From assembly GCA_947247005.1 (NCBI GenBank), contig OX365946.1:50742734-50806733 (forward strand): a DNA stretch of 64,000 nt. The letters run 5' to 3'. The position numbers and the translations under genes were made by a program. This stretch comes from Spisula solida (lineage: Eukaryota; Mollusca; Bivalvia; Venerida; Mactridae). Of the stretch, positions 1 to 64,000 are shown piece after piece. Each line of letters starts with the position of its first letter. Positions within the stretch are counted from its first letter, which is position 1. The notes under the pieces were generated by a model that saw only the letters and a program-made list of their open reading frames with translations, made no database searches and was not told the DNA's origin.

Positions 1-3000
1 CCACCCAGCAAGTTACCTAAACGACGTTCACCAGAACAAGTGAAGGCTTCAGCAAAGATAGAATTAAATGGTTACTGTCCTGTGACTTACTTGGATGGTA
101 AATGCAGGTATGTGGTCTTATCTATTGACAACCACCTTAGTGAAAACAATATTTTTGTTTCTTCAGTTTTGTCAACATGACCTCTTCTGATTTAATGAAA
201 ATAGTTTCATTTGATTTGTCTTGTGATGCAGATTTCGAATATATATGTGCATTACAAGGTCTTAAGTAGCACTAATGACCTTATTACACCCTGGATACAA
301 AATACATGGGGGCTACATTGGAGTAATGCTTGAGGTTGGTTGGTCGGTCGGTCGGTTGGTTGGTTGGTTGGGTCATGTATATTTGTCCTCACTATTTCTC
401 TGCAACAAAGGCAAAAATTATACCCCTAGATACAAAGTATATGGAGGCTATTTTTGAGGCATGCTTGAGGTTTGTCTCTTGGTTGGTTGGTCCGTGCTTA
501 TTTGTCCGCGCTATTTCTCTGCAACCAATGGCCGGATTTCAATAAAACTTTGCATGACTGATCAGTACCAAGTCACGTTGTGCATATCATTTTAAGGGAG
601 TTATGGCCCTTTGTTTTTAACACTTAAAGGTTTTGTCTGCACTATAAGTTTTGTATGCCCTATTCCTCAGTAACCATTGGTTGGATTTCAATAAAGTTTG
701 CATTACTTATCATTACCCAGTCTAGTTGTGCATATTGTCAGAGCACATTGGAGTCACTGTGTCAAGTTGTATCTGGGGGTATTCATCACATTCAGGGATA
801 TTTCTTGTTCTTTTAAAGGGATGACCTGAATGGTTGTGTTGCTAATAAAGGTGATATTGTATGAACATGTAATATATTTTATTGTTACAGATATGAAGCT
901 ATAACTCCTGGACGACCAGAATACATTGCAGAGTACACAGAGAAATATTGGTATTGTGAATCAGAAGATAAACTCCTCAAATTTATGAAGTAAGAACATT
1001 GCTCCTTCATCTTAAATCTAGGTCCCTCTGAGCATTTTTTGTCTTGGCGATGTTCTCACAATTGAAATTAATGAGCTATCAGGACATTGGACAAAGGTTC
1101 CTTGTGGTCTAGTGGAAGATTCGGGGAAGTCATGAGACACCTTGTGATATCGGAAGGAATTGTCACGAATTGCGTGGTATCAGAAGAAATAGGGAGAACA
1201 TCGCCAATGTGGAATTACTCATTTGGACCTAGGGTTTAGTTTTAGCTCAACTAGTTAAAGAAATAGGAAAACTTAATTACTACTTAACTTGACATCGGCA
1301 TAAGCATGCCCACCATTGTCTCATTACTCACAGCATGGTCCCCATGAACATGTACAGTAAACTATGTTACAAGTCATCTTTTACATAATTCTGTACTCAA
1401 AGTATACCTCTGTGAAACACATTCCTGTACTTTTTTAAAACGGTGGATTGTCTTTGTGCACCTAAACTATGTTACTAGTCATCTATTTAAACTCACAAGA
1501 ACTGTGTCATTACAGTATGAATGTTTTGTCTTTTAATCCTATATTATGTGCATATAATTATGCACTAGGATTGAATAAAGTTTCTTTGACTTCATATTGG
1601 CCTAAAACTTTACGATGGTTTTCCTGTCAGTCTGTTTGTTCCTCAAGAGAGGTTTATTAAGTTGTTTAAATGTCTTATTGCAAGAAACCCTGATACTGTT
1701 GTTGCTTTAGTGACATTCACTACAGAGATGTTGTACTAATTTTTCTGACATGTTGGAAGTAATGCTTGATCTTTTCTAATTCATCACTTACCATATTACA
1801 TGTACAGTACAACCTCTCCAGAGCAGCTCTCTCTTTAGCATCTTTAGAAACATTATCATTTATAGTTTAGAGAATTTGACACGACTCTTGACCTTCTATT
1901 AGCGTAATTTAACAGCTGATAAACTGCCTTTATTTATATTTCTCATAAGCGGAATGTATCACGAAGACGCTTGATATGTAATACCAACACAAATCCAAAG
2001 GACAGATATTGCATGATTTGCTTGCGGAAATTTATATATTCAACGCAAGAGCTTTGTAATATATTCATGCATAAAGGTCAGAATCAAGTCAAATTCTCAG
2101 TGCTATACTCTACAGAAGTTATACTGTATAATAATATTTATGCACTTTACATTACAGACTTCCTGAGCAATATGCTAGCTTAGAGCTGCCACACAAACTT
2201 CCTCCTACCAAGGATAACCTTACAATGACATCGTTACCAATGCTCGGTTATATGGAACAAAGTGTGTCTACTGCCCTTATTAAAGCTATGACATCTTGTG
2301 GTAATGCTAAACCAAAGTACCCATTCCTCAGCTCCAGTAGATCTGCACTATTCTATATTGCCTACCATCTTAAAGGTTTGTAGTCATGATTTTGTATTTT
2401 TTTGGAATACAGTATAATTGTTCATTTAATGTCGAAGAAGTGAGAGTATATTTGTCCATCGACCAAACCGTTTCTATCAGTAACTAAAGACCAGTTTGGT
2501 CCAGGATCCTTAAACTTGGCGTGTTGGTTGTTCATGACCATTGCATGACCCCCTTTTGATATCAAAGGTCAGGGGCATTGTGACCTTGAACATAAATGAC
2601 TATTTGGCAACTATGGGGGCATACATGTTTTACAAACAATACTTGTCTAGCCGTTGTTTGGTTTATTTGCTACTTCTTAATGCACCTGCAAAATCTGTAT
2701 GTGTATATCTGCCAGAATTGGATCTGACTGTATAGCATTCGATGTGGGTCACAGTAGACTAAGCTGTGTTTCACTAATGTACTAGCTGGTCTGAACCTTT
2801 TCAGGTAGGCATGGTTTCTTGTAAAAGTCACATCTTGTTTTGTTCTTTTCCAGCTTTCAATCCAAAAAGTTCAGATTACGTCCGGAAAAAGTACAAGAGA
2901 AAGTTAGAACGATTCCAGGAAACATGTGACCTTATAAAATACCTCGGTAACAACATGACCGTCAGATACAAGGAGCCAGGAGAGAGACCACAAGATTTCG

Positions 3001-3065
3001 ACTTCAAACTTCAAACATTCTTTGCCCTTCGTGGAATTGAACCAACCCCAACATGGATTTCATAA
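1..3065 (+). CDS. AK9: Adenylate kinase 9-like protein, C-terminal exons (5' partial)
   Basis: Four exons join in frame: 1-107 (running in from the left edge), 891-989, 2158-2375 and 2854-3065, ending in TAA. Each junction has a GT donor and an AG acceptor. The product, about 211 residues, starts PPSKLPKRRSPEQ and includes GYCPVTYLDGKCRYE, LPHKLPPTKDN, KPKYPFLSSSRSALFYIAYH and LKAFNPKSSDYVRKKYKRK. As I remember it, this order of motifs matches the extreme C-terminus of AK9, a large multi-domain nucleoside mono/diphosphate kinase linked to cilia. No P-loop or kinase core is in the window, so catalysis cannot be judged here. The last exon has a basic YVRKKYKRK stretch. The assignment rests on recalled family sequence without a search; a CFAP206-like ciliary protein is the main alternative. 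Confidence 0.75.
290..780. repeat. Degenerate dispersed repeat in AK9-like intron
   Basis: This intron stretch carries a ggttggtcggtcgg-type simple repeat (about 337-375), then degenerate tandem copies of a motif running from 'ctatttctctgcaaccaatgg' to 'ttatggccctttg'. A related fragment lies at about 55250-55370 in the receptor gene, so this is a dispersed family. There is no coding potential. Confidence 0.5.
1018..1232. repeat. Inverted-repeat (MITE-like) element in AK9-like intron
   Basis: Ends are inverted copies: CTAGGTCC at 1018-1025 and GGACCTAG at 1225-1232. An inner pair TTGGCGATGTTCTC and GAGAACATCGCCAA lies at about 1044 and 1194. About 215 bp, non-coding, in the intron between the exons ending 989 and starting 2158. 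Confidence 0.6.
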
Positions 3066-3133
3066 ACTTTTCTCTCAGTCTTTTTTTTTCAAGCATTTAT
3101 GTGATTTCTACCGAACTTTGAGTTGTTTCCGGT

Positions 3134-3139
3134 AATAAA
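3134..3139 (+). promoter_or_regulatory. Poly(A) signal candidate, AK9-like gene
   Basis: AATAAA lies 69 bases after the AK9-like stop codon. A second AATAAA at 4507-4512, followed by T/GT-rich sequence, would give a 3' UTR of about 1.45 kb. Which one is used cannot be told from sequence. Confidence 0.45.
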
Positions 3140-3775
3140 AATTGAATATGGTATAATAAAATTCCTTGGAAAATGCTAGAGGCACTGATTGTTTGTGATT
3201 TTAAGCTCAGTGTTTGAATACAGACTGTATGCTATGTATTCAAATTTGGTGATAAATATTCGACATATTTCATGGTTAATGTCATGAATTGCTGACAGTG
3301 ACAACCCAGTGTACATTTGTTATGCAAACTGAATAATCTCTATTCAAATACATGCTTGAACGAGACTACATTGTGCTTCTTAAATATTACTAGAAATAGT
3401 TGACATATGTTTAAAAGTGAAGTTTGAAGAAATGGTTGTCAATAGTACTACAGCACTCGTGTTCCAAGCATTCACCAAGCAGCCCCCTATGATGATGCCA
3501 GACCTATATTTTTTAAGGGGTTCAATAAAAGTATATAGTGCATATTATATACATGTATATATGTGGTAATGACTGTCTTGTATAGTGATCAGTGATCAAC
3601 CATAGACCAACAAAAACAGTGAAAGTAGACATAATGTCAATTAACATTTAAAGTTATGGTCCCTGGATATACAGAACATGCATAAAATTGCTTGTATTTA
3701 TCCATGTTCATTATTTTTTTGCTTGTCATTTTATTTCCTATGATTTCATTTCTAGTATTAATGAATGGTAATGCA

Positions 3776-4043
3776 CAGTCAATTTTCATTATCTCAAGTT
3801 CTTTGGATCGTGGATAAAGTTTTCCGTAACGAAATTTGACACAAACTTTGGGAGGCCATATTGGGTGTTATTTATATAGATAAAAATAGAACAATTCAGG
3901 GCTTTAGAAGTTCTTCAACATCTGAAAAATTGTCTTAAGGGAGTTTGACATACTGGTACATAAAGGAAAAATCGACTTAAGGGAGTTTGACATACATAAA
4001 GGAAAACTCGACTAAGGGAGTTTGGCATAATGAGAGTTGACTG
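3776..4043. repeat. Short inverted-repeat element (pogo/Tigger-like MITE)
   Basis: The left end begins CAGTCAATTTTCATTATC and the right end is the inverse of CAGTCAACTCTCATTATG. Near the right end the motif 'aagggagtttgacat' occurs three times with spacers. About 268 bp, non-coding, in the long 3' UTR or just downstream of the AK9-like gene. Confidence 0.55.
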
Positions 4044-5530
4044 TATGATTGACTTGTCTGTGATAACATTGTTTCAGTATTGTACAATATATGTATTATA
4101 AACCTTAATGTTTCCTTCTGTCAAATACAACATTTGTCAATTTAACTAATTGCAATTATTCTAATTTTATCTGTGATCATTTAGCATCTACAGGTATTTT
4201 GCCAAGACTTTTCAGTCAAGACTTGACACTGTTAGGAACATCATAGTGACTTGTGCTATTTTCTTTGAATATTATGATTTCACACTTGACTGCTAAAATA
4301 AGACTGTGATAAATAGAAACAGTACAGAATGACTGAAAGAGTATTACAAAATGTGCTTCGATGAGTTTGTACATTAGATATGAATATGTCCTACATTGTA
4401 TATGTTGTTAACAACAAACCTGCTATATATATTATTGTTTGAATGTTTGTTATTCATCTTTTTGTGTATGATGATAGTTTAATTTATAATATTTCATAAA
4501 ACACTGAATAAATATTTGATATACATTATGTTCTTTCCTTCATTTGTCCTTGCTAAGCTTGCATGCTTCAATAGATATTCTACATTCGATTTGTATTGTT
4601 CTCCTTGTTCGAAGTTAGTAGGTAGTGATGAACAGCTAGTCCTAAGTTGTTTGTTTTAACCCCTTGCTCTTTGCAGGGACCATTGATACTCGGTCCCAGC
4701 TCTATGTTACAAGTCTCCTTTTGAGAGAATGAGTTTAGCTAGTGCTGTGGTGTGTGGATACATCACTTACTTGTCCACTTGATTCAATATTGGGTCAATC
4801 AGGTTCTTCAATGGCATTGGCTATGGTCACATCCTCCCCTAATAGAGAAGTTACTAGTAGTATAGCATGCTAACTAGCTGTCCTACTTTGCGTGGTCATG
4901 GCTGGTTGATAGCCACCATCTTGGATCTAAATTGGAATGTCATCAAAGTTGCTACCAGACATAAGGGTGTCAAAAAAATGGTGTTAAGTTTCCCATTTAT
5001 TAAGCCTTATCTGAGATTTCAATGAGGTGTTCAAAGAAACCACAGGAAAGAGCTGACTTGCATCATTTTGCTAAAACACTGGTGCAGTTTCAAGTTGTCC
5101 TATTTCGCTATGTAAAGGGGTAGATCGTTATCGACGAAAGGTTCTCCAGTCATATAAAGTACTTCCATACAGTATATATGAGTAATATCTTAACAAACAA
5201 GAGCTGTCACGGCAAGGGACCTATGTTCCTGAATGGCAATAATTCCTTTTAAAATCATCGTAGAGTTATGCCACTTGTCTAATACTATTGACTAATGATA
5301 GTAAGTGTGCCAAGTTTCATTGCAATTGCGTTGATAGTAATCAAAATATTAGACACTTTATACAACATTCTAACATGACCGGCGATTTTGCCTATATAGA
5401 CAAAGAACAAATCATAACGTTGTATATCGTCCGATATACAATGAAAGTGACGTCATGCAGGTAAACAAGTAGATCTCGCAAAATAACACTGGCTTTATAC
5501 ATAATTCCGGGTTTAAATCATGTTAGAATC

Positions 5531-5700
5531 GAAATAAACTATGAAAAACAGTTGTATACCGGCTGTTATACAATGGTTTGTCGTTCATGCGCTTGTTATT
5601 AACCACTCAGGCATATGGCCTTCGTGGTTAATTCCTACTCGTCAGAACTCCAAACCATTGTATAACAGCCGATATACTACTGTTTTTCATAGTTTATTTC
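5531..5700. repeat. 50-bp-armed hairpin element (MITE)
   Basis: Bases 5531-5580 and 5651-5700 are near-perfect inverted copies: the left arm starts GAAATAAACTATGAAAAACA and the right arm ends with its inverse. A 70-bp loop separates them. Typical of a foldback or MITE insertion. Confidence 0.8.
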
Positions 5701-7967
5701 TTAATTAGCGAACATTGCTAGGTTTTAAAGGACCGTAACTCCTTACAAAACCACCGTAGAGTTATGCCTTTTGTCTAGTATTGTCGACTAATGATACTAA
5801 GTGTGTCCAGTTTCGTTGCAATAGCATTGGTAGTATTGAATGTTAATCTCCATGAGAAGGAGAGGTGTGCACGAACCACAGGCCAATGTCCCAGTTGGAG
5901 TTCAAAGGTCAAATTTAAGTTTGTCCGGAGCAGCTCTTCTTTATGCATGGTGGGATTTCGATGTAACTTGGCATTAACGCAAACATTTTTGATACGGTCT
6001 GCTTAGGGGAAAAATACTATTTCTCCATTGAGTTTCATCAAGAAAACAACACACAATAACTTTGTTAACACATCTTTATTTTGAACTCGATATACGTACA
6101 CTAATAGTACAGTCAAAGTGCACTTGTATTAATTTAATCCGAATTTAAACTACAATTCCGCTCAACAAGTCTAGCTGACGATGTACTTCTTCAGTTCAAT
6201 ATTATTCAGAAAAGCATTCGCACCATCTACAAGTTGGCATTATTATGCCTGTCTATTTTGCAGGAAAGGCTGTCGCTTACGGATTGTAGTTAATTTAAAT
6301 CAAGCCACTGCATGATCAATACGTACAACCCATTTAAGCGTCCTATAAATTGGAATTATTCCTAATTTAGATTAGGATAGCCTCTTAAAGTATTGACTAA
6401 GTTACGGCCATTTGAAATTTATAAGCATTATGATATTTAACAATAGAACAAATTGAAACAGAGTTTAGTGTATGGACGTATGTCACCCAAAACAGACTTG
6501 CATCTTTGTTTCAGGACTGGATATCCTATGCATCAACAGGAACTGCAAGTTAACAAGAGGGCCATGCTGGTCTTGTATCACTTACCCGGTGGTTATCTCG
6601 TAAGTTGCACGGATATACTAATTGGTTGGCTCACAAACCTTGTCTATGACACCTGTTTTAATCTAGTTCGGGATTTCAATAATGCAAAAATATATTCCTC
6701 TTCTACAAATGATTATACATATATAATTTAGAAAATTATGTCTTGGCTTTCTGAGAGAAAGGTCAAATATTTCTGCGTAGGAAGGATAAAGAATTGCTTG
6801 CCTACTTTGCAATACACAGTTGGTAGCTTGTTTATGGACAGAGCAGGCATGATGGTACTACCGAGGATAGTTTAAAATTGGAAACCATGTACATAATCCA
6901 GTAGTTTTAACCAGTTTGTTTGAAGCGGTTTTTGTTTGATAGTTGTGTACGTGTACTACTTCGCACAAGTTTGTCCGGGGTCGAAGGTTGGTAGCCATCT
7001 TCCAGTCTTGTTCCCATTTTTGAAGACGGCCAAGGTCATGCTGTTGCTCGTGGTTATTCACGTTCCTCTGGTGTAAGCTGTTGTCATGTTTATAGAGGTT
7101 GTACTTCTAGAAAGAAGTGTGTGACATCGAGTCGTGTTTTCATTTGTAAACACAGGAGATAATTGATCATTGAGGATTCACCTTGAATTCAGCTAGGTGG
7201 ATCCCATGACCTTCAATATCAACATAAGAAGAAAAAAAACTTTCTGTAATAATTCTTTTGAGCAGTGTATTAAACTTTGCTAATAGTGTATTACCGGGTA
7301 TATGCAATAATCTCTTCATTAAAACCTAAAACCGATCAAGACTTTTTTCTGCATGACACTTTCATATATTTGTATGAACACCTCATATCGTATAACATCG
7401 TAAAAGTGTATTAGTGACTTCGAATGGGAAAGTTTAATGTTACAGAGTTGCCGCTAAGGAAAGAAAGGGTAATTTGAAACAGGAATACTAAATAATTAAT
7501 GATATTCACGTAAATTAATGGATAAGTAAAAAAGACACCACCATTTCAAGTCTGGTTTCAATTTACATGTACCTGTACTACAGCCGTTGATCCATTTGGT
7601 CTCATTGGATAATTTATAAGGTGTTTTTATGACACTGTGTGGATTTTATTTACATAAATGCGTTGAAATATAGTTTTAGGTAAAATGGGGTCCATTGAAT
7701 ATGATTCAATACTAGTACTATAAAAGCTTAATTCTTTATAAGTTTTCGTTTAAACTTTATGGAATCATTGGAGGGATATTCTATGGATTTATTAGTTAGA
7801 ATTATTATGTCACATGTGTGACTTTTGATAATTGCACGTCAAAATATACCATTTTCAAGACCCGAAAGATCGAATTTCATTACGACAGTCAGATTTCACC
7901 CGCCTAGTTTTTTCTCGAAGGTTGTTTAGAAATGCTCTCGGTAATCGATATTCGATCAATGTAAAAA

Positions 7968-8070
7968 GTCTTGCTGTGCCAACTTTGCTTGCATTTCGAC
8001 TACCGACCTGGCTCTCGATATTCGAGGCAGCTCGGTACTCGATATTCGAGCCAAGTTGGCACAGCAAGTC
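7968..8070. repeat. Compact palindrome with duplicated ctcgatattcgag core
   Basis: The outer arms (7968-7985 and 8053-8070) are inverted copies of a GCTGTGCCAACTT-containing segment. Between them the self-complementary 13-mer CTCGATATTCGAG occurs twice. The sequence can fold into a stem with short loops. Confidence 0.65.
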
Positions 8071-11000
8071 GAAAGACGTATTTTTATTTAAATAACATTT
8101 TATGTGGGATACTGGAAACTTGAAGATGCGCATATTAAAAAAACCCTCTGAAAATGGATTAGCTAAACGTTTGTCTACCACACATGTGGCCGAGCGGAGG
8201 GGTTTTGTTTACCTTGATAGAATTATTTAATAATTTTGACCACCTGTATACATATTTACATTACAACATACTGTTAGTTATAAAATATGCTATCAGTACA
8301 GACAATTAAGTTGACTGCACACTTAAAAATACGATATAAAGACATTTGTGCAGTTTACCCTAGAAACATGCATTTTTACGTTATTGTATTCTTCTCATTA
8401 AAAAAACTAAAGTGCACACCCTTAGTTTATCTGAATAATTAAATGTTATGTTTTGTGCAGATTTTGAAGTACATGATCTATTGATGTCAAGAAGTTTAAT
8501 GAAAGCTAATTAGGATAAAACATAGTCGCAGATATTGCGTATTATGCATGTTGTTTTACAAGATACAAAATAATGTTATTTTATTCAGTATCAGTGTATT
8601 CATGTGATCAAACATGTTTTCCAACAAACTAATTATTTGCATTTTACTTTGTGTTTAGAAGTTTAAAACCAACTCAAATCAATATTACTTTTAACTTGTT
8701 ACATCGCTTGACCCGCCTTCGAGATATCATGCAGCAGACTATAGCTACCTACTCCTTTTGACTGGTATAGTAAGAGGTCGCATAAAGTTCAATACTGTAA
8801 TCTTGTTCTTGATTAAGAGTACACTGCACGACTAAAGTTATCGTATGACAGACAGGCGAATATAGTACTATAAATTTCGCACAAGAGAAAAATGCAATAA
8901 TTTAAAATCGGGCGTTACCTTTTGTAAAAAGAATACAATATTCTATTCAATCAATTTTTGGTATTTCATTCACTGCAAAGATATTTAGAAACATTTCATT
9001 GGTTGGTAAGTGGGTCAAATCTCAAGCTATACAGCTACGCTGAAATAAATGTCTGTGCTACACTGAGTCAGGAGTATTTATAAGAATGAAGTTCTGGTCA
9101 ATTATGACTCCGCTCGGTATAGATAAAGGATTGCAGAACCTTGCTGATCGAAGACTTCCCGAATGCGCCGATTTGATAACGGAGGGGTCCTGAACGTCCC
9201 AACTGGTTGCCGATGGTTTTCTGGTTATCCCAAAGTCAACCCTAATAAACCTTAAAAAATGTTCGACCCCGAAAATGCATAGAATGTTTCCAGAAGCGTA
9301 TAATTAAGACACAGATGGGTTCCTGAAAATCCTGATGACATGCCGAACCATCCCGATTTGGCTAAGTTGGCTTCCGGGAACACTTGGGGGTCTTAGTGGA
9401 CGGCAGTTCATGCTCACTCAGTGTATTGTACAATTACATCATGCACTTAAGGCGAAACTTGTAACAGTGTGTGTGTATCAATAATGTAGCTAACAGACAA
9501 ACAAAGCCACACAGAACCGGTGACAGCGCATAGCCTTATAGTTTGAGTAGGACGTCGTGTCAGTCCTAGATTACGAACTACTAGTATATACTTGGGTAAC
9601 CATTTGTTTGCTTCTGTTTGATTTTGTTTCGCATAGACACGTGACTCAACGATTTTAAAAATAATTCTTATAGTAAACATCAATTGTAGTTTGTTCTGAA
9701 GATTTAAATGGTATGTTATTTACTTAATACTGGGGGTAAAATGAACACAGGAAATATATTAAGTTATACCCCTGTAAACTGATATCGATAGTATACACCG
9801 CACGTACAAACACTACACTTTACCCCAAACGCTGTTTTTATCTCCGACATAATTTATATACACAAATTGATCGTCGAAATTAAGGTTTGTTATGAAACGT
9901 AAATAGCAAGCGCTATGGTATCTTATAGAAAGATCTTTGTACATGTACTTTAATTTTTGTGTATGCTATTAATGTAGGATTTAGGAAAGATTTAGGAATA
10001 CAATAGATAGATTTACATTGATTTTTAAATTTAATGTCACCGTTTGACCCGTTTAATACTTAAAAGGTTTGAATAAATTCAGCTTTATGTATAGATAATA
10101 TTTTCTCTGATCGCAATAAGTGGTAAATTGGTTACGCTTGGAATGTGTGAACTGTTCATGGTTATTCATAAGTGACCACAATATCTCTGGGCAATGATAA
10201 AAACATGGTTAATATTTAATGAGTAGCTGATTGGTGTTCGATGGTATCTATGACCACAGGCCTAAGAAATTATATCACAAAATACAGAGTTTTGAAATTC
10301 CCCATCTTCACGTCATTACTGTATATAATAGACAGGTTGGCAACGCTTTTTTCCGGCCCCTACAGGAATCCACTATTTAACGCATTACCGGGCCGGGAAA
10401 CGGTTGCAATCTGGTCTAGATGTATTTTACTACATGAAACAATCAATTTATCTACCATTTAACTTGTTATAAGCTATATTTCAGGTATTACGTTTTTATA
10501 TCGGTGGTTCCGATTCCATGACTGTCGGCCATTTGTTGACAAAATAATTCTCACTAAAATACGCATGGAACGAATTGGATGCGGCTATTTCGTAACCAGG
10601 CTGAATCGTAACCGTCCATTTCGGCTATTTCGTAATTGGTTTTAATTGTTTTGCATAACATTTTCATTACGCGTTTTATTTTATCACCACTGCCTATTAC
10701 ACTCAAACTGAAAACAGATTATGATAAGTATTACACAACATTTCACAAAATTTCACTCCATGGTGCCCAAATAATGACTTATTTATACGGAGCACGGATG
10801 TCATGGTTACCAGTGAACAGGATTCAGAGCACCGACCTAGACACACAAAAGCTATAATTTTACGAATTTTCATAAGCATTTTGACATTGTTCTTGTTTTG
10901 TGTATGCCATTTGAGTTGGTGCAGATAAATTTTAAACTCGTATGCGCGAGTGCGCATGCGCCGATGATACTGTTAAGAAGCACGGATGTACGAGACAACA

Positions 11001-11237
11001 GGATAATGGCTCTTTCTTACATGGGCCTACACGCAACATAGAGCGGGTATTTAGTTCTGGGATTTAAAAGTAACTGACGATATTAAGCTAACTAGTCGAG
11101 CATCAATAGGCTCTATACCGTTCAAAAAAACATTTTCATAACTTAACAGCGTACGCTTTATTTACGCTGTTATTAATAATTGTTATAAGAACGTACGGCA
11201 AATGTCCCATTTTCTCAAGTTACGTCTGAGAAAAATA

Positions 11238-11335
11238 ATCATGAGACAGTCGATATAGGATAATGATACCTCGTCCCTAGTTAAAATTCGACTCCTCGCT
11301 CGGGTGAGATATCCTTATCCTACATCTCATGATGG
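11238..11335. repeat. Imperfect palindrome inside the 6.3-kb element
   Basis: The segment begins near 'aatcatgagac' and 'ataggataatga', and ends near 'tatccttatcctacatctcatga'. These are inverted partial matches, giving a foldback of roughly 100 bp. Non-coding. Confidence 0.45.
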
Positions 11336-11339
11336 ATTT

Positions 11340-11945
11340 TTATATTCTGATTCGCAGAGTAAATTTCCGATTCGTAGAGATAATTGTGAATGATGATATA
11401 TGAGAAAATATACAATTTATATACTGTAATTACTCCAAATAGCCAGTAGGAAGATGCATATAAAATCTCCGATGCACCAGCATAGAAAATTTCCGATTCG
11501 CAGGTACATATTACCGATTCGCCATCAGGTTAACGGAGAATTTCTGATATGCCAACATACGATTTATATAAATTATGAATAGAAAGAGAAAATATATTAT
11601 TTGAATTGATATGTGAGAAAATATACAAATATACAATTTGTGTAACGTAAATTACATAACAAAAATTGTATATTTGTACTAATTACTCTAAATTTTTCGA
11701 TTCGCCGGTATATAGTTATAGATAAAAAGTTTCCAATTCGCCAAATTAATATTTATGAATGGAATGACAAAGTATATTATTTGAATTATGAAATTAGAAA
11801 TATACAATTTGTATAGTGTAATTACTCCAAATGACAAATGGAATCCGTAGAGTTGTACATATACAATATGTGAGGCTCCAGTACATAGATATAGAAAATT
11901 TCCGATTCGCCAATTGGCAGATAGAGAATTTCCGATGCACCAACG
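11340..11945. repeat. Cluster of TTTCCGATTCGCC iterons
   Basis: About ten copies of a degenerate motif centred on TTCCGATTCGCC lie in this strand orientation (near 11347, 11367, 11467, 11490, 11513, 11540, 11700, 11731, 11900 and 11929). They are often followed by 'ggtacatagatagagaaaa'-like sequence. Three or four inverted copies lie at 15087-15175. Sub-terminal repeat clusters facing inward are common in DNA transposons, where they can bind transposase; that role is inference here. Confidence 0.6.
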
Positions 11946-12674
11946 TACATATAAGTAACAGTATATATGTGAATGAGACCGAAATAAAGAATACATAATT
12001 ATAAATACGATAACCATGCCTTATATATGAACCCCCACATGACATATTTCCGTTCAGTAATAAAAACGTTACAGACAGTTTAGTGTTGAGTTTTTGGTAA
12101 AAGTAAAGTAGTCCCTGTGAGGGGGCGGAGCTTATAAATGTATCAGTCACATTGTAGGTGATAACCAGTGACTGAAATAGGTTTTATTTCACTGATAGAA
12201 CTCCATATCTCATCAGTTAGCATTAAATAAAATTCCTTAGACTATAGATCTCAGTAGCTAGCCAATCAGCATGGAGAAAAAGTGTTGAATAAATCCCGTA
12301 TACAACACTTTGCTGTGGTATATATAACAATAGATTGCTATATACAATAGTAGGCCAAGCAAAATAATTGAGCATAGCTATAATAATGTATACATGCATT
12401 TAGCACAGAAAATGTGGATGCCAAACATTTTTGATACCAAGCTTAGTTTAGTCTATATTATAACAATACTATATTTTAAACAAGTAACTAATTGGACTTA
12501 TTAGAATACATGTACATGTATATCAAACCTTTCTACGTTTGTTCATAATTACTGTCATAATATGAGACAACAATTTGGATAGATAATTAACCAATTAAGG
12601 TATTGCCAACATCTCTGCTGAGTGCTGACAACATTATCAGTAGAGGGTGAATGCCGTGGTACCTTCTATGACTA

Positions 12675-12851
12675 CAGTACGACCTCTCTAGGGGACATAA
12701 GTAGTGCAACAACCTCTGTATAACACAACCTTCAAAGTTACTTGAAGTTATTACATGTATATAATTTTGTAAATTCTGTAGGTTAACAACTTCTAAACAA
12801 TGACCAATATTTGCAGTCCACAAAGGGTCTCACTCTACAGAGGTTGTTCTG
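12675..12851. repeat. 177-bp MITE flanked by TA
   Basis: The left end CAGTACGACCTCTCTA and the right end, the inverse of CAGAACAACCTCTGTA, are terminal inverted repeats; TA lies outside both (12673-12674, 12852-12853). Related copies lie at 41727-41833 and 58906-59081. The TA target and CAGT-type ends fit pogo/mariner-type MITEs. Confidence 0.7.
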
Positions 12852-13450
12852 TACTATTGTGTCTTCAATAATTACGTGCAGATTACCCCTCTCTTCTAAG
12901 ACATCATTTTCACAGAGTAGAACTTAAAACTAACAAAACGATAAAAGGAAATTGTAGGGGTTCCAATGGTGTCCGCAGGTGATTGAAGTATATGACTTTC
13001 ATACTATCACAACCCATAATTTACAAATTAAGACCTCACCTCCAAGACCACCTCAAAAAAAGACCACTACTTTCTGTCCACTGACTTGCACATTTTTCAA
13101 CCTCAAATTCACAGTGAAATTGCACCTATATGAAGACCACCTCTTTAACAAGATTGGCTCAGAATTAACCATTTTTCGTTCCGTTTTCATCTGTTTGCTC
13201 TTTGATAGAATGATGCAATCACTCAACATTATTGAGATAAGTTTTTTAAAGACCAAAGAAGGAATTTCATTATTGAGGTTTTACTGTAAATAGCTTAATT
13301 TTTCCACTTTAATCTATATATGCACCATGCAACACTTAACATATTAAACCAGCACTTAAATGGTTTATCATACCCTATGTACCGGGTACTGGTCGATTTA
13401 TAGGCAAAGTGTACCTGATAAACAAAGATTATTTATCTATAGTCTAAGTC

Positions 13451-13546
13451 AGATAGAACGGCTCGTTGGTGTTGAGATGGGATTATAATCCTCGTTTCAC
13501 TCTGAGTTATAAATCCCATATACAACACCTACTCATGTTCTATCCT
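13451..13546. repeat. Imperfect palindrome
   Basis: The left arm begins AGATAGAACGG and includes TGGTGTTGAGATGGGATT; the right arm is the mismatched inverse ending near TGTTCTATC. A shorter relative, 'gaataaatcccgtatacaac', occurs near 12287-12312. Confidence 0.5.
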
Positions 13547-15294
13547 ATACTTAGACCGCGATAAGCCGCAAATAGCCAATCACAGCGTAGTATTGCCATC
13601 GTCTAAATCCCGTATTCAACACTTTTGCCCTGAATAACCTGTGACTTTGATCCTTTGTTGATTTGAGTAATAAGTACTGAATGTTATTCGATTGTTAGGA
13701 TCAAATTGCTTGGTGCGAAGCAGGCAATGCTGCACAATCAACCATCGCTGACGATAATAACTGTCGTGTATACAAAGAAATATGACGGTGTCACTATATT
13801 TGTGTACAACATTTTAAAAAATTCTGACTTGAAACAAGCCGTCTCTCATATAATTCCTTTACAAATTAAGTCATGTCGAATAGTATTCATTAAGTATTTA
13901 AACCTACTTATTTTGTAATAATAAATAATGTTGTTTCAAAGTGAAATGTTAGCTCTTTTAGACAACCACCCGTGTTAAGCGTCCAATATTGCTAAGTGAT
14001 AGAATACGGCCAGCTGGTATCGTGTATTCGTATTATTTAAGCGGCCATCGGTTTTAAGCGTCCAGCGTTGCCATGTCACTGTTTCTGTTTGAATATAGCA
14101 TGAAAGTAACTAAGGTTCAACCCTAATATGATACCTGCCATATTATTTAATTTGACGGAGATGTTTAACGTGTCATTTTTACCTCCAATCGTTCTAATAT
14201 AAATGTATATAAATGTATTGGCATTTTTTTCACTTACAAATGTCATATTATTTCTTCAATGATATTTTTCACATGTGTGCCAATTAAACATGAACAATTG
14301 TACATTGCCCGTATATACATGTATACTGTCAACAGCTGCTGTGATTATCACGAACACATGTAATTTAAATATTAGTCGATTTTCTGAGCGAGTACTATAA
14401 GAAGTCCTTTCATAAAAACAAATATAATATTTGTAATATGTAATAAAGTCAGCATGAATATCATCGAACTTTGATCAAACTCTAACAAACAAGGCATTTA
14501 TCGCGGTTTTATAAAAGATCAACGTTTTTGGTAGGCAACAAAATAACCCGAGCGAAGAGAACGAATATATGCTGGGAATTAACAGTGGGTAATAAAATAA
14601 GTTACAGAGAGATATTATGCGATATGTATCGGTAAAAAATGGAAATAATAAATAATATTTTTTACAAAAACATCAAAAAGGGCCGAAATCTGTTTAAAGC
14701 AAATTCTTTCAAATTACATCATTGGACAGATAATATATTTTCATAAACGAAGCCGTTCGCACACGGATGATGTGATTTTTATTAAAATAGTAAACGACCT
14801 GACAGTGTAACGACTATTTCCCATTCCTTCTTTATTCTATATGAATGGTAGTGACAATAAAAACATTAAAAAGGACCAACATGTTTTTATTTTTCCAAAT
14901 TAAGACTGCTTGAAAGATGAATAATTAAACTAAATCACCCCGTTTGCGTACAGTCGATAGTTATAAGTTTATTAATTTATAATCGTTTTTTCTAAATCTC
15001 CACTCTGTAACTCTATATAGATCTGAGCGTCTTATCTGTCGCTCTCCATGGGATCCAAAGTTGGACATGTTCTCCGTCAAACTATTGGCGAATCTGAAAT
15101 TTTCTCTCTTTGAATCGGACATTTTCTCTCTACTAAACGAAACTTTTCTCTATCTATGTACCGACGAATCGGAAATTATGTATATACCGAGCTATTTAGA
15201 GTAATTACATGACATAACTTGTTTAATTTCAAAATATCATAATTCACGATTCAATTAATATACTAGTACTTAGTTGTTTTATTCCTAAATAGTA

Positions 15295-15625
15295 CATTTT
15301 TATTTATATGCTTTTATTTATCCTGGCCACCGGAAATTCATATGGGCGAGGACCCCAAGAAGAGGTTAATCACACACTTTAGTTTTTGGGGGATAGTTTA
15401 TGATACAGAAGATGCCCCAGTTCAAGAAGCATCCCTGGTTCTTTTACGTGCCGATGTAAAGCATCATACACGGGTCATCGCTTAACGTCCCGTCTGGAAG
15501 ACTTAATAGTTTTGTTAGGTGGAAAAAACTCAAAAGCATTTCTGTTTTTGATCCGGTTGGATTAGGGATCAAACCCACAACTCAGAAGTCAGAGGCCTTT
15601 ACCATTAGACCACGTTTCCACCTTA
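15295..15625 (-). repeat. tRNA-derived SINE, minus strand
   Basis: Read on the minus strand, a tRNA-like head holds an A-box-like GTGGTCTAATGG and a B-box-like GGGTTTGATCC (near 15560-15620). A body follows with GGCACGTAAAAGAACC, and then an A/T-rich tail (aataaaagcatataaataaaa). The motif 'gcac-taaagaacc' also occurs in the SINEs at 34800 and 45011, so they may share a central domain. It lies inside the 6.3-kb element. Confidence 0.65.
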
Positions 15626-16566
15626 AAAATCGTACATTGTCGTAGGGACCCTATATATACACAAGGATGTGTTTCAAGGCGTTAAATCGTGACTAACCTG
15701 TCGACCAATCACAGCTGTCCTATACAGAATTGTCGATATTGAAAAATCCCACGAAATCGTAGACACAAAAATGATATGTCGATTATTAACAGATTCGAAA
15801 ATTATAATTGCACTGAAATGAAAGTATGAATTTAGGATTTTCATAATCCAAATCAAGTTAAATACCATTCGTTGAAATAGGTGTGATCAACACGCTAATC
15901 GCTCTCTTATACCACCATACAGGCCATTTTTCAACTTACGGAACTTATTTTTACCATTACATAATACATCCCTGCTCGTGATAGACATAGTTTTATGCAT
16001 ATTAATTAATGCATTTTTTTAACAACGTTTGTATCTGAATTCAAAATACGCCTATTCGCCGTGTGTTCAGTAACCATTTTATTATTTTTCAATAGTTATA
16101 TAGTAATTCTCCAAATGTATAAAGGTAAGTTATCTAAATCTTACTTTTACCATTACATAATACATCTCGGTATATATAGGGTCCCTAGTTGGCGCATTGG
16201 ATATTATTAACTTTTATACTTCCGTTTCGTTACTTTTCGTTCAATTCGTAAAATATTTCCGATGCGTGTTTGTTAGTTGTAAACAATAACAGTCATGGAA
16301 TCGGAACCATCGATCTAAAAACGAAATACCTGAAATATAACTTATGACAAGTTAAATGGTAGATAAATTGATTGTTTCATGTAGTAAAATACATCTAGAC
16401 CAGATTGCAACCGTTTCCCGGCCCGGTGATGCGTTAAATAGTGGATTCCTGTAGGGGCCGGAAAAAAGCGTTGCCAACCTGTCTATTATATATAGTAATG
16501 ACGGGAAGATGGGGAATTTCAAAACTCTGTATTTTGTGATATAATTTCTTAGGCCTGTGCTATGAC

Positions 16567-18492
16567 ATTTATTTGTTTAATTCTGCTCTTCTATCAGATA
16601 TGACTGTGTTAAGTAATTACAATTTGTTAGAATGTAACTGAGCTATACATTGATATGAAGACAGGATCGATATATTATTATTTGCTTAATTCCGGATGGT
16701 TCTACACTGAGGTATCAGGTATGTAACTTTTGTAAATTACATGTATTTGAATTAATTTGATTCTCAAACCTGCAAGTCCACCTTTCAAGATGTGCTTTAC
16801 TTATCTTAAAATATGTTTTTTTTCGATTTTGATGATTTGTGAATCTAGAATCTTGACACCGGCAGCAAAACGCGAATGAATCCGAATGTTGTCATAAGGT
16901 TTATTAAGTAAGTTTGTAGCATTAGCACTGTGTGCTCATATTTATCAGAAATATTTTGCTTGTCGGTCTTAAATTTTGCGACCCACAGTATCGCTACTAA
17001 ATTGTAACTTTTAATGAAGCTGAAATTTATACAGGACATGTTTTAGTGAATTGCTCCGAACCGTAGCATAACATATTGCGGTTAACGATATGCGCCGTTG
17101 CCCAAATAACAAAAAATACACAATTTTGTCACTTAGGTAAGAGCTGTGATGATTTGCTTTTGAAAGGAGACGGCGCCGAGTCGTCTATATTTCATCCAGG
17201 TCGGTCAATTATTAGGAAAGTTACAAGCAAAAATGTTACCTGAATCGAGGCGGTTTGTTGACAAAATTGGCTCCGAACATTAGCATCTGGTCACGTGGGT
17301 TCCCCACAGTGATTAGGTTATGAGTATTAATGATTGGAGTCAGGGTGGCATTGTATGCGCCCAGTACGGGTTTCACACCAGGTCCTTGAATGTCAATAGT
17401 ATTACGATGTATGTCAATAGTGGGTAACATCCTTCTCATTTGTATGAACAACATGTGCACATTAGTGTATTATTTTTAATCGTCAGACAGCATTGGGGTA
17501 TAGTGCGCCCAGCATAATGTAAAGGCGGGGACATTTGGTATAGTCAACAAAGGTGGATTAAAATTATGTGCACGGTTTATCAATGATGTTTTGGGTACAT
17601 TACTGATCTATTTATTTAAGTGATTTGAAAAACCAATTTTGCCACAGTCGACCAAACCGATTCATGTTTGTAAATATCACATTATCATGTTATCCTGGGC
17701 AGACTATACCGATCTTACAACGATCCTCTTCATTTACAAACGCTTAGCAAGTACATCCTGAACTAATATATGACTAAATGTCAAAAAGTATGTTTAGTTT
17801 TATGACGTGAACTTTTGAGAACGCTGGAGAGACTATTACATACAACACAAAAGTAACTTTAAAAAGTCTTAAATGCCAAATATAATACATGTACTAGTAG
17901 ATCAGACAACTAAATACAATGTCATGGATATAGTTTCTCAAATACAACAACTGTGTTACATCTGTACTGGGTGGACCACGTGAATAGAGCACTTTTAAAG
18001 AAGTCGCACATACGAGGTAATATAGGTTAAGCTTCTTGAATTTAACCACCCCATAGTATTTTGAGCTGAAGTACAAAAAAGAAATAACTATCGGTGTCGA
18101 TCAATATAAGTTGTAATAAAATGGTTGTAAATATATTGATTTAAAATCGATATGAAATAAACATGTTTGGTTATGAACATGCCATGATTGTATATTTTTC
18201 GTTTATCAATAACGTTTTGTATAGACCCATGTAGTTAAGAAACATTGTCCTAAAATTTTATCGCTAATAGTGAATCTGAGTATCTACGTATGCCTACATT
18301 TAACATTTGACGATAAACAACTTTTTCAAATGACAGGGTTTAACAAATAAAGATCTACCTGACTCTACAGGATGGTTTACTAATTGTATAAAAATTGTTG
18401 GAGCTATTCATCGGCTGTATGTTTATGGTCTTTGGATTCACAGATTGTGTGACGTAATTTCCCTACCTAACCAAGAATTTGTGTTATGGATA
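16567..18492. other. Intergenic DNA, mostly unannotated
   Basis: The only structure I see between the 6.3-kb element and the repeat at 18493 is the exon-like segment at 17240-17384 on the minus strand. The rest is AT-rich and lacks long open frames. Confidence 0.4.
17240..17384 (-). CDS. Orphan exon-like segment, unknown protein
   Basis: On the minus strand an open segment is bounded by an acceptor (ATTCAAG before 17384) and a donor (CAG/GTAACA at 17240). It would be a 145-nt exon entered in phase 1 and left in phase 2. It encodes 48 residues containing GPGVKPVLGAYNATLTP and GNPRDQMLMFGANFVNKPPR. The composition looks like real protein and differs from the surrounding AT-rich frames, but I do not recognise the family. 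I found no partner exon within several kilobases on that strand. It could be one exon of a gene with very long introns, a captured exon, or a chance open frame. Confidence 0.3.
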
Positions 18493-19044
18493 GGGGAGAC
18501 CCGGCGGGGAAAGTTGGAACTCGTGGTAAGTCGGAACAAGGGCGAAAACATGTTTGAATGATTGATTCTCACACTACGGTATTATGTATAAGAACTACAT
18601 GAGCGGTATCAACTATCTGAGAACGTTGAAAAGACGGAATTACTGTAAACGTGTAAGTTGGGGAGGAATATTCAATTTTAAGCTTCGATAGTAAAAAATC
18701 TCAACGTGTTCATAATTTGTTCCACACCCTATGTGCGTAAAGATTTCGATGATCCCTATTTATAATACAATAGCAGTATGTACGCGCTGTTATTTGAAAC
18801 TCTGGATTCTGGTCCTCTGTCATTAGAATTATTCTGCCGTCGACGGGGCAAATCGGAACATTGCACCTTATTACTTTGGACGTTCATATTTTGATAATCG
18901 TTCACTCAATTAAGAAGTGAGTTGATGTTCTGTGAGTAGATTCCATGCTTGATAAAATATACGTAATTAATTTGTAGAATTGTGCAATTTGTGAGAACTA
19001 TTTGGTAATAACAAATTTTTGTTCCTACTTGCCCCGGTCTCCCC
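18493..19044. mobile_element. Inverted-repeat element with GGGGAGACC ends, flanked by TA
   Basis: The left end reads GGGGAGACCCGGCGGGGAAA and the right end is the inverse of GGGGAGACCGGGGCAAGTAG; TA lies outside each (18491-18492, 19045-19046). The 'gg(c/g)aa-t-ggaac' motif recurs inside (about 18510-18540, 18845-18860, 19020-19035). About 550 bp, no transposase. It ends roughly 220 bp upstream of the duplicated copine 5' end. Confidence 0.65.
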
Positions 19045-19263
19045 TAGTCGCTGGTGGTTGCTTTATGAACTATTTATAGCATAAGTAATTTAATCAACTA
19101 TTTATATCGCACTCGGTAATTTTCGTTTTCAAAATAGAGCAGAATTTCCTTCCAACATGCTTTGTATTTAAATACCTACAAAATGCCGATGTTTCGACGG
19201 CAGTTATGTTAAATGTCAGCTGCTTGTTTCAGGCAACTACTCCCATCTAAATTACGCCGATAT

Positions 19264-19437
19264 TTGAGTGGCTTTGTGAGTCATTTTAATTTTCTTTTCT
19301 TTTTCAGACAACTTGTCGCAATGAGTGTTTCATCACCATATAGCACAATGGATGTTGAGTGGCTTTGTGAGTCATTTTAATTTTTCTTTTCTTTCTCAGC
19401 AGACTTGTCGTAATGAGTGTTTCAGCATACAGTCATT
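19264..19437 (+). repeat. 90-bp tandem duplication of copine acceptor and start codon
   Basis: Two copies begin at 19264 and 19354. Each has TTGAGTGGCTTTGTGAGTCA, a pyrimidine tract, an AG acceptor, 'acttgtcg' and then ATGAGTGTTTCA. Copy 1 has its ATG at 19321 and runs only 19 codons (MSVSSPYSTM...) to TAA at 19378-19380. Copy 2 has its ATG at 19413 and opens into the copine. Confidence 0.8.
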
Positions 19438-22400
19438 TAACCGGAAGTACAATAGAGCTGTTGATCAGCTGTACCGATCTGGCTGATCTTGATGACTTCA
19501 CGAAATCAGACCCGATGTGTGTTCTATTTTACAAACAGTACGGACAGTGGGTGGAATTTGGTCGCACAGAGGCAATACGTAATACTCTGAATCCAAAGGT
19601 AAGAACATGTTCCCGTGTGTTAGTTTCTCTTGTCAAGTTAAGGGTGTATTGGGATTCAATGTAACTTTCAACCAAAAACGTTAAGTATAAAAGATGACTA
19701 TTGACTGCTTTTTTTAGACTAAACATACTATACTATACTACATGTACATTTATATTTGTCCTTCTGTATTGTCCTGCATAAAACCACAGGTAACTGTATC
19801 ATTACATGTAACTGTAACTGTATCATTAATAAAGAGTAAACAAACAAAAAAATATTTTTATTAAATTTTTACTCTTTATCAATGATACAGTTACCTGTAC
19901 ATAAGACCGCCTCGTTTCTTTAAAAAAAACACATTTACAATTATATCTGTTGAGTGTATCTTAGTGTGTTGACTTTGTGATGTGGTTTGTTGTTTGACTG
20001 ACCTGAGCAGCAGGTTGTCGGAATGGGATGTCGTGTTCTGCCTTTCCTGTCCCATTTATTATTATCTTTTTGCTTCTTTCAGGTTAAATTTAGTTCCCGA
20101 CTCTTCACACCATTTACCCTACAAATACATGACATTGTACTAATTAAGTGACTTAGCTCCAGATTTTAAATTGAACAAATCTAGAAAAATTGCTTCAAAA
20201 CTTGAATTTTATGGAATCGGTCGTTCGACGACATCAACTTTAATTTTATCCCTAGAACTTTAATGATCAGATAATCTAATAAGATTTATATACCATTTAC
20301 AGTTCGTGGAAACATTTATGATGGAGTTTGACCCAGCACTGCAATATAACTTGATGTTCAGCGTTTATGACATAGATAACAGGTACTAGTAATTGCTTTC
20401 AATGTCATATCAAGTGTTTGATTTTTAACATACTACTTGTATCTACCAACAATGTATTCGAAAAACATTATCCTCTATAACCACTGAGTCAATGATTTCG
20501 AGACTTTACAGCCGAACGGTAGTTATGCGAATCTCTATTAAAGTTCCTATTTATGTACTAGTATATTGGTGATTAATTAATATGGCCATAAAAATCAAAA
20601 GAAAGAAATTTCAATATTTATGACCGTACTTATTCAGTTGATCATAATCACGATAATGTATAAAGTTTAACAAATGACGATAGTTACTAAAGTACATGTA
20701 CCACAATACATATTGTGTTGGTATTTCAGTTCGACGGATTTAAGACGCCATGATTTTGTTGGATCTGTTGAGACGACATTATACGACCTATTGGATTCAT
20801 ATAAAGATATGTGTACGGTTTGCAAGACCCTCCGTGTTGCAGGTAGCAAACATTCTCTACATACTACTAGTATATATATTCTTATTTCTTACATGTCCAA
20901 ATCAACCATGTTTCTAGTACGCTATAATGTGCCAGTTATTAGGTTGTGAGACCTTTTCACTGCCAGTGCACGTCCATTACTCTCAACAAGCGGAACGCGG
21001 AATATCCATAATTCCGATTATCACTCTATATAAACTGTACACGTAGTTGGTTAGGTTAGGTTAATTAGACGGTAGTATCCGAGGTTGCACGTATCTGGAT
21101 TATTTGACTTGTACTTCCTGCATGCATTCATTTCAATCGTGAAAGTTCGGTCATTTCCGTTTGTCTCCGGTCAATATTTCAATGCATACACATGATACAG
21201 GCCGAGGTGATCAGAATCAATGGCATTGGAACAACTTCAGGGCTTTCAGCGCTTTGATTGTCTGTCGTGCTCACTTCACTCAGTTTTGACCCAATATTTA
21301 TTTGTTTTGGTTGTTTTCAATAGGAGCATCAAAAGCACGTGGAATCATCAGTATAACATCGGAATTAGTGAAACGGTCACGTGATAAAGTATCGCTGCAC
21401 GTGGGTGGACACAAACTCGTCAAGAGTGGTAAAATCATAACAACAAAGGTATTATACCTTCAGTATTCATTTCTTTTATATGATCATAATTATTTTACAT
21501 ATTTATATACGAAACTATACGATTACATTCGAACAGAGTTGAAAATCCAATATTTTCAAGCTAACACGATTTGATAATTGAGTTGAAATGCTAATTCGAT
21601 TTAAATAAAACATGTAAACTATCTCTTTTGAAAATTGTATTGTAATGTGTCAGGTGACATAAAATTATACACCATCTGTGTTTTTTTTCATTATGTAGAC
21701 AGTGAATGTGCGTGTATATACGTATATACAAATCAATATTCACGTTTGAATAGAGACATTTTGATTATGTGGCGTTGGCATGCAAATATTGGTTGTTTAA
21801 AACTGTTTAAATAATTAGGACACCTCTCGTAATGGAGATTTGTACAACTCTCTCTCTACTCTCTCTTTATATGACATTTCAGCCGGATGTATATTTAGAA
21901 ATCTCAAGAAATATAGACAACGTCTCCTTTCATCCTGTATTTAGAACAGAAACGATCCGTAAAACACAAAACCCAAGGTGAATATGTTATGCATGTTATG
22001 CCTACACGCGCGATAGTGTCTCTTATTTTGCTAAACAGAACAAAATAATCAAAACAGGGATCGTGTATCTTTAAATATTTGAGTACTTCGACTTCCTTTT
22101 TTGCAACCATAAGATTTTAATTAGATTTAATTAATAACTACAGATTAGATGTTCTTTTTCTGAAGCATGACATGATAAACACTTTGATGCCATTCTCTCC
22201 ACAGATGGCGCCCTCTAGAAATAAGTTTACAGCGATTTTGTAATGGTGACTGGGACCGACTTATAGAACTTGCTGTTTGGCATCATAGGTAAACAATTAC
22301 AAATGTCTTATCTCTTATTCCTCTTCGTGTACTTGGACACATAAGGCTGATGTCAGCTGTCTCCAATTTGGTCTGTCCCTGGCTATCTTTTCTGCTAGTA

Positions 22401-25400
22401 CAATTACAAATTGTATTTCCATATATTGATATATTGTCAAATGTCAATGAGTCCGTTTTATAGATATTCCTATGATAAAATTGTTCGAAAGAATTTTGAT
22501 AAAAGGGGTCCATAGTGTACCTTGGATGACGAAGGTGATGACGTTGTATGTTTGCATACTACAGTTGTTGATGATGGAGTTGTTGTTGTTGCAGTTGGTG
22601 ATGCAAAGAAATGAAAATACTATTCCAAAGAAGTGTAACCACGGAGTCATAGTATTCGTCATTGTATGAGTTTTTTCTTAATATTATCTTATGTGGTCTA
22701 CAAAAAAGCATCTGTAATACAAAAAGAATGTTCTTTAGAAAGTGTTAAAGGGGTATTACATAAATTCTATTATATATAATTCATTAATCTAATTTCGTGA
22801 AATATATTTACTTGGGTAAAACATTTTTTATTTCGTGTTGAATTTGGTTACTTTAAGAGGAATATTGTGTTTAAGACAAATGTCGCGGTGGACAAAAATA
22901 CGTTCCATAAAGTAGCTAATGTATTTATTGTTTTTTTCCCAGTGGATCTGGAGATTATAAAATGCTTGGTAGAAAAGTCACAACATTGAGAGAGTTGAAA
23001 ATTATCAAATCGTAAGTACTGTCCAGTTAGGATAATAATCGAGTATGGAAGCCCTGGAGGGCACTTTTGACTTATGACTTGTGACTTATAACTTGTGACC
23101 TGTGACTTAGGAGTTGTGGCCAAACAAACTATAAATATAATTATTTGCATGCTTTATTTTTCCCTTACGTGCAACAATATCGTGGATAAAAACGGATGAT
23201 ACGTGAATCGGATTTTTATATTTTCAGCAAGACAGGTGAGTCAGTTTTAGTTGTTTGATTAAATAACAATTGTTAACGGATTTAAAATCATTCTACTACA
23301 TAAGAATTAGGTTTAAATTTCTTCTTTATCGATATGTTATTGCATACAAAGTTAGAATATATTTCCAACTTTTTTATTGTAATTTTAGCGTCACAATCCT
23401 GACGAATCTTTTGGTTAAAGGGAGGGAATAGAATGACCAGTGTAATTAAAATGTTTGTTTGTTTTTGCAGGTGGAGATAATGAAATATATGTCGTGGAAT
23501 CCTGAAAATATCTCTTGTGGAATATTGCATAAAAGCTGAGAACAACTACTGTAATGGACAGAAATGCATATACGCACAAGTTGAGCATAAATATTATTGT
23601 CTCGTTATGAACCTACATATACTCAAATGGAAGTTATGGTTGATATAGTCGACAGAGAAATACAAACCGATCTGGACTGAGTGACACACAATAAGAATGT
23701 TTATGGTATAGGATCCCTAAAACCCTGTACCATGATAGAGTTCGACACCAAAACCTTGATGATATACATGTACTCCAATTGATTTTGAGATGTTGGAAGG
23801 GCGTGTTTTTAATTCCAAACAGAAGTTCACCAATTTACAGCATATGCCATGATTTAAAATATTTGTATAACTAAGTATGGCATGTTCTTAGTCAGTATTG
23901 TTATGCCGAGCCACTTTAGTATATTAATTTTATGTGTATGTTGCTCTATTAATTTTGACACTAATATGGTTATAACGTCTGGTTTATTTCTGCATTTCAA
24001 TTAAGATTTTGACTTGTGACTTGTGACTTGTAACTTGTGACTTGTGACTTGTGACTTGAGACTTGTGACTTGTGACTTGTGACTTAAGACTTGTGACTTG
24101 TGACTTGTGACTTGTGACTTGAGACTTGTGACTTGTGACTGATGACTTGTGACTTGAGACTTGTGACTTGAGACTTATAACTTGTGACTTGAGACTTGAG
24201 ACGTGTAAAATACATTCTACCTTTGATAAAATTATAGACAGCAAACTATATCATAATAAGTGTTATTATAATCAATGTTGTAATTTAATATGAGTTTGTT
24301 ATCCTTCGTTTGTTATCAGTATCCATTGAAGCCAAACTCTTGGAATGATATTTAATCATGAAATTGACAGTGTTTTTGGTCTTTGCTTTATATTGTATAC
24401 AGAGTTAACACAAATGCAGTATTATGTTGTAAATGATGAACGGTAGACAAAAACACATTTGCAAATGACAACTTTGAGTCTGTTGCATTACATGTATTTC
24501 AAAACATGACAAAATGGCGTATTATTTCTAAACATGTCTGTCCGACATTACATCTATGAAATTAAACGTATACGCATACTATAAAGCTATTCTGAAAAGC
24601 TTAGTTCGTAGGCGCCATAAATGTAAATGTATTGATATCCACTACTTGGAATTGTCCGGAAAACCTTATAATGTTCTACTTCACCATTATGTTACATAAC
24701 ACAATCACATTCAAAATCTATTCTAGCCCATAGTGTCACACAATTGCCAAGTTTACATTTGAGCCGGTTGCTTTGCTGGGTTTAAAGACTATATAGGTAA
24801 ATAGGTTTGCGCCACATCATTTGTCGAACCAACGCACCGAACAAACACACACAGCACGGATATTCAAGTTTCTTCACCTGGAAAAATAAAGAAGAACATA
24901 TAATTCTTATTACTTAAACAAAACTTAAAATCTAATTCATTGCACCATGTATGATCCGAACTATCTGTCTCAAATGAGACGCACAAATAATAGCGAAAAG
25001 GAAGCAAACCATTATAATTCTGTATGTACATGTACACGTATAATACACAACTATGCCATGTGACATTATGCTATTACATGAACGGTATTCTAGTTAATGG
25101 TGTTAACAATTAAGAATAACGGTTCGATGCCTTCAACAATGACGATTTCATTCAAACAAAACTAATGCCGACTTACCTGACTCACTATAGACTATTATTA
25201 GGTAATTCCGATTCAGACAGCATCCTTCACCATCCACACAGCCCAAGGAAGTGCGCGCAGATTTATTTATAGAATGTAAGTCACAAGTCACAAGTCACAA
25301 GTCATAAGTCACAAGTCATAAGTCACAAGTTCTAAGTCACAAGTCATAAGTCACAAGTCCCAACACCTAAGTCAAAAGTGCCCTCCAGGGCTTCCATAAT

Positions 25401-28400
25401 AGAGTGACTCAGTTCACTACTACGGTGTAAAACCATCTATAGTTTCGATAACAAAAATAAAACATAAAAGAGAAACTGGCTTCTCTTCTCTCATACCCTC
25501 GTGGCGATGGTTAACATCAGGAATGAGGTGTCGAGAGTGATTAATATAAGTTGGAAGAACTTGTTTCACAATCGAGCTTAAACTCGAGCTTTAAAATATG
25601 CTATTCGCTTTACCTATTACGACAATGGTTGTCATATTTTGTGTACATATCAAATAAAACGTCACCCTCGCATCATCTTAACTTCATAATATACGTATAC
25701 ATTATATGGAGTACGCACTACGTGTGTTTGGTTGAAAATGTTTGTTTATAAAATACATGTAAATAATATCCATTGAACACAATGCATGTCCGTCCTGAAA
25801 TCAAGACGTTGTGCTTATCCCGAAGTAATGTTTAAACTAACTATTTGAGATTCACCCTATATTTACCAAAACTTCGTTCGTTCGTCAGAGAATATTACTA
25901 GTTTTGTGGTAAGGAGTTATGTTTTAATGATGTCGCATCCGATCAAAACCAATCTCTACGTTATTAACAAATTGATACTCTGATTAAGATTGTGATTTTA
26001 TATTCAGGAAAGGAAATTATCAAGAAGTTGGGCTTGTACCAAGAAAAAAGAAAGAGCATAAAAGCAGCGTCAAAATAACAATTTGTGGTAATCTTAGATT
26101 CTTTCAAATACGGTGAGTAAAACACAACTGTTACAAATGATTTAAAACTGAATAGTTTTTTTAGAGACACTGAACCAACGCCAACCAAAATCCAAAGGAG
26201 ATCATGGTATATGTATGTTAAATAATGAGTCCTACATGGGTACGATTGAATCCAGGGGCGTAGCTAGAGGTATTTTAATATGTACGCAAGAAGGTTAGGG
26301 GGTCTGGGGGGCATGCTCCCCCTGGAAATGTTTGTTCGCTAGAACGTCTCTGGTGCGTTCTGGTGTGTTTTTTTGCATCATCTTTAGCATTTTTTTACTG
26401 ATAAAACCAGGGTTTTTTGTGTATAGAGCTTTTTGCTGAAAATACTAAAGGATTACCCCCCTTAGGGCTTAGGCATCAGTTTTTATTTCATTTTTCGATC
26501 ATTTAATTTTTCACTTTTTGAGAAGCATGTGTACGCAGCTGCGTATTCTGCGTACAGGTAGCTACGCGCCTGGAATCTGACAATAAATCCATGTTGACTT
26601 TTAACTTTACTCTCCGCCACTATCACGGTCGTATTTCATTTTATGGCCCAAATATTTTATACGTTACTTCATCGTGTAAAACTATTTCATAATTTCGACA
26701 ATATCTGAAGTACATTAATAATTTTTTTGTAATTTCCAATTCCAGTGGTAGACTGGCGATCTATATTTCGAATTACACATTTTGTTCAATAATATAATGT
26801 GTATGTATTGTTTTTTATTGCTTTCCAGCATAGACTGTCAGTATTCGCTGATTGAATTTATTCGAGGTGGATTAAACATGCATCTTATGATCGGGATAGA
26901 TTTTACGGTAATTAATACACTTATTTGTCGGTGTGTTGGGTGGTAGCGTACATACCGTTGTATAGTCGTGGCATAGTCGTTGGACAACGGGCTTAATGTC
27001 TCATTGAATAGCAATGGAGACTTACAGTGAGCATACTGAATCCGGAAAAATATTTAACAATTATAATACATATAGGCCTACTGTATTTGTTGTATTTCAA
27101 TACATGTACGTAACATCCTTTCATACGACATAAAAAAACAATAAAACAATAATAAAAACAAAAAATGACTGGGCGGTGTCGCCTCCTATGGTGTCACCCT
27201 TTTGGCGTTTATTGTCGACACAGTTATATCATTTTAGAACATAATACAATTGTAAATTTATGGTTTACTGTATTTTATGGTTTTATGCCATTTTACAAAT
27301 AAATGCCCTTTTCAATTCAACACTTTGTGTTCTGTTGTTCCTCATTCCATACAAGTTCGACCCAGCACATCCCATATCTTGAACAATACATAAATAAAAA
27401 GTATTTATGTCATTGGAAGCTTTTTATTATATTTATGTGTAAACAGGTGGTTTTCATCATACAGGTTTTATGTTTGGAATATTTACAACTGCCAACATGT
27501 TCAATGTATATTTAAGCTTTTGTTATAGGTGCATTGTATATTGTAGCTGTTACGCGTTTATTCTCCGCTATATCTGTTCTTCGTAATTTTAGAACATAAT
27601 AAAACGTTTACTCAGTCTGTATGTTCTTATTTTATGGCATTTGACAAACAAAATTAATGCTTATTATGAATTCAACACCTGGCCCCGATCTCCCGAAATA
27701 TCTCGATTTAAGATAAATCTCAGCTCAAATTGTGTCGTCTTTTGAGTAAATTTCCACCCGAGATCAGGCTAAAATGAAAACATTGTTTAGAGCATTATAT
27801 CAGCAACATTTCAAGTGCTCAAATTGAGATTCGTATTTGAGCAAAATCTCAATTTGAGTTGAGATTTTTCCTTGATATGCTTCGGGTGATCGGGGCCTGG
27901 TGTTTTGTTGTTCCTAATTCCATACAAGTTCGACCTAGCTTCGGAATGCACATTCCAGATCTTGGACAATACATTAATATACAGCGACGCACCAAGAAGT
28001 AAAAACAAAATAATGTTCTTAGTCATTTGGTATGTGAATTTAGACTGTGTCCTTATATTGTTTCAGTCATCTAACGGGAAGCTTGGAGAAAGTCACTGTC
28101 TTCATGATCTCACAAATAACCAGGTTGGTTTGTATAAGTGAATATTCGAGGGGCGTTTTGTAAGTTTCATAGCATTGTAGACGTTTGCTTAAACTAAATG
28201 ATAGTTTGCAGAGCGAAAAAGACAATGATTTTAGATACATTTGTTACAATATGGGTTCCTTTGTGACGTAACAGTTCAACTTCCAATTAAACCACACCAT
28301 TGTCTCAATTTGATTTGTGGTGTTCAACTTTTCAAGTAACCCGACCGAGCCGTTATATCTTATATACGCATGCGCAGTCACATCAATAAAGGTGCCGAAT

Positions 28401-31400
28401 GCTATTATCGTATATAGTTATTTTCTCTCTGTCTCTCATCAAGGCAATATGACTATAAACTATTTAGTATTCACAGTGTACTGAAACACTCGGAAGAATT
28501 GTTATCACCATCTGGAATTCGGTTTCTTTATTTCAACTAGCTTTATTTCAACTATCTTTATTTCAACTATCTATATTTCTACTACATGTACATATATATA
28601 TTTCAACTACGTGCATCTTTATTTTAACTATATTTATTTCAACTATTTATAGTTCAACTATGTTTGTTTCAATTATCTTTATTAGACCCCTACCGGTTTT
28701 TGACCGGAGGGGACTATAGGTTTGCCGTCCGTCCGTCGGTCAAAAAATCTGGATCCTGACATAACTGAAACAGTTTCCAAGCTAGGTTTGTGAAACTTGG
28801 TATGTGGATAGGGGCGATAAGAGGATTATGTACATGTACAAATAGTTTGATTCTGACAAACAATGTCGTTGCTATGGCAACAGAAACATTGAAAATAGCT
28901 TCAAACCGGTAGGGGACTTCTGTATTGCTTGCAATTTTTAATGACTTGTTTTAACTAATTTTATTCCAACTTTCATTATTTCACCAGCATGATTGGAATT
29001 TCACAATTTGGCAATATGACTCTTAATCTCTTAGTACTAACATTGAACTACTAACTCTTATTAATATTTGCCAATGTTTTTTAACATGTATAATACGGAG
29101 TTCAGCTATTTATATTTCAACTATTATTTGACTTTCAGGGAAATGAGTACATTGAAGCGTTGGACAGTTTATGTGCCATGGTTGCTAATTGCAACACATC
29201 TCAACAAATATCCATGTTTGGTTTCGGTGCTAGGGTAGACAACTCTGATCAAGTCTCACATTGTTTCCCTTTGTCAAATAACTGGACTAATATATCCGTC
29301 GATGGTATAAATGTAAGTGACTGTGACATATGTATCCATTTTTACAGGTCACGAAACATACCTCTTGAATGGTATACCCATGCTCTGTCATCACTCTTTG
29401 GATGCTTCTATAAGAGTACTAAATATGCCTTTGCTCCAAAAAGCCAACAGCAATACCTGTACAAAATTGTTCATTTTGGTTATAACCATATTGCAAACGG
29501 AATAAACAGTACCTGCCTGAAACATTACTATACGTGGTTCAAAGAAACATTGCATTTATAGATTATCATATGTTCACCACTGTTCACATATTAGTTGGAC
29601 ACCCCTCGCATATAGACAGTTGATTAAACCTGTTTTCGTGGGGTTAAATATCAACTGGTCATAATTTGCCCTTCTGCAAGCAAACTTGGGGACATTGTTA
29701 ACTTTGTGCGCTTTAATCTGATGGTAAGAAGTCACGTATCCCCACAACTGAGATATAGAATGGATATGCGAGGATCAGACTGGCTTTAAGGTCCACGGTT
29801 CTCCTAAAAAATGTCCTTGATGATTGGTAGACCGACGGGGCAGCTTGAATACAGCTGCTTGAAAAATTACGATTATATTATCCTTGCTGTTCATGTGATG
29901 GCGTTGACAAAAACTTAAGATTGCACTATAGACCGAAAAGGAGTATTGAACCAAGACAGCAATTTAAGCAATTTACTTTATAAAGTGTATACCTTATGGA
30001 TGCGACTCAGAGGTGGGTGGTATTCAATAGTGATCTTACTTCACTTAAGGGTAAGGACAACCAATCAGATCATACCATATTAAACTCTTGGTCAGTAAAA
30101 GGCGATGTGATTTGCTATCCTTATTGTCCAACTAAATAAGATCAATATTGAATACCACCTCTGGTTCTATCTTTATATTTATTTGGTGTGACCTCCTTTC
30201 TTTGTTTGTATATAGGGCTATCTGTGACCATTCCAGTACGATATTCTATGATTGTATATCTTTACTTATAAAACACTAATAGACACATGCCAATTGTTTT
30301 CAATGTTCTATTTAAGAGTGCAATAAAACTTTACAAGAAGACAACAAAACGAATCCGGTTTGCGGGTCCATCTAGACTTAAGCCCATGCTGGCCATGGCC
30401 GAATCCTTGTCTATCAAAGAACCTACACAAGACAAACAACGGTATAACGTACTCATCATCATTACAGTAAGTTTGCTATCAATGAAAACCAGTGTGGGGA
30501 ATCACGTGACTAAAATGGTACTAACCACGGACATGTATATGGCGGAAATCTTGAAAACTAAACTACAACCTGGCGGCATCGTTTATTCGAATTGTCTAGA
30601 ATTCGATGTTTTTTCGAATAAACCAAATGTTCAAATAATGCAATGCCGCGGATGTTTAATGATGTAATCTATTATCGTAATAACATGTGCTATATACATT
30701 GTATATGTGTCTTCTTCACAACGTATGCACTAATTGTTATTGTATTGTCTAGGCTCTGTGCACATATTTTCACCAACTTGTTTTATAGAACAGAGATATT
30801 ATTTATTCTGACTATGTGAATGCTATAAATAACAATGTGTTCATGTCCTCTATAGGTGGCACTGAAAAAAATCTATCCGGTAACAGCGTGCTTGAAAAAT
30901 ATAATTACACATGTACATAATAAAACAATCAAATTATTATCATTTCAGGATGGCATTGTGAATGATATGGATGACGTAATAGAACGATTGATATCCATCA
31001 GTCATTTACCGCTTACTGTTATCTTTGTAGGCGTGGGACTAGCAGATTTTTCATTAATGGTAAAACTTATTCACATTTTATGTTCAATTGTCAAGAGATA
31101 TAGTCCAGTCAGGGTAAGTATACAGTGACGCAGCGGTCGAGTCCACAGTTACGGTGTAAAACCAATTATAAAGGCTTAAACAGACAGCCAGAATTTCAAT
31201 GCTAAACTAACAAACTATATTTGCACTACCTATTCAGACAGAGGTTGTAATCTTCTGTGTACACATAAACGGCTACGCCACTGTCACCAGATCCTAACTG
31301 GATTATGTATTGTTTTATTGCTCCACTTGTTAACGGCCGTCCATTGAATCACATGGAAAGTTTAACTGCTAAAGTTACAATGAACTGGCAAGAATTTGCG

Positions 31401-32976
31401 TTCTTCTAGTGCGTTATTAGCCAAGTCATGTTATATGTACATATAATTGCAATATGACCATATGATTTTATTAGTGAATTAATGCAAAATAATAAAACCA
31501 AAGAATATGAATGTAAGTGATAAAGTACACTGCGACTATTTTCACATACATATTCTTCTGCGGGATATTTTGGTATTAGGAAATCTCTACATCTCTACTT
31601 CAGTGTAGCAATATCACGTGCAGTGACTTTTGGCTACAGTTCCAAGACGAAATTTGCTTTATTTCGAAAACAAAAATAACCAAAAGTAGTTTATTTCTTC
31701 ACCGATTTCTAGGAAATATGTGCCACGCTAAGGGGAAAAGTATTTGCTTTCCATGAAATGTAAGATCTATTTCAGCAGCTATACGGTTTTGCCAGCACCA
31801 TGTGAAACCTTGGAAAGAAGAGGCTAGAAACATGTTGCACAGGGTGCTGGAAAAACGACCAAGCTGCTGAAAAAGAGCTATATTTCATGGACAGCAAATA
31901 ATGTTCGCCTAAGTGAGTTGTGTCCAACTCTCAAAAGATAAAAAAGTCTATAATAGAATGAACGATATGCCTCTATATAACCAACATGTTTTGAACATTT
32001 CAGGAATCATTCAGTTATCATAACGTTGGAGTATTAACTAGTAAAGAACTAAACATCAAATCATGTAGAAAAAATACACACTTCGTGTCGTTCCGGCGAG
32101 ATTCGGAATATTCCGTCAACAGTGATGTACTGGTAACTATTGCAAACTATTACTATACGCTGTGATGGCATGATATTATAACTTAAAAGTTTATAAAGCT
32201 TTGTTATCTTTTATATACTAATAATGTTCATTGTTGAGGATCTTATGGTAGATTGTCATTTATATTGTCAAATAAGTTTCCTCGTTAAATAAAGTCTTTA
32301 TTATTATATTATTATTATTAAAGTAGGTCTACAACCTATTAAAACTCCTGTCTCTGTTTGGATAATTTCTGTTCGGTTCCCAGCAGGTATTTCTATGAGA
32401 CCCCGTCTTCCTGAATGGGAGAGCTGCTTAAAGAGGCAATAAATTGAAGCCATAACAACAATAGTTAAGTTCATAAGATTAGTAACTTGTTTTAGGCCAC
32501 TTGAGAAACAAGTTCTACATGTTTAATCACACTCGACACCTCATTCCTGATGGTGTCAATCACCACAAGGGTATGGTTCTTTTGTGATTTTAGCCATCAA
32601 TAACATATCATAATTGTACATGGATATACCAGTATAATAGTTTAATAGTTTATTGTATCCATTTTAGGCAGGGGACGCTTTCTCTGTGTTGTCCCGACAA
32701 ATGCTCGAGTATATGAGGACTAAAGATATATCACCAAACAGACCCAGCCTGCAAACAGCAAGGGAAAGTTCAGTGTCATTAGATAAATTCGTTAAAGACA
32801 AACACAAGAGATTGTCACAGACTGGACGAAGTAGTTCTAACATCAGTCATCAAAGCCACGGAAGTATATGTAAGAAACCGTCCGGAATATCTAGCGATCC
32901 AAAATGTCCAACATGTGGATCTATCATTGACTCTACACCAAAACAGCCGGATTTGATCAATGTTAGTTGTTTATAA
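19413..32976 (+). CDS. Copine (C2A-C2B-vWA), complete, 15 exons
   Basis: Exons: 19413-19598, 20303-20382, 20730-20842, 21324-21448, 21883-21977, 22205-22288, 22943-23011, 26008-26112, 26829-26907, 28067-28123, 29139-29312, 30317-30466, 30949-31059, 32004-32132, 32668-32976. All junctions are GT-AG and in frame, giving 621 residues. C2A (about 10-125) has the copine signature TKSDPMCVLF, GRTEAIRNTLNPK and VYDIDN...RRHDFVG, keeping Ca-binding acidic loops. C2B (about 127-250) has NPRWRPLEI but loop 3 reads WHHRSGSGDY, lacking the usual Asp pair. The vWA domain (about 286-515) has YSLIEFIRGG, GIDFTSSNG, MFGFGARV, DGIVNDMDD, VGVGLADFS and HFVSFRRD. The last exon adds a Ser-rich tail ending near CPTCG. 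Copines are Ca-dependent phospholipid-binding cytosolic adaptors. The 5' UTR must continue in an upstream exon I cannot place. The paralogue is undetermined. Confidence 0.92.
19814..19894. repeat. Hairpin in copine intron 1
   Basis: Left arm GTAACTGTATCATTAATAAA and following bases pair with the right arm that ends TCAATGATACAGTTAC, around an A/T-rich loop. It is likely a foldback element. Confidence 0.65.
23044..25398. mobile_element. 2.36-kb inverted-repeat element with heptamer arrays, in copine intron 7
   Basis: The ends are inverted: TATGGAAGCCCTGGAGGGCA at 23044 and its inverse closing at 25398. Next to each end lies an array of the 7-bp unit GACTTGT or close variants (23069-23117, and inverted at 25277-25360). 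A third array at 24007-24206 has the left-arm orientation. No transposase-like frame is present; the heptamer array gives an 86-codon artefact frame on the minus strand. The whole element lies between copine exons 7 and 8 (23012-26007). Confidence 0.7.
24007..24206. repeat. GACTTGT heptamer tandem array
   Basis: About 200 bp of GACTTGT/GACTTGA units. The same unit forms the sub-terminal arrays of the enclosing element, so this is an internal amplification of that element rather than an independent microsatellite. Confidence 0.85.
26253..26572. repeat. MITE with CAGGGGCGTAGCTA ends, 5-bp target duplication
   Basis: The left end CAGGGGCGTAGCTA and the right end TAGCTACGCGCCTG are inverted repeats. 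GAATC lies directly on both sides (26248-26252, 26573-26577). It sits in copine intron 8, between the exons at 26008-26112 and 26829-26907. A one-ended relative ('aggtgcgtagctggtgg') lies near 43452. Confidence 0.75.
27231..27977. repeat. Duplicated intronic block, one copy interrupted by a MITE
   Basis: A block from 'attttagaacataat' to 'aacaatacata' occurs at about 27231-27392 and again at about 27586-27977. The second copy is split at 'ttcaacac' by an inverted-repeat insert (27678-27900) with ends CTGGCCCCGATC and GATCGGGGCCTGG. The first copy shows the same place without it. All lies in copine intron 9. Confidence 0.7.
28535..28685 (+). repeat. 'tttatttcaactatc' tandem repeat
   Basis: About ten imperfect copies of TTTATTTCAACTATC lie in copine intron 10. 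The same motif reappears weakly at 29100-29125, just before exon 11. Confidence 0.7.
28684..28950 (+). repeat. CCCCTACCGGTTTT inverted-repeat element, copy 1
   Basis: Starts CCCCTACCGGTTTTTGACCGG and carries the inverse AAACCGGTAGGGG near 28903-28916. Internal sequence includes a 'gtccgtccgtc' run and 'gaaacttggtatgtggatag'. A second copy with the same order lies at 54417-54706 in the receptor gene. Confidence 0.7.
32486..32600. repeat. Dispersed repeat fragment ('cgacacctcattcctgatg')
   Basis: The segment with CTCGACACCTCATTCCTGATG followed by 'gggtat' recurs inverted at about 25485-25545 and, degenerate with a poly-C tract, at 35480-35545. A dispersed non-coding family; this copy lies in copine intron 14. 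Confidence 0.5.
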
Positions 32977-34799
32977 GCGTGTTATCATACAAGCTGAATA
33001 ATGCAACATAGTTCACGCTCAATAAGATGAAGTCATTTGTCGGAGCCTTCAGGGGAGACATGAGCTGTGACATTGGAAGGCATGACATACATACATCATT
33101 AGAAAGCATGGTGGTCGAGTGAATATGATCTCGAGTACTTATCGAGAGGTTCCTGTTCTGAATCTCGACCGGGGCACTTGGTCATTTCTGAAATGTTTTT
33201 CAGTGCTTGGTAACCCACGGGTAGTCTTGAATGCGACGGTGCTATACACCGAAACGTTTAATAATCAATTGGTCTATTTTGAAAGATTAAGGGTCGTGCA
33301 CGGTTTCCTTGTCTGACACAAAACGTTCTGTCTCTTCCCTCCAAGCCAGAGTTCATTGGCTAATAACAGTTAGGTAGGAAAACCCGACCATGACCAAACG
33401 ACCTTGCATTTATGACTGTCTCATTTGAACGCAAAAAGGAGGCATGATCCGCAACATTGAAATGCACGATTGCGGGATATGCTCATCTTCATTTGGAGGC
33501 ATGGTCTGCAACATTTTGGAAGCGTGGCAGTCCTCTGCAACAGCGGGACATTCAAACCCACGAGTCGACTATATTATAACTGATGTTCCTTTGCAGGACA
33601 GGGTGAAAATGCACCCGTGAAAGTTTGGCTATCTCCGTTTACTATTACAATGCATAAAGGTCGAGGTGATCAGAATGGGTGAAAATGTTCTCATATCTCG
33701 GATTCGTTAAACTGTTGAATATTTTGTACTATTAATAAATGTATGCAGAAAAAGAAAACTACGCATTATATACAAGCATGTTATTGATTGTTTAAATTCT
33801 TGTAATATAATATATTTAAAACAACAAACACTGATTGTAATTAACTTTCGACTATTTGTCTTCAGACTACATTATATAACAAGATCTGTCCTCGAACAGC
33901 GCCCTCCACTATTCTCAGTGTCATACTTTGTTAGTATAATCAAGGCACCATACCAACTGGTCGAGTTATCTACTTCAAGATTGGGGTCATGATGGTGAAC
34001 AAGTGTACAAAGCTATACGTCAATTCACTTTGAAAATATTTGAGGTTGTACCTAAACTTTAACATGGATTTCTAAGTCGAAAAGGGCAAATGATTTTGAC
34101 AAAATACCTGCTCCTGTGTATGGACTATGGGTTGGGGGTCATAATAGACTATAAAGATATCAGAGGTTGTATCTAAACTTCAACATTAGCATTCCGCCGA
34201 TGCCAACACCGATGCCAACGCCGACGCTCGGGTGACTGCAACAGCTCTCAGTCTTCGAATAGTAGGGCTAAAATTTTGAAGTACACATAAACACAAATGG
34301 AATTTATTCAACATAACAAGAACATCTTAGCTTTCAAATATAGTTTAATATCCTTTGGTGATTTAATCGTTCCATATAGGTAATAAAATGTATCATTGGT
34401 CGATCACTCGATCAGGATACATGCATTTTCGTCTGCTTCAAAATGTAAATCACATGATGATTGTGTACCGAGTCATAAAAGACAAAAGAACAGATAACAA
34501 AACGACGCCTTGATACCATATAAGATATGTTATGTTTCAAATAAACCATACTTTTAAGGTTATACGCATCCGAAGTTAACATAATATCGTTCAAACTACT
34601 ATGTAACACACACACATTCATCTTTATTTCCACCATGGCATCTTCCATGCAGAACAAGCAATTTTTACGGGGTCACTTTCTTGCCGAGCTAGCATTTTGT
34701 GCTATGTTCTTTTTTGTGCCATTAGTGCTCTGTCGTTGCGGTTGAGTGCTGCCTCAATTCCAAATGTTTCATGATCGTTTTATACTATGTATAATATAA
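32977..34799. other. Copine 3' flank and intergenic DNA
   Basis: No gene seen. I could not place a clear copine poly(A) signal close to the stop. The stretch includes a minus-strand repeat at about 33955-34275. Confidence 0.4.
33955..34275 (-). repeat. Dispersed repeat related to 49688-50142, minus strand
   Basis: Read on the minus strand it runs 'ttttagccctactattcg', 'gcagtcacccgagcgtcg', 'aagtttaggtacaacc', the same order as the element nested at 49688-50142 in the receptor gene. Non-coding. Confidence 0.6.
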
Positions 34800-35229
34800 G
34801 CGGATTTAGCTCAGTGGTAACGCACTGGGCTGTCAATCCAGAGGTCTAGGGTTTAAACCTTGGCATCTGAACTCGACATTTCTGAAATATTTATAATATT
34901 TCCCGCTATATCTGGCCGTGTGGTCTGCAAAGTATCTGTTATTACCAGGAAGCTGTGTATCGGTGCTATACACCGGGCACATTAAAGAACCAGGTTGTCT
35001 ATTCGAAATAAGAGCTAAGCGCACTTCTGAAGCGCCGGACATGCCTGTATCTAATGTCTCTCTTTCCCTTCAGGGGCTTTCTCTCAGTCTGTCCCTCTGG
35101 TCAGATCATGCTTTATTTGCACTGGTAGAGGATGCACCTGTGCCCTTGTGGCTGCAATACAATAATGTAAAGTGCCTTTGAACGTGCGTTCGCATGAAAA
35201 GGGCGCTTTATAAATCTGGTATATTTATT
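34800..35229 (+). repeat. tRNA-Asp-headed SINE, copy 1
   Basis: The head GCGGATTTAGCTCAGTGG is followed by an anticodon loop CTGTCAA (anticodon GTC) and a B-box-like GGTTTAAACC. The body includes 'accgggcacattaaagaacc' and 'gaacgtgcgttcgcatgaaa', and the tail reads 'tataaatctggtatattta'. A second copy of the same length and order lies at 45011-45436. The head is diverged and the sequence continues for over 350 bp, so this is a retroposon, not a tRNA gene. Confidence 0.85.
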
Positions 35230-36536
35230 TATACTGTAAGGCTCTTGTTTGGTTGAGACGGTACGAAATTGTTTGAGGGTTCTCCGCATTGATCAACACA
35301 ACGCTTCCAGATAGTATTGAAGTGAGAATGAATTCAGGAGTGGTCCAGTGCATGCTAATTAAAAGGTAAACTAACCCTTGTCCGAATGTTTCAACAAATC
35401 AATGGAACACACTTGTATGTTTATACTAATTTATTTAAGGTTGATTGTGACACACGGTATTCAAACTTAATATATTATTACTCTCGACCCCCCCCCCCCA
35501 TTCCTGATGTAAATCATCGCCACAGGGGTATTAGAGAAGAGAAGACAGTTTCCCTTTTAAGCTGAGCGTCTAGCAAGCGGGTAACTGGTACATTTGTACC
35601 AGTTTTATTTCGTGTGACGTCGTTTGCAAAATATGAATACTTCAGAATGTCTCCATCATCGTTAAAAAGTCATGCTGTATGTAATCATATCGCTGGCTTA
35701 GAATTACAAGGTCGTATGTACAAAATCGACATTTTGAAAAAAAAACAACAGAAAAAACGGTCTGAAAACTGCTCTTTACGTATGGAAAACAAGCTTTTCA
35801 ACTTTAGTTAGGTCAACATGACCATTTCCGATCATAATTAAGAACCGCATTTTGATGCAAATTTCAAATATGTGGATTCTGTCAGTCTTATAAGGCCGTA
35901 AGTACTTACAACCTTCTAATTCTAAGCCAGCGATATATACGATTAGATGGGTTATCCAGAATTAACCGGGCTGTGTCGATTACTATAAACACAGTGTAAT
36001 GTACAACAACTTTTGTTGCAAAGCATAAAAAATAACACAGCACCATATACACATACACAATCAGTGCTTAATATGTCCTGAAATGTTCAAGTGATTTGTT
36101 TATCGCAATGACACTATACATTAACGGTCCAGTAGGAGAACGTTGAGCGGGGCCAAAAAATAACTTCGCGTGATGTCGTTTACAAAAATGAATACTTCTA
36201 TTCAGAATATCTCCATCTTTAAACGATCATTTTTAATGCAGACACATTTCAAATACCTAGTAATCAATTGGTAATGAAATTAAGACCATGCCTTCATACC
36301 AAAGTATGTATGTAATTAATGGGCCATTTTTAAAGGTATGTGATATTGTAAATAAACAGTAAAATTGTACATGACCTTCCATAATAAGGTTAATTTGTAA
36401 GGCATGACAAAACTCGATGGAACAGATGTTAAAATCACCGTACGATCAAAATGGTCAGTCATGATATGATTACAAAGTATTAGAAGGATATATGTAACAA
36501 TGTAGAATATCAACCAGATAAGGGCAGAGGAGAACA
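35230..36536. other. Intergenic DNA upstream of temptin-like gene
   Basis: Contains a C14 run near 35489 and no gene. Two weakly similar segments ('tcgttt-caaa-atgaatacttc-aga', near 35620 and 36176) suggest an old duplication. Confidence 0.4.
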
Positions 36537-36544
36537 TATAAAAT
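36537..36544 (+). promoter_or_regulatory. TATA box of temptin-like gene
   Basis: TATAAAAT lies 38 bases before the proposed ATG (36582). A start site about 28 bases downstream of the box would leave a short leader, plausible for a highly expressed secreted peptide gene. Confidence 0.65.
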
Positions 36545-36581
36545 CACGGCCCGGTCTTGTGTACTATCACTCATACTGAAA

Positions 36582-39500
36582 ATGAACACAATCATAGTTC
36601 TAGTATTCTGTGTAGCCGCTATATCGGCGCATCCCGGCTACAGGGACTTGATGCCTAACGGATATAGTGTACCTAATCCATGTGGTGGAGGCACGTGGGA
36701 AGCTGTGGGACATTTTGACCCTCTGCATCACACACACGATAAAAATACTTTTGGATTGGTAAGTCTGTGGCATTTATGACATATTTCTTTCATATTCATG
36801 TTCGAGTAACGGGATGCTCCATTACCGATCATCTCTTTATAATCTGATATACGCCTTGTCATTGTTTCACTTTTGTCGCCACTAAACAGCAAATACACGA
36901 CACAATATCATGTATTGGCGAAAATAATTTTTTTTAGTGTTATATGGTAGCCATTTTGTCGTATTTTCACATTGTTGCGGCGAAAATATGACGAGGCGTA
37001 AATCAGCCACCGTACTTTATCATACTAGATCACGGATTCAATTGAATAATTTGCTGGGTAGCTGTTGAACAGATTATATACATGTATAATTAAACACGGA
37101 CGTTACGCTCGATGTTGGCGTACATTAGCGTAACCAATTCCGACGTTGTTGACGTTTTTAACGATTTTTGACGCTTCAAGACTTATTTGGGTGTTTCGAA
37201 TACAATTTTTCTTATATTATGCCGTAAACCCCATATTTTTATTCGTCACATATTTCGCGATTGGTTTAAAAAATGTTGTTGTAAAATTAAAATGGTTTTG
37301 AGCAACCCGCTTGATTGATAAGTGCATTTTTACGCAATATGTATGGCAGTTTTTAGATCGGCCATATGGCGAGGCGGAGGGGTAACTAAGGCGTTACAGT
37401 CGTACATTTTAATTAAACATACAATAGAATATACCAATAATACGCTGCGTATCGTTCCATACAAGTAGATGATTTACATTTTGCCGAGACATTAAAATAC
37501 GTGTACAAAAATGAGAAAGTAACTTAGAAAATACTACGAAAACCACGTCCCGACAAGTGGCGCTTTTAATAACGCTAAACTTACTATTTCAAACTAAAAC
37601 ACCATAATTACATAAACCCCACAGCTCATACTTCATTCATACAAAATTTCATTTAAATCTGCTGTACATCGACTCTTTTGCTAAAACGGTTACGTTTCTA
37701 CCGAACACGTAGACGTTGACGTTACGTTAATTTCAAGGGTGTGACATTATGGCTAGATTTGCCAAAATTCATAAATAAAATTAAAGCTATGTTGAATGTA
37801 AGACTTATGCATATCAAAATACAGACAATTATATGTACTTTTTGATTGTAGTCGCTGTCGTTTTAATAAATGCATACTTCTTTAAATACTTTGAGGCATA
37901 GCAACATCACAATTTTAATTTGTGCACTTTTTGATGCCTGTGACATCGTGGCTAGAAAAAAGTATACCTATATTAAAAGCCTAATTCAAAGTCATAATCG
38001 TACAAATTATACCTAATTCAAAAGTAGGATGCATGCACTTTTTGTCAAAATAAAGATTATAGAAAGTCGACTTAAATTATAGAAAATACTGAAGTTTTAA
38101 CAAATCTTGTCGCGGAAAGAAATTAAATCTTACGTTTTCAGTTGAATATGTTTTTCGCTCACGGTTTGTTACTGGAAGTTTTGAACGGCACATAAATGAA
38201 ACAACGCGAAATGGAGTTGCCATCACGTCACCGCATCTACTTTTTGGGCGGATAAAGATACTTATATGAATTTGCCGAGCTGCTAAACATTGCGCATTGG
38301 TCAATTATGTTACATCTTACATGACGTTTTTGTGACGTTCTCCGTCATTCTATGTTTAATTTAATATATACTAATAATTAAACGTACATGCGGATCACAT
38401 TACTAGTATGGCGATTCTTTTATCTTGCTTGTGATATCAAAATATAAACAACCGTATTTCTAAAACGATTTTTATGCAATATTGAAGTGTAAAAATGTTA
38501 TAAATTGCCAATGTACGCCAACAATGAGCGTAACGTCACTCGTGACGTTGTGTCGAGTTTTGTATGTTCGCTTTACGAAAAAAGCGAAAATACGACATGG
38601 CGTAAATCAGGCACCATCATAACTTTATTATACTAGATCACGGATCCATGCAACTGAATATTGCTGGGTATAAATGTCAAACAGATTAAGGTTTGCTTAT
38701 TAGGTTGAGTTTATTTTGGCTGCATCAGTAGGTGTTTAAGATAGAGAACGAAAATGCGAGGTTGTCCAAATAGGACAGCCAAGTGTTATAAGTATCGCTA
38801 TCTATTTTGTAGCATAGCCAATCATATTGTCTATAAGGTGCGGGTTTTTTTTAAATAATGTATAATAAAAAATTTCCAATACTGACCCGGTCTATTGATT
38901 TTACATATAAAGATCAAGCCCAATTCAACAAATGAAATTAAATATTCGAGATAATTATGTGTAAGAATGGAATGCCATATTATAAATCGATTTGCACGTG
39001 AATCATTAGTCAGGCTGTATCTAGTGATTAGATGGTTTAGTGACGTGGCATCATCAACAACAAAATATGTTAGCAACGAAGCTTAATCAGTCCATTGACC
39101 GTTCTGTCAAACTACACCGGTCAATCAATGTGTGTTGTCTACTGTAGGATTTTGCAGCAGCGGGTCACCGATGGACTGTTGCCCTGTGTAACATGGACAG
39201 TGATCGTGATGGTAAGACGAACGGTGAAGAATTAGGAGATCCAAACTGCACATGGACAACAGGAGGCACACCAGCACAATCTGCCAGTGGCCACCCAGGT
39301 AATACACGTATAAATTATAGTCGTTACTGGTATGCTCTCATTAATAATTCCGGTTAAGCAACAGATTCGTTCACCAAAACGTAATGTTGCTCAACGACCG
39401 TATACTTATAGTACAAATGTTCACAACATTTGATCAGGCACTAATGAATTCGTCTTCGCGTGTTTCGGTTATTGTAATGAAAGACTGGTTAAAATAACAA

Positions 39501-40253
39501 ATCTGATTGGACAAAGGATGATCTCGCATATGCACGGTCACCATGTAAAATGTTACACGCTATTCTTACTTATCAGCACTTACGTAGATACGTTTTTTTA
39601 CAACTTGAACTTCATCTGATGAATTTGAAAGGTTAAACGGTAGCCATGTGTATAACTTATCAAATACCAGTCCATATCACAGTATTTATCGATAAAACAC
39701 ATCCTTTGATTAAACTGTGTCATTGCCATTGACCAATATGGCTGGGGGGGACGAAATATCCACGCAAACAAACAAACAAACAAACAAACAAACACGACCA
39801 TTTAATGTCACCAAACTAAACTCAAAGAAAATATGATATGTATGTGATTAATCAATTGTCACTATATTTCGATACACATACAGAAAGTACATGAACAATG
39901 TATATTCGTTTTATCATTGTTATTCACTTGTACACAAACATAACTGCATGTATCATAAAATTATGTTTTTATTTTTTTTAAACATCTAATTTGAGAAAAA
40001 TGCAATTGAAACCAATGCCTTATTCTCTACGCTACTACGCTACATATAATATGGATTGAATAAGACAATTATAAGAGAAATTACATGGTTTATGTACATA
40101 ATGTTATGTAAACAAGTGACTGACCTGAATAATCGATTTATAATATACTTTAATATTTATCCTCTTGTTTCAGGAATCTGTAACCCAGTCGGAAGCTGTG
40201 CTGGTCAGTCATATTCATGCGGTTGCCATGGTCATAACTGTGTTGGCAAATAA
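36582..40253 (+). CDS. Temptin-like secreted protein, complete, 3 exons
   Basis: Exons 36582-36758, 39148-39298 and 40174-40253 (TAA) join in frame to give 135 residues. Residues 1-16 (MNTIIVLVFCVAAISA) are a signal peptide. The mature part has the temptin signature YRDLMPNGYSVPNPC, then GHFDP, DFAAAGHRWTVALC and DSDRDGKTNGEELGDPNC, an EF-hand-like acidic loop. It ends in a Cys-rich tail (GSCAGQSYSCGCHGHNCVGK); the mature chain has eight Cys. Temptin was described in Aplysia as a component of the water-borne attraction pheromone; family members occur widely in molluscs and other invertebrates, so a pheromone role here is only inference. The start is fixed by the signal peptide and the TATA box 38 bases upstream. 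AATAAA follows at 40306. The first intron (2.4 kb) holds an inverted-repeat element. Confidence 0.88.
37101..38535. mobile_element. 1.4-kb inverted-repeat element in temptin-like intron 1
   Basis: Left CGTTACGCTCGATGTTGGCG with 'tacatt' pairs with the right end, the inverse of CGTTACGCTCATTGTTGGCG with 'tacatt'. Outside it, a block of about 100 bp with 'gcgtaaatcag', 'atactagatcacggat' and 'ttgctgggta' occurs in direct orientation on both sides (about 36970-37075 and 38590-38690). No transposase is recognisable. Confidence 0.65.
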
Positions 40254-40305
40254 ACAGATACACTTCTATTGTATTGCCATTCATATGACATTATTATATT
40301 TCCAT

Positions 40306-40311
40306 AATAAA
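40306..40311 (+). promoter_or_regulatory. Poly(A) signal, temptin-like gene
   Basis: AATAAA lies 52 bases after the stop codon, followed by a T-rich stretch near 40328-40345. Confidence 0.65.
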
Positions 40312-40881
40312 TCTAGAAATACGTACAGTTTTTGTTTCATTTGTCATGATATTACGTAAGTTTTGTTTCCATTTTTTGGGAAATGCTTGTTTTAATTACA
40401 ACTTAAACTACACTAGATCGTATTTGATCGATATGTCACCAATCAGCTAATATTTGGCTTTCGGTGTTTGTAGGCTTGTATTGTCTATGTCATTTGACAA
40501 TTTGAAAAGAACAATGAAACAATGAGTAATTCGAGTACTCATTAATGTTGATATTGTGAATAAAATCATTCTTAGACAGGATTTACATTTACACAGTTTA
40601 TAAACAATAGTTGCAATTTTGAAACACTGTGCCACACACTCATATCCCCGAGTATGAAAACTTTTAAATAATTTACAAAAGTGTATGTACACATCTACCA
40701 TAAAACTGGACCTCTCAGAAAAAGGACTTTCGGTCCGGTGCGGACAGTGTCCGGTTTTGAGGGAGTATACGGTACTACGGATGGTGCCTCTGTAGTTGTC
40801 TCTGTGTGTGTGGCTACCCACTGCCGCCGTTTCTGTATGGCTTGAATTGTCTGTATATTTAATTATTACACAGTTATTTAC

Positions 40882-41045
40882 GACTATCTGCGTCGGTCCA
40901 ACTGCCTCGGGGATGTACCTCCGGTGGAAATCACGAGATTCTCCGATGTCTTAGGGAAGCTAAGACTATCTGCGTCGGTCCAACTGCCTCGGGGATGTAC
41001 CTCCGGTGGAAATCACGAGGTTCTCTGATGTCTTAGGGAAGCTAT
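40882..41045. repeat. Two-copy tandem duplication, 82-bp unit
   Basis: The unit GACTATCTGCGTCGGTCCAA... to 'gtcttagggaagct' occurs twice in a row with two or three differences, so it is recent. Confidence 0.85.
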
Positions 41046-41726
41046 CCGATGTCTCGGGGAGGTTCGGGGAGTCTTGAGTCATCTTGTGACACTGTGAGTA
41101 CTTTGTCTGACATTAGCGCGGTGGATCCAACTAAACTAAAATATGGCAAAATCTGTCAGCTGCCTTTGTTCACAGGTTTTCTCTAACATATGGTATAGCT
41201 GAAACTATACGGAGGACAATCAGCTTTTTTGTAACGCAAACTACGTCTTTCAGCTTTTTGACAGCTGTGACTTGGACTTTCAACTTTTTGACAGCTGAAA
41301 CGTCGGGGGAAAACATTGATAGGTGCATTCGTCCTTTACGCTATATTTATGCCCGTCTTATTTTAAGTGAGCAAAACCGATTACAAAAATGTTCTGCAAA
41401 TATTCAAATATCATGTAATCTGCTGGTAAATGTAGAAAATTGCATGTGATGCATTTGGTATGCATTTGGTATTCATTGGCATAATATCGTCTTTTCCCAT
41501 GTAACTGATAAGTCCTGTTGGCAGGGACCAAAGTGGCAAGAATAACATTGAATTTTTTGTCCAATTTCTATTATCCAGTTGTGTAAGACCCAAAATGCTA
41601 AAGAACGGACCGTATTCTGTAACAACACAGGGGCTTGAATACACAACAAACACTTAAGCGAGATTGGGCTTATCAGATGTTGTGTTTCTTACAATTTTAT
41701 CAGTCCATCCGATTCAATTTGCATAA

Positions 41727-41833
41727 CAGTATAAACTCCCCAGAGCGGCCTCTGTAGGGCAACAACACACCTCTCTATAACAACACCTTCAAAATTTCCC
41801 TGAGCCTATATTTGCTCTACAGAGGTTGCACTG
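41727..41833. repeat. MITE related to 12675-12851
   Basis: Starts CAGTATAAACTCCCCAG and ends CTACAGAGGTTGCACTG. The internal 'cctctctataacaacaccttcaaaa' matches the copy at 58906-59081. Confidence 0.6.
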
Positions 41834-42904
41834 CTTATTCCTGAATGTCAAGTGTGTGTAATATCCACTGTACCAACCGGAGGGGCATACCATTTTGTAA
41901 AATATGGTCTTGTTTGACCAAAGCTTTGACCTTTGAGATATGTATATGGTATGAGATACGAACACACTGATTCAGTGTGATTAGTCAAATCTCAACCTAC
42001 GACTATTTAGCCTTGACCTGATGCCTCACAATCTCATCAGTGAGTAGCCGCCTTATCAGAACATGATTTAAATCTCACGAATGTCCTGCACTCAATTGTG
42101 TCAATTAATGCCCGATGCACTGGTTACTTTATCGGCTGACACTTGGGCATCGAATAATCGTGAGATGGACTGAATAACAGGTTAGAGGTCAGATATCTTC
42201 GAGAGAAACTCAACGACATGTGGTACGAGGGTCTGTCAAAAATAACTGAGACTAGCCAAAATAATACTCATGAAATTAAGCGTTCGTATGCATTTCATAT
42301 AGGATCGTGAAATATCATATCTCATTGATAGTATGCCGAATTCTAATCCAGATTATAGCACTTTGAATCTTGTTGCCAGACAATCAAATAAGACACTGCG
42401 AGAATATGCGTTTACGCTGCATAAACGTTTGCGTTGCTGTGGAAACGTGAAGTAATACTTGTATCTGGCATTTCAATTTTAGCACAACTATTCTTTATAT
42501 ATACGTGCATGTACAATTGTGTACGTACATCAACTTCAACCTCTCTGCCACGGTCGCGAACGCATACTCACTGGGTGATATTCTTTATAGTAGCTTGACA
42601 ACTGTATTTCAAAGCCTATAGCCCACAGGTAGGCCTAACTGTAACATTGGTAAAGAGTAGAAATAATTATAAAACAGTCATAAAATTTATGTTATCTTAG
42701 AAAGGTGCATTTGTACTAAAGTGGTCAGATTTGCAAGGTATCAAAAACAAGAATTGGCTTTCGATATCTACATATGTACAAATGCACAAGTAATAACATT
42801 CATAGACAACATTGTTAGAACTACCTCCATGCAAAATCCCATCGAAATTGATCAATTATTTAAAAAGTTATACCATGAAATGTATATCACGGTATCCAGT
42901 CAAT

Positions 42905-43083
42905 CACTGAGGTGCATTCTATCACAGGAATTTGAAGTTCTTTCAATAAAATGTCAGAAAAGTCGGCCCATCACACATCACTCTACATATAATATATGTA
43001 GAGTCATGTGTGATGGGCCGACTTTTATGAGATTTTATTGAAAGAACTTCAAATTCCTGTGGTTCAATAGAATTGACAGTGCT
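42905..43083. repeat. Long hairpin with arms of about 70 bp
   Basis: The left arm includes CACAGGAATTTGAAGTTCTT, 'tcaataaaat' and AAAGTCGGCCCATCACACAT; the right arm is its near-perfect inverse; the centre is 'ctacatataatatatgtag'. There is almost no loop. A MITE or foldback element is most likely. Confidence 0.8.
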
Positions 43084-43766
43084 ATTCTAAACCATTCTCG
43101 TTCACCAGAGTATTCTTCATCCGAACTTGACTAACCACTGATGTATGAGGATGTTCTAAACAAGAAAAAAGAAAATATTTCACGCCCTGTGGGGTTTATT
43201 TTATTATTTATGGACGGATTTTTAAAATATTTTGTATTAAATTAAAGACAAAACTCTCTAGTTTCTGATTGTGTCAATATATTTAAGACAACACCAGTAT
43301 TAATGAAATGTTTATTAAAACAAAATGCACCACAGTGACGGTGTTATTTTAAGCTAGAGAGGCATTTACGATTTTTTTCTATTTGTCCAAAATACGTTTC
43401 ATAGTATGTTTCGGTCTGATTATACAATGTTGATGACAAAAATATACACAGGTGCGTAGCTGGTGGTGGGGCGGTGTCCAGACCCCAAGTATCTGTGTAA
43501 TAAAAATGCGAAACTTAACTTCAGTTTAGTTTTTTCTCCAAATGTTAAAATATCTTGAAAAAAATATATTTGAAAAAAAAACTAGCCGAGCAAAACTATT
43601 ATAATGTTTTACAAATATCATCATGAATACGTCCTTTATAAAAGTTAAACGTTAAATTCCCTTTGTGCAACTAGATAAAGCCCCCATACCATGGAATTAG
43701 ACATCTGGTCAATATAAACCGGACTAGTACGGGTAACTGGAATATAGTCTATCAAATATTGTGAAG

Positions 43767-43801
43767 TCATGTGATTATCATGTGACCATAACGATTATAA
43801 A
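43767..43801 (+). promoter_or_regulatory. Paired M-box E-boxes and TATA-like box upstream of receptor gene
   Basis: TCATGTGA occurs at 43767-43774 and 43778-43785, 11 bp apart, about one helical turn. A TATA-like ATTATAAATG follows at about 43795-43804, and the receptor ATG is at 43835. TCATGTGA is the M-box form of the E-box bound by MITF/TFE-type factors, which control lysosomal genes. Binding here is inference. Confidence 0.5.
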
Positions 43802-43830
43802 TGGCTGACTGTACAACAGGAAGAAATTAA
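43801..43830 (+). other. Possible 9-codon upstream open frame
   Basis: ATG at 43801 opens nine codons and stops with TAA four bases before the receptor ATG. It is out of frame with the receptor. If transcription starts about 25-30 bases after the TATA-like box this ATG is not transcribed, so it matters only for longer transcripts. Confidence 0.3.
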
Positions 43831-43834
43831 CAAC

Positions 43835-46800
43835 ATGACGATTAATGGAACAAAATGCATTTCTTTGTTCATTGTTTCAGTTTTAATTTTACTGTTGGTG
43901 AATAGGGGATGCAGTTTTGAGTGCAAGCATGACGATTTTGATCTGAATAGATTAAAAGGGTAAATAATTCTTCTGAAAAAGAGTTTTGTAAATTTATTTT
44001 ATCAGTTTATATACAAGAAAACGTGATGTTGAGTCATTTCTGTTAACATAATTCTTATTTTCAGTCTTGAAGATCTACTGTCATTCAACAATATAAAATT
44101 TGTCAATTTTTATTTTATTTTTGGAAGTGGCTTAGAGACCTGTCTGGTTACCGGACCTCTAGTCTGGACCACAGGCCCTCGATGCGATTTTATGGTCCGG
44201 AAAATAAATATTACTCTATCTACGGCCCTCGATGCGATTTTATGGTCCGGAAAATAAATATTACTCTATCTACATATAGAGTAATATTTATTTTCCGGAC
44301 CATATATAGATAGAGTAATATTTATTTTCCGGACCATAAAATCGCATCGAGGGCCTGTGGTCTGGACAATGCTCGTAGGACTGTCTTGAGGTCCGGTAAT
44401 TGATTACATACATATGGACCATGTAGTCGCTCATTACACAATTTGCACACGTGATCGGTAATTTGTTTACCTCTCGCGGCGTGTAACTTGGTCAGTGCAT
44501 AATATGCTGAAATAAACAGTTTTAGACGACGTGATTAACTATTAACACGACGTGTACGTGAATTTCCTTTCTTATACTGATTGATATTTCATTTACAATT
44601 ATTAATAACGACTTTGATTTTAAAAAATCTAGTTTTACTGTGTCATACTGTCGAGCTGATCCCATAGACAGTCGCTAATTTACCAACGCCCGCGGCAATC
44701 GGCTATAGTTACCTGATGAGCGATAATTATTATAATCCACGAAGGTGCGAAAAATAGAAAACAACATCGTATGGATTTATGTAAACACATGTGAATATGC
44801 CGTTGTAAAATCACACCTGTCGCTTCTCAGAGGTAAACCATACACAAGGTAAACAATTTTAACGGCCGTTTGCCGCTCTGCGGAGGTGTCGTTCTACGGA
44901 GGTTAAAATAAGAGTGAAAACGAACGGGGGGAAATAAAAGTGCCGCTTCTCGGAGGTTGTCGCTTCTCAGAGGTGCCGTTTCGGGAGGTTATACTGTACA
45001 TATGAAATAAGCGGATTTAGCTCAGTGGTAACGCACTGGGCTGTCAATCCAGAGGTCGTGGGTTCAATCCCTGGCATCGGAACTTGACATTTCTGAAATA
45101 TTTATAATATTTCCCGGCTATATCTGGCCGTAAGGTCTGCAAAGTATCTGGAAGTGCCAGGAAGCTGTGTATCGGTGCTATACACCGGGCATATTAAAGA
45201 ACCAGGCTGTCTATTCGAAATAAGAGCTAGGCGCACCTCTGCAGCGCCGGACATGCCTGTATCTAATGTCTCTCTCTCCCTTCAGGGCTTTCTCTCAGTC
45301 TGATCCTCTGGTCAGATCATGCTGTATCTGCACTGGTAGAGGATGCTCCTGCGCCCTTGTGGCTGCAACATGGGTGAAGTGCCTTTGAACGTGCGTTCGC
45401 ATGAAAAGGGCGCTATATAAATCTGGTATATTTAAATAAATTACCTGACCTCTAGACAGTCCTACAAGCATTGCCTAGAGGTTCGGTTACCTTTAGTCTG
45501 GAGATCTGGTAATCAAACCTCTAGCCACTTCCTTTGTTTTTTTGTGATCACTCTTCGTCCGTCCGTCCGTCAACATTTGGCTTGTGTAGACACTAGAGGT
45601 CACAATTTTAGCCTAATCCTTATGAAACTTGGTCACAATGATCATCTCAACAAAATCTATGCCAAGTTCGATATTGGGTCATCTGGGGTCAAAAACTAGG
45701 TCACTAGGTCAAATTATAGAAAAACCTTGTGTAGTCACTAGAGGTCACAATTTTCACTTAATATTTATGAAACTTGGTCACAATGATCATCCTAACAAAA
45801 TCTATGTCAAGTTCGATATTGGGTCATCCGAGGTCAAAAACTAGGTCACAAGGTCAAATCATAGAAAAACCTTGTGTAGTCACTAGAGGTCAAACTTTTG
45901 AATTAATCTTTATGAAACTTGGTCACAATGATCATCTCAACAAAATCTATGTCAAGTTCGATATTGGGTCATCCGGGGTAAAAAACTAGGTCACAAGGTC
46001 AAATCATAGAAAAACCTTGTGTAGTCACTAGAGGTCACAATTTTGGCCTAATCCTTATGAAACTTGGTCACAATGATCATCTCAACAAAATGTAGGTCAA
46101 GTTCGATATTGGGTCATCTGGGGTCAAAAACTAGGTCACAAGGTCAAATCATAGAAAAACCTTGCATAGTCACTAGAGGTCACAGTTTTGACCTGATCAT
46201 TACGAAACTTGTTTACAATGATCATAACAACAAAATCTAGGTCAAGTTCGATATTGGGTCATCTGAGGTCAAAAACTAGGTCACATTGTCAAATCATAGA
46301 AAAACCTTGCATAGTCACTAGAGGTCACAGTTTTGGTCTAATCTTTATGAAACTCGGTCACAATGATCATCTCCACAAAATCTAGATCAAGTTCGATATT
46401 GGGTCATCTGGGGTAAAAATGTAGGTCATTAGGTCAATCATATAAAAACCTTGTGTAGTCACTAGAGGTCACAATATTGGCCTAATCTGTATAAAACTTG
46501 GTCACAATGACCATCTCAACAAAATCTAGGTCAAGTTCGACAGGTGAGCGACCTAGGGCCCTTTGGGCCCTCTTTGTTTTGTAATATTTTGTATAGTGAT
46601 TTTGTCGTATCAAATATACTATAAACAGTTGAGTTAATACATATTGCACTAGGTCTTTCATAGTGCCGTTCACAAAGGCTGAACACTTTAAAAGTTATTT
46701 CTTTGTAAAGTGACTTGTAAACTGGAACCATCTTGAAGAAGAATTTGTGCATGCAGACTCAGTTGATGGTTTTAAAAACTTAAGACGGCCCTCCTGCGCA

Positions 46801-49800
46801 AATAAAATCCCGTTTAATCCACTCCACTATCATGCACCATAGTTAATCTGCCCCTTCTACGGGTATCGAACAGATACAGAACAGAACAAAGTTTTCGTAT
46901 ACAATATAACTGATTGAGGCATTGACATGTAGCTACGGTTGAGTTAAACAAACATGGTTAGGCCTAGTACTTTGTTACTGTCTTTGGTTGCTGTGGTTCA
47001 GTATGTGGTGATGACGGCTGCCCATAGAGCGAAACTGTTAACTTAAGGCAGTTCCTTGGTTCAGTATGTGGTGATGACGGCTGCCCAACGAGCGAAACTG
47101 TTAACTTAAGGCTGTTCCATTGTTTCCTAAAGCTACATGTCATAACTGTGGAGAATCAGAATGGCTCAAGACAGGTACCAAGCTAGCTCAGTTTGCAGAG
47201 CTTCGGACTAGTAATACCAGGGGTTGTAGGTTAGACTCCCAAGTCTGATGCACTTTTTCCTCCTTATTTACTTCAATGTTGGGAGCCAATAATTACAGTA
47301 AATATGGTTTCAGATGCCCCAAGGATTAAGCAATAGGGTCCCATCCAAGAAATAAAGGGTGACTGTAGAGGAAGTGAAGTGACTGTGGAGACTGCATGTC
47401 TCATGACAGTCACCTGGCTAGCTAAGCTGGCTGGCAGACCTACAGACTAGTAATACCTGGGTGTTTGTTTGAGTTCCACATCGGGTGCACTTTTTATGCC
47501 CCACCAAATATTTGGGGGGTTATAGATTTGCCCCAGTCAGTCCCAAAATGTTGTGTCGTCAATAACTTGAATAGAAATTGTGCTACAGTCTTAACACTTC
47601 AATGGAATATTACTTATTAGTTAGCATTAATTGTTGTGCACCTAAATATTTTTATTTGAATCAGACCAGTATGAGCAGAGTTATTGTCCTTGGAATGATC
47701 AAATCGGCTTGTGTCATCCGTAACTTGAAAAGTGTTTGTGCTACAGTCATCAAACTTTGTAGGACTAGGAATATTAGTCAGCATAATCAGGAATGTTAAT
47801 CAGCATGTGCATTTGAGTAATGACCCTTGACATGGTCAAATTGCAAGTGGGAGCATCCATATCCTATGGACACATTTCTAGTATACAAATAAAAGTTTTT
47901 GTGCCAAAATGAAGATACGTCCTTTGCGAAGACAAGCGACGATTATAAGCTTCCTCCTATGTTTCTTCATTTACACCATAAGCGGTGTTCTGCTAAGGAT
48001 GCTGCAACCCTGGAAACATTTCTAAACGACCTGAAACGTATCTACTGGAGCGAAATGTACATAAATATATCTAAGGACTCATCTCAAGTATATTATTAAG
48101 GTCAGTCTTATATGCAGTCAAGATTTTAATCATGGGTTAATTTGACTCACCGTGCCCAATTTTAAAACAGAATTTAATACAGATTTTTGTGTTAAGGGGA
48201 TTGATTCGTTGTTTTTATAATGGTTAATTTATATTTCAGAACATGGTTATCCAGGTCGGATGACACTACAGCAGTAAACTTAACATACAAGATCAGTCTG
48301 TGTTCACCATTGACACCAAACGGGGCTCGTGACCATCAATGCCCTACCACATCATCAGTTTGTCTCATCTATGATAATGGTACTGCATTATCTGCAGGCA
48401 ACTTTAATGCTACAGCAGATCAGCTGACTGGAGGCAATAATGAAGATGAAGGTGAAATGTGGATAATTTTACCCGGTGATCCGTGTCCTGGAGAATCTCA
48501 TTATAACCTTACCACTTCTATCAATATCAAGTGTGGTCCAACTCTGGTAAGTCACAACATGCATTGTGAACCTTTCATACCATGTTTAACAGTTACATAA
48601 CTTTAATACCAGACCAGGTTATTCCAACAATGGGGCTTTAGTCCTATAAGTTTTGGGAAAATATTGTAATTGGCTAAGCATTCTTGATTGGTTGTTACTA
48701 ATAGATAACCTGTCCCCCTTTACATCATAAACTTACTGGTTTAATTGATTTTAAGGTCAGTAGGTCAGAAGTCAAGGTCAACATGACCTGGAACGTAAAA
48801 AGCCAGACTGTCATATGGGAACAAGCATGTTTTACAAAGATCTCATAGAAGGTTTTAATATTACAGTGATTTTTTTTGCTTGTTTGGGAAAGGGTCCCGG
48901 GTCTGTTTAGATTGGGAATGTTCACGTCATGACAACTTGAAATTGGGAATTTTCATGAAGCAGAAAGGCCAAATAAAACAGAAAAAGAGATTATATGTGA
49001 CTGTTAACTGGTTTCTGTAAACTTTTATACTGCTTGACCTCTTGTCAAAAATATTCATAACTTTGTCATTTTATGTTCAGTTTTGATTTTTTTTAGATCT
49101 TCATTGCAAATTTCTCCCTTCAAATTTGGGAAAATTATAGCCTTTTTAGCTCACCTAAGGTAAGCTATTGTGATCACCCTTTTGTCTGTCGTCCGTCGTG
49201 CGCCGTGAACCGTGCGCCGTCAACAATTGGACTGTTATCACTCTAGAAGTAACAGTTTTCACTAAATCTTTATGAAACTTGGTTGCAATGTTTGTCTCTA
49301 TGAAATCTAGGTCATGTTTGTAACTGGGTCATCTGGGGTCAAAAACTAGGTTACTAGGTCACATCAAAGAAAATTCTTGTAAACACTCTAGAGGTCACAT
49401 TTTTGATATAATCTTAATGAAACTTGGTCACAATGTGTATCTCTATGAAATTTGGGTCAAGATCGCAACTGGGTCACCTGGGGTCAAAAACTAGGTCACC
49501 AGATCACATTGAAGAAAAACCTTGTTAACACTCTAGAGGTCACATTTTTAACCTAATCTTAATGAAACCTGGTCACAATTTTTGTCTCTAGTATGATATC
49601 TAGGTCAAGTTTGTAACTTGGTCATCTGGGGTCAAAACTAGGTCAAATCAAAGAAAAACCTTGTTAACATTCTAGAGGTCACATTTTTTAGCTCCACTAT
49701 TGGTAGAATAAGGGGAGCTATTGCAGTCACCCGAGCGTCGTCGTAACACTTTTGTTAAAGTTTAGGTACAGGTTTTTTAACCTCTTATATTCTCTAAGTC

Positions 49801-52800
49801 CTTTGAGATGTTGCTTTCATACTTTGCATACTTGTTTGCCATCATGACCCCAACCCATATGCAGGAGTAGGTAACTCTATCAGGCATTTTGTTGAAATTA
49901 TGCCCCTTTTTGGACTAAGAAATGCTTATTTGTTTACCTTCATGACCAAGAGGACCTACACATGAGAAGGTAACGGTTCTGCATAATTTGTCCCCCTTTT
50001 TCGACTTAGAAGCCCCAACCTCTACACAGCAGAGGGTAATGCTGCTGTTATGAAGCATTTTGTTTTGAATATATTATAATTGTACTATCCTAGCATGGCG
50101 CTGCGAATAGTGGAGCACGCTGTTCGTGGACAGCTCTTGTTAAATAATCTTAATGAAACTTGGTCTCAATGTGTATCTCTATGAAATCTAGGTCACAAGG
50201 TCACATTGAAGAAAAACCTTGTTAACACTTTAGAGGTTATATTTTTAACCTAATCTTTATAAAACTTGGTCACAATGTTTGTCTCTATGAAATCTAGGTC
50301 AAGTTTGTAACCGGGTCATCTGGGGTCAAAAACTAGGTCACATCAAAGAAAAATATTGTTAACTCTCCAGTGGTCACGCTTTTTGCCTAATCTTTTTGAA
50401 ACTTGGTCACAATGTTTGTCACTATGAAATCTAGGTCAAGTCCGTAACTGGGTTATCTGGGTTCAAAAACTAGGTCACCATATTACATCAAAGAAAACCC
50501 TTGTTTATACTTTAGAGGTCGCATTTTTTACCTCATCTTTATAAAACCTGGTCACAAAGTGTGCATTTGTAAAATCTACATCAAATATTAAGGTCTAACA
50601 TAACAAATACTGATTCTACCTAAACTGCTAGACATCAGATGAGCGCTTTAGGGCCAATGGCCCTCTTGTTTAAATTGAGAAGGTACCATTTACCGGTAGC
50701 AAACAAAAAAAGGAAAAAAAATCACTGACATTATAAGCTCGTTTATACAGGTAGAATAAAGTCATTCTTGAATTGCTGTCTACTTTCAATGCTGCGATTT
50801 TATAGAAATCATTATAGCATATGTCATGTTTTGTATATTAAAGTAGGTGAATGCTTTCAATAATTCTCGTCAACATTTCACAAAATTAATCAAGAAGTAA
50901 TTAGTGTTTTTTTTTATTGTAACTTTGTTTATTGATTATTAAATGAACTTTAAATTTTATTGAAAGTTAATTTCCATTGAAGGGGTCTCCTGTGTTCCTG
51001 AGTTATACTGGATGTGTAAGTTATTTTGAATGGGAGACAAATGTCTACTGCAAGAATCCAGCCGTTGTAAACGAGGTTCAGTGTTACTTGTATGACGATA
51101 AATGGAATAGGTATGACTTGTCTCCCTTAGCAAAGACAAAGGGAGCTTACCTAGTGTCTTCAGAGGGAGTTACTGACATGTACATCAATGTCTGTAGAGA
51201 TATCAATCCAGGTAAGTGTCACAGTCACTGGGCTGTTTTTCAACTTTTGGGATGGGACCCTAACTTAGTAAATGGAGGATCTTGGTATTTCACTAATTTT
51301 GTTACATGGGGAACTGATTTTGTAGGAATAGTACTTTTCATTTTGAGGAAAACTGCATGATTTTAAAGACTTTTTCCTGGGGAATAATAATGTCGTGCAA
51401 TAAGTCACTGTTGTGGATGTTTTGTTCCATGTTTTTAAGTACATGATACCTCATTTTGACCAGTGTTTCTGACTTCTCATTTGAGGCCCTGCTTCGTGTT
51501 GCAGCATATTTGTTATGTTGCATGGTTGTCTCTTGGTTGTCTCTGGGTTTTGTGTAAACTATTACAGTAAACAAGTTCAGTTTTCAATTATGCCATTAGG
51601 CTTACTTGTCCAATACTTTCCTGCTGACAGCATGATATTCTACCCTATCTAAGATAAGTCTAAAGATTGTGTGAGTGGAAACATAAGGGAAATATCCTTC
51701 CTAATATTCTTTATAGTGATTTAATGCAAGAAAACAAAACATCTTTATTTTTCAAAATTATTTAAAATAAACTACATCAATTTGATGATTCCTTCTGATA
51801 TTGCATTATGTTTTATATTCAGGTTCCCAAACCAGTGGATGTCCTGCTGGCTCAGGGGCTTGTAGAAAATCAGGACTGACCTCTGAAAGTTTTGGCGTAC
51901 CGATGGATCCTTTGAAGATTGGTGCTGACGGTCGCTTGATCTTGCGTTATAACACGTCTTCATCCGACACTAAACCTGCTGGCTGTACATCACCTCCTTC
52001 CACTACAATTGTGTTCATTTGTCCAAAAAGAGGAGAGGTAATGTATTTTGTAACAACAGTCACACACTGAGATTGCTCTCAATCATCTATGTCACTTCAT
52101 AACATCACTCTCAATGTCACTGCATGAGATCATTGCCAATGTTACTGCAACAGATCATTCTCAGTGTCATTGCATGAGATCACTCTCAATGTCACTGCAT
52201 GATATCAGTCTCAGTGTCATATAGTATACTGCATAACATCACCCTCAATATTACCACATGAGATCACTCTGAATGTCATATACTGCATGAGATCACTCTG
52301 AATGTCACTGTATGAGATCACTCTCTATGTCACTGCATGATATCATTCTCAGTGTCATATACTGCATGAGATCACCTTCAATGTTACTGTATTAGATCAC
52401 TCTCAATGTCACTATATGAGATCCCTCTCAATGTCATATACTGCATGAGATCATTCTCAATGTCATATACTGCATGAGATCATTCTCAATGTCATATACT
52501 GCATGAGATCACTCTCAATGTTACTGCATGAGATCATTCTCAATGTCATTTTTCATCAGTGATTCATTGGCCATATGAGTGTATATTCATTCTCACTAGA
52601 TATGTATTGATTACATGTATAATGCATAGATGGTTTAATATCATCTACAGACACAGATCGGGATATTGCATAAATATGCAGTTGCAAAAAATTGTTTGAA
52701 ACGAAAAAGCGCCTGATGCATATATTTGAATGTAGATGTAAATACTCCAATTAACAGCCCTAATCTTTATTTAATTATCTTGCTATATGTGCCTGGAAGG

Positions 52801-55800
52801 AAAAATGTAAAAGGGCAAGAAACACACAAATAGGCATAACATTTTCACTTTTGGAGGTTGGTGAAAGCCCTGAATTATGTACATGAATGTCATCTATCAA
52901 GATATTTAAATGTCATCTCTGGAGATAAAACTACACTTATATATTGCTATAGTGGTTCGCAGGTGGTGAGGTGGCAATTTAGAGCCTAGATGGCCCTCTT
53001 GTTTACATTCTAAGCTTAAAGATAGATATGTTTTATTATAATGCATAATTTTATAAAGTATGCCCTTATGCTGTTGTAACGTTCTTATTCTCTAGTATTG
53101 ATTTTGTATTGGTGTTGTTAATTGTCATAGGAATTCATATCTTTATCTGTCTACCTAACCTTTACATCATCCCAAATCCACTATCAGACAATTTATTTAC
53201 CATTGACAGATCTTCATAAGCAAACTTTCATTCCCCTCCTAGGGGACTTATAAATGTAATACAAAAGAAACTGCTGAAGTTGACACCTGCCCAAAAGTAC
53301 AACCTTTGCTAAGTCTTTTATATCCGTCTTTCTTTCCTTTAAAATAATTTAATTTCAATGGGGCAAAATTTCAAAGTTTTGGTAAAGACAAGGATTTCGG
53401 ATTTCATGAAAAATGGCAAGGTCAAAATTCACACAAATCAGAAATCATTCAAAATTCAAACAGATAAAATAGTCGTTTATATTTGCATATGCAAGTTAAC
53501 TTCCCAAAACCCAGTCTTATACCAGACTGAACTTAAAAGCAAGTGTGCAGCTGCTGTAAACTTGACATATTTATTGGTATTATTATTCCTGATGATTGTG
53601 GATTTAATTTCATGGTTGATGACATCCACGAAATCCATGAAAATTAAATCCCCCACAAATATTAATGATTTGACAGTATAATAAAGTCAGCATTATCCAA
53701 AATATAACTGTCTGTCATAAAACTAATGAATCCATAACATATTTATTCCATTTGAAGGGATATGGTACAAATATCAATTGTGTTCATTGCCACCTAAACT
53801 AATGATCTAAACAAGCTGATATTGTACTCACCATCCCTAGAAAGGTAATTGAAAAATAACTGTTTTATCAAAGCACTTATGTAGTTATCTTCCATTCATA
53901 CAGGGTCCTACAATGCCGGAAAAATTCGGAAATCCAGATTTGCTGCATTAGACCAGTACAAAATAAAAGTTATATGATGAAAAAATTCAAAGAATTGACC
54001 AAGTTATGGTCATTTGATGTTTTGTGATCTGAATTTTAACAATAAAACAAAATGTATCAGCTTGTTCCACAGTGCATACAGCAAGATACATCAGCATTGA
54101 GTATAGTAGAAAAGTTATGATTATGTTCCAATGGAGAAACTGGTAAATAGAAGTCATGTAAAGTTAAATTTATCAAACCGACTGTAACAACACCATGTTT
54201 TATGAAAGCTCAAAATTCGTTACTGTAGTTTATAAATTTTTTCAATCAACTAAGAGCAAGGTGGTATATCAATACATATTATGTAATTGATTGATGATTG
54301 ATCTGGGTTTCCAATAAGATAATGTAACATATACCTGTGGGGGATTAGTGTAGGAGAGTACAAATCGATTCCAGTAAAATAATATTATATAGATTTAATG
54401 AGTCTTACTTTTTATTAGTCCCCTACTGGTTTTTGATCGGAGGGGACTATAGGTTTGCCCTCCGTCCGTCAGTCTGTCTGTCCGTCAGTCATTCTGTCCA
54501 AAAATCTGGATCCTAACATAATTCAAACAGTTTCCAAGCTAGATTTATGAAACTTGGTATGTGGATAGGGGCAATAAGGGGATAATGCACGTCCAAAAAC
54601 ATTTTAATTCCGACCAAAATTGTGGTTGCTATGGCAACAGAAACATTGAAAATGGCTTAAAACCAGTACGGACTTCTGTATTGCTTGCAATTCTTAGTTA
54701 CTTGTTTATTGTGGTATTTACTGTAGATGTATACCTGAGTTACAGACAGGCCTTTTCCCCAGAACATTTTTAAGGGGCTAGGGTAATGCTAGGATTTGTG
54801 CTTACGGTGATCTGCAAGAACAGCCAAAAAGGTCTAGAAGAGAAATCTACAAAGTTATCTATAGTTTAAAGGCTTTTTCACACAATACAAGACTTAGTCA
54901 TTATATCACTCAAATAACACAATACAGACCTAAAATATAAACACCCTTACTGATTTAAAGACACCATTTCAGGATTAAAGGCGCTGAGGGAAAGCCAATT
55001 CTGGTTTTAAGACGATGGGGTACCACTGCACCTTCTGACCCTGGGGAAGGGCCTGACAGAATAAAATATTATATAAAATGTCAAAAAGGAATTTCATTTT
55101 TGTTCCAGTATGACGGTTGATAATGGTTAAGACCACTTACTTTTTCTCCCACATATGCATGTAGTATCGATTCGGTGCTAGATTTCTGTTTGTCTGGATG
55201 GATTAATGGTGGATAGATGGATGTCACCAAGTTTGCTTGCCCTTTTGTTCTCCTTAACCACTAGTCCAATTTCAATGAAACTTCACTTGAATACTTTGTA
55301 CATGTACCTCGCCTAGTTGTGCATATTTAGGTCAGATGATTTTTGAGTTATGGCCCTTTGTGGGAGCCTTTTTTTGGTGTAAAAACCTTCTTAAGTTACC
55401 GATATGGTTACAAATCGTCCTTTAAATGTATTCTGTATAATCTATTTCAGAACAAAGATCCGTTGATCATTGAGAGTTTTGATTGTCAGTATGTGATAGA
55501 GTGGCAGACAGAATATGCTTGTCCTGAAACCAAACTCTCCAATACTTCATGTGTGCTCACCAAAGCTGATGCTGATATAGATATTGACCTTCGACCTTTA
55601 CGACGACAAAAAGGTCAGACATTTTGCATGTATATTGAATATTCCAGGGGTCCCACTTGTGACTGGAGTTGAAGGATCGTTTCGAAGATTTTTGTATATG
55701 ATTTTACTATTAATAAATAGCCAAAATATATGTATATAAAATTGACCTCTTATTCGAAATCCTAACCATCAAAAGATGGCTTTTTGGAAATTGAATAGGC

Positions 55801-58800
55801 TAACAATCATTTCGAGGGTCATAGAAACTCCTGAAGTTTGTTAATCTAGCAGAGCACTTTGTAGCGCAACATGGGAGCTAATCCATGCCCACTATATTTA
55901 ATTAAACAGAGGTAACGGGATAAAGATGCTCCGTAGCGCTTCAGTGCTTACAACCTCTTGAAATCGAAATATTAAAAAATATGGCTTGGTTACATGTTAT
56001 ATAATAGTTTATTTGTTTTTGAAGATAATCCGTATCAAGTAAGCTATACAGATACAAGCTCCAGTACAAATGATGTGTATGACTTCTACTTGAACATCTG
56101 TGAAGAGATAGATTTTGGATGTCCTGAAAACAAAAATGATCGTTTTGTACCCGCTTGTCAGACATTGGAGGGTACTCCTACCTTTGCTAAAGCTATGGGA
56201 TCTACACACCATGTGAAACTTACGTAAGTTGTTGTCAATGTTCGTAGCTGACTAACTGTTATTGTCTGACCAGATTAAACTGAGACTCTGATCAAAGTTC
56301 GTATACGCCCGGCTGTACTCGGCTGTTTTCGATTTGTATGTTTATTTACTACATGTGCAGTAATCTCTGCATTTGTAACAAAATTCAAAATAAAATCAAG
56401 CATGAATAGTAGCGCAATGGAAACGTTTTCGCCTTTAATGCCAGTGGTCGTAGGTTCAAAACTTACTACAGTAAAACCTCGTTATCTCGAGGACCCATCG
56501 GGACAAGCCAAATGCTCGAGTTAAGCCAGGTGCTCGAAATATCCGAAGTCTATGATGAATTGTTGTTATGACTAAGTGTAACTGTGTTTATAATGAAAAC
56601 ACGTATGATACATATATTTGGTTGTAACTACGAATATTTTCATTGTTTATCAAGTCTATACGCAATTTGAATCGTGTGGACATTTGCCGAATTCAACAAA
56701 TTGCATATGAAAGTCGTAATGAATCATTTAACATTAAATATGAAACTCCATTTAACGGTTGAAATAAAAGTTCGCATCGGCAAAAAGATAAAACCACTTA
56801 AAGCGCACGATAGATCCCATATGTTTGAACAAACACCCACGCACAAAAATCACACGTGATAAAATAAAACCCGGATGCAAAGTCGATCCAGTTTTCAGCA
56901 CAGGGATACGGCTCATTGAGTAAAAAACATGCACTATATTATCAATGATAATTTATTTTGGGCATGATGTTTAGCTGAATGAGTTATATCCCTGTGGTTT
57001 CCAATTGAAACGCGCACGACAATTTGGAGACATCAAACGCGGCGGTCTTTCGACTGACTTCAAACGCGACGCACATCAAAAAAATTGCCGGTACAGTTGG
57101 GAGTAGTGTTACGCCAGAGTTCCATACCGCAGTATGAATTCGCCAATCTGCGCATAGTGTAGATTCAATTGACATTTAATTTGCTACTTTACAAAGTCGA
57201 CAATTTTTTTATTCTTCAGGGTTGTTCGACAAGAATTGGATTTAATCGCGGACTTGACTTACTTCACTTATTCAGTATCGGACACGTGAAATTGCACATG
57301 TAGTACGTAAGCTTACATTCGCAGGTTTTCATGAAATACGGAATATGAAATAATTTTGAAATGGTTTTCACTTGCAGTTTTATAACGAACGGAGCCTAAA
57401 TATTTAAGATTCTACATGTAAGTCGGTTTATCTTACGATATCTAAAAGTCTGTGCGAGTCAGTACGTTCGAAGCAACGATGTTGCATTTAATAATTCTAG
57501 TTCTCGTAAGTTCCCAATTGTTGCCTATTGAACTTGTTCTGAAACGTATGTGTTGTTTAAATCACGCTCATTAATTAAATATCTTCTACTTCGTGTTTAA
57601 TGTAACAAATCGAAAATACGGAAATCAATTTAATAAGTGTTAGGGATTACGATATTGTCATAAAATGTAATTATCACGATGTGTGAAAAATACGGACCGT
57701 AACAAAATTTAGTATGACATTTTTCGGAGGTGTGAAATTTCGCTCTGTTGATTGCCTCGAGATAAGGTAATTAATTATTGTTGAAAATTGTTGATTGGAC
57801 CGACACCTGTGCTCGAATTAGACCGGATGCTCGTAATAACTTTACTCGAGTTAGAGGGATAAATTAATGTACAATATAGAGCAAATTCGTCGGGACTTTG
57901 AAATTTGCTCGAATTAGGCCGGTTGCTCGAATAATCGCTGCTCGTATTACCGAGGTTTTACTGTATAACCTTTTGACATTAATATTTTTACAACATTCTT
58001 TCCTTGAATCAAGGGGTTTATGTTTAAAACTTTTCCCGTATGTTCTTATATTATTTGATCTTTAATTTCGATTTTTGTATTATTTCCAATTGCATATTTC
58101 TTTCTTTCAAGTACATGAACAATGTTTCAACGACTTCGCCATTATAGATTTAATGTACGCCAGAATTGTGTAATGGATATGTGAACATAGGGCTGGTTAT
58201 AATTCACGAATAGCATACTTGCATATAAAGAAAAAAAATTAAATAAAAAATATTGCGTTTGCCTCGAACCCGATACCCTTTGGTCTACTAACCACACACT
58301 AACCCACTAAACCATCACAGATTGTTATCTAATAGCAACTCAATAAAGCCACATATAGCGATAAATGTAATTATATTTCATAACTTCTGAAATTTCCAGA
58401 CTTGAACAAATTATGCAAGGAGTCTCAGTTTCATCTGGTCAGACAATGCTAAATGTCCAGCCTTTAGTTTATACTTAGGGGATTATGGTAAGAATGAAGA
58501 TAAAATTATCACTTTGACAGATGGTAGTTAATGTTCCGTAGTTCATAGTCAAACCAACACGATGCATACAGTATCAGTAAGTTAATGTTCCATGAAGGCA
58601 TAGTCAAACCAACACGATGCATACAGTATCAGTTAGTTAATTTTCCATGAAGGCATCGTCAAACCAACACGATGCATACAGTATCAGTTAGTTAATGCTC
58701 CATGAAGGCATCGTCAAACCAACACGATGCATACAGTATCACACTTTACTAGGGTCTTCGGGGCTGGACAATCAGATATTAAAAAGCAGCCTCGAGGAAC

Positions 58801-61800
58801 AGCAAGCCTGTCTACATGAACGTAATGCCTGCAGTGTGTTTTAGTGGCAAAAAATACCTAATATGCATGTATTGTGTGGCTGTTAGTCAGTCTGCGCATA
58901 TAGTACAGTCCCGCCAGAGCTGCTCTCTGTAGACCACCAACCTCTCTATATAACAACAGCTTCAAAATCCCTTTGCCAATATCTGCTATACATTCAACCT
59001 CTGTAGACCAACAACCTCTGAGCATGGGCCAATATTTGTAACTCCCAAATAAAAGGGTGTTGCTCTACAGAGGTTGTACTGTATTTTATCCATCAGTAAG
59101 TCAGAACATTTTTGAATAATTGTACCTGAAAAGCATTTCTGTTTGCAACCCAGCTGGTGTAGGGATTGAACCCACAACCTTCAGATCAGCAGTCAGTAGC
59201 CCTTACCACTGGACCTCTTGTTCACCCACAACTCTAGATATTCAGACAACAAGGTTTATATACTTTGTATTGTATGTGTTTAGATATGCAGACGACAAGT
59301 TTTATATACATTGTGTTGTATGTGTTTAGGTATGCAGACGACAAGTTTTATATACATTGTGTTGTATGTGGTTCAGGTATGCAGACGACAAGTTTTATAT
59401 ACATTGTGTTGTATGTGGTTCAGGTATGCAGACGACAAGTTTTATATACATTGTGTTGTATGTGGTTCAGGTATGCAGACAACAAGTTTTATATACTTTG
59501 TGTTGTATGTGTTTTGGTATGACAAGTTTTATATACTTTGTGTTGTATGTGTTCAGGTATGCAGACGACAAGTTTTATATACTTTGTGTTGTATGTGTTT
59601 TGGTATGACAAGTTTTATATACTTTGTGTTGTATGTGTTCAGGTATGCAGACGACAAGTTTTATATACATTGTGTTGTATGTGTTTAGGTATGCAGACGA
59701 CAAGTTTTATATACTTTGTGTTGTATGTGTTTAGGTATGCAGACGACAAGTTTTATATACTTTGTATTGTATGTGTTTAGATATGCAGACGACAAGTTTT
59801 ATATACATTGTGTTGTATGTGTTTAGGTATGCAGACGACAAGTTTTATATACATTGTGTTGTATGTGTTTAGGTATGCAGACGACAAGTTTTATATACAT
59901 TGTGTTGTATGTGTTTAGGTATGCAGACAACAAGTTTTATATACTTTGTGTTGTATGTGTTTAGATATGACAAGTTTTATACACTTTGTGTTGTATGTGT
60001 TTAGGTATGCAGACAACAAGTTTTATATACTTTGTATTGTATGTGTTTAGGTATGCAGACGACAAGTTTTATATACTTTGTATTGTATGTGTTTAGGTAT
60101 GCAGACAACAAGTTTTATATACTTTGTATTGTATGTGTTTAGGTATGCAGACAACAAGTTTTATATACTTTGTGTTGTATGTGTTTAGGTATGCAGACAA
60201 CAAGTTTTATATACTTTGTATTGTATGTGTTTAGGTATGCAGACGACAAGTTTTATATACTTTGTATTGTATGTGTTTAGGTATGCAGACAACAAGTTTT
60301 ATATACATTGTATTGTATGTGTTTAGGTATGCAGACAACAAGTTTTATATACTTTGTGTTGTATGTGTTTAGGTATGCAGACGACAAGTTGACACTGGTA
60401 TATAAAGGAGGAGAGGTGTGTAACCATAATCGCTTCAAGAGACAGACGATAATTAACTTCATCTGTAAGGAAGATGCAGGTAATAATATGCTTGCTACTA
60501 TCAGGCCCTTCCCCAGAAACTTTTTTAAGGCGCTGTGGCGTTGCTAAGATTTGAGCTTACACAGATCCATGAGAATGGCTAAAAAATTTGAAAGTGATAA
60601 CTGCACATTATCCTTAATTTAAAGGCTAATTTAAGAACATTTTCACACAATACAAGCCATAATCACACAAATAACACAATACAATCTAGGGAAAGCTAAG
60701 TCTGGCTTTAAGGTGCTGGGGTACCACAAGGCCTTCTGCCCCTGGGGAACGGCCTGAATATAATTATAACAGTCTTTACTGGATTTACATGAAATCAACT
60801 GATTTCCATTACATTGGTTACTTGCAAGGTTGTGAATTCACTACTAGATAATATTCATGTACCAGATGTCTTTGCCTTCGAATTTTTATATTGAATGGAT
60901 GTGATGAATTTGTCTTTGACTGTTTATGTTGTAATGAATGTTTTGAAGCAATAGAAAGTTTATGTACCTATGAGCTATAATGTCTAAACTTCAGTTTTAA
61001 GTATAAACTTCAAATATTTACACAGTAATCAGCTCTATTACTTGTTTGCTCTTATTATTTGTTTGCTCTATAACTTGTTTGTATTTTTGATAATGTACAA
61101 ATATTTCCAAAATTGCTAGAAAATAACTATTTTTTCCGAAAAGACGGTGTGTCATGTCAATAAATCTACTTCTTGTTATATACTCAGCGTCAATGAAAAG
61201 TAACCACCCTATTGACTCTTATATTTTAATATTCACGTTACACTGAGTTAAAAGCCGAACGCGACTATGTTTTGACCTTACTGTGTAGTCACAGCTATCC
61301 TATTTAACAATATTCAAATGTACACACTATAAAACTTTTGTACCAATAGGTCATATTGTATACAATATATATATACAAGTGGTCAATTTTCAGCGACGCC
61401 CTGTATATTTACATCATTGTTATATTTACATCATTATTATATTTACATCATTGTTCTATATTTATATCATTGTTTAAATTTGTTACATTTATATCATTGT
61501 TATTAACCTATAGGAAATGGTGAACCAAAATATATTAGAGAAAGTGACTGTATATACTTCTTTGATTGGGAGACGAGATACGCATGCTTAGATCACCCGA
61601 AGGATGAATCGTGTCGGGTAAATGTTGACGGTCAGAGATATGACATGTCATCTCTGGTTCGAAATACGGGTAAGTTTTATGTAATTTTTATGACATTTCT
61701 GTCAACATGCAGCTTCAGCCTTCTGTCTATGCATGTAAATACTTTGTTTATTGTAGTGTCACCCCTGAAAGGCCCTGCCAATTTTGACTCATGAGACACC

Positions 61801-63801
61801 TGTTTTTTATGCCCCGACATCTAGTGATTGTCCTATCGGTTCGTCTGTTTATCTATGCTTTCATTCGTTTCATTGAAAATGTTAATCAAAACTTTCAAGT
61901 ACTGAAACTCATATATTTTCATAGTCCATCAGGGAATTGCTTTCAAACTTAGCACATTTGTTTACCATCATAAACATCTTACACTGTCAATGCCATGTAA
62001 CACTATCCAACATTTCAACGTAATTATTGCCCCTGATTGACTAAGCCAGTTATTTTGGCCAAGGCTTCCACCGGTGCATTAGTGTTCACTGAATACAGTC
62101 TTGTTTTAGTTAACAGTACCTCCCGAATTCCTTCTCTTATTGCCGGGTGCCTAGCTGAGATGGTGCTATGGTTACCATTCTTTTAACTAGCTAGAGGCTC
62201 AACAACCAACCACATAAGTTATAAACCAGCTTTCGCCAGGATTCGAACCTTCGATCTCCCACTCCCATGGCAGATGCTCTAGCCATTAGGCCAGGTACAA
62301 GATATGTATATTATAATAATTGTATGTTTGTAAGCAGGAAGCACAACGGTACTGTTTTATCAAAGCACTTACAGAAATAGTAAACTTTACGTTCAAATTT
62401 AAATTATTTTTAACTGCAAATTTTGGGACAGGTATGGTTTGTAGGAGTTCTTAATTAATGATATTAGTTTTGCTAAATTAAATTTATTTAGTACCATATT
62501 TTGTAGCCGTAAAATATTTAATAATATAAAGAATTTAAATTAGTGTGTACCTTTATGATTTCTGTACACGCTTTGATAAAACAGTACCCAGGTGTTTTAC
62601 AGACACCAATCTGTAGGACTGTATAGGACTGATATTGCACTACATGATATTTATATATTCATGGATTGGTGGATCAATATTTACTGTTCTCATATTATTG
62701 TTCGATATTTCAGGAGTTAATTGGGTTGCCTTACATGAAAACAAGGACAAGTATGGGACAGGAGAGTACTATATCAATGTTTGTCACAATGTCTTACAGT
62801 CAGAGGGAGCATCTAGATGTGATCCCGGTGCAGCAATTTGTTACCGTGGTAACTATTTTTTTCTTTTAACATTTTTTAAACTAATTTATTGGATAATTAT
62901 CTCTTGTACTTGTGGTCTGTTCTTTTTGTTTTATTATTGAAAGTATTTCTGATTTACATTTTCCCCCTAAAGTTTGTGTACATGTTTAGTTGTCTACCCT
63001 TAACACTTGGTGTAAGCTATTTTTGTAATGAAAATAAAATGAAATTATGCTTAGTTCACTAAATGCTTTGTACTTCAAATGCTCTGTTCTCTACTAGTAG
63101 GTATTCTCTGCTCTAAATGCTCTGTTATCTAGGTATTCTCTGCTCTAAATGCTCTGTTATCTAGGTATTCTCTGCTCTAAATGCTCTGTTATCTAGGTAT
63201 TCTCTGCTCTAAATGCTCTGTTATCTAGGTATTCTCTGCTCTAAATGCTCTGTTATCTAGGTATTCTCTGCTCTAAATGCTCTGTTATCTAGGTATTCTC
63301 TGCTCTAAATGCTCTGTTATCTAGGTATTCTCTGCTCTAAATGCTCTGTTATCTGGGTATTCTCTGCTCTAAATGCTCTGTTATCTAGGTATTCTCTGCT
63401 CTAAATGCTCTGTTATCTAGGTATTCTCTGCTCTAAATGCTCTGTTATCTAGGTATTCTCTGCTCTAAATGCTCTGTAATATAGGTATTCTCTGCACTAA
63501 ATGCCCTGTTACCTAGGTATTTTCTGTTCTAAATGCTCTGTTACCTAGGTATTCTCTCTTCTAAATGCTCTGTTACCTAGGTATTCTCTGCCCTGAATGC
63601 TCTGCTCTTAAAGTGTTCATCCTGTACACAATTAATATGTTTATATTCTAGAGACCACATCTTCATTAAACCTAGGACGTTATGAAACAGCACCAATCTA
63701 TGTCCTAGGGACTAACAGTACACAGATAAAATACACAAATGGTGATATATGTAAGGGTACAACAAAAATTACATCAACTGTGACGTTCCACTGTAGACCA
63801 G
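43835..63801 (+). CDS. IGF2R: Cation-independent mannose-6-phosphate receptor (IGF2R) homologue, N-terminal 10 exons (3' partial)
   Basis: Exons: 43835-43959, 48240-48546, 50983-51211, 51823-52037, 55451-55613, 56025-56223, 60373-60479, 61514-61669, 62714-62848, 63652-63801. All are GT-AG and in frame, giving 595 residues before the window ends in an intron. Residues 1-27 form a signal peptide (hydrophobic ISLFIVSVLILLLV). Four consecutive CIMR domains follow: D1 exons 1-2, D2 exons 3-4, D3 exons 5-7, D4 exons 8-10. Each of D2-D4 starts with the family pattern C-x-Y-F/V-x-E/D-W-x-T-x-Y/V-x-C (e.g. CVSYFEWETNVYC) and has I/V-N-V/I-C (MYINVCRDI). D3 keeps Q in ACQTLEG, R in FKRQT, and E and Y in RESDCIYFF, the known mannose-6-phosphate contacts. 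Several N-glycosylation sequons lie in D1. The receptor sorts acid hydrolases to lysosomes. The transmembrane and IGF-II-binding domain 11 equivalents lie beyond the window. Confidence 0.93.
44163..44369. repeat. About 205-bp palindrome with internally duplicated arm
   Basis: A segment of about 56 bp containing GGCCCTCGATGCGATTTTAT and GGTCCGGAAAATAAATATTA lies twice in direct order (from about 44176 and 44224). It is followed by inverted copies: one short (about 44277-44305) and one full (about 44311-44356). The outermost 'gtctggaccacaggcc' pairs with 'ggcctgtggtctggac'. Confidence 0.8.
45011..45436 (+). repeat. tRNA-Asp-headed SINE, copy 2
   Basis: Same structure as 34800-35229. Here the B box is better preserved (GGGTTCAATCCC) and the anticodon loop is CTGTCAA. 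'aaataa' on both sides may be a target duplication. It is nested inside the element at 44123-45532. Confidence 0.85.
45541..46581 (+). repeat. 145-bp tandem-repeat element in receptor intron 1
   Basis: Seven copies of a 145-bp unit start with 'ctagaggtcaca' at about 45593, 45739, 45883, 46028, 46173, 46318 and 46462. The unit includes 'tatgaaacttggtcacaatg' and 'gttcgatattgggtcatc'. The left end carries a gtccgtccgtcc run and the right end 'gggccctttgggccctctttg'. A diverged relative is at 49145-50671. Short open frames across the units are artefacts. Confidence 0.85.
46993..47129. repeat. Two-copy tandem duplication, about 69-bp unit
   Basis: GTGGTTCAGTATGTGGTGAT to 'cttaaggcagttcc' is repeated once with few differences, in receptor intron 1. 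Confidence 0.8.
47165..47500 (+). repeat. Pair of tRNA-like SINE segments
   Basis: Two related segments (about 47185-47260 and 47405-47495) share 'gctagct-ag', 'gactagtaatacc-ggg' and 'gcactttt', resembling degenerate tRNA A and B boxes. They look like two copies of a SINE head in receptor intron 1. Confidence 0.4.
49145..50671 (+). repeat. Tandem-repeat element in receptor intron 2, with nested insertion
   Basis: Starts 'agctcacctaaggtaagcta', has a gtcgtccgtcg run, then diverged units of about 145 bp ('gaaacttggtcacaatg', 'gggtcatctggggtcaaaaa'), ending 'gggccaatggccctcttgtt'. At 49688-50142 one unit is interrupted by a different element, starting 'agctccactattgg' and ending with 'aatagtggagc' and 'cagctcttgtt'. 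Confidence 0.75.
52075..52552 (+). repeat. 'catgagatcactctcaatgtca' minisatellite, receptor intron 4
   Basis: About 18 imperfect copies with 25- to 29-bp spacing, the longer ones containing 'tatactg'. The array starts about 40 bases after the donor of exon 4 (52037). Confidence 0.85.
54417..54706 (+). repeat. CCCCTACCGGTTTT-type element, copy 2
   Basis: Same order as 28684-28950: 'cccctactggtttttgatcgg', a gtccgtc run, 'gaaacttggtatgtggatag' and 'ttgctatggcaacagaaaca'. The right terminal repeat is degraded ('aaaccagtacggact'). It lies in receptor intron 4. Confidence 0.7.
54747..55055. repeat. CAGGCC-TTCCCCAG MITE, copy 1
   Basis: Starts CAGGCCTTTTCCCCAGAAC and ends CTGGGGAAGGGCCTG (inverted). 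Internal 'tttcacacaatacaag' and 'aataacacaatac' match the copy at 60502-60756. Confidence 0.75.
56405..56465 (+). repeat. tRNA-like SINE fragment
   Basis: 'agcgcaatggaaacg' and 'gtcgtaggttcaaaac' resemble degenerate A and B boxes, directly before a pogo-like element. Similar minus-strand fragments lie at 58261-58320, 59143-59228 and 62235-62295. None folds as an intact tRNA. Confidence 0.35.
56469..57963. mobile_element. 1.5-kb pogo/Tigger-like non-autonomous element in receptor intron 6
   Basis: The ends CAGTAAAACCTCG and CGAGGTTTTACTG are perfect inverted repeats flanked by TA on both sides (56467-56468, 57964-57965). 'gctcgag/gctcgaat' motifs repeat near both ends. No intact transposase frame is present. 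The ends and TA target match the pogo/Tigger pattern of the Tc1/mariner superfamily. Confidence 0.8.
58525..58741 (+). repeat. Four-copy tandem repeat, about 56-bp unit
   Basis: The unit with 'catgaaggcat-gtcaaacc' and 'aacacgatgcatacagtatc' is repeated about four times in receptor intron 6. Confidence 0.85.
58906..59081. repeat. 176-bp MITE flanked by TA, related to 12675-12851
   Basis: Starts CAGTCCCGCCAGAGCTGC and ends CTACAGAGGTTGTACTG, with TA on each side. Internal 'caacctctctatataacaac' is shared with the copies at 12675 and 41727. Confidence 0.7.
59143..59228 (-). repeat. tRNA-like SINE head, minus strand
   Basis: The minus strand shows GTCCAGTGGTAAGGGC and GGTTGTGGGTTCAATCCC, matching A- and B-box patterns and resembling the head of the SINE at 15295-15625. 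It abuts the exon 7 minisatellite. Confidence 0.5.
59235..60372 (+). repeat. 46-47-bp minisatellite carrying copies of the exon 7 splice acceptor
   Basis: About 25 units, each GTATGCAGACGACAAG followed by 'ttttatatactttgtgttg' and 'tatgtgtttag'. The array ends exactly at receptor exon 7 (60373), whose first 16 bases are GTATGCAGACGACAAG, so each unit holds a copy of the acceptor AG and the first exon bases. Three units are shortened to 'gtatgacaag' or 'atatgacaag', and a few have 'gttcag' in place of 'gtttag'. Confidence 0.95.
60502..60756. repeat. CAGGCCCTTCCCCAG MITE, copy 2
   Basis: Starts CAGGCCCTTCCCCAGAAAC and ends CTGGGGAACGGCCTG (inverted). It begins only 22 bases after receptor exon 7 ends (60479). 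Same family as 54747-55055. Confidence 0.75.
60757..61513. other. Receptor intron 7, remainder
   Basis: AT-rich, with a 'tatatttacatcattgtt' imperfect tandem repeat at about 61405-61505 that reaches to within about 10 bases of the exon 8 acceptor. No gene seen. Confidence 0.4.
62235..62295 (-). repeat. tRNA-like SINE fragment, minus strand
   Basis: The minus strand reads TGGCCTAATGGCTAGAGCAT with GGTTCGAATCC, good A- and B-box matches. The anticodon stem has mismatches and the acceptor ends do not pair well, so a SINE head is likelier than a tRNA gene. It lies in receptor intron 8. Confidence 0.5.
63074..63608 (+). repeat. 32-bp minisatellite in receptor intron 9
   Basis: About 16 copies of 'gtattctctgctctaaatgc' plus 'tctgttatctag', nearly identical in the middle and diverged at the right edge. 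The array ends about 43 bases before the exon 10 acceptor (63651). Most units contain a TAG/G acceptor-like end. Confidence 0.92.
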
Positions 63802-64000
63802 GTAACATTGTTGAGTATATGTTGGTAAATCATTGCCTGTTATAACAGTCACTTGATGATTGAGTGGATCATGCTACTTAAAACAGATTGAGAGCCCCTT
63901 GTTCGATTTTGAAGTTATTTTTGAGCTACTAAGGGTATTGCACACCGAGTCCTTGTATCAAACAACTTCCCTCGAAATTGGCCAGGTAAATCTCTCAGGG

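What the first reader, a model, noticed from the sequence alone, without database searches (positions are those of the whole stretch)
59235..60479. A minisatellite has multiplied the 3' splice site and first coding bases of receptor exon 7
The 46-47-bp unit contains the acceptor ...gtttag and the first 16 bases of exon 7 (GTATGCAGACGACAAG). About 25 copies precede the true exon. The amplification therefore spread from, or includes, a functional intron-exon border. Reading from the nearest upstream decoy acceptor in the exon 7 phase gives Y A D N K F Y I L C V V C V and then TAG, the TAG being the last bases before the true exon. Decoy use there would truncate the receptor inside domain 3, or trigger decay; units ending 'gttcag' shift frame instead. 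The true acceptor has a U/G-rich tract hardly better than the decoys. This could be a length-variable splice modulator of a lysosomal sorting receptor.
Basis: partly seen in the sequence, partly recalled or inferred. Interest (0 to 1): 0.75.

Follow-up and report, generated by a model that had tools for sequence, protein, structure and literature searches.

The report
Minisatellite copied from a splice border
In a clam-like bivalve, the junction between an intron and an exon of a lysosomal sorting receptor gene has been copied about 25 times in a row, a kind of DNA repeat (a 'mirage') described in lancelets; it would make a good test of how cells pick one splice site among near-identical copies, but nothing here shows that it regulates the gene.

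Summary
A 46-bp array (59235-60390) carries 24 full copies, plus one degenerate 5' copy, of the 3' splice border of exon 60373-60479 in a cation-independent mannose-6-phosphate receptor gene. Each unit is about 30 nt of intron end plus the first 16 nt of the exon. The host is a heterodont bivalve (nearest protein Mactra antiquata, 75%). The exon bases encode residues kept in most of 70 homologues, so the array was copied from the exon and not the reverse. Of 24 decoy junctions, 19 are AG|GT, 3 AG|AT and 2 lack AG. All 22 decoys with AG give premature stops, and 13 of 24 decoys score at least as high as the true acceptor. This matches 'mirages' of amphioxus genes, where RT-PCR suggested normal splicing (PMC3087553, PMC3902484; passages). 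The best reading is a recently turned-over, mostly neutral mirage, with the true acceptor chosen by position. The 'length-variable splice modulator' is possible but unsupported. Recursive splicing is possible on paper, but the regenerated donor is weak. The papers that my searches listed showed no molluscan mirage.

The parts
59235..60372 (+). mirage-type minisatellite: 24 full 40-47-bp units plus a degenerate 5' copy at 59238-59283; the common unit = 16 nt copied from the exon start + about 30 nt copied from the intron end
60343..60372 (+). functional 3' splice site region, itself the last copy of the intronic half-unit
56025..56223 (+). upstream exon ('exon 6'), phase-2 end AC|gtaagt; joins in frame to 60373
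61514..61669 (+). next exon of the receptor
63098..63604 (+). second minisatellite (32 bp, about 16 copies) in another intron of the same gene, ending 47 nt before exon 63652; 15 of 16 junctions read AG|GT, but it is not a copy of that exon's border

Best explanation
This is a mirage-type minisatellite. A 46-bp segment straddling the 3' splice border of the exon at 60373 was tandemly duplicated and then amplified, probably by slippage or unequal exchange, with local homogenisation of units (shown: the anatomy, the direction from exon to array, low unit diversity and neighbour similarity; inferred: the amplification mechanism). The functional acceptor is itself the last repeat, so its pyrimidine tract evolves with the array (inferred). 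Splicing most likely still uses 60373, because it is the acceptor nearest the exon's donor, and decoy products, which all carry early stops, would be lost to nonsense-mediated decay (inferred). The array is then mainly a tolerated by-product with a small splicing-error cost.
For: 16-nt match of array to exon start, 23 sites versus 0.96 expected by chance. Exon-start residues: Y in 62, D in 65 and L in 56 of 70 homologues covering the site; 1 of 70 flagged with an insertion near the junction and 2 of 70 with a gap in the first 8 residues. The 18 units of 46 bp are 91-100% identical and vary at 5 positions. Neighbouring units are more alike than shuffled (38 differences versus mean 53.5, p=0.00055), and the 5' edge copy is degenerate. 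1 of 18 exon borders tested has copies within 4 kb. The same architecture, with AG/GT in many but not all repeats and regular splicing by RT-PCR, is reported for amphioxus globin and Adh3, and duplicated splice sites without aberrant mRNA for Adh and TnC (PMC3087553 and PMC3902484, passages).
Against: No RNA data: normal splicing is carried over from another phylum. On a matrix from only 8 acceptors the true site is the weakest of nine in the gene (1.40; the next, 61514, is 1.46 leave-one-out), 13 of 24 decoys score at least as high, and it ranks 56th among the 215 AGs of the intron plus itself. The nearest decoys would make exons of 153, 199 and 245 nt, still ordinary sizes, so exon definition alone may not exclude them.
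Confidence: 0.74

Rival explanations
1. Splice attenuator: decoys compete with the true acceptor, and because every decoy product has an early stop, array length sets receptor level through nonsense-mediated decay.
For: All 22 decoys with AG give premature stops, 19 within 17 codons; skipping the exon also gives a stop after 3 codons; the true acceptor is not stronger than the decoys.
Against: A stop in out-of-frame or intronic reading is expected without selection. Amphioxus mirages are reported without aberrant splicing. No length or expression data here.
Confidence: 0.14
2. Recursive-splicing ladder: AG|GTATGC junctions act as ratchet points, so the array is removed stepwise and decoy use is erased.
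For: 19 of 24 junctions are AG|GT, the layout of a ratchet point (PMC8605326, passages).
Against: After joining to exon 6 the regenerated donor TAC|GTATGC pairs with U1 at only -0.8 kcal/mol, against -5.6 or -7.2 for array donors of the AG|GT kind. In PMC8605326 weakened ratchet donors led mostly to inclusion of the cryptic exon (a minor skipped product remained at kuz), so inclusion rather than erasure is predicted. The intron is 4.1 kb, against about 50 kb at kuz.
Confidence: 0.05
3. Assembly or collapse artefact: the copy number, or the array itself, is wrong.
For: Near-identical short repeats are hard to assemble; PMC3087553 notes an amphioxus mirage aberrantly assembled in the draft genome.
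Against: 12 distinct unit types in locally structured order argue against a simple duplication error; the gene continues in frame on both sides. The window's assembly could not be reached.
Confidence: 0.05
4. Protein diversity: array segments are used as in-frame micro-exons.
For: 4 of 220 decoy acceptor/donor combinations are open in frame.
Against: Only 4 of 220; 1 of 70 homologues is flagged with an insertion near the site.
Confidence: 0.02

Closest known systems
[quoted passage not shown] PMC3087553, PMC3902484, passages)
   Same: Tandem units made of intron end plus exon start; AG/GT in many but not all units; signs of concerted turnover; functional border at the end of the array.
   Different: Bivalve receptor gene, not a cephalochordate; 46-bp unit with 24-25 copies, against 3-6 copies of 150-160 bp in BflGb6 (Adh3 units are 10-72 bp); length variation and splicing not tested here.
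Internal tandem repeats at exon-intron boundaries of human genes in segmental duplications (PMC2812944, passages)
   Same: Minisatellite-scale repeats at exon borders, with potential to create introns.
   Different: Primate-specific paralogues with transcript evidence; none here.
Recursive-splicing ratchet points (PMC8605326, passages)
   Same: Juxtaposed AG|GT.
   Different: Weak regenerated donor, a 4.1-kb intron, and many near-identical copies.
Intron gain by tandem duplication around AG|GT (Rogers model, named in the passages of PMC3087553; PMC4974935, listing only)
   Same: Most units are GT...AG segments, so a tandem copy could in principle become an intron.
   Different: The array lies inside an existing intron and no new intron is shown.

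Membership tests
Mirage minisatellite | Tandem repeats that span an intron-exon border of a gene | tested here: met
   that the gene is active is inferred from its intact conserved frame
Mirage minisatellite | AG/GT splice signals in many but not all units | tested here: met
   19 AG|GT, 3 AG|AT, 2 TG|GT of 24
Mirage minisatellite | Concerted evolution inside the cluster, with edge units excluded | tested here: met
   p=0.00055 for neighbour similarity; degenerate 5' copy. The 3' edge is not excluded: the last half-unit is typical
Mirage minisatellite | Length instability between haplotypes or cells | not testable with these tools
   one assembly only; the genome search did not answer in 11 tries
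Mirage minisatellite | Regular splicing not disturbed | not testable with these tools
   no RNA data
Recursive-splicing ratchet point | Juxtaposed AG|GT | tested here: met
   19 of 24
Recursive-splicing ratchet point | Regenerated donor stronger than the donor of the cryptic exon | tested here: not met
   -0.8 versus -5.6 or -7.2 kcal/mol with the U1 5' end
Cation-independent mannose-6-phosphate receptor (host gene) | CIMR repeats and full alignment to known receptors | tested here: met
   PF00878 E=2.3e-68; 6um1 E=3.3e-221; Mactra antiquata 75%. Only 553 residues lie in the window

The most novel reading that the evidence does not exclude
Mirages are not a lancelet oddity but occur in molluscs, and this one is a length-variable splice attenuator. 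About 22 near-identical acceptors, every one leading to a premature stop, compete with the true site, so array length tunes the amount of a lysosomal sorting receptor between individuals or even between cells.
Probability: 0.12. Interest if true: 0.7.

Novelty: new member of a known kind. Interest (0 to 1): 0.42.

Why it matters
Splice-site choice is usually studied with sites that differ in sequence. Here about two dozen acceptors are the same or nearly so (three decoys share the true site's 30 intron bases exactly, two of them also the next 6), and mainly position tells them apart: a natural experiment on exon definition and acceptor scanning. It would also extend border-copying minisatellites from cephalochordates to molluscs, and it bears on how tandem copies of AG|GT could seed new introns.

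Tried and rejected
Reverse origin (exon start captured from an intronic repeat): rejected, because the residues are kept in most of 70 homologues, a set that runs from cnidarians to vertebrates (residues of single rows seen for the first 25 only). RNA structure of the last three units plus the exon: no more stable than shuffles (z 0.34). Coding array: rejected, because all 22 read-throughs hit stops. Rfam: 0 matches at gathering thresholds; ARAGORN: 0 tRNAs. The second array (63098-63604) is not a border copy: 0 copies of the 63652 acceptor border within 4 kb. One exact 26-base unit pattern in viral contigs: 0 matches, uninformative for an animal. The acceptor matrix rests on 8 sites and separates poorly: true site 56th of 216 AGs. 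My first exon model had one exon shifted by a base or two and read stops; one search is the corrected one. PMC12783039 (earthworm metallothionein), PMC2206037 (amphioxus huntingtin) and PMC4039745 (C. elegans minisatellites) were seen as passages, which show no border-copying array. The homologue set is 71 proteins (3, 68); 70 of 71 cover the site, and it is uneven (many vertebrates), so the counts are not independent. Paper searches return capped lists (for example 15 of 346, 20 of 29, 15 of 44), so absence of a molluscan case is absence from what I saw.

Full report
What is there. The window has a tandem array at 59235-60390, period 46, 25.5 copies, 92% matches. Splitting it at the exon-like segment gives 24 full units before the exon that begins at 60373: 18 of 46 bp, 3 of 47 bp and 3 of 40 bp, plus a degenerate 5' copy at 59238-59283. 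The common unit is GTATGCAGACGACAAG followed by about 30 nt ending in TTTAG or TTCAG. Both halves are far beyond chance (23 sites versus 0.96 expected; 22 versus 0), and every site found lies in the array or at the exon start.

Host gene. I built a nine-exon model by hand (48240-48546, 50983-51211, 51823-52037, 55451-55613, 56025-56223, 60373-60479, 61514-61669, 62714-62848, 63652-63801; corrected after a misplaced exon). It joins in frame without stops over 553 residues. It aligns with the solved cation-independent mannose-6-phosphate receptor over residues 10-553 (6um1, E=3.3e-221) and with Pfam CIMR. The nearest receptors are Mactra antiquata 75%, Mercenaria mercenaria 62%, Dreissena polymorpha 53% and Mya arenaria 52%; the Branchiostoma hit is 41%. 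The host is thus most likely a heterodont bivalve, not a lancelet; the species is not known. The exon after the array lies in domain 3: the query matches 1q25 to its last residue; that this entry holds domains 1-3 is recalled.

Direction. The repeated 16 nt encode the start of YADDKL. Among the 70 of 71 homologues that cover the site, Y is kept in 62, D in 65 and L in 56; one is flagged with an insertion near the junction and two have a gap in the first 8 residues. Mactra reads YADGEL and Mercenaria YADGRL. The exon sequence is therefore ancestral and the array was copied from it. As a control, 1 of 18 exon borders of the gene has copies within 4 kb (6 or fewer mismatches in 28 nt), this one with 18.

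Turnover. The 46-bp units vary at 5 positions and are 91-100% identical. Neighbouring units are more alike than shuffled order predicts (38 versus 53.5 differences, p=0.00055), 12 unit types exist, and two 86-bp pairs (units 5-6 and 7-8) differ at one scored site. Ongoing local amplification fits this; the mechanism is inferred. The functional acceptor is itself the last repeat: three decoys share its 30 intron bases exactly and two of them also the next 6.

Splice signals. Of 24 decoy junctions 19 are AG|GT, 3 AG|AT and 2 TG|GT. With a small acceptor matrix from the gene's other 8 acceptors the true site scores 1.40, the lowest of nine (the others 1.46-11.67 leave-one-out), and 13 of 24 decoys score at least as high; it ranks 56th of 216 AGs in and at the end of the intron. 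Eight acceptors are too few for more than an indication. Reading through from each of the 22 decoys that have AG always meets a stop: 19 within 17 codons, and units 2-4 after 64, 77 and 88 codons. Skipping the exon gives a stop after 3 codons. Of 220 possible decoy micro-exons, 4 stay open in frame. So decoy use would be harmful, or at best silent through decay.

Recursion. AG|GT junctions look like ratchet points, so decoy use could in principle be undone by a second step. But the donor made by joining exon 6 to a decoy (TAC|GTATGC) pairs with U1 at -0.8 kcal/mol, against -5.6 or -7.2 for the array's AG|GT donors and -5.0 to -11.6 for the gene's nine real donors (U1 letters recalled). In Drosophila weakened ratchet donors led mostly to inclusion of the cryptic exon, with a minor skipped product at kuz (PMC8605326, passages). 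Efficient erasure is therefore unlikely.

What it is. Amphioxus genes carry 'mirages', minisatellite-like duplications of intron-exon borders. [quoted passage not shown] RT-PCR suggested no interference with regular splicing, and somatic instability is reported at Adh3 (PMC3087553, passages; the original Adh paper is not held). PGBD5 and TnC are further cases (PMC3902484, one passage). The present array meets the sequence-level features tested. Length instability and normal splicing could not be tested. The listings, capped and from an open-access library only, showed no molluscan case.

Verdict. The regulatory reading is possible but has no support beyond the fact that the decoys score as well as the true site. 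Most likely this is a neutral mirage, whose interest is as a natural experiment in acceptor choice and as an apparent extension of mirages to molluscs.

Noticed in passing
63098-63604: A second minisatellite in the same gene (32 bp, about 16 copies, TAG|GTATTC junctions, 15 of 16 AG|GT) ends 47 nt before the acceptor of exon 63652; it could also offer decoy acceptors but is not a border copy.
   Followed up: partly
59145-59235, 62235-62300, 47170-47250: tRNA-like B-box segments that look like tRNA-derived SINE remnants, one just 5' of the array; recognised by eye only, and ARAGORN calls no tRNA.
   Followed up: no
45581-46540, 49233-49688, 50209-50578: Tandem arrays of 137-145 bp with similar consensus (by eye), upstream of and inside the first intron of the receptor model; they look like one dispersed repeat family.
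   Followed up: no
61404-61474: A 17-bp tandem array ends 39 nt before exon 61514, so three introns of this gene have tandem arrays within 50 nt of, or touching, their acceptor.
   Followed up: no
39148-39354: An open frame that resembles a temptin-like domain (by eye, no search), probably a separate gene upstream.
   Followed up: no
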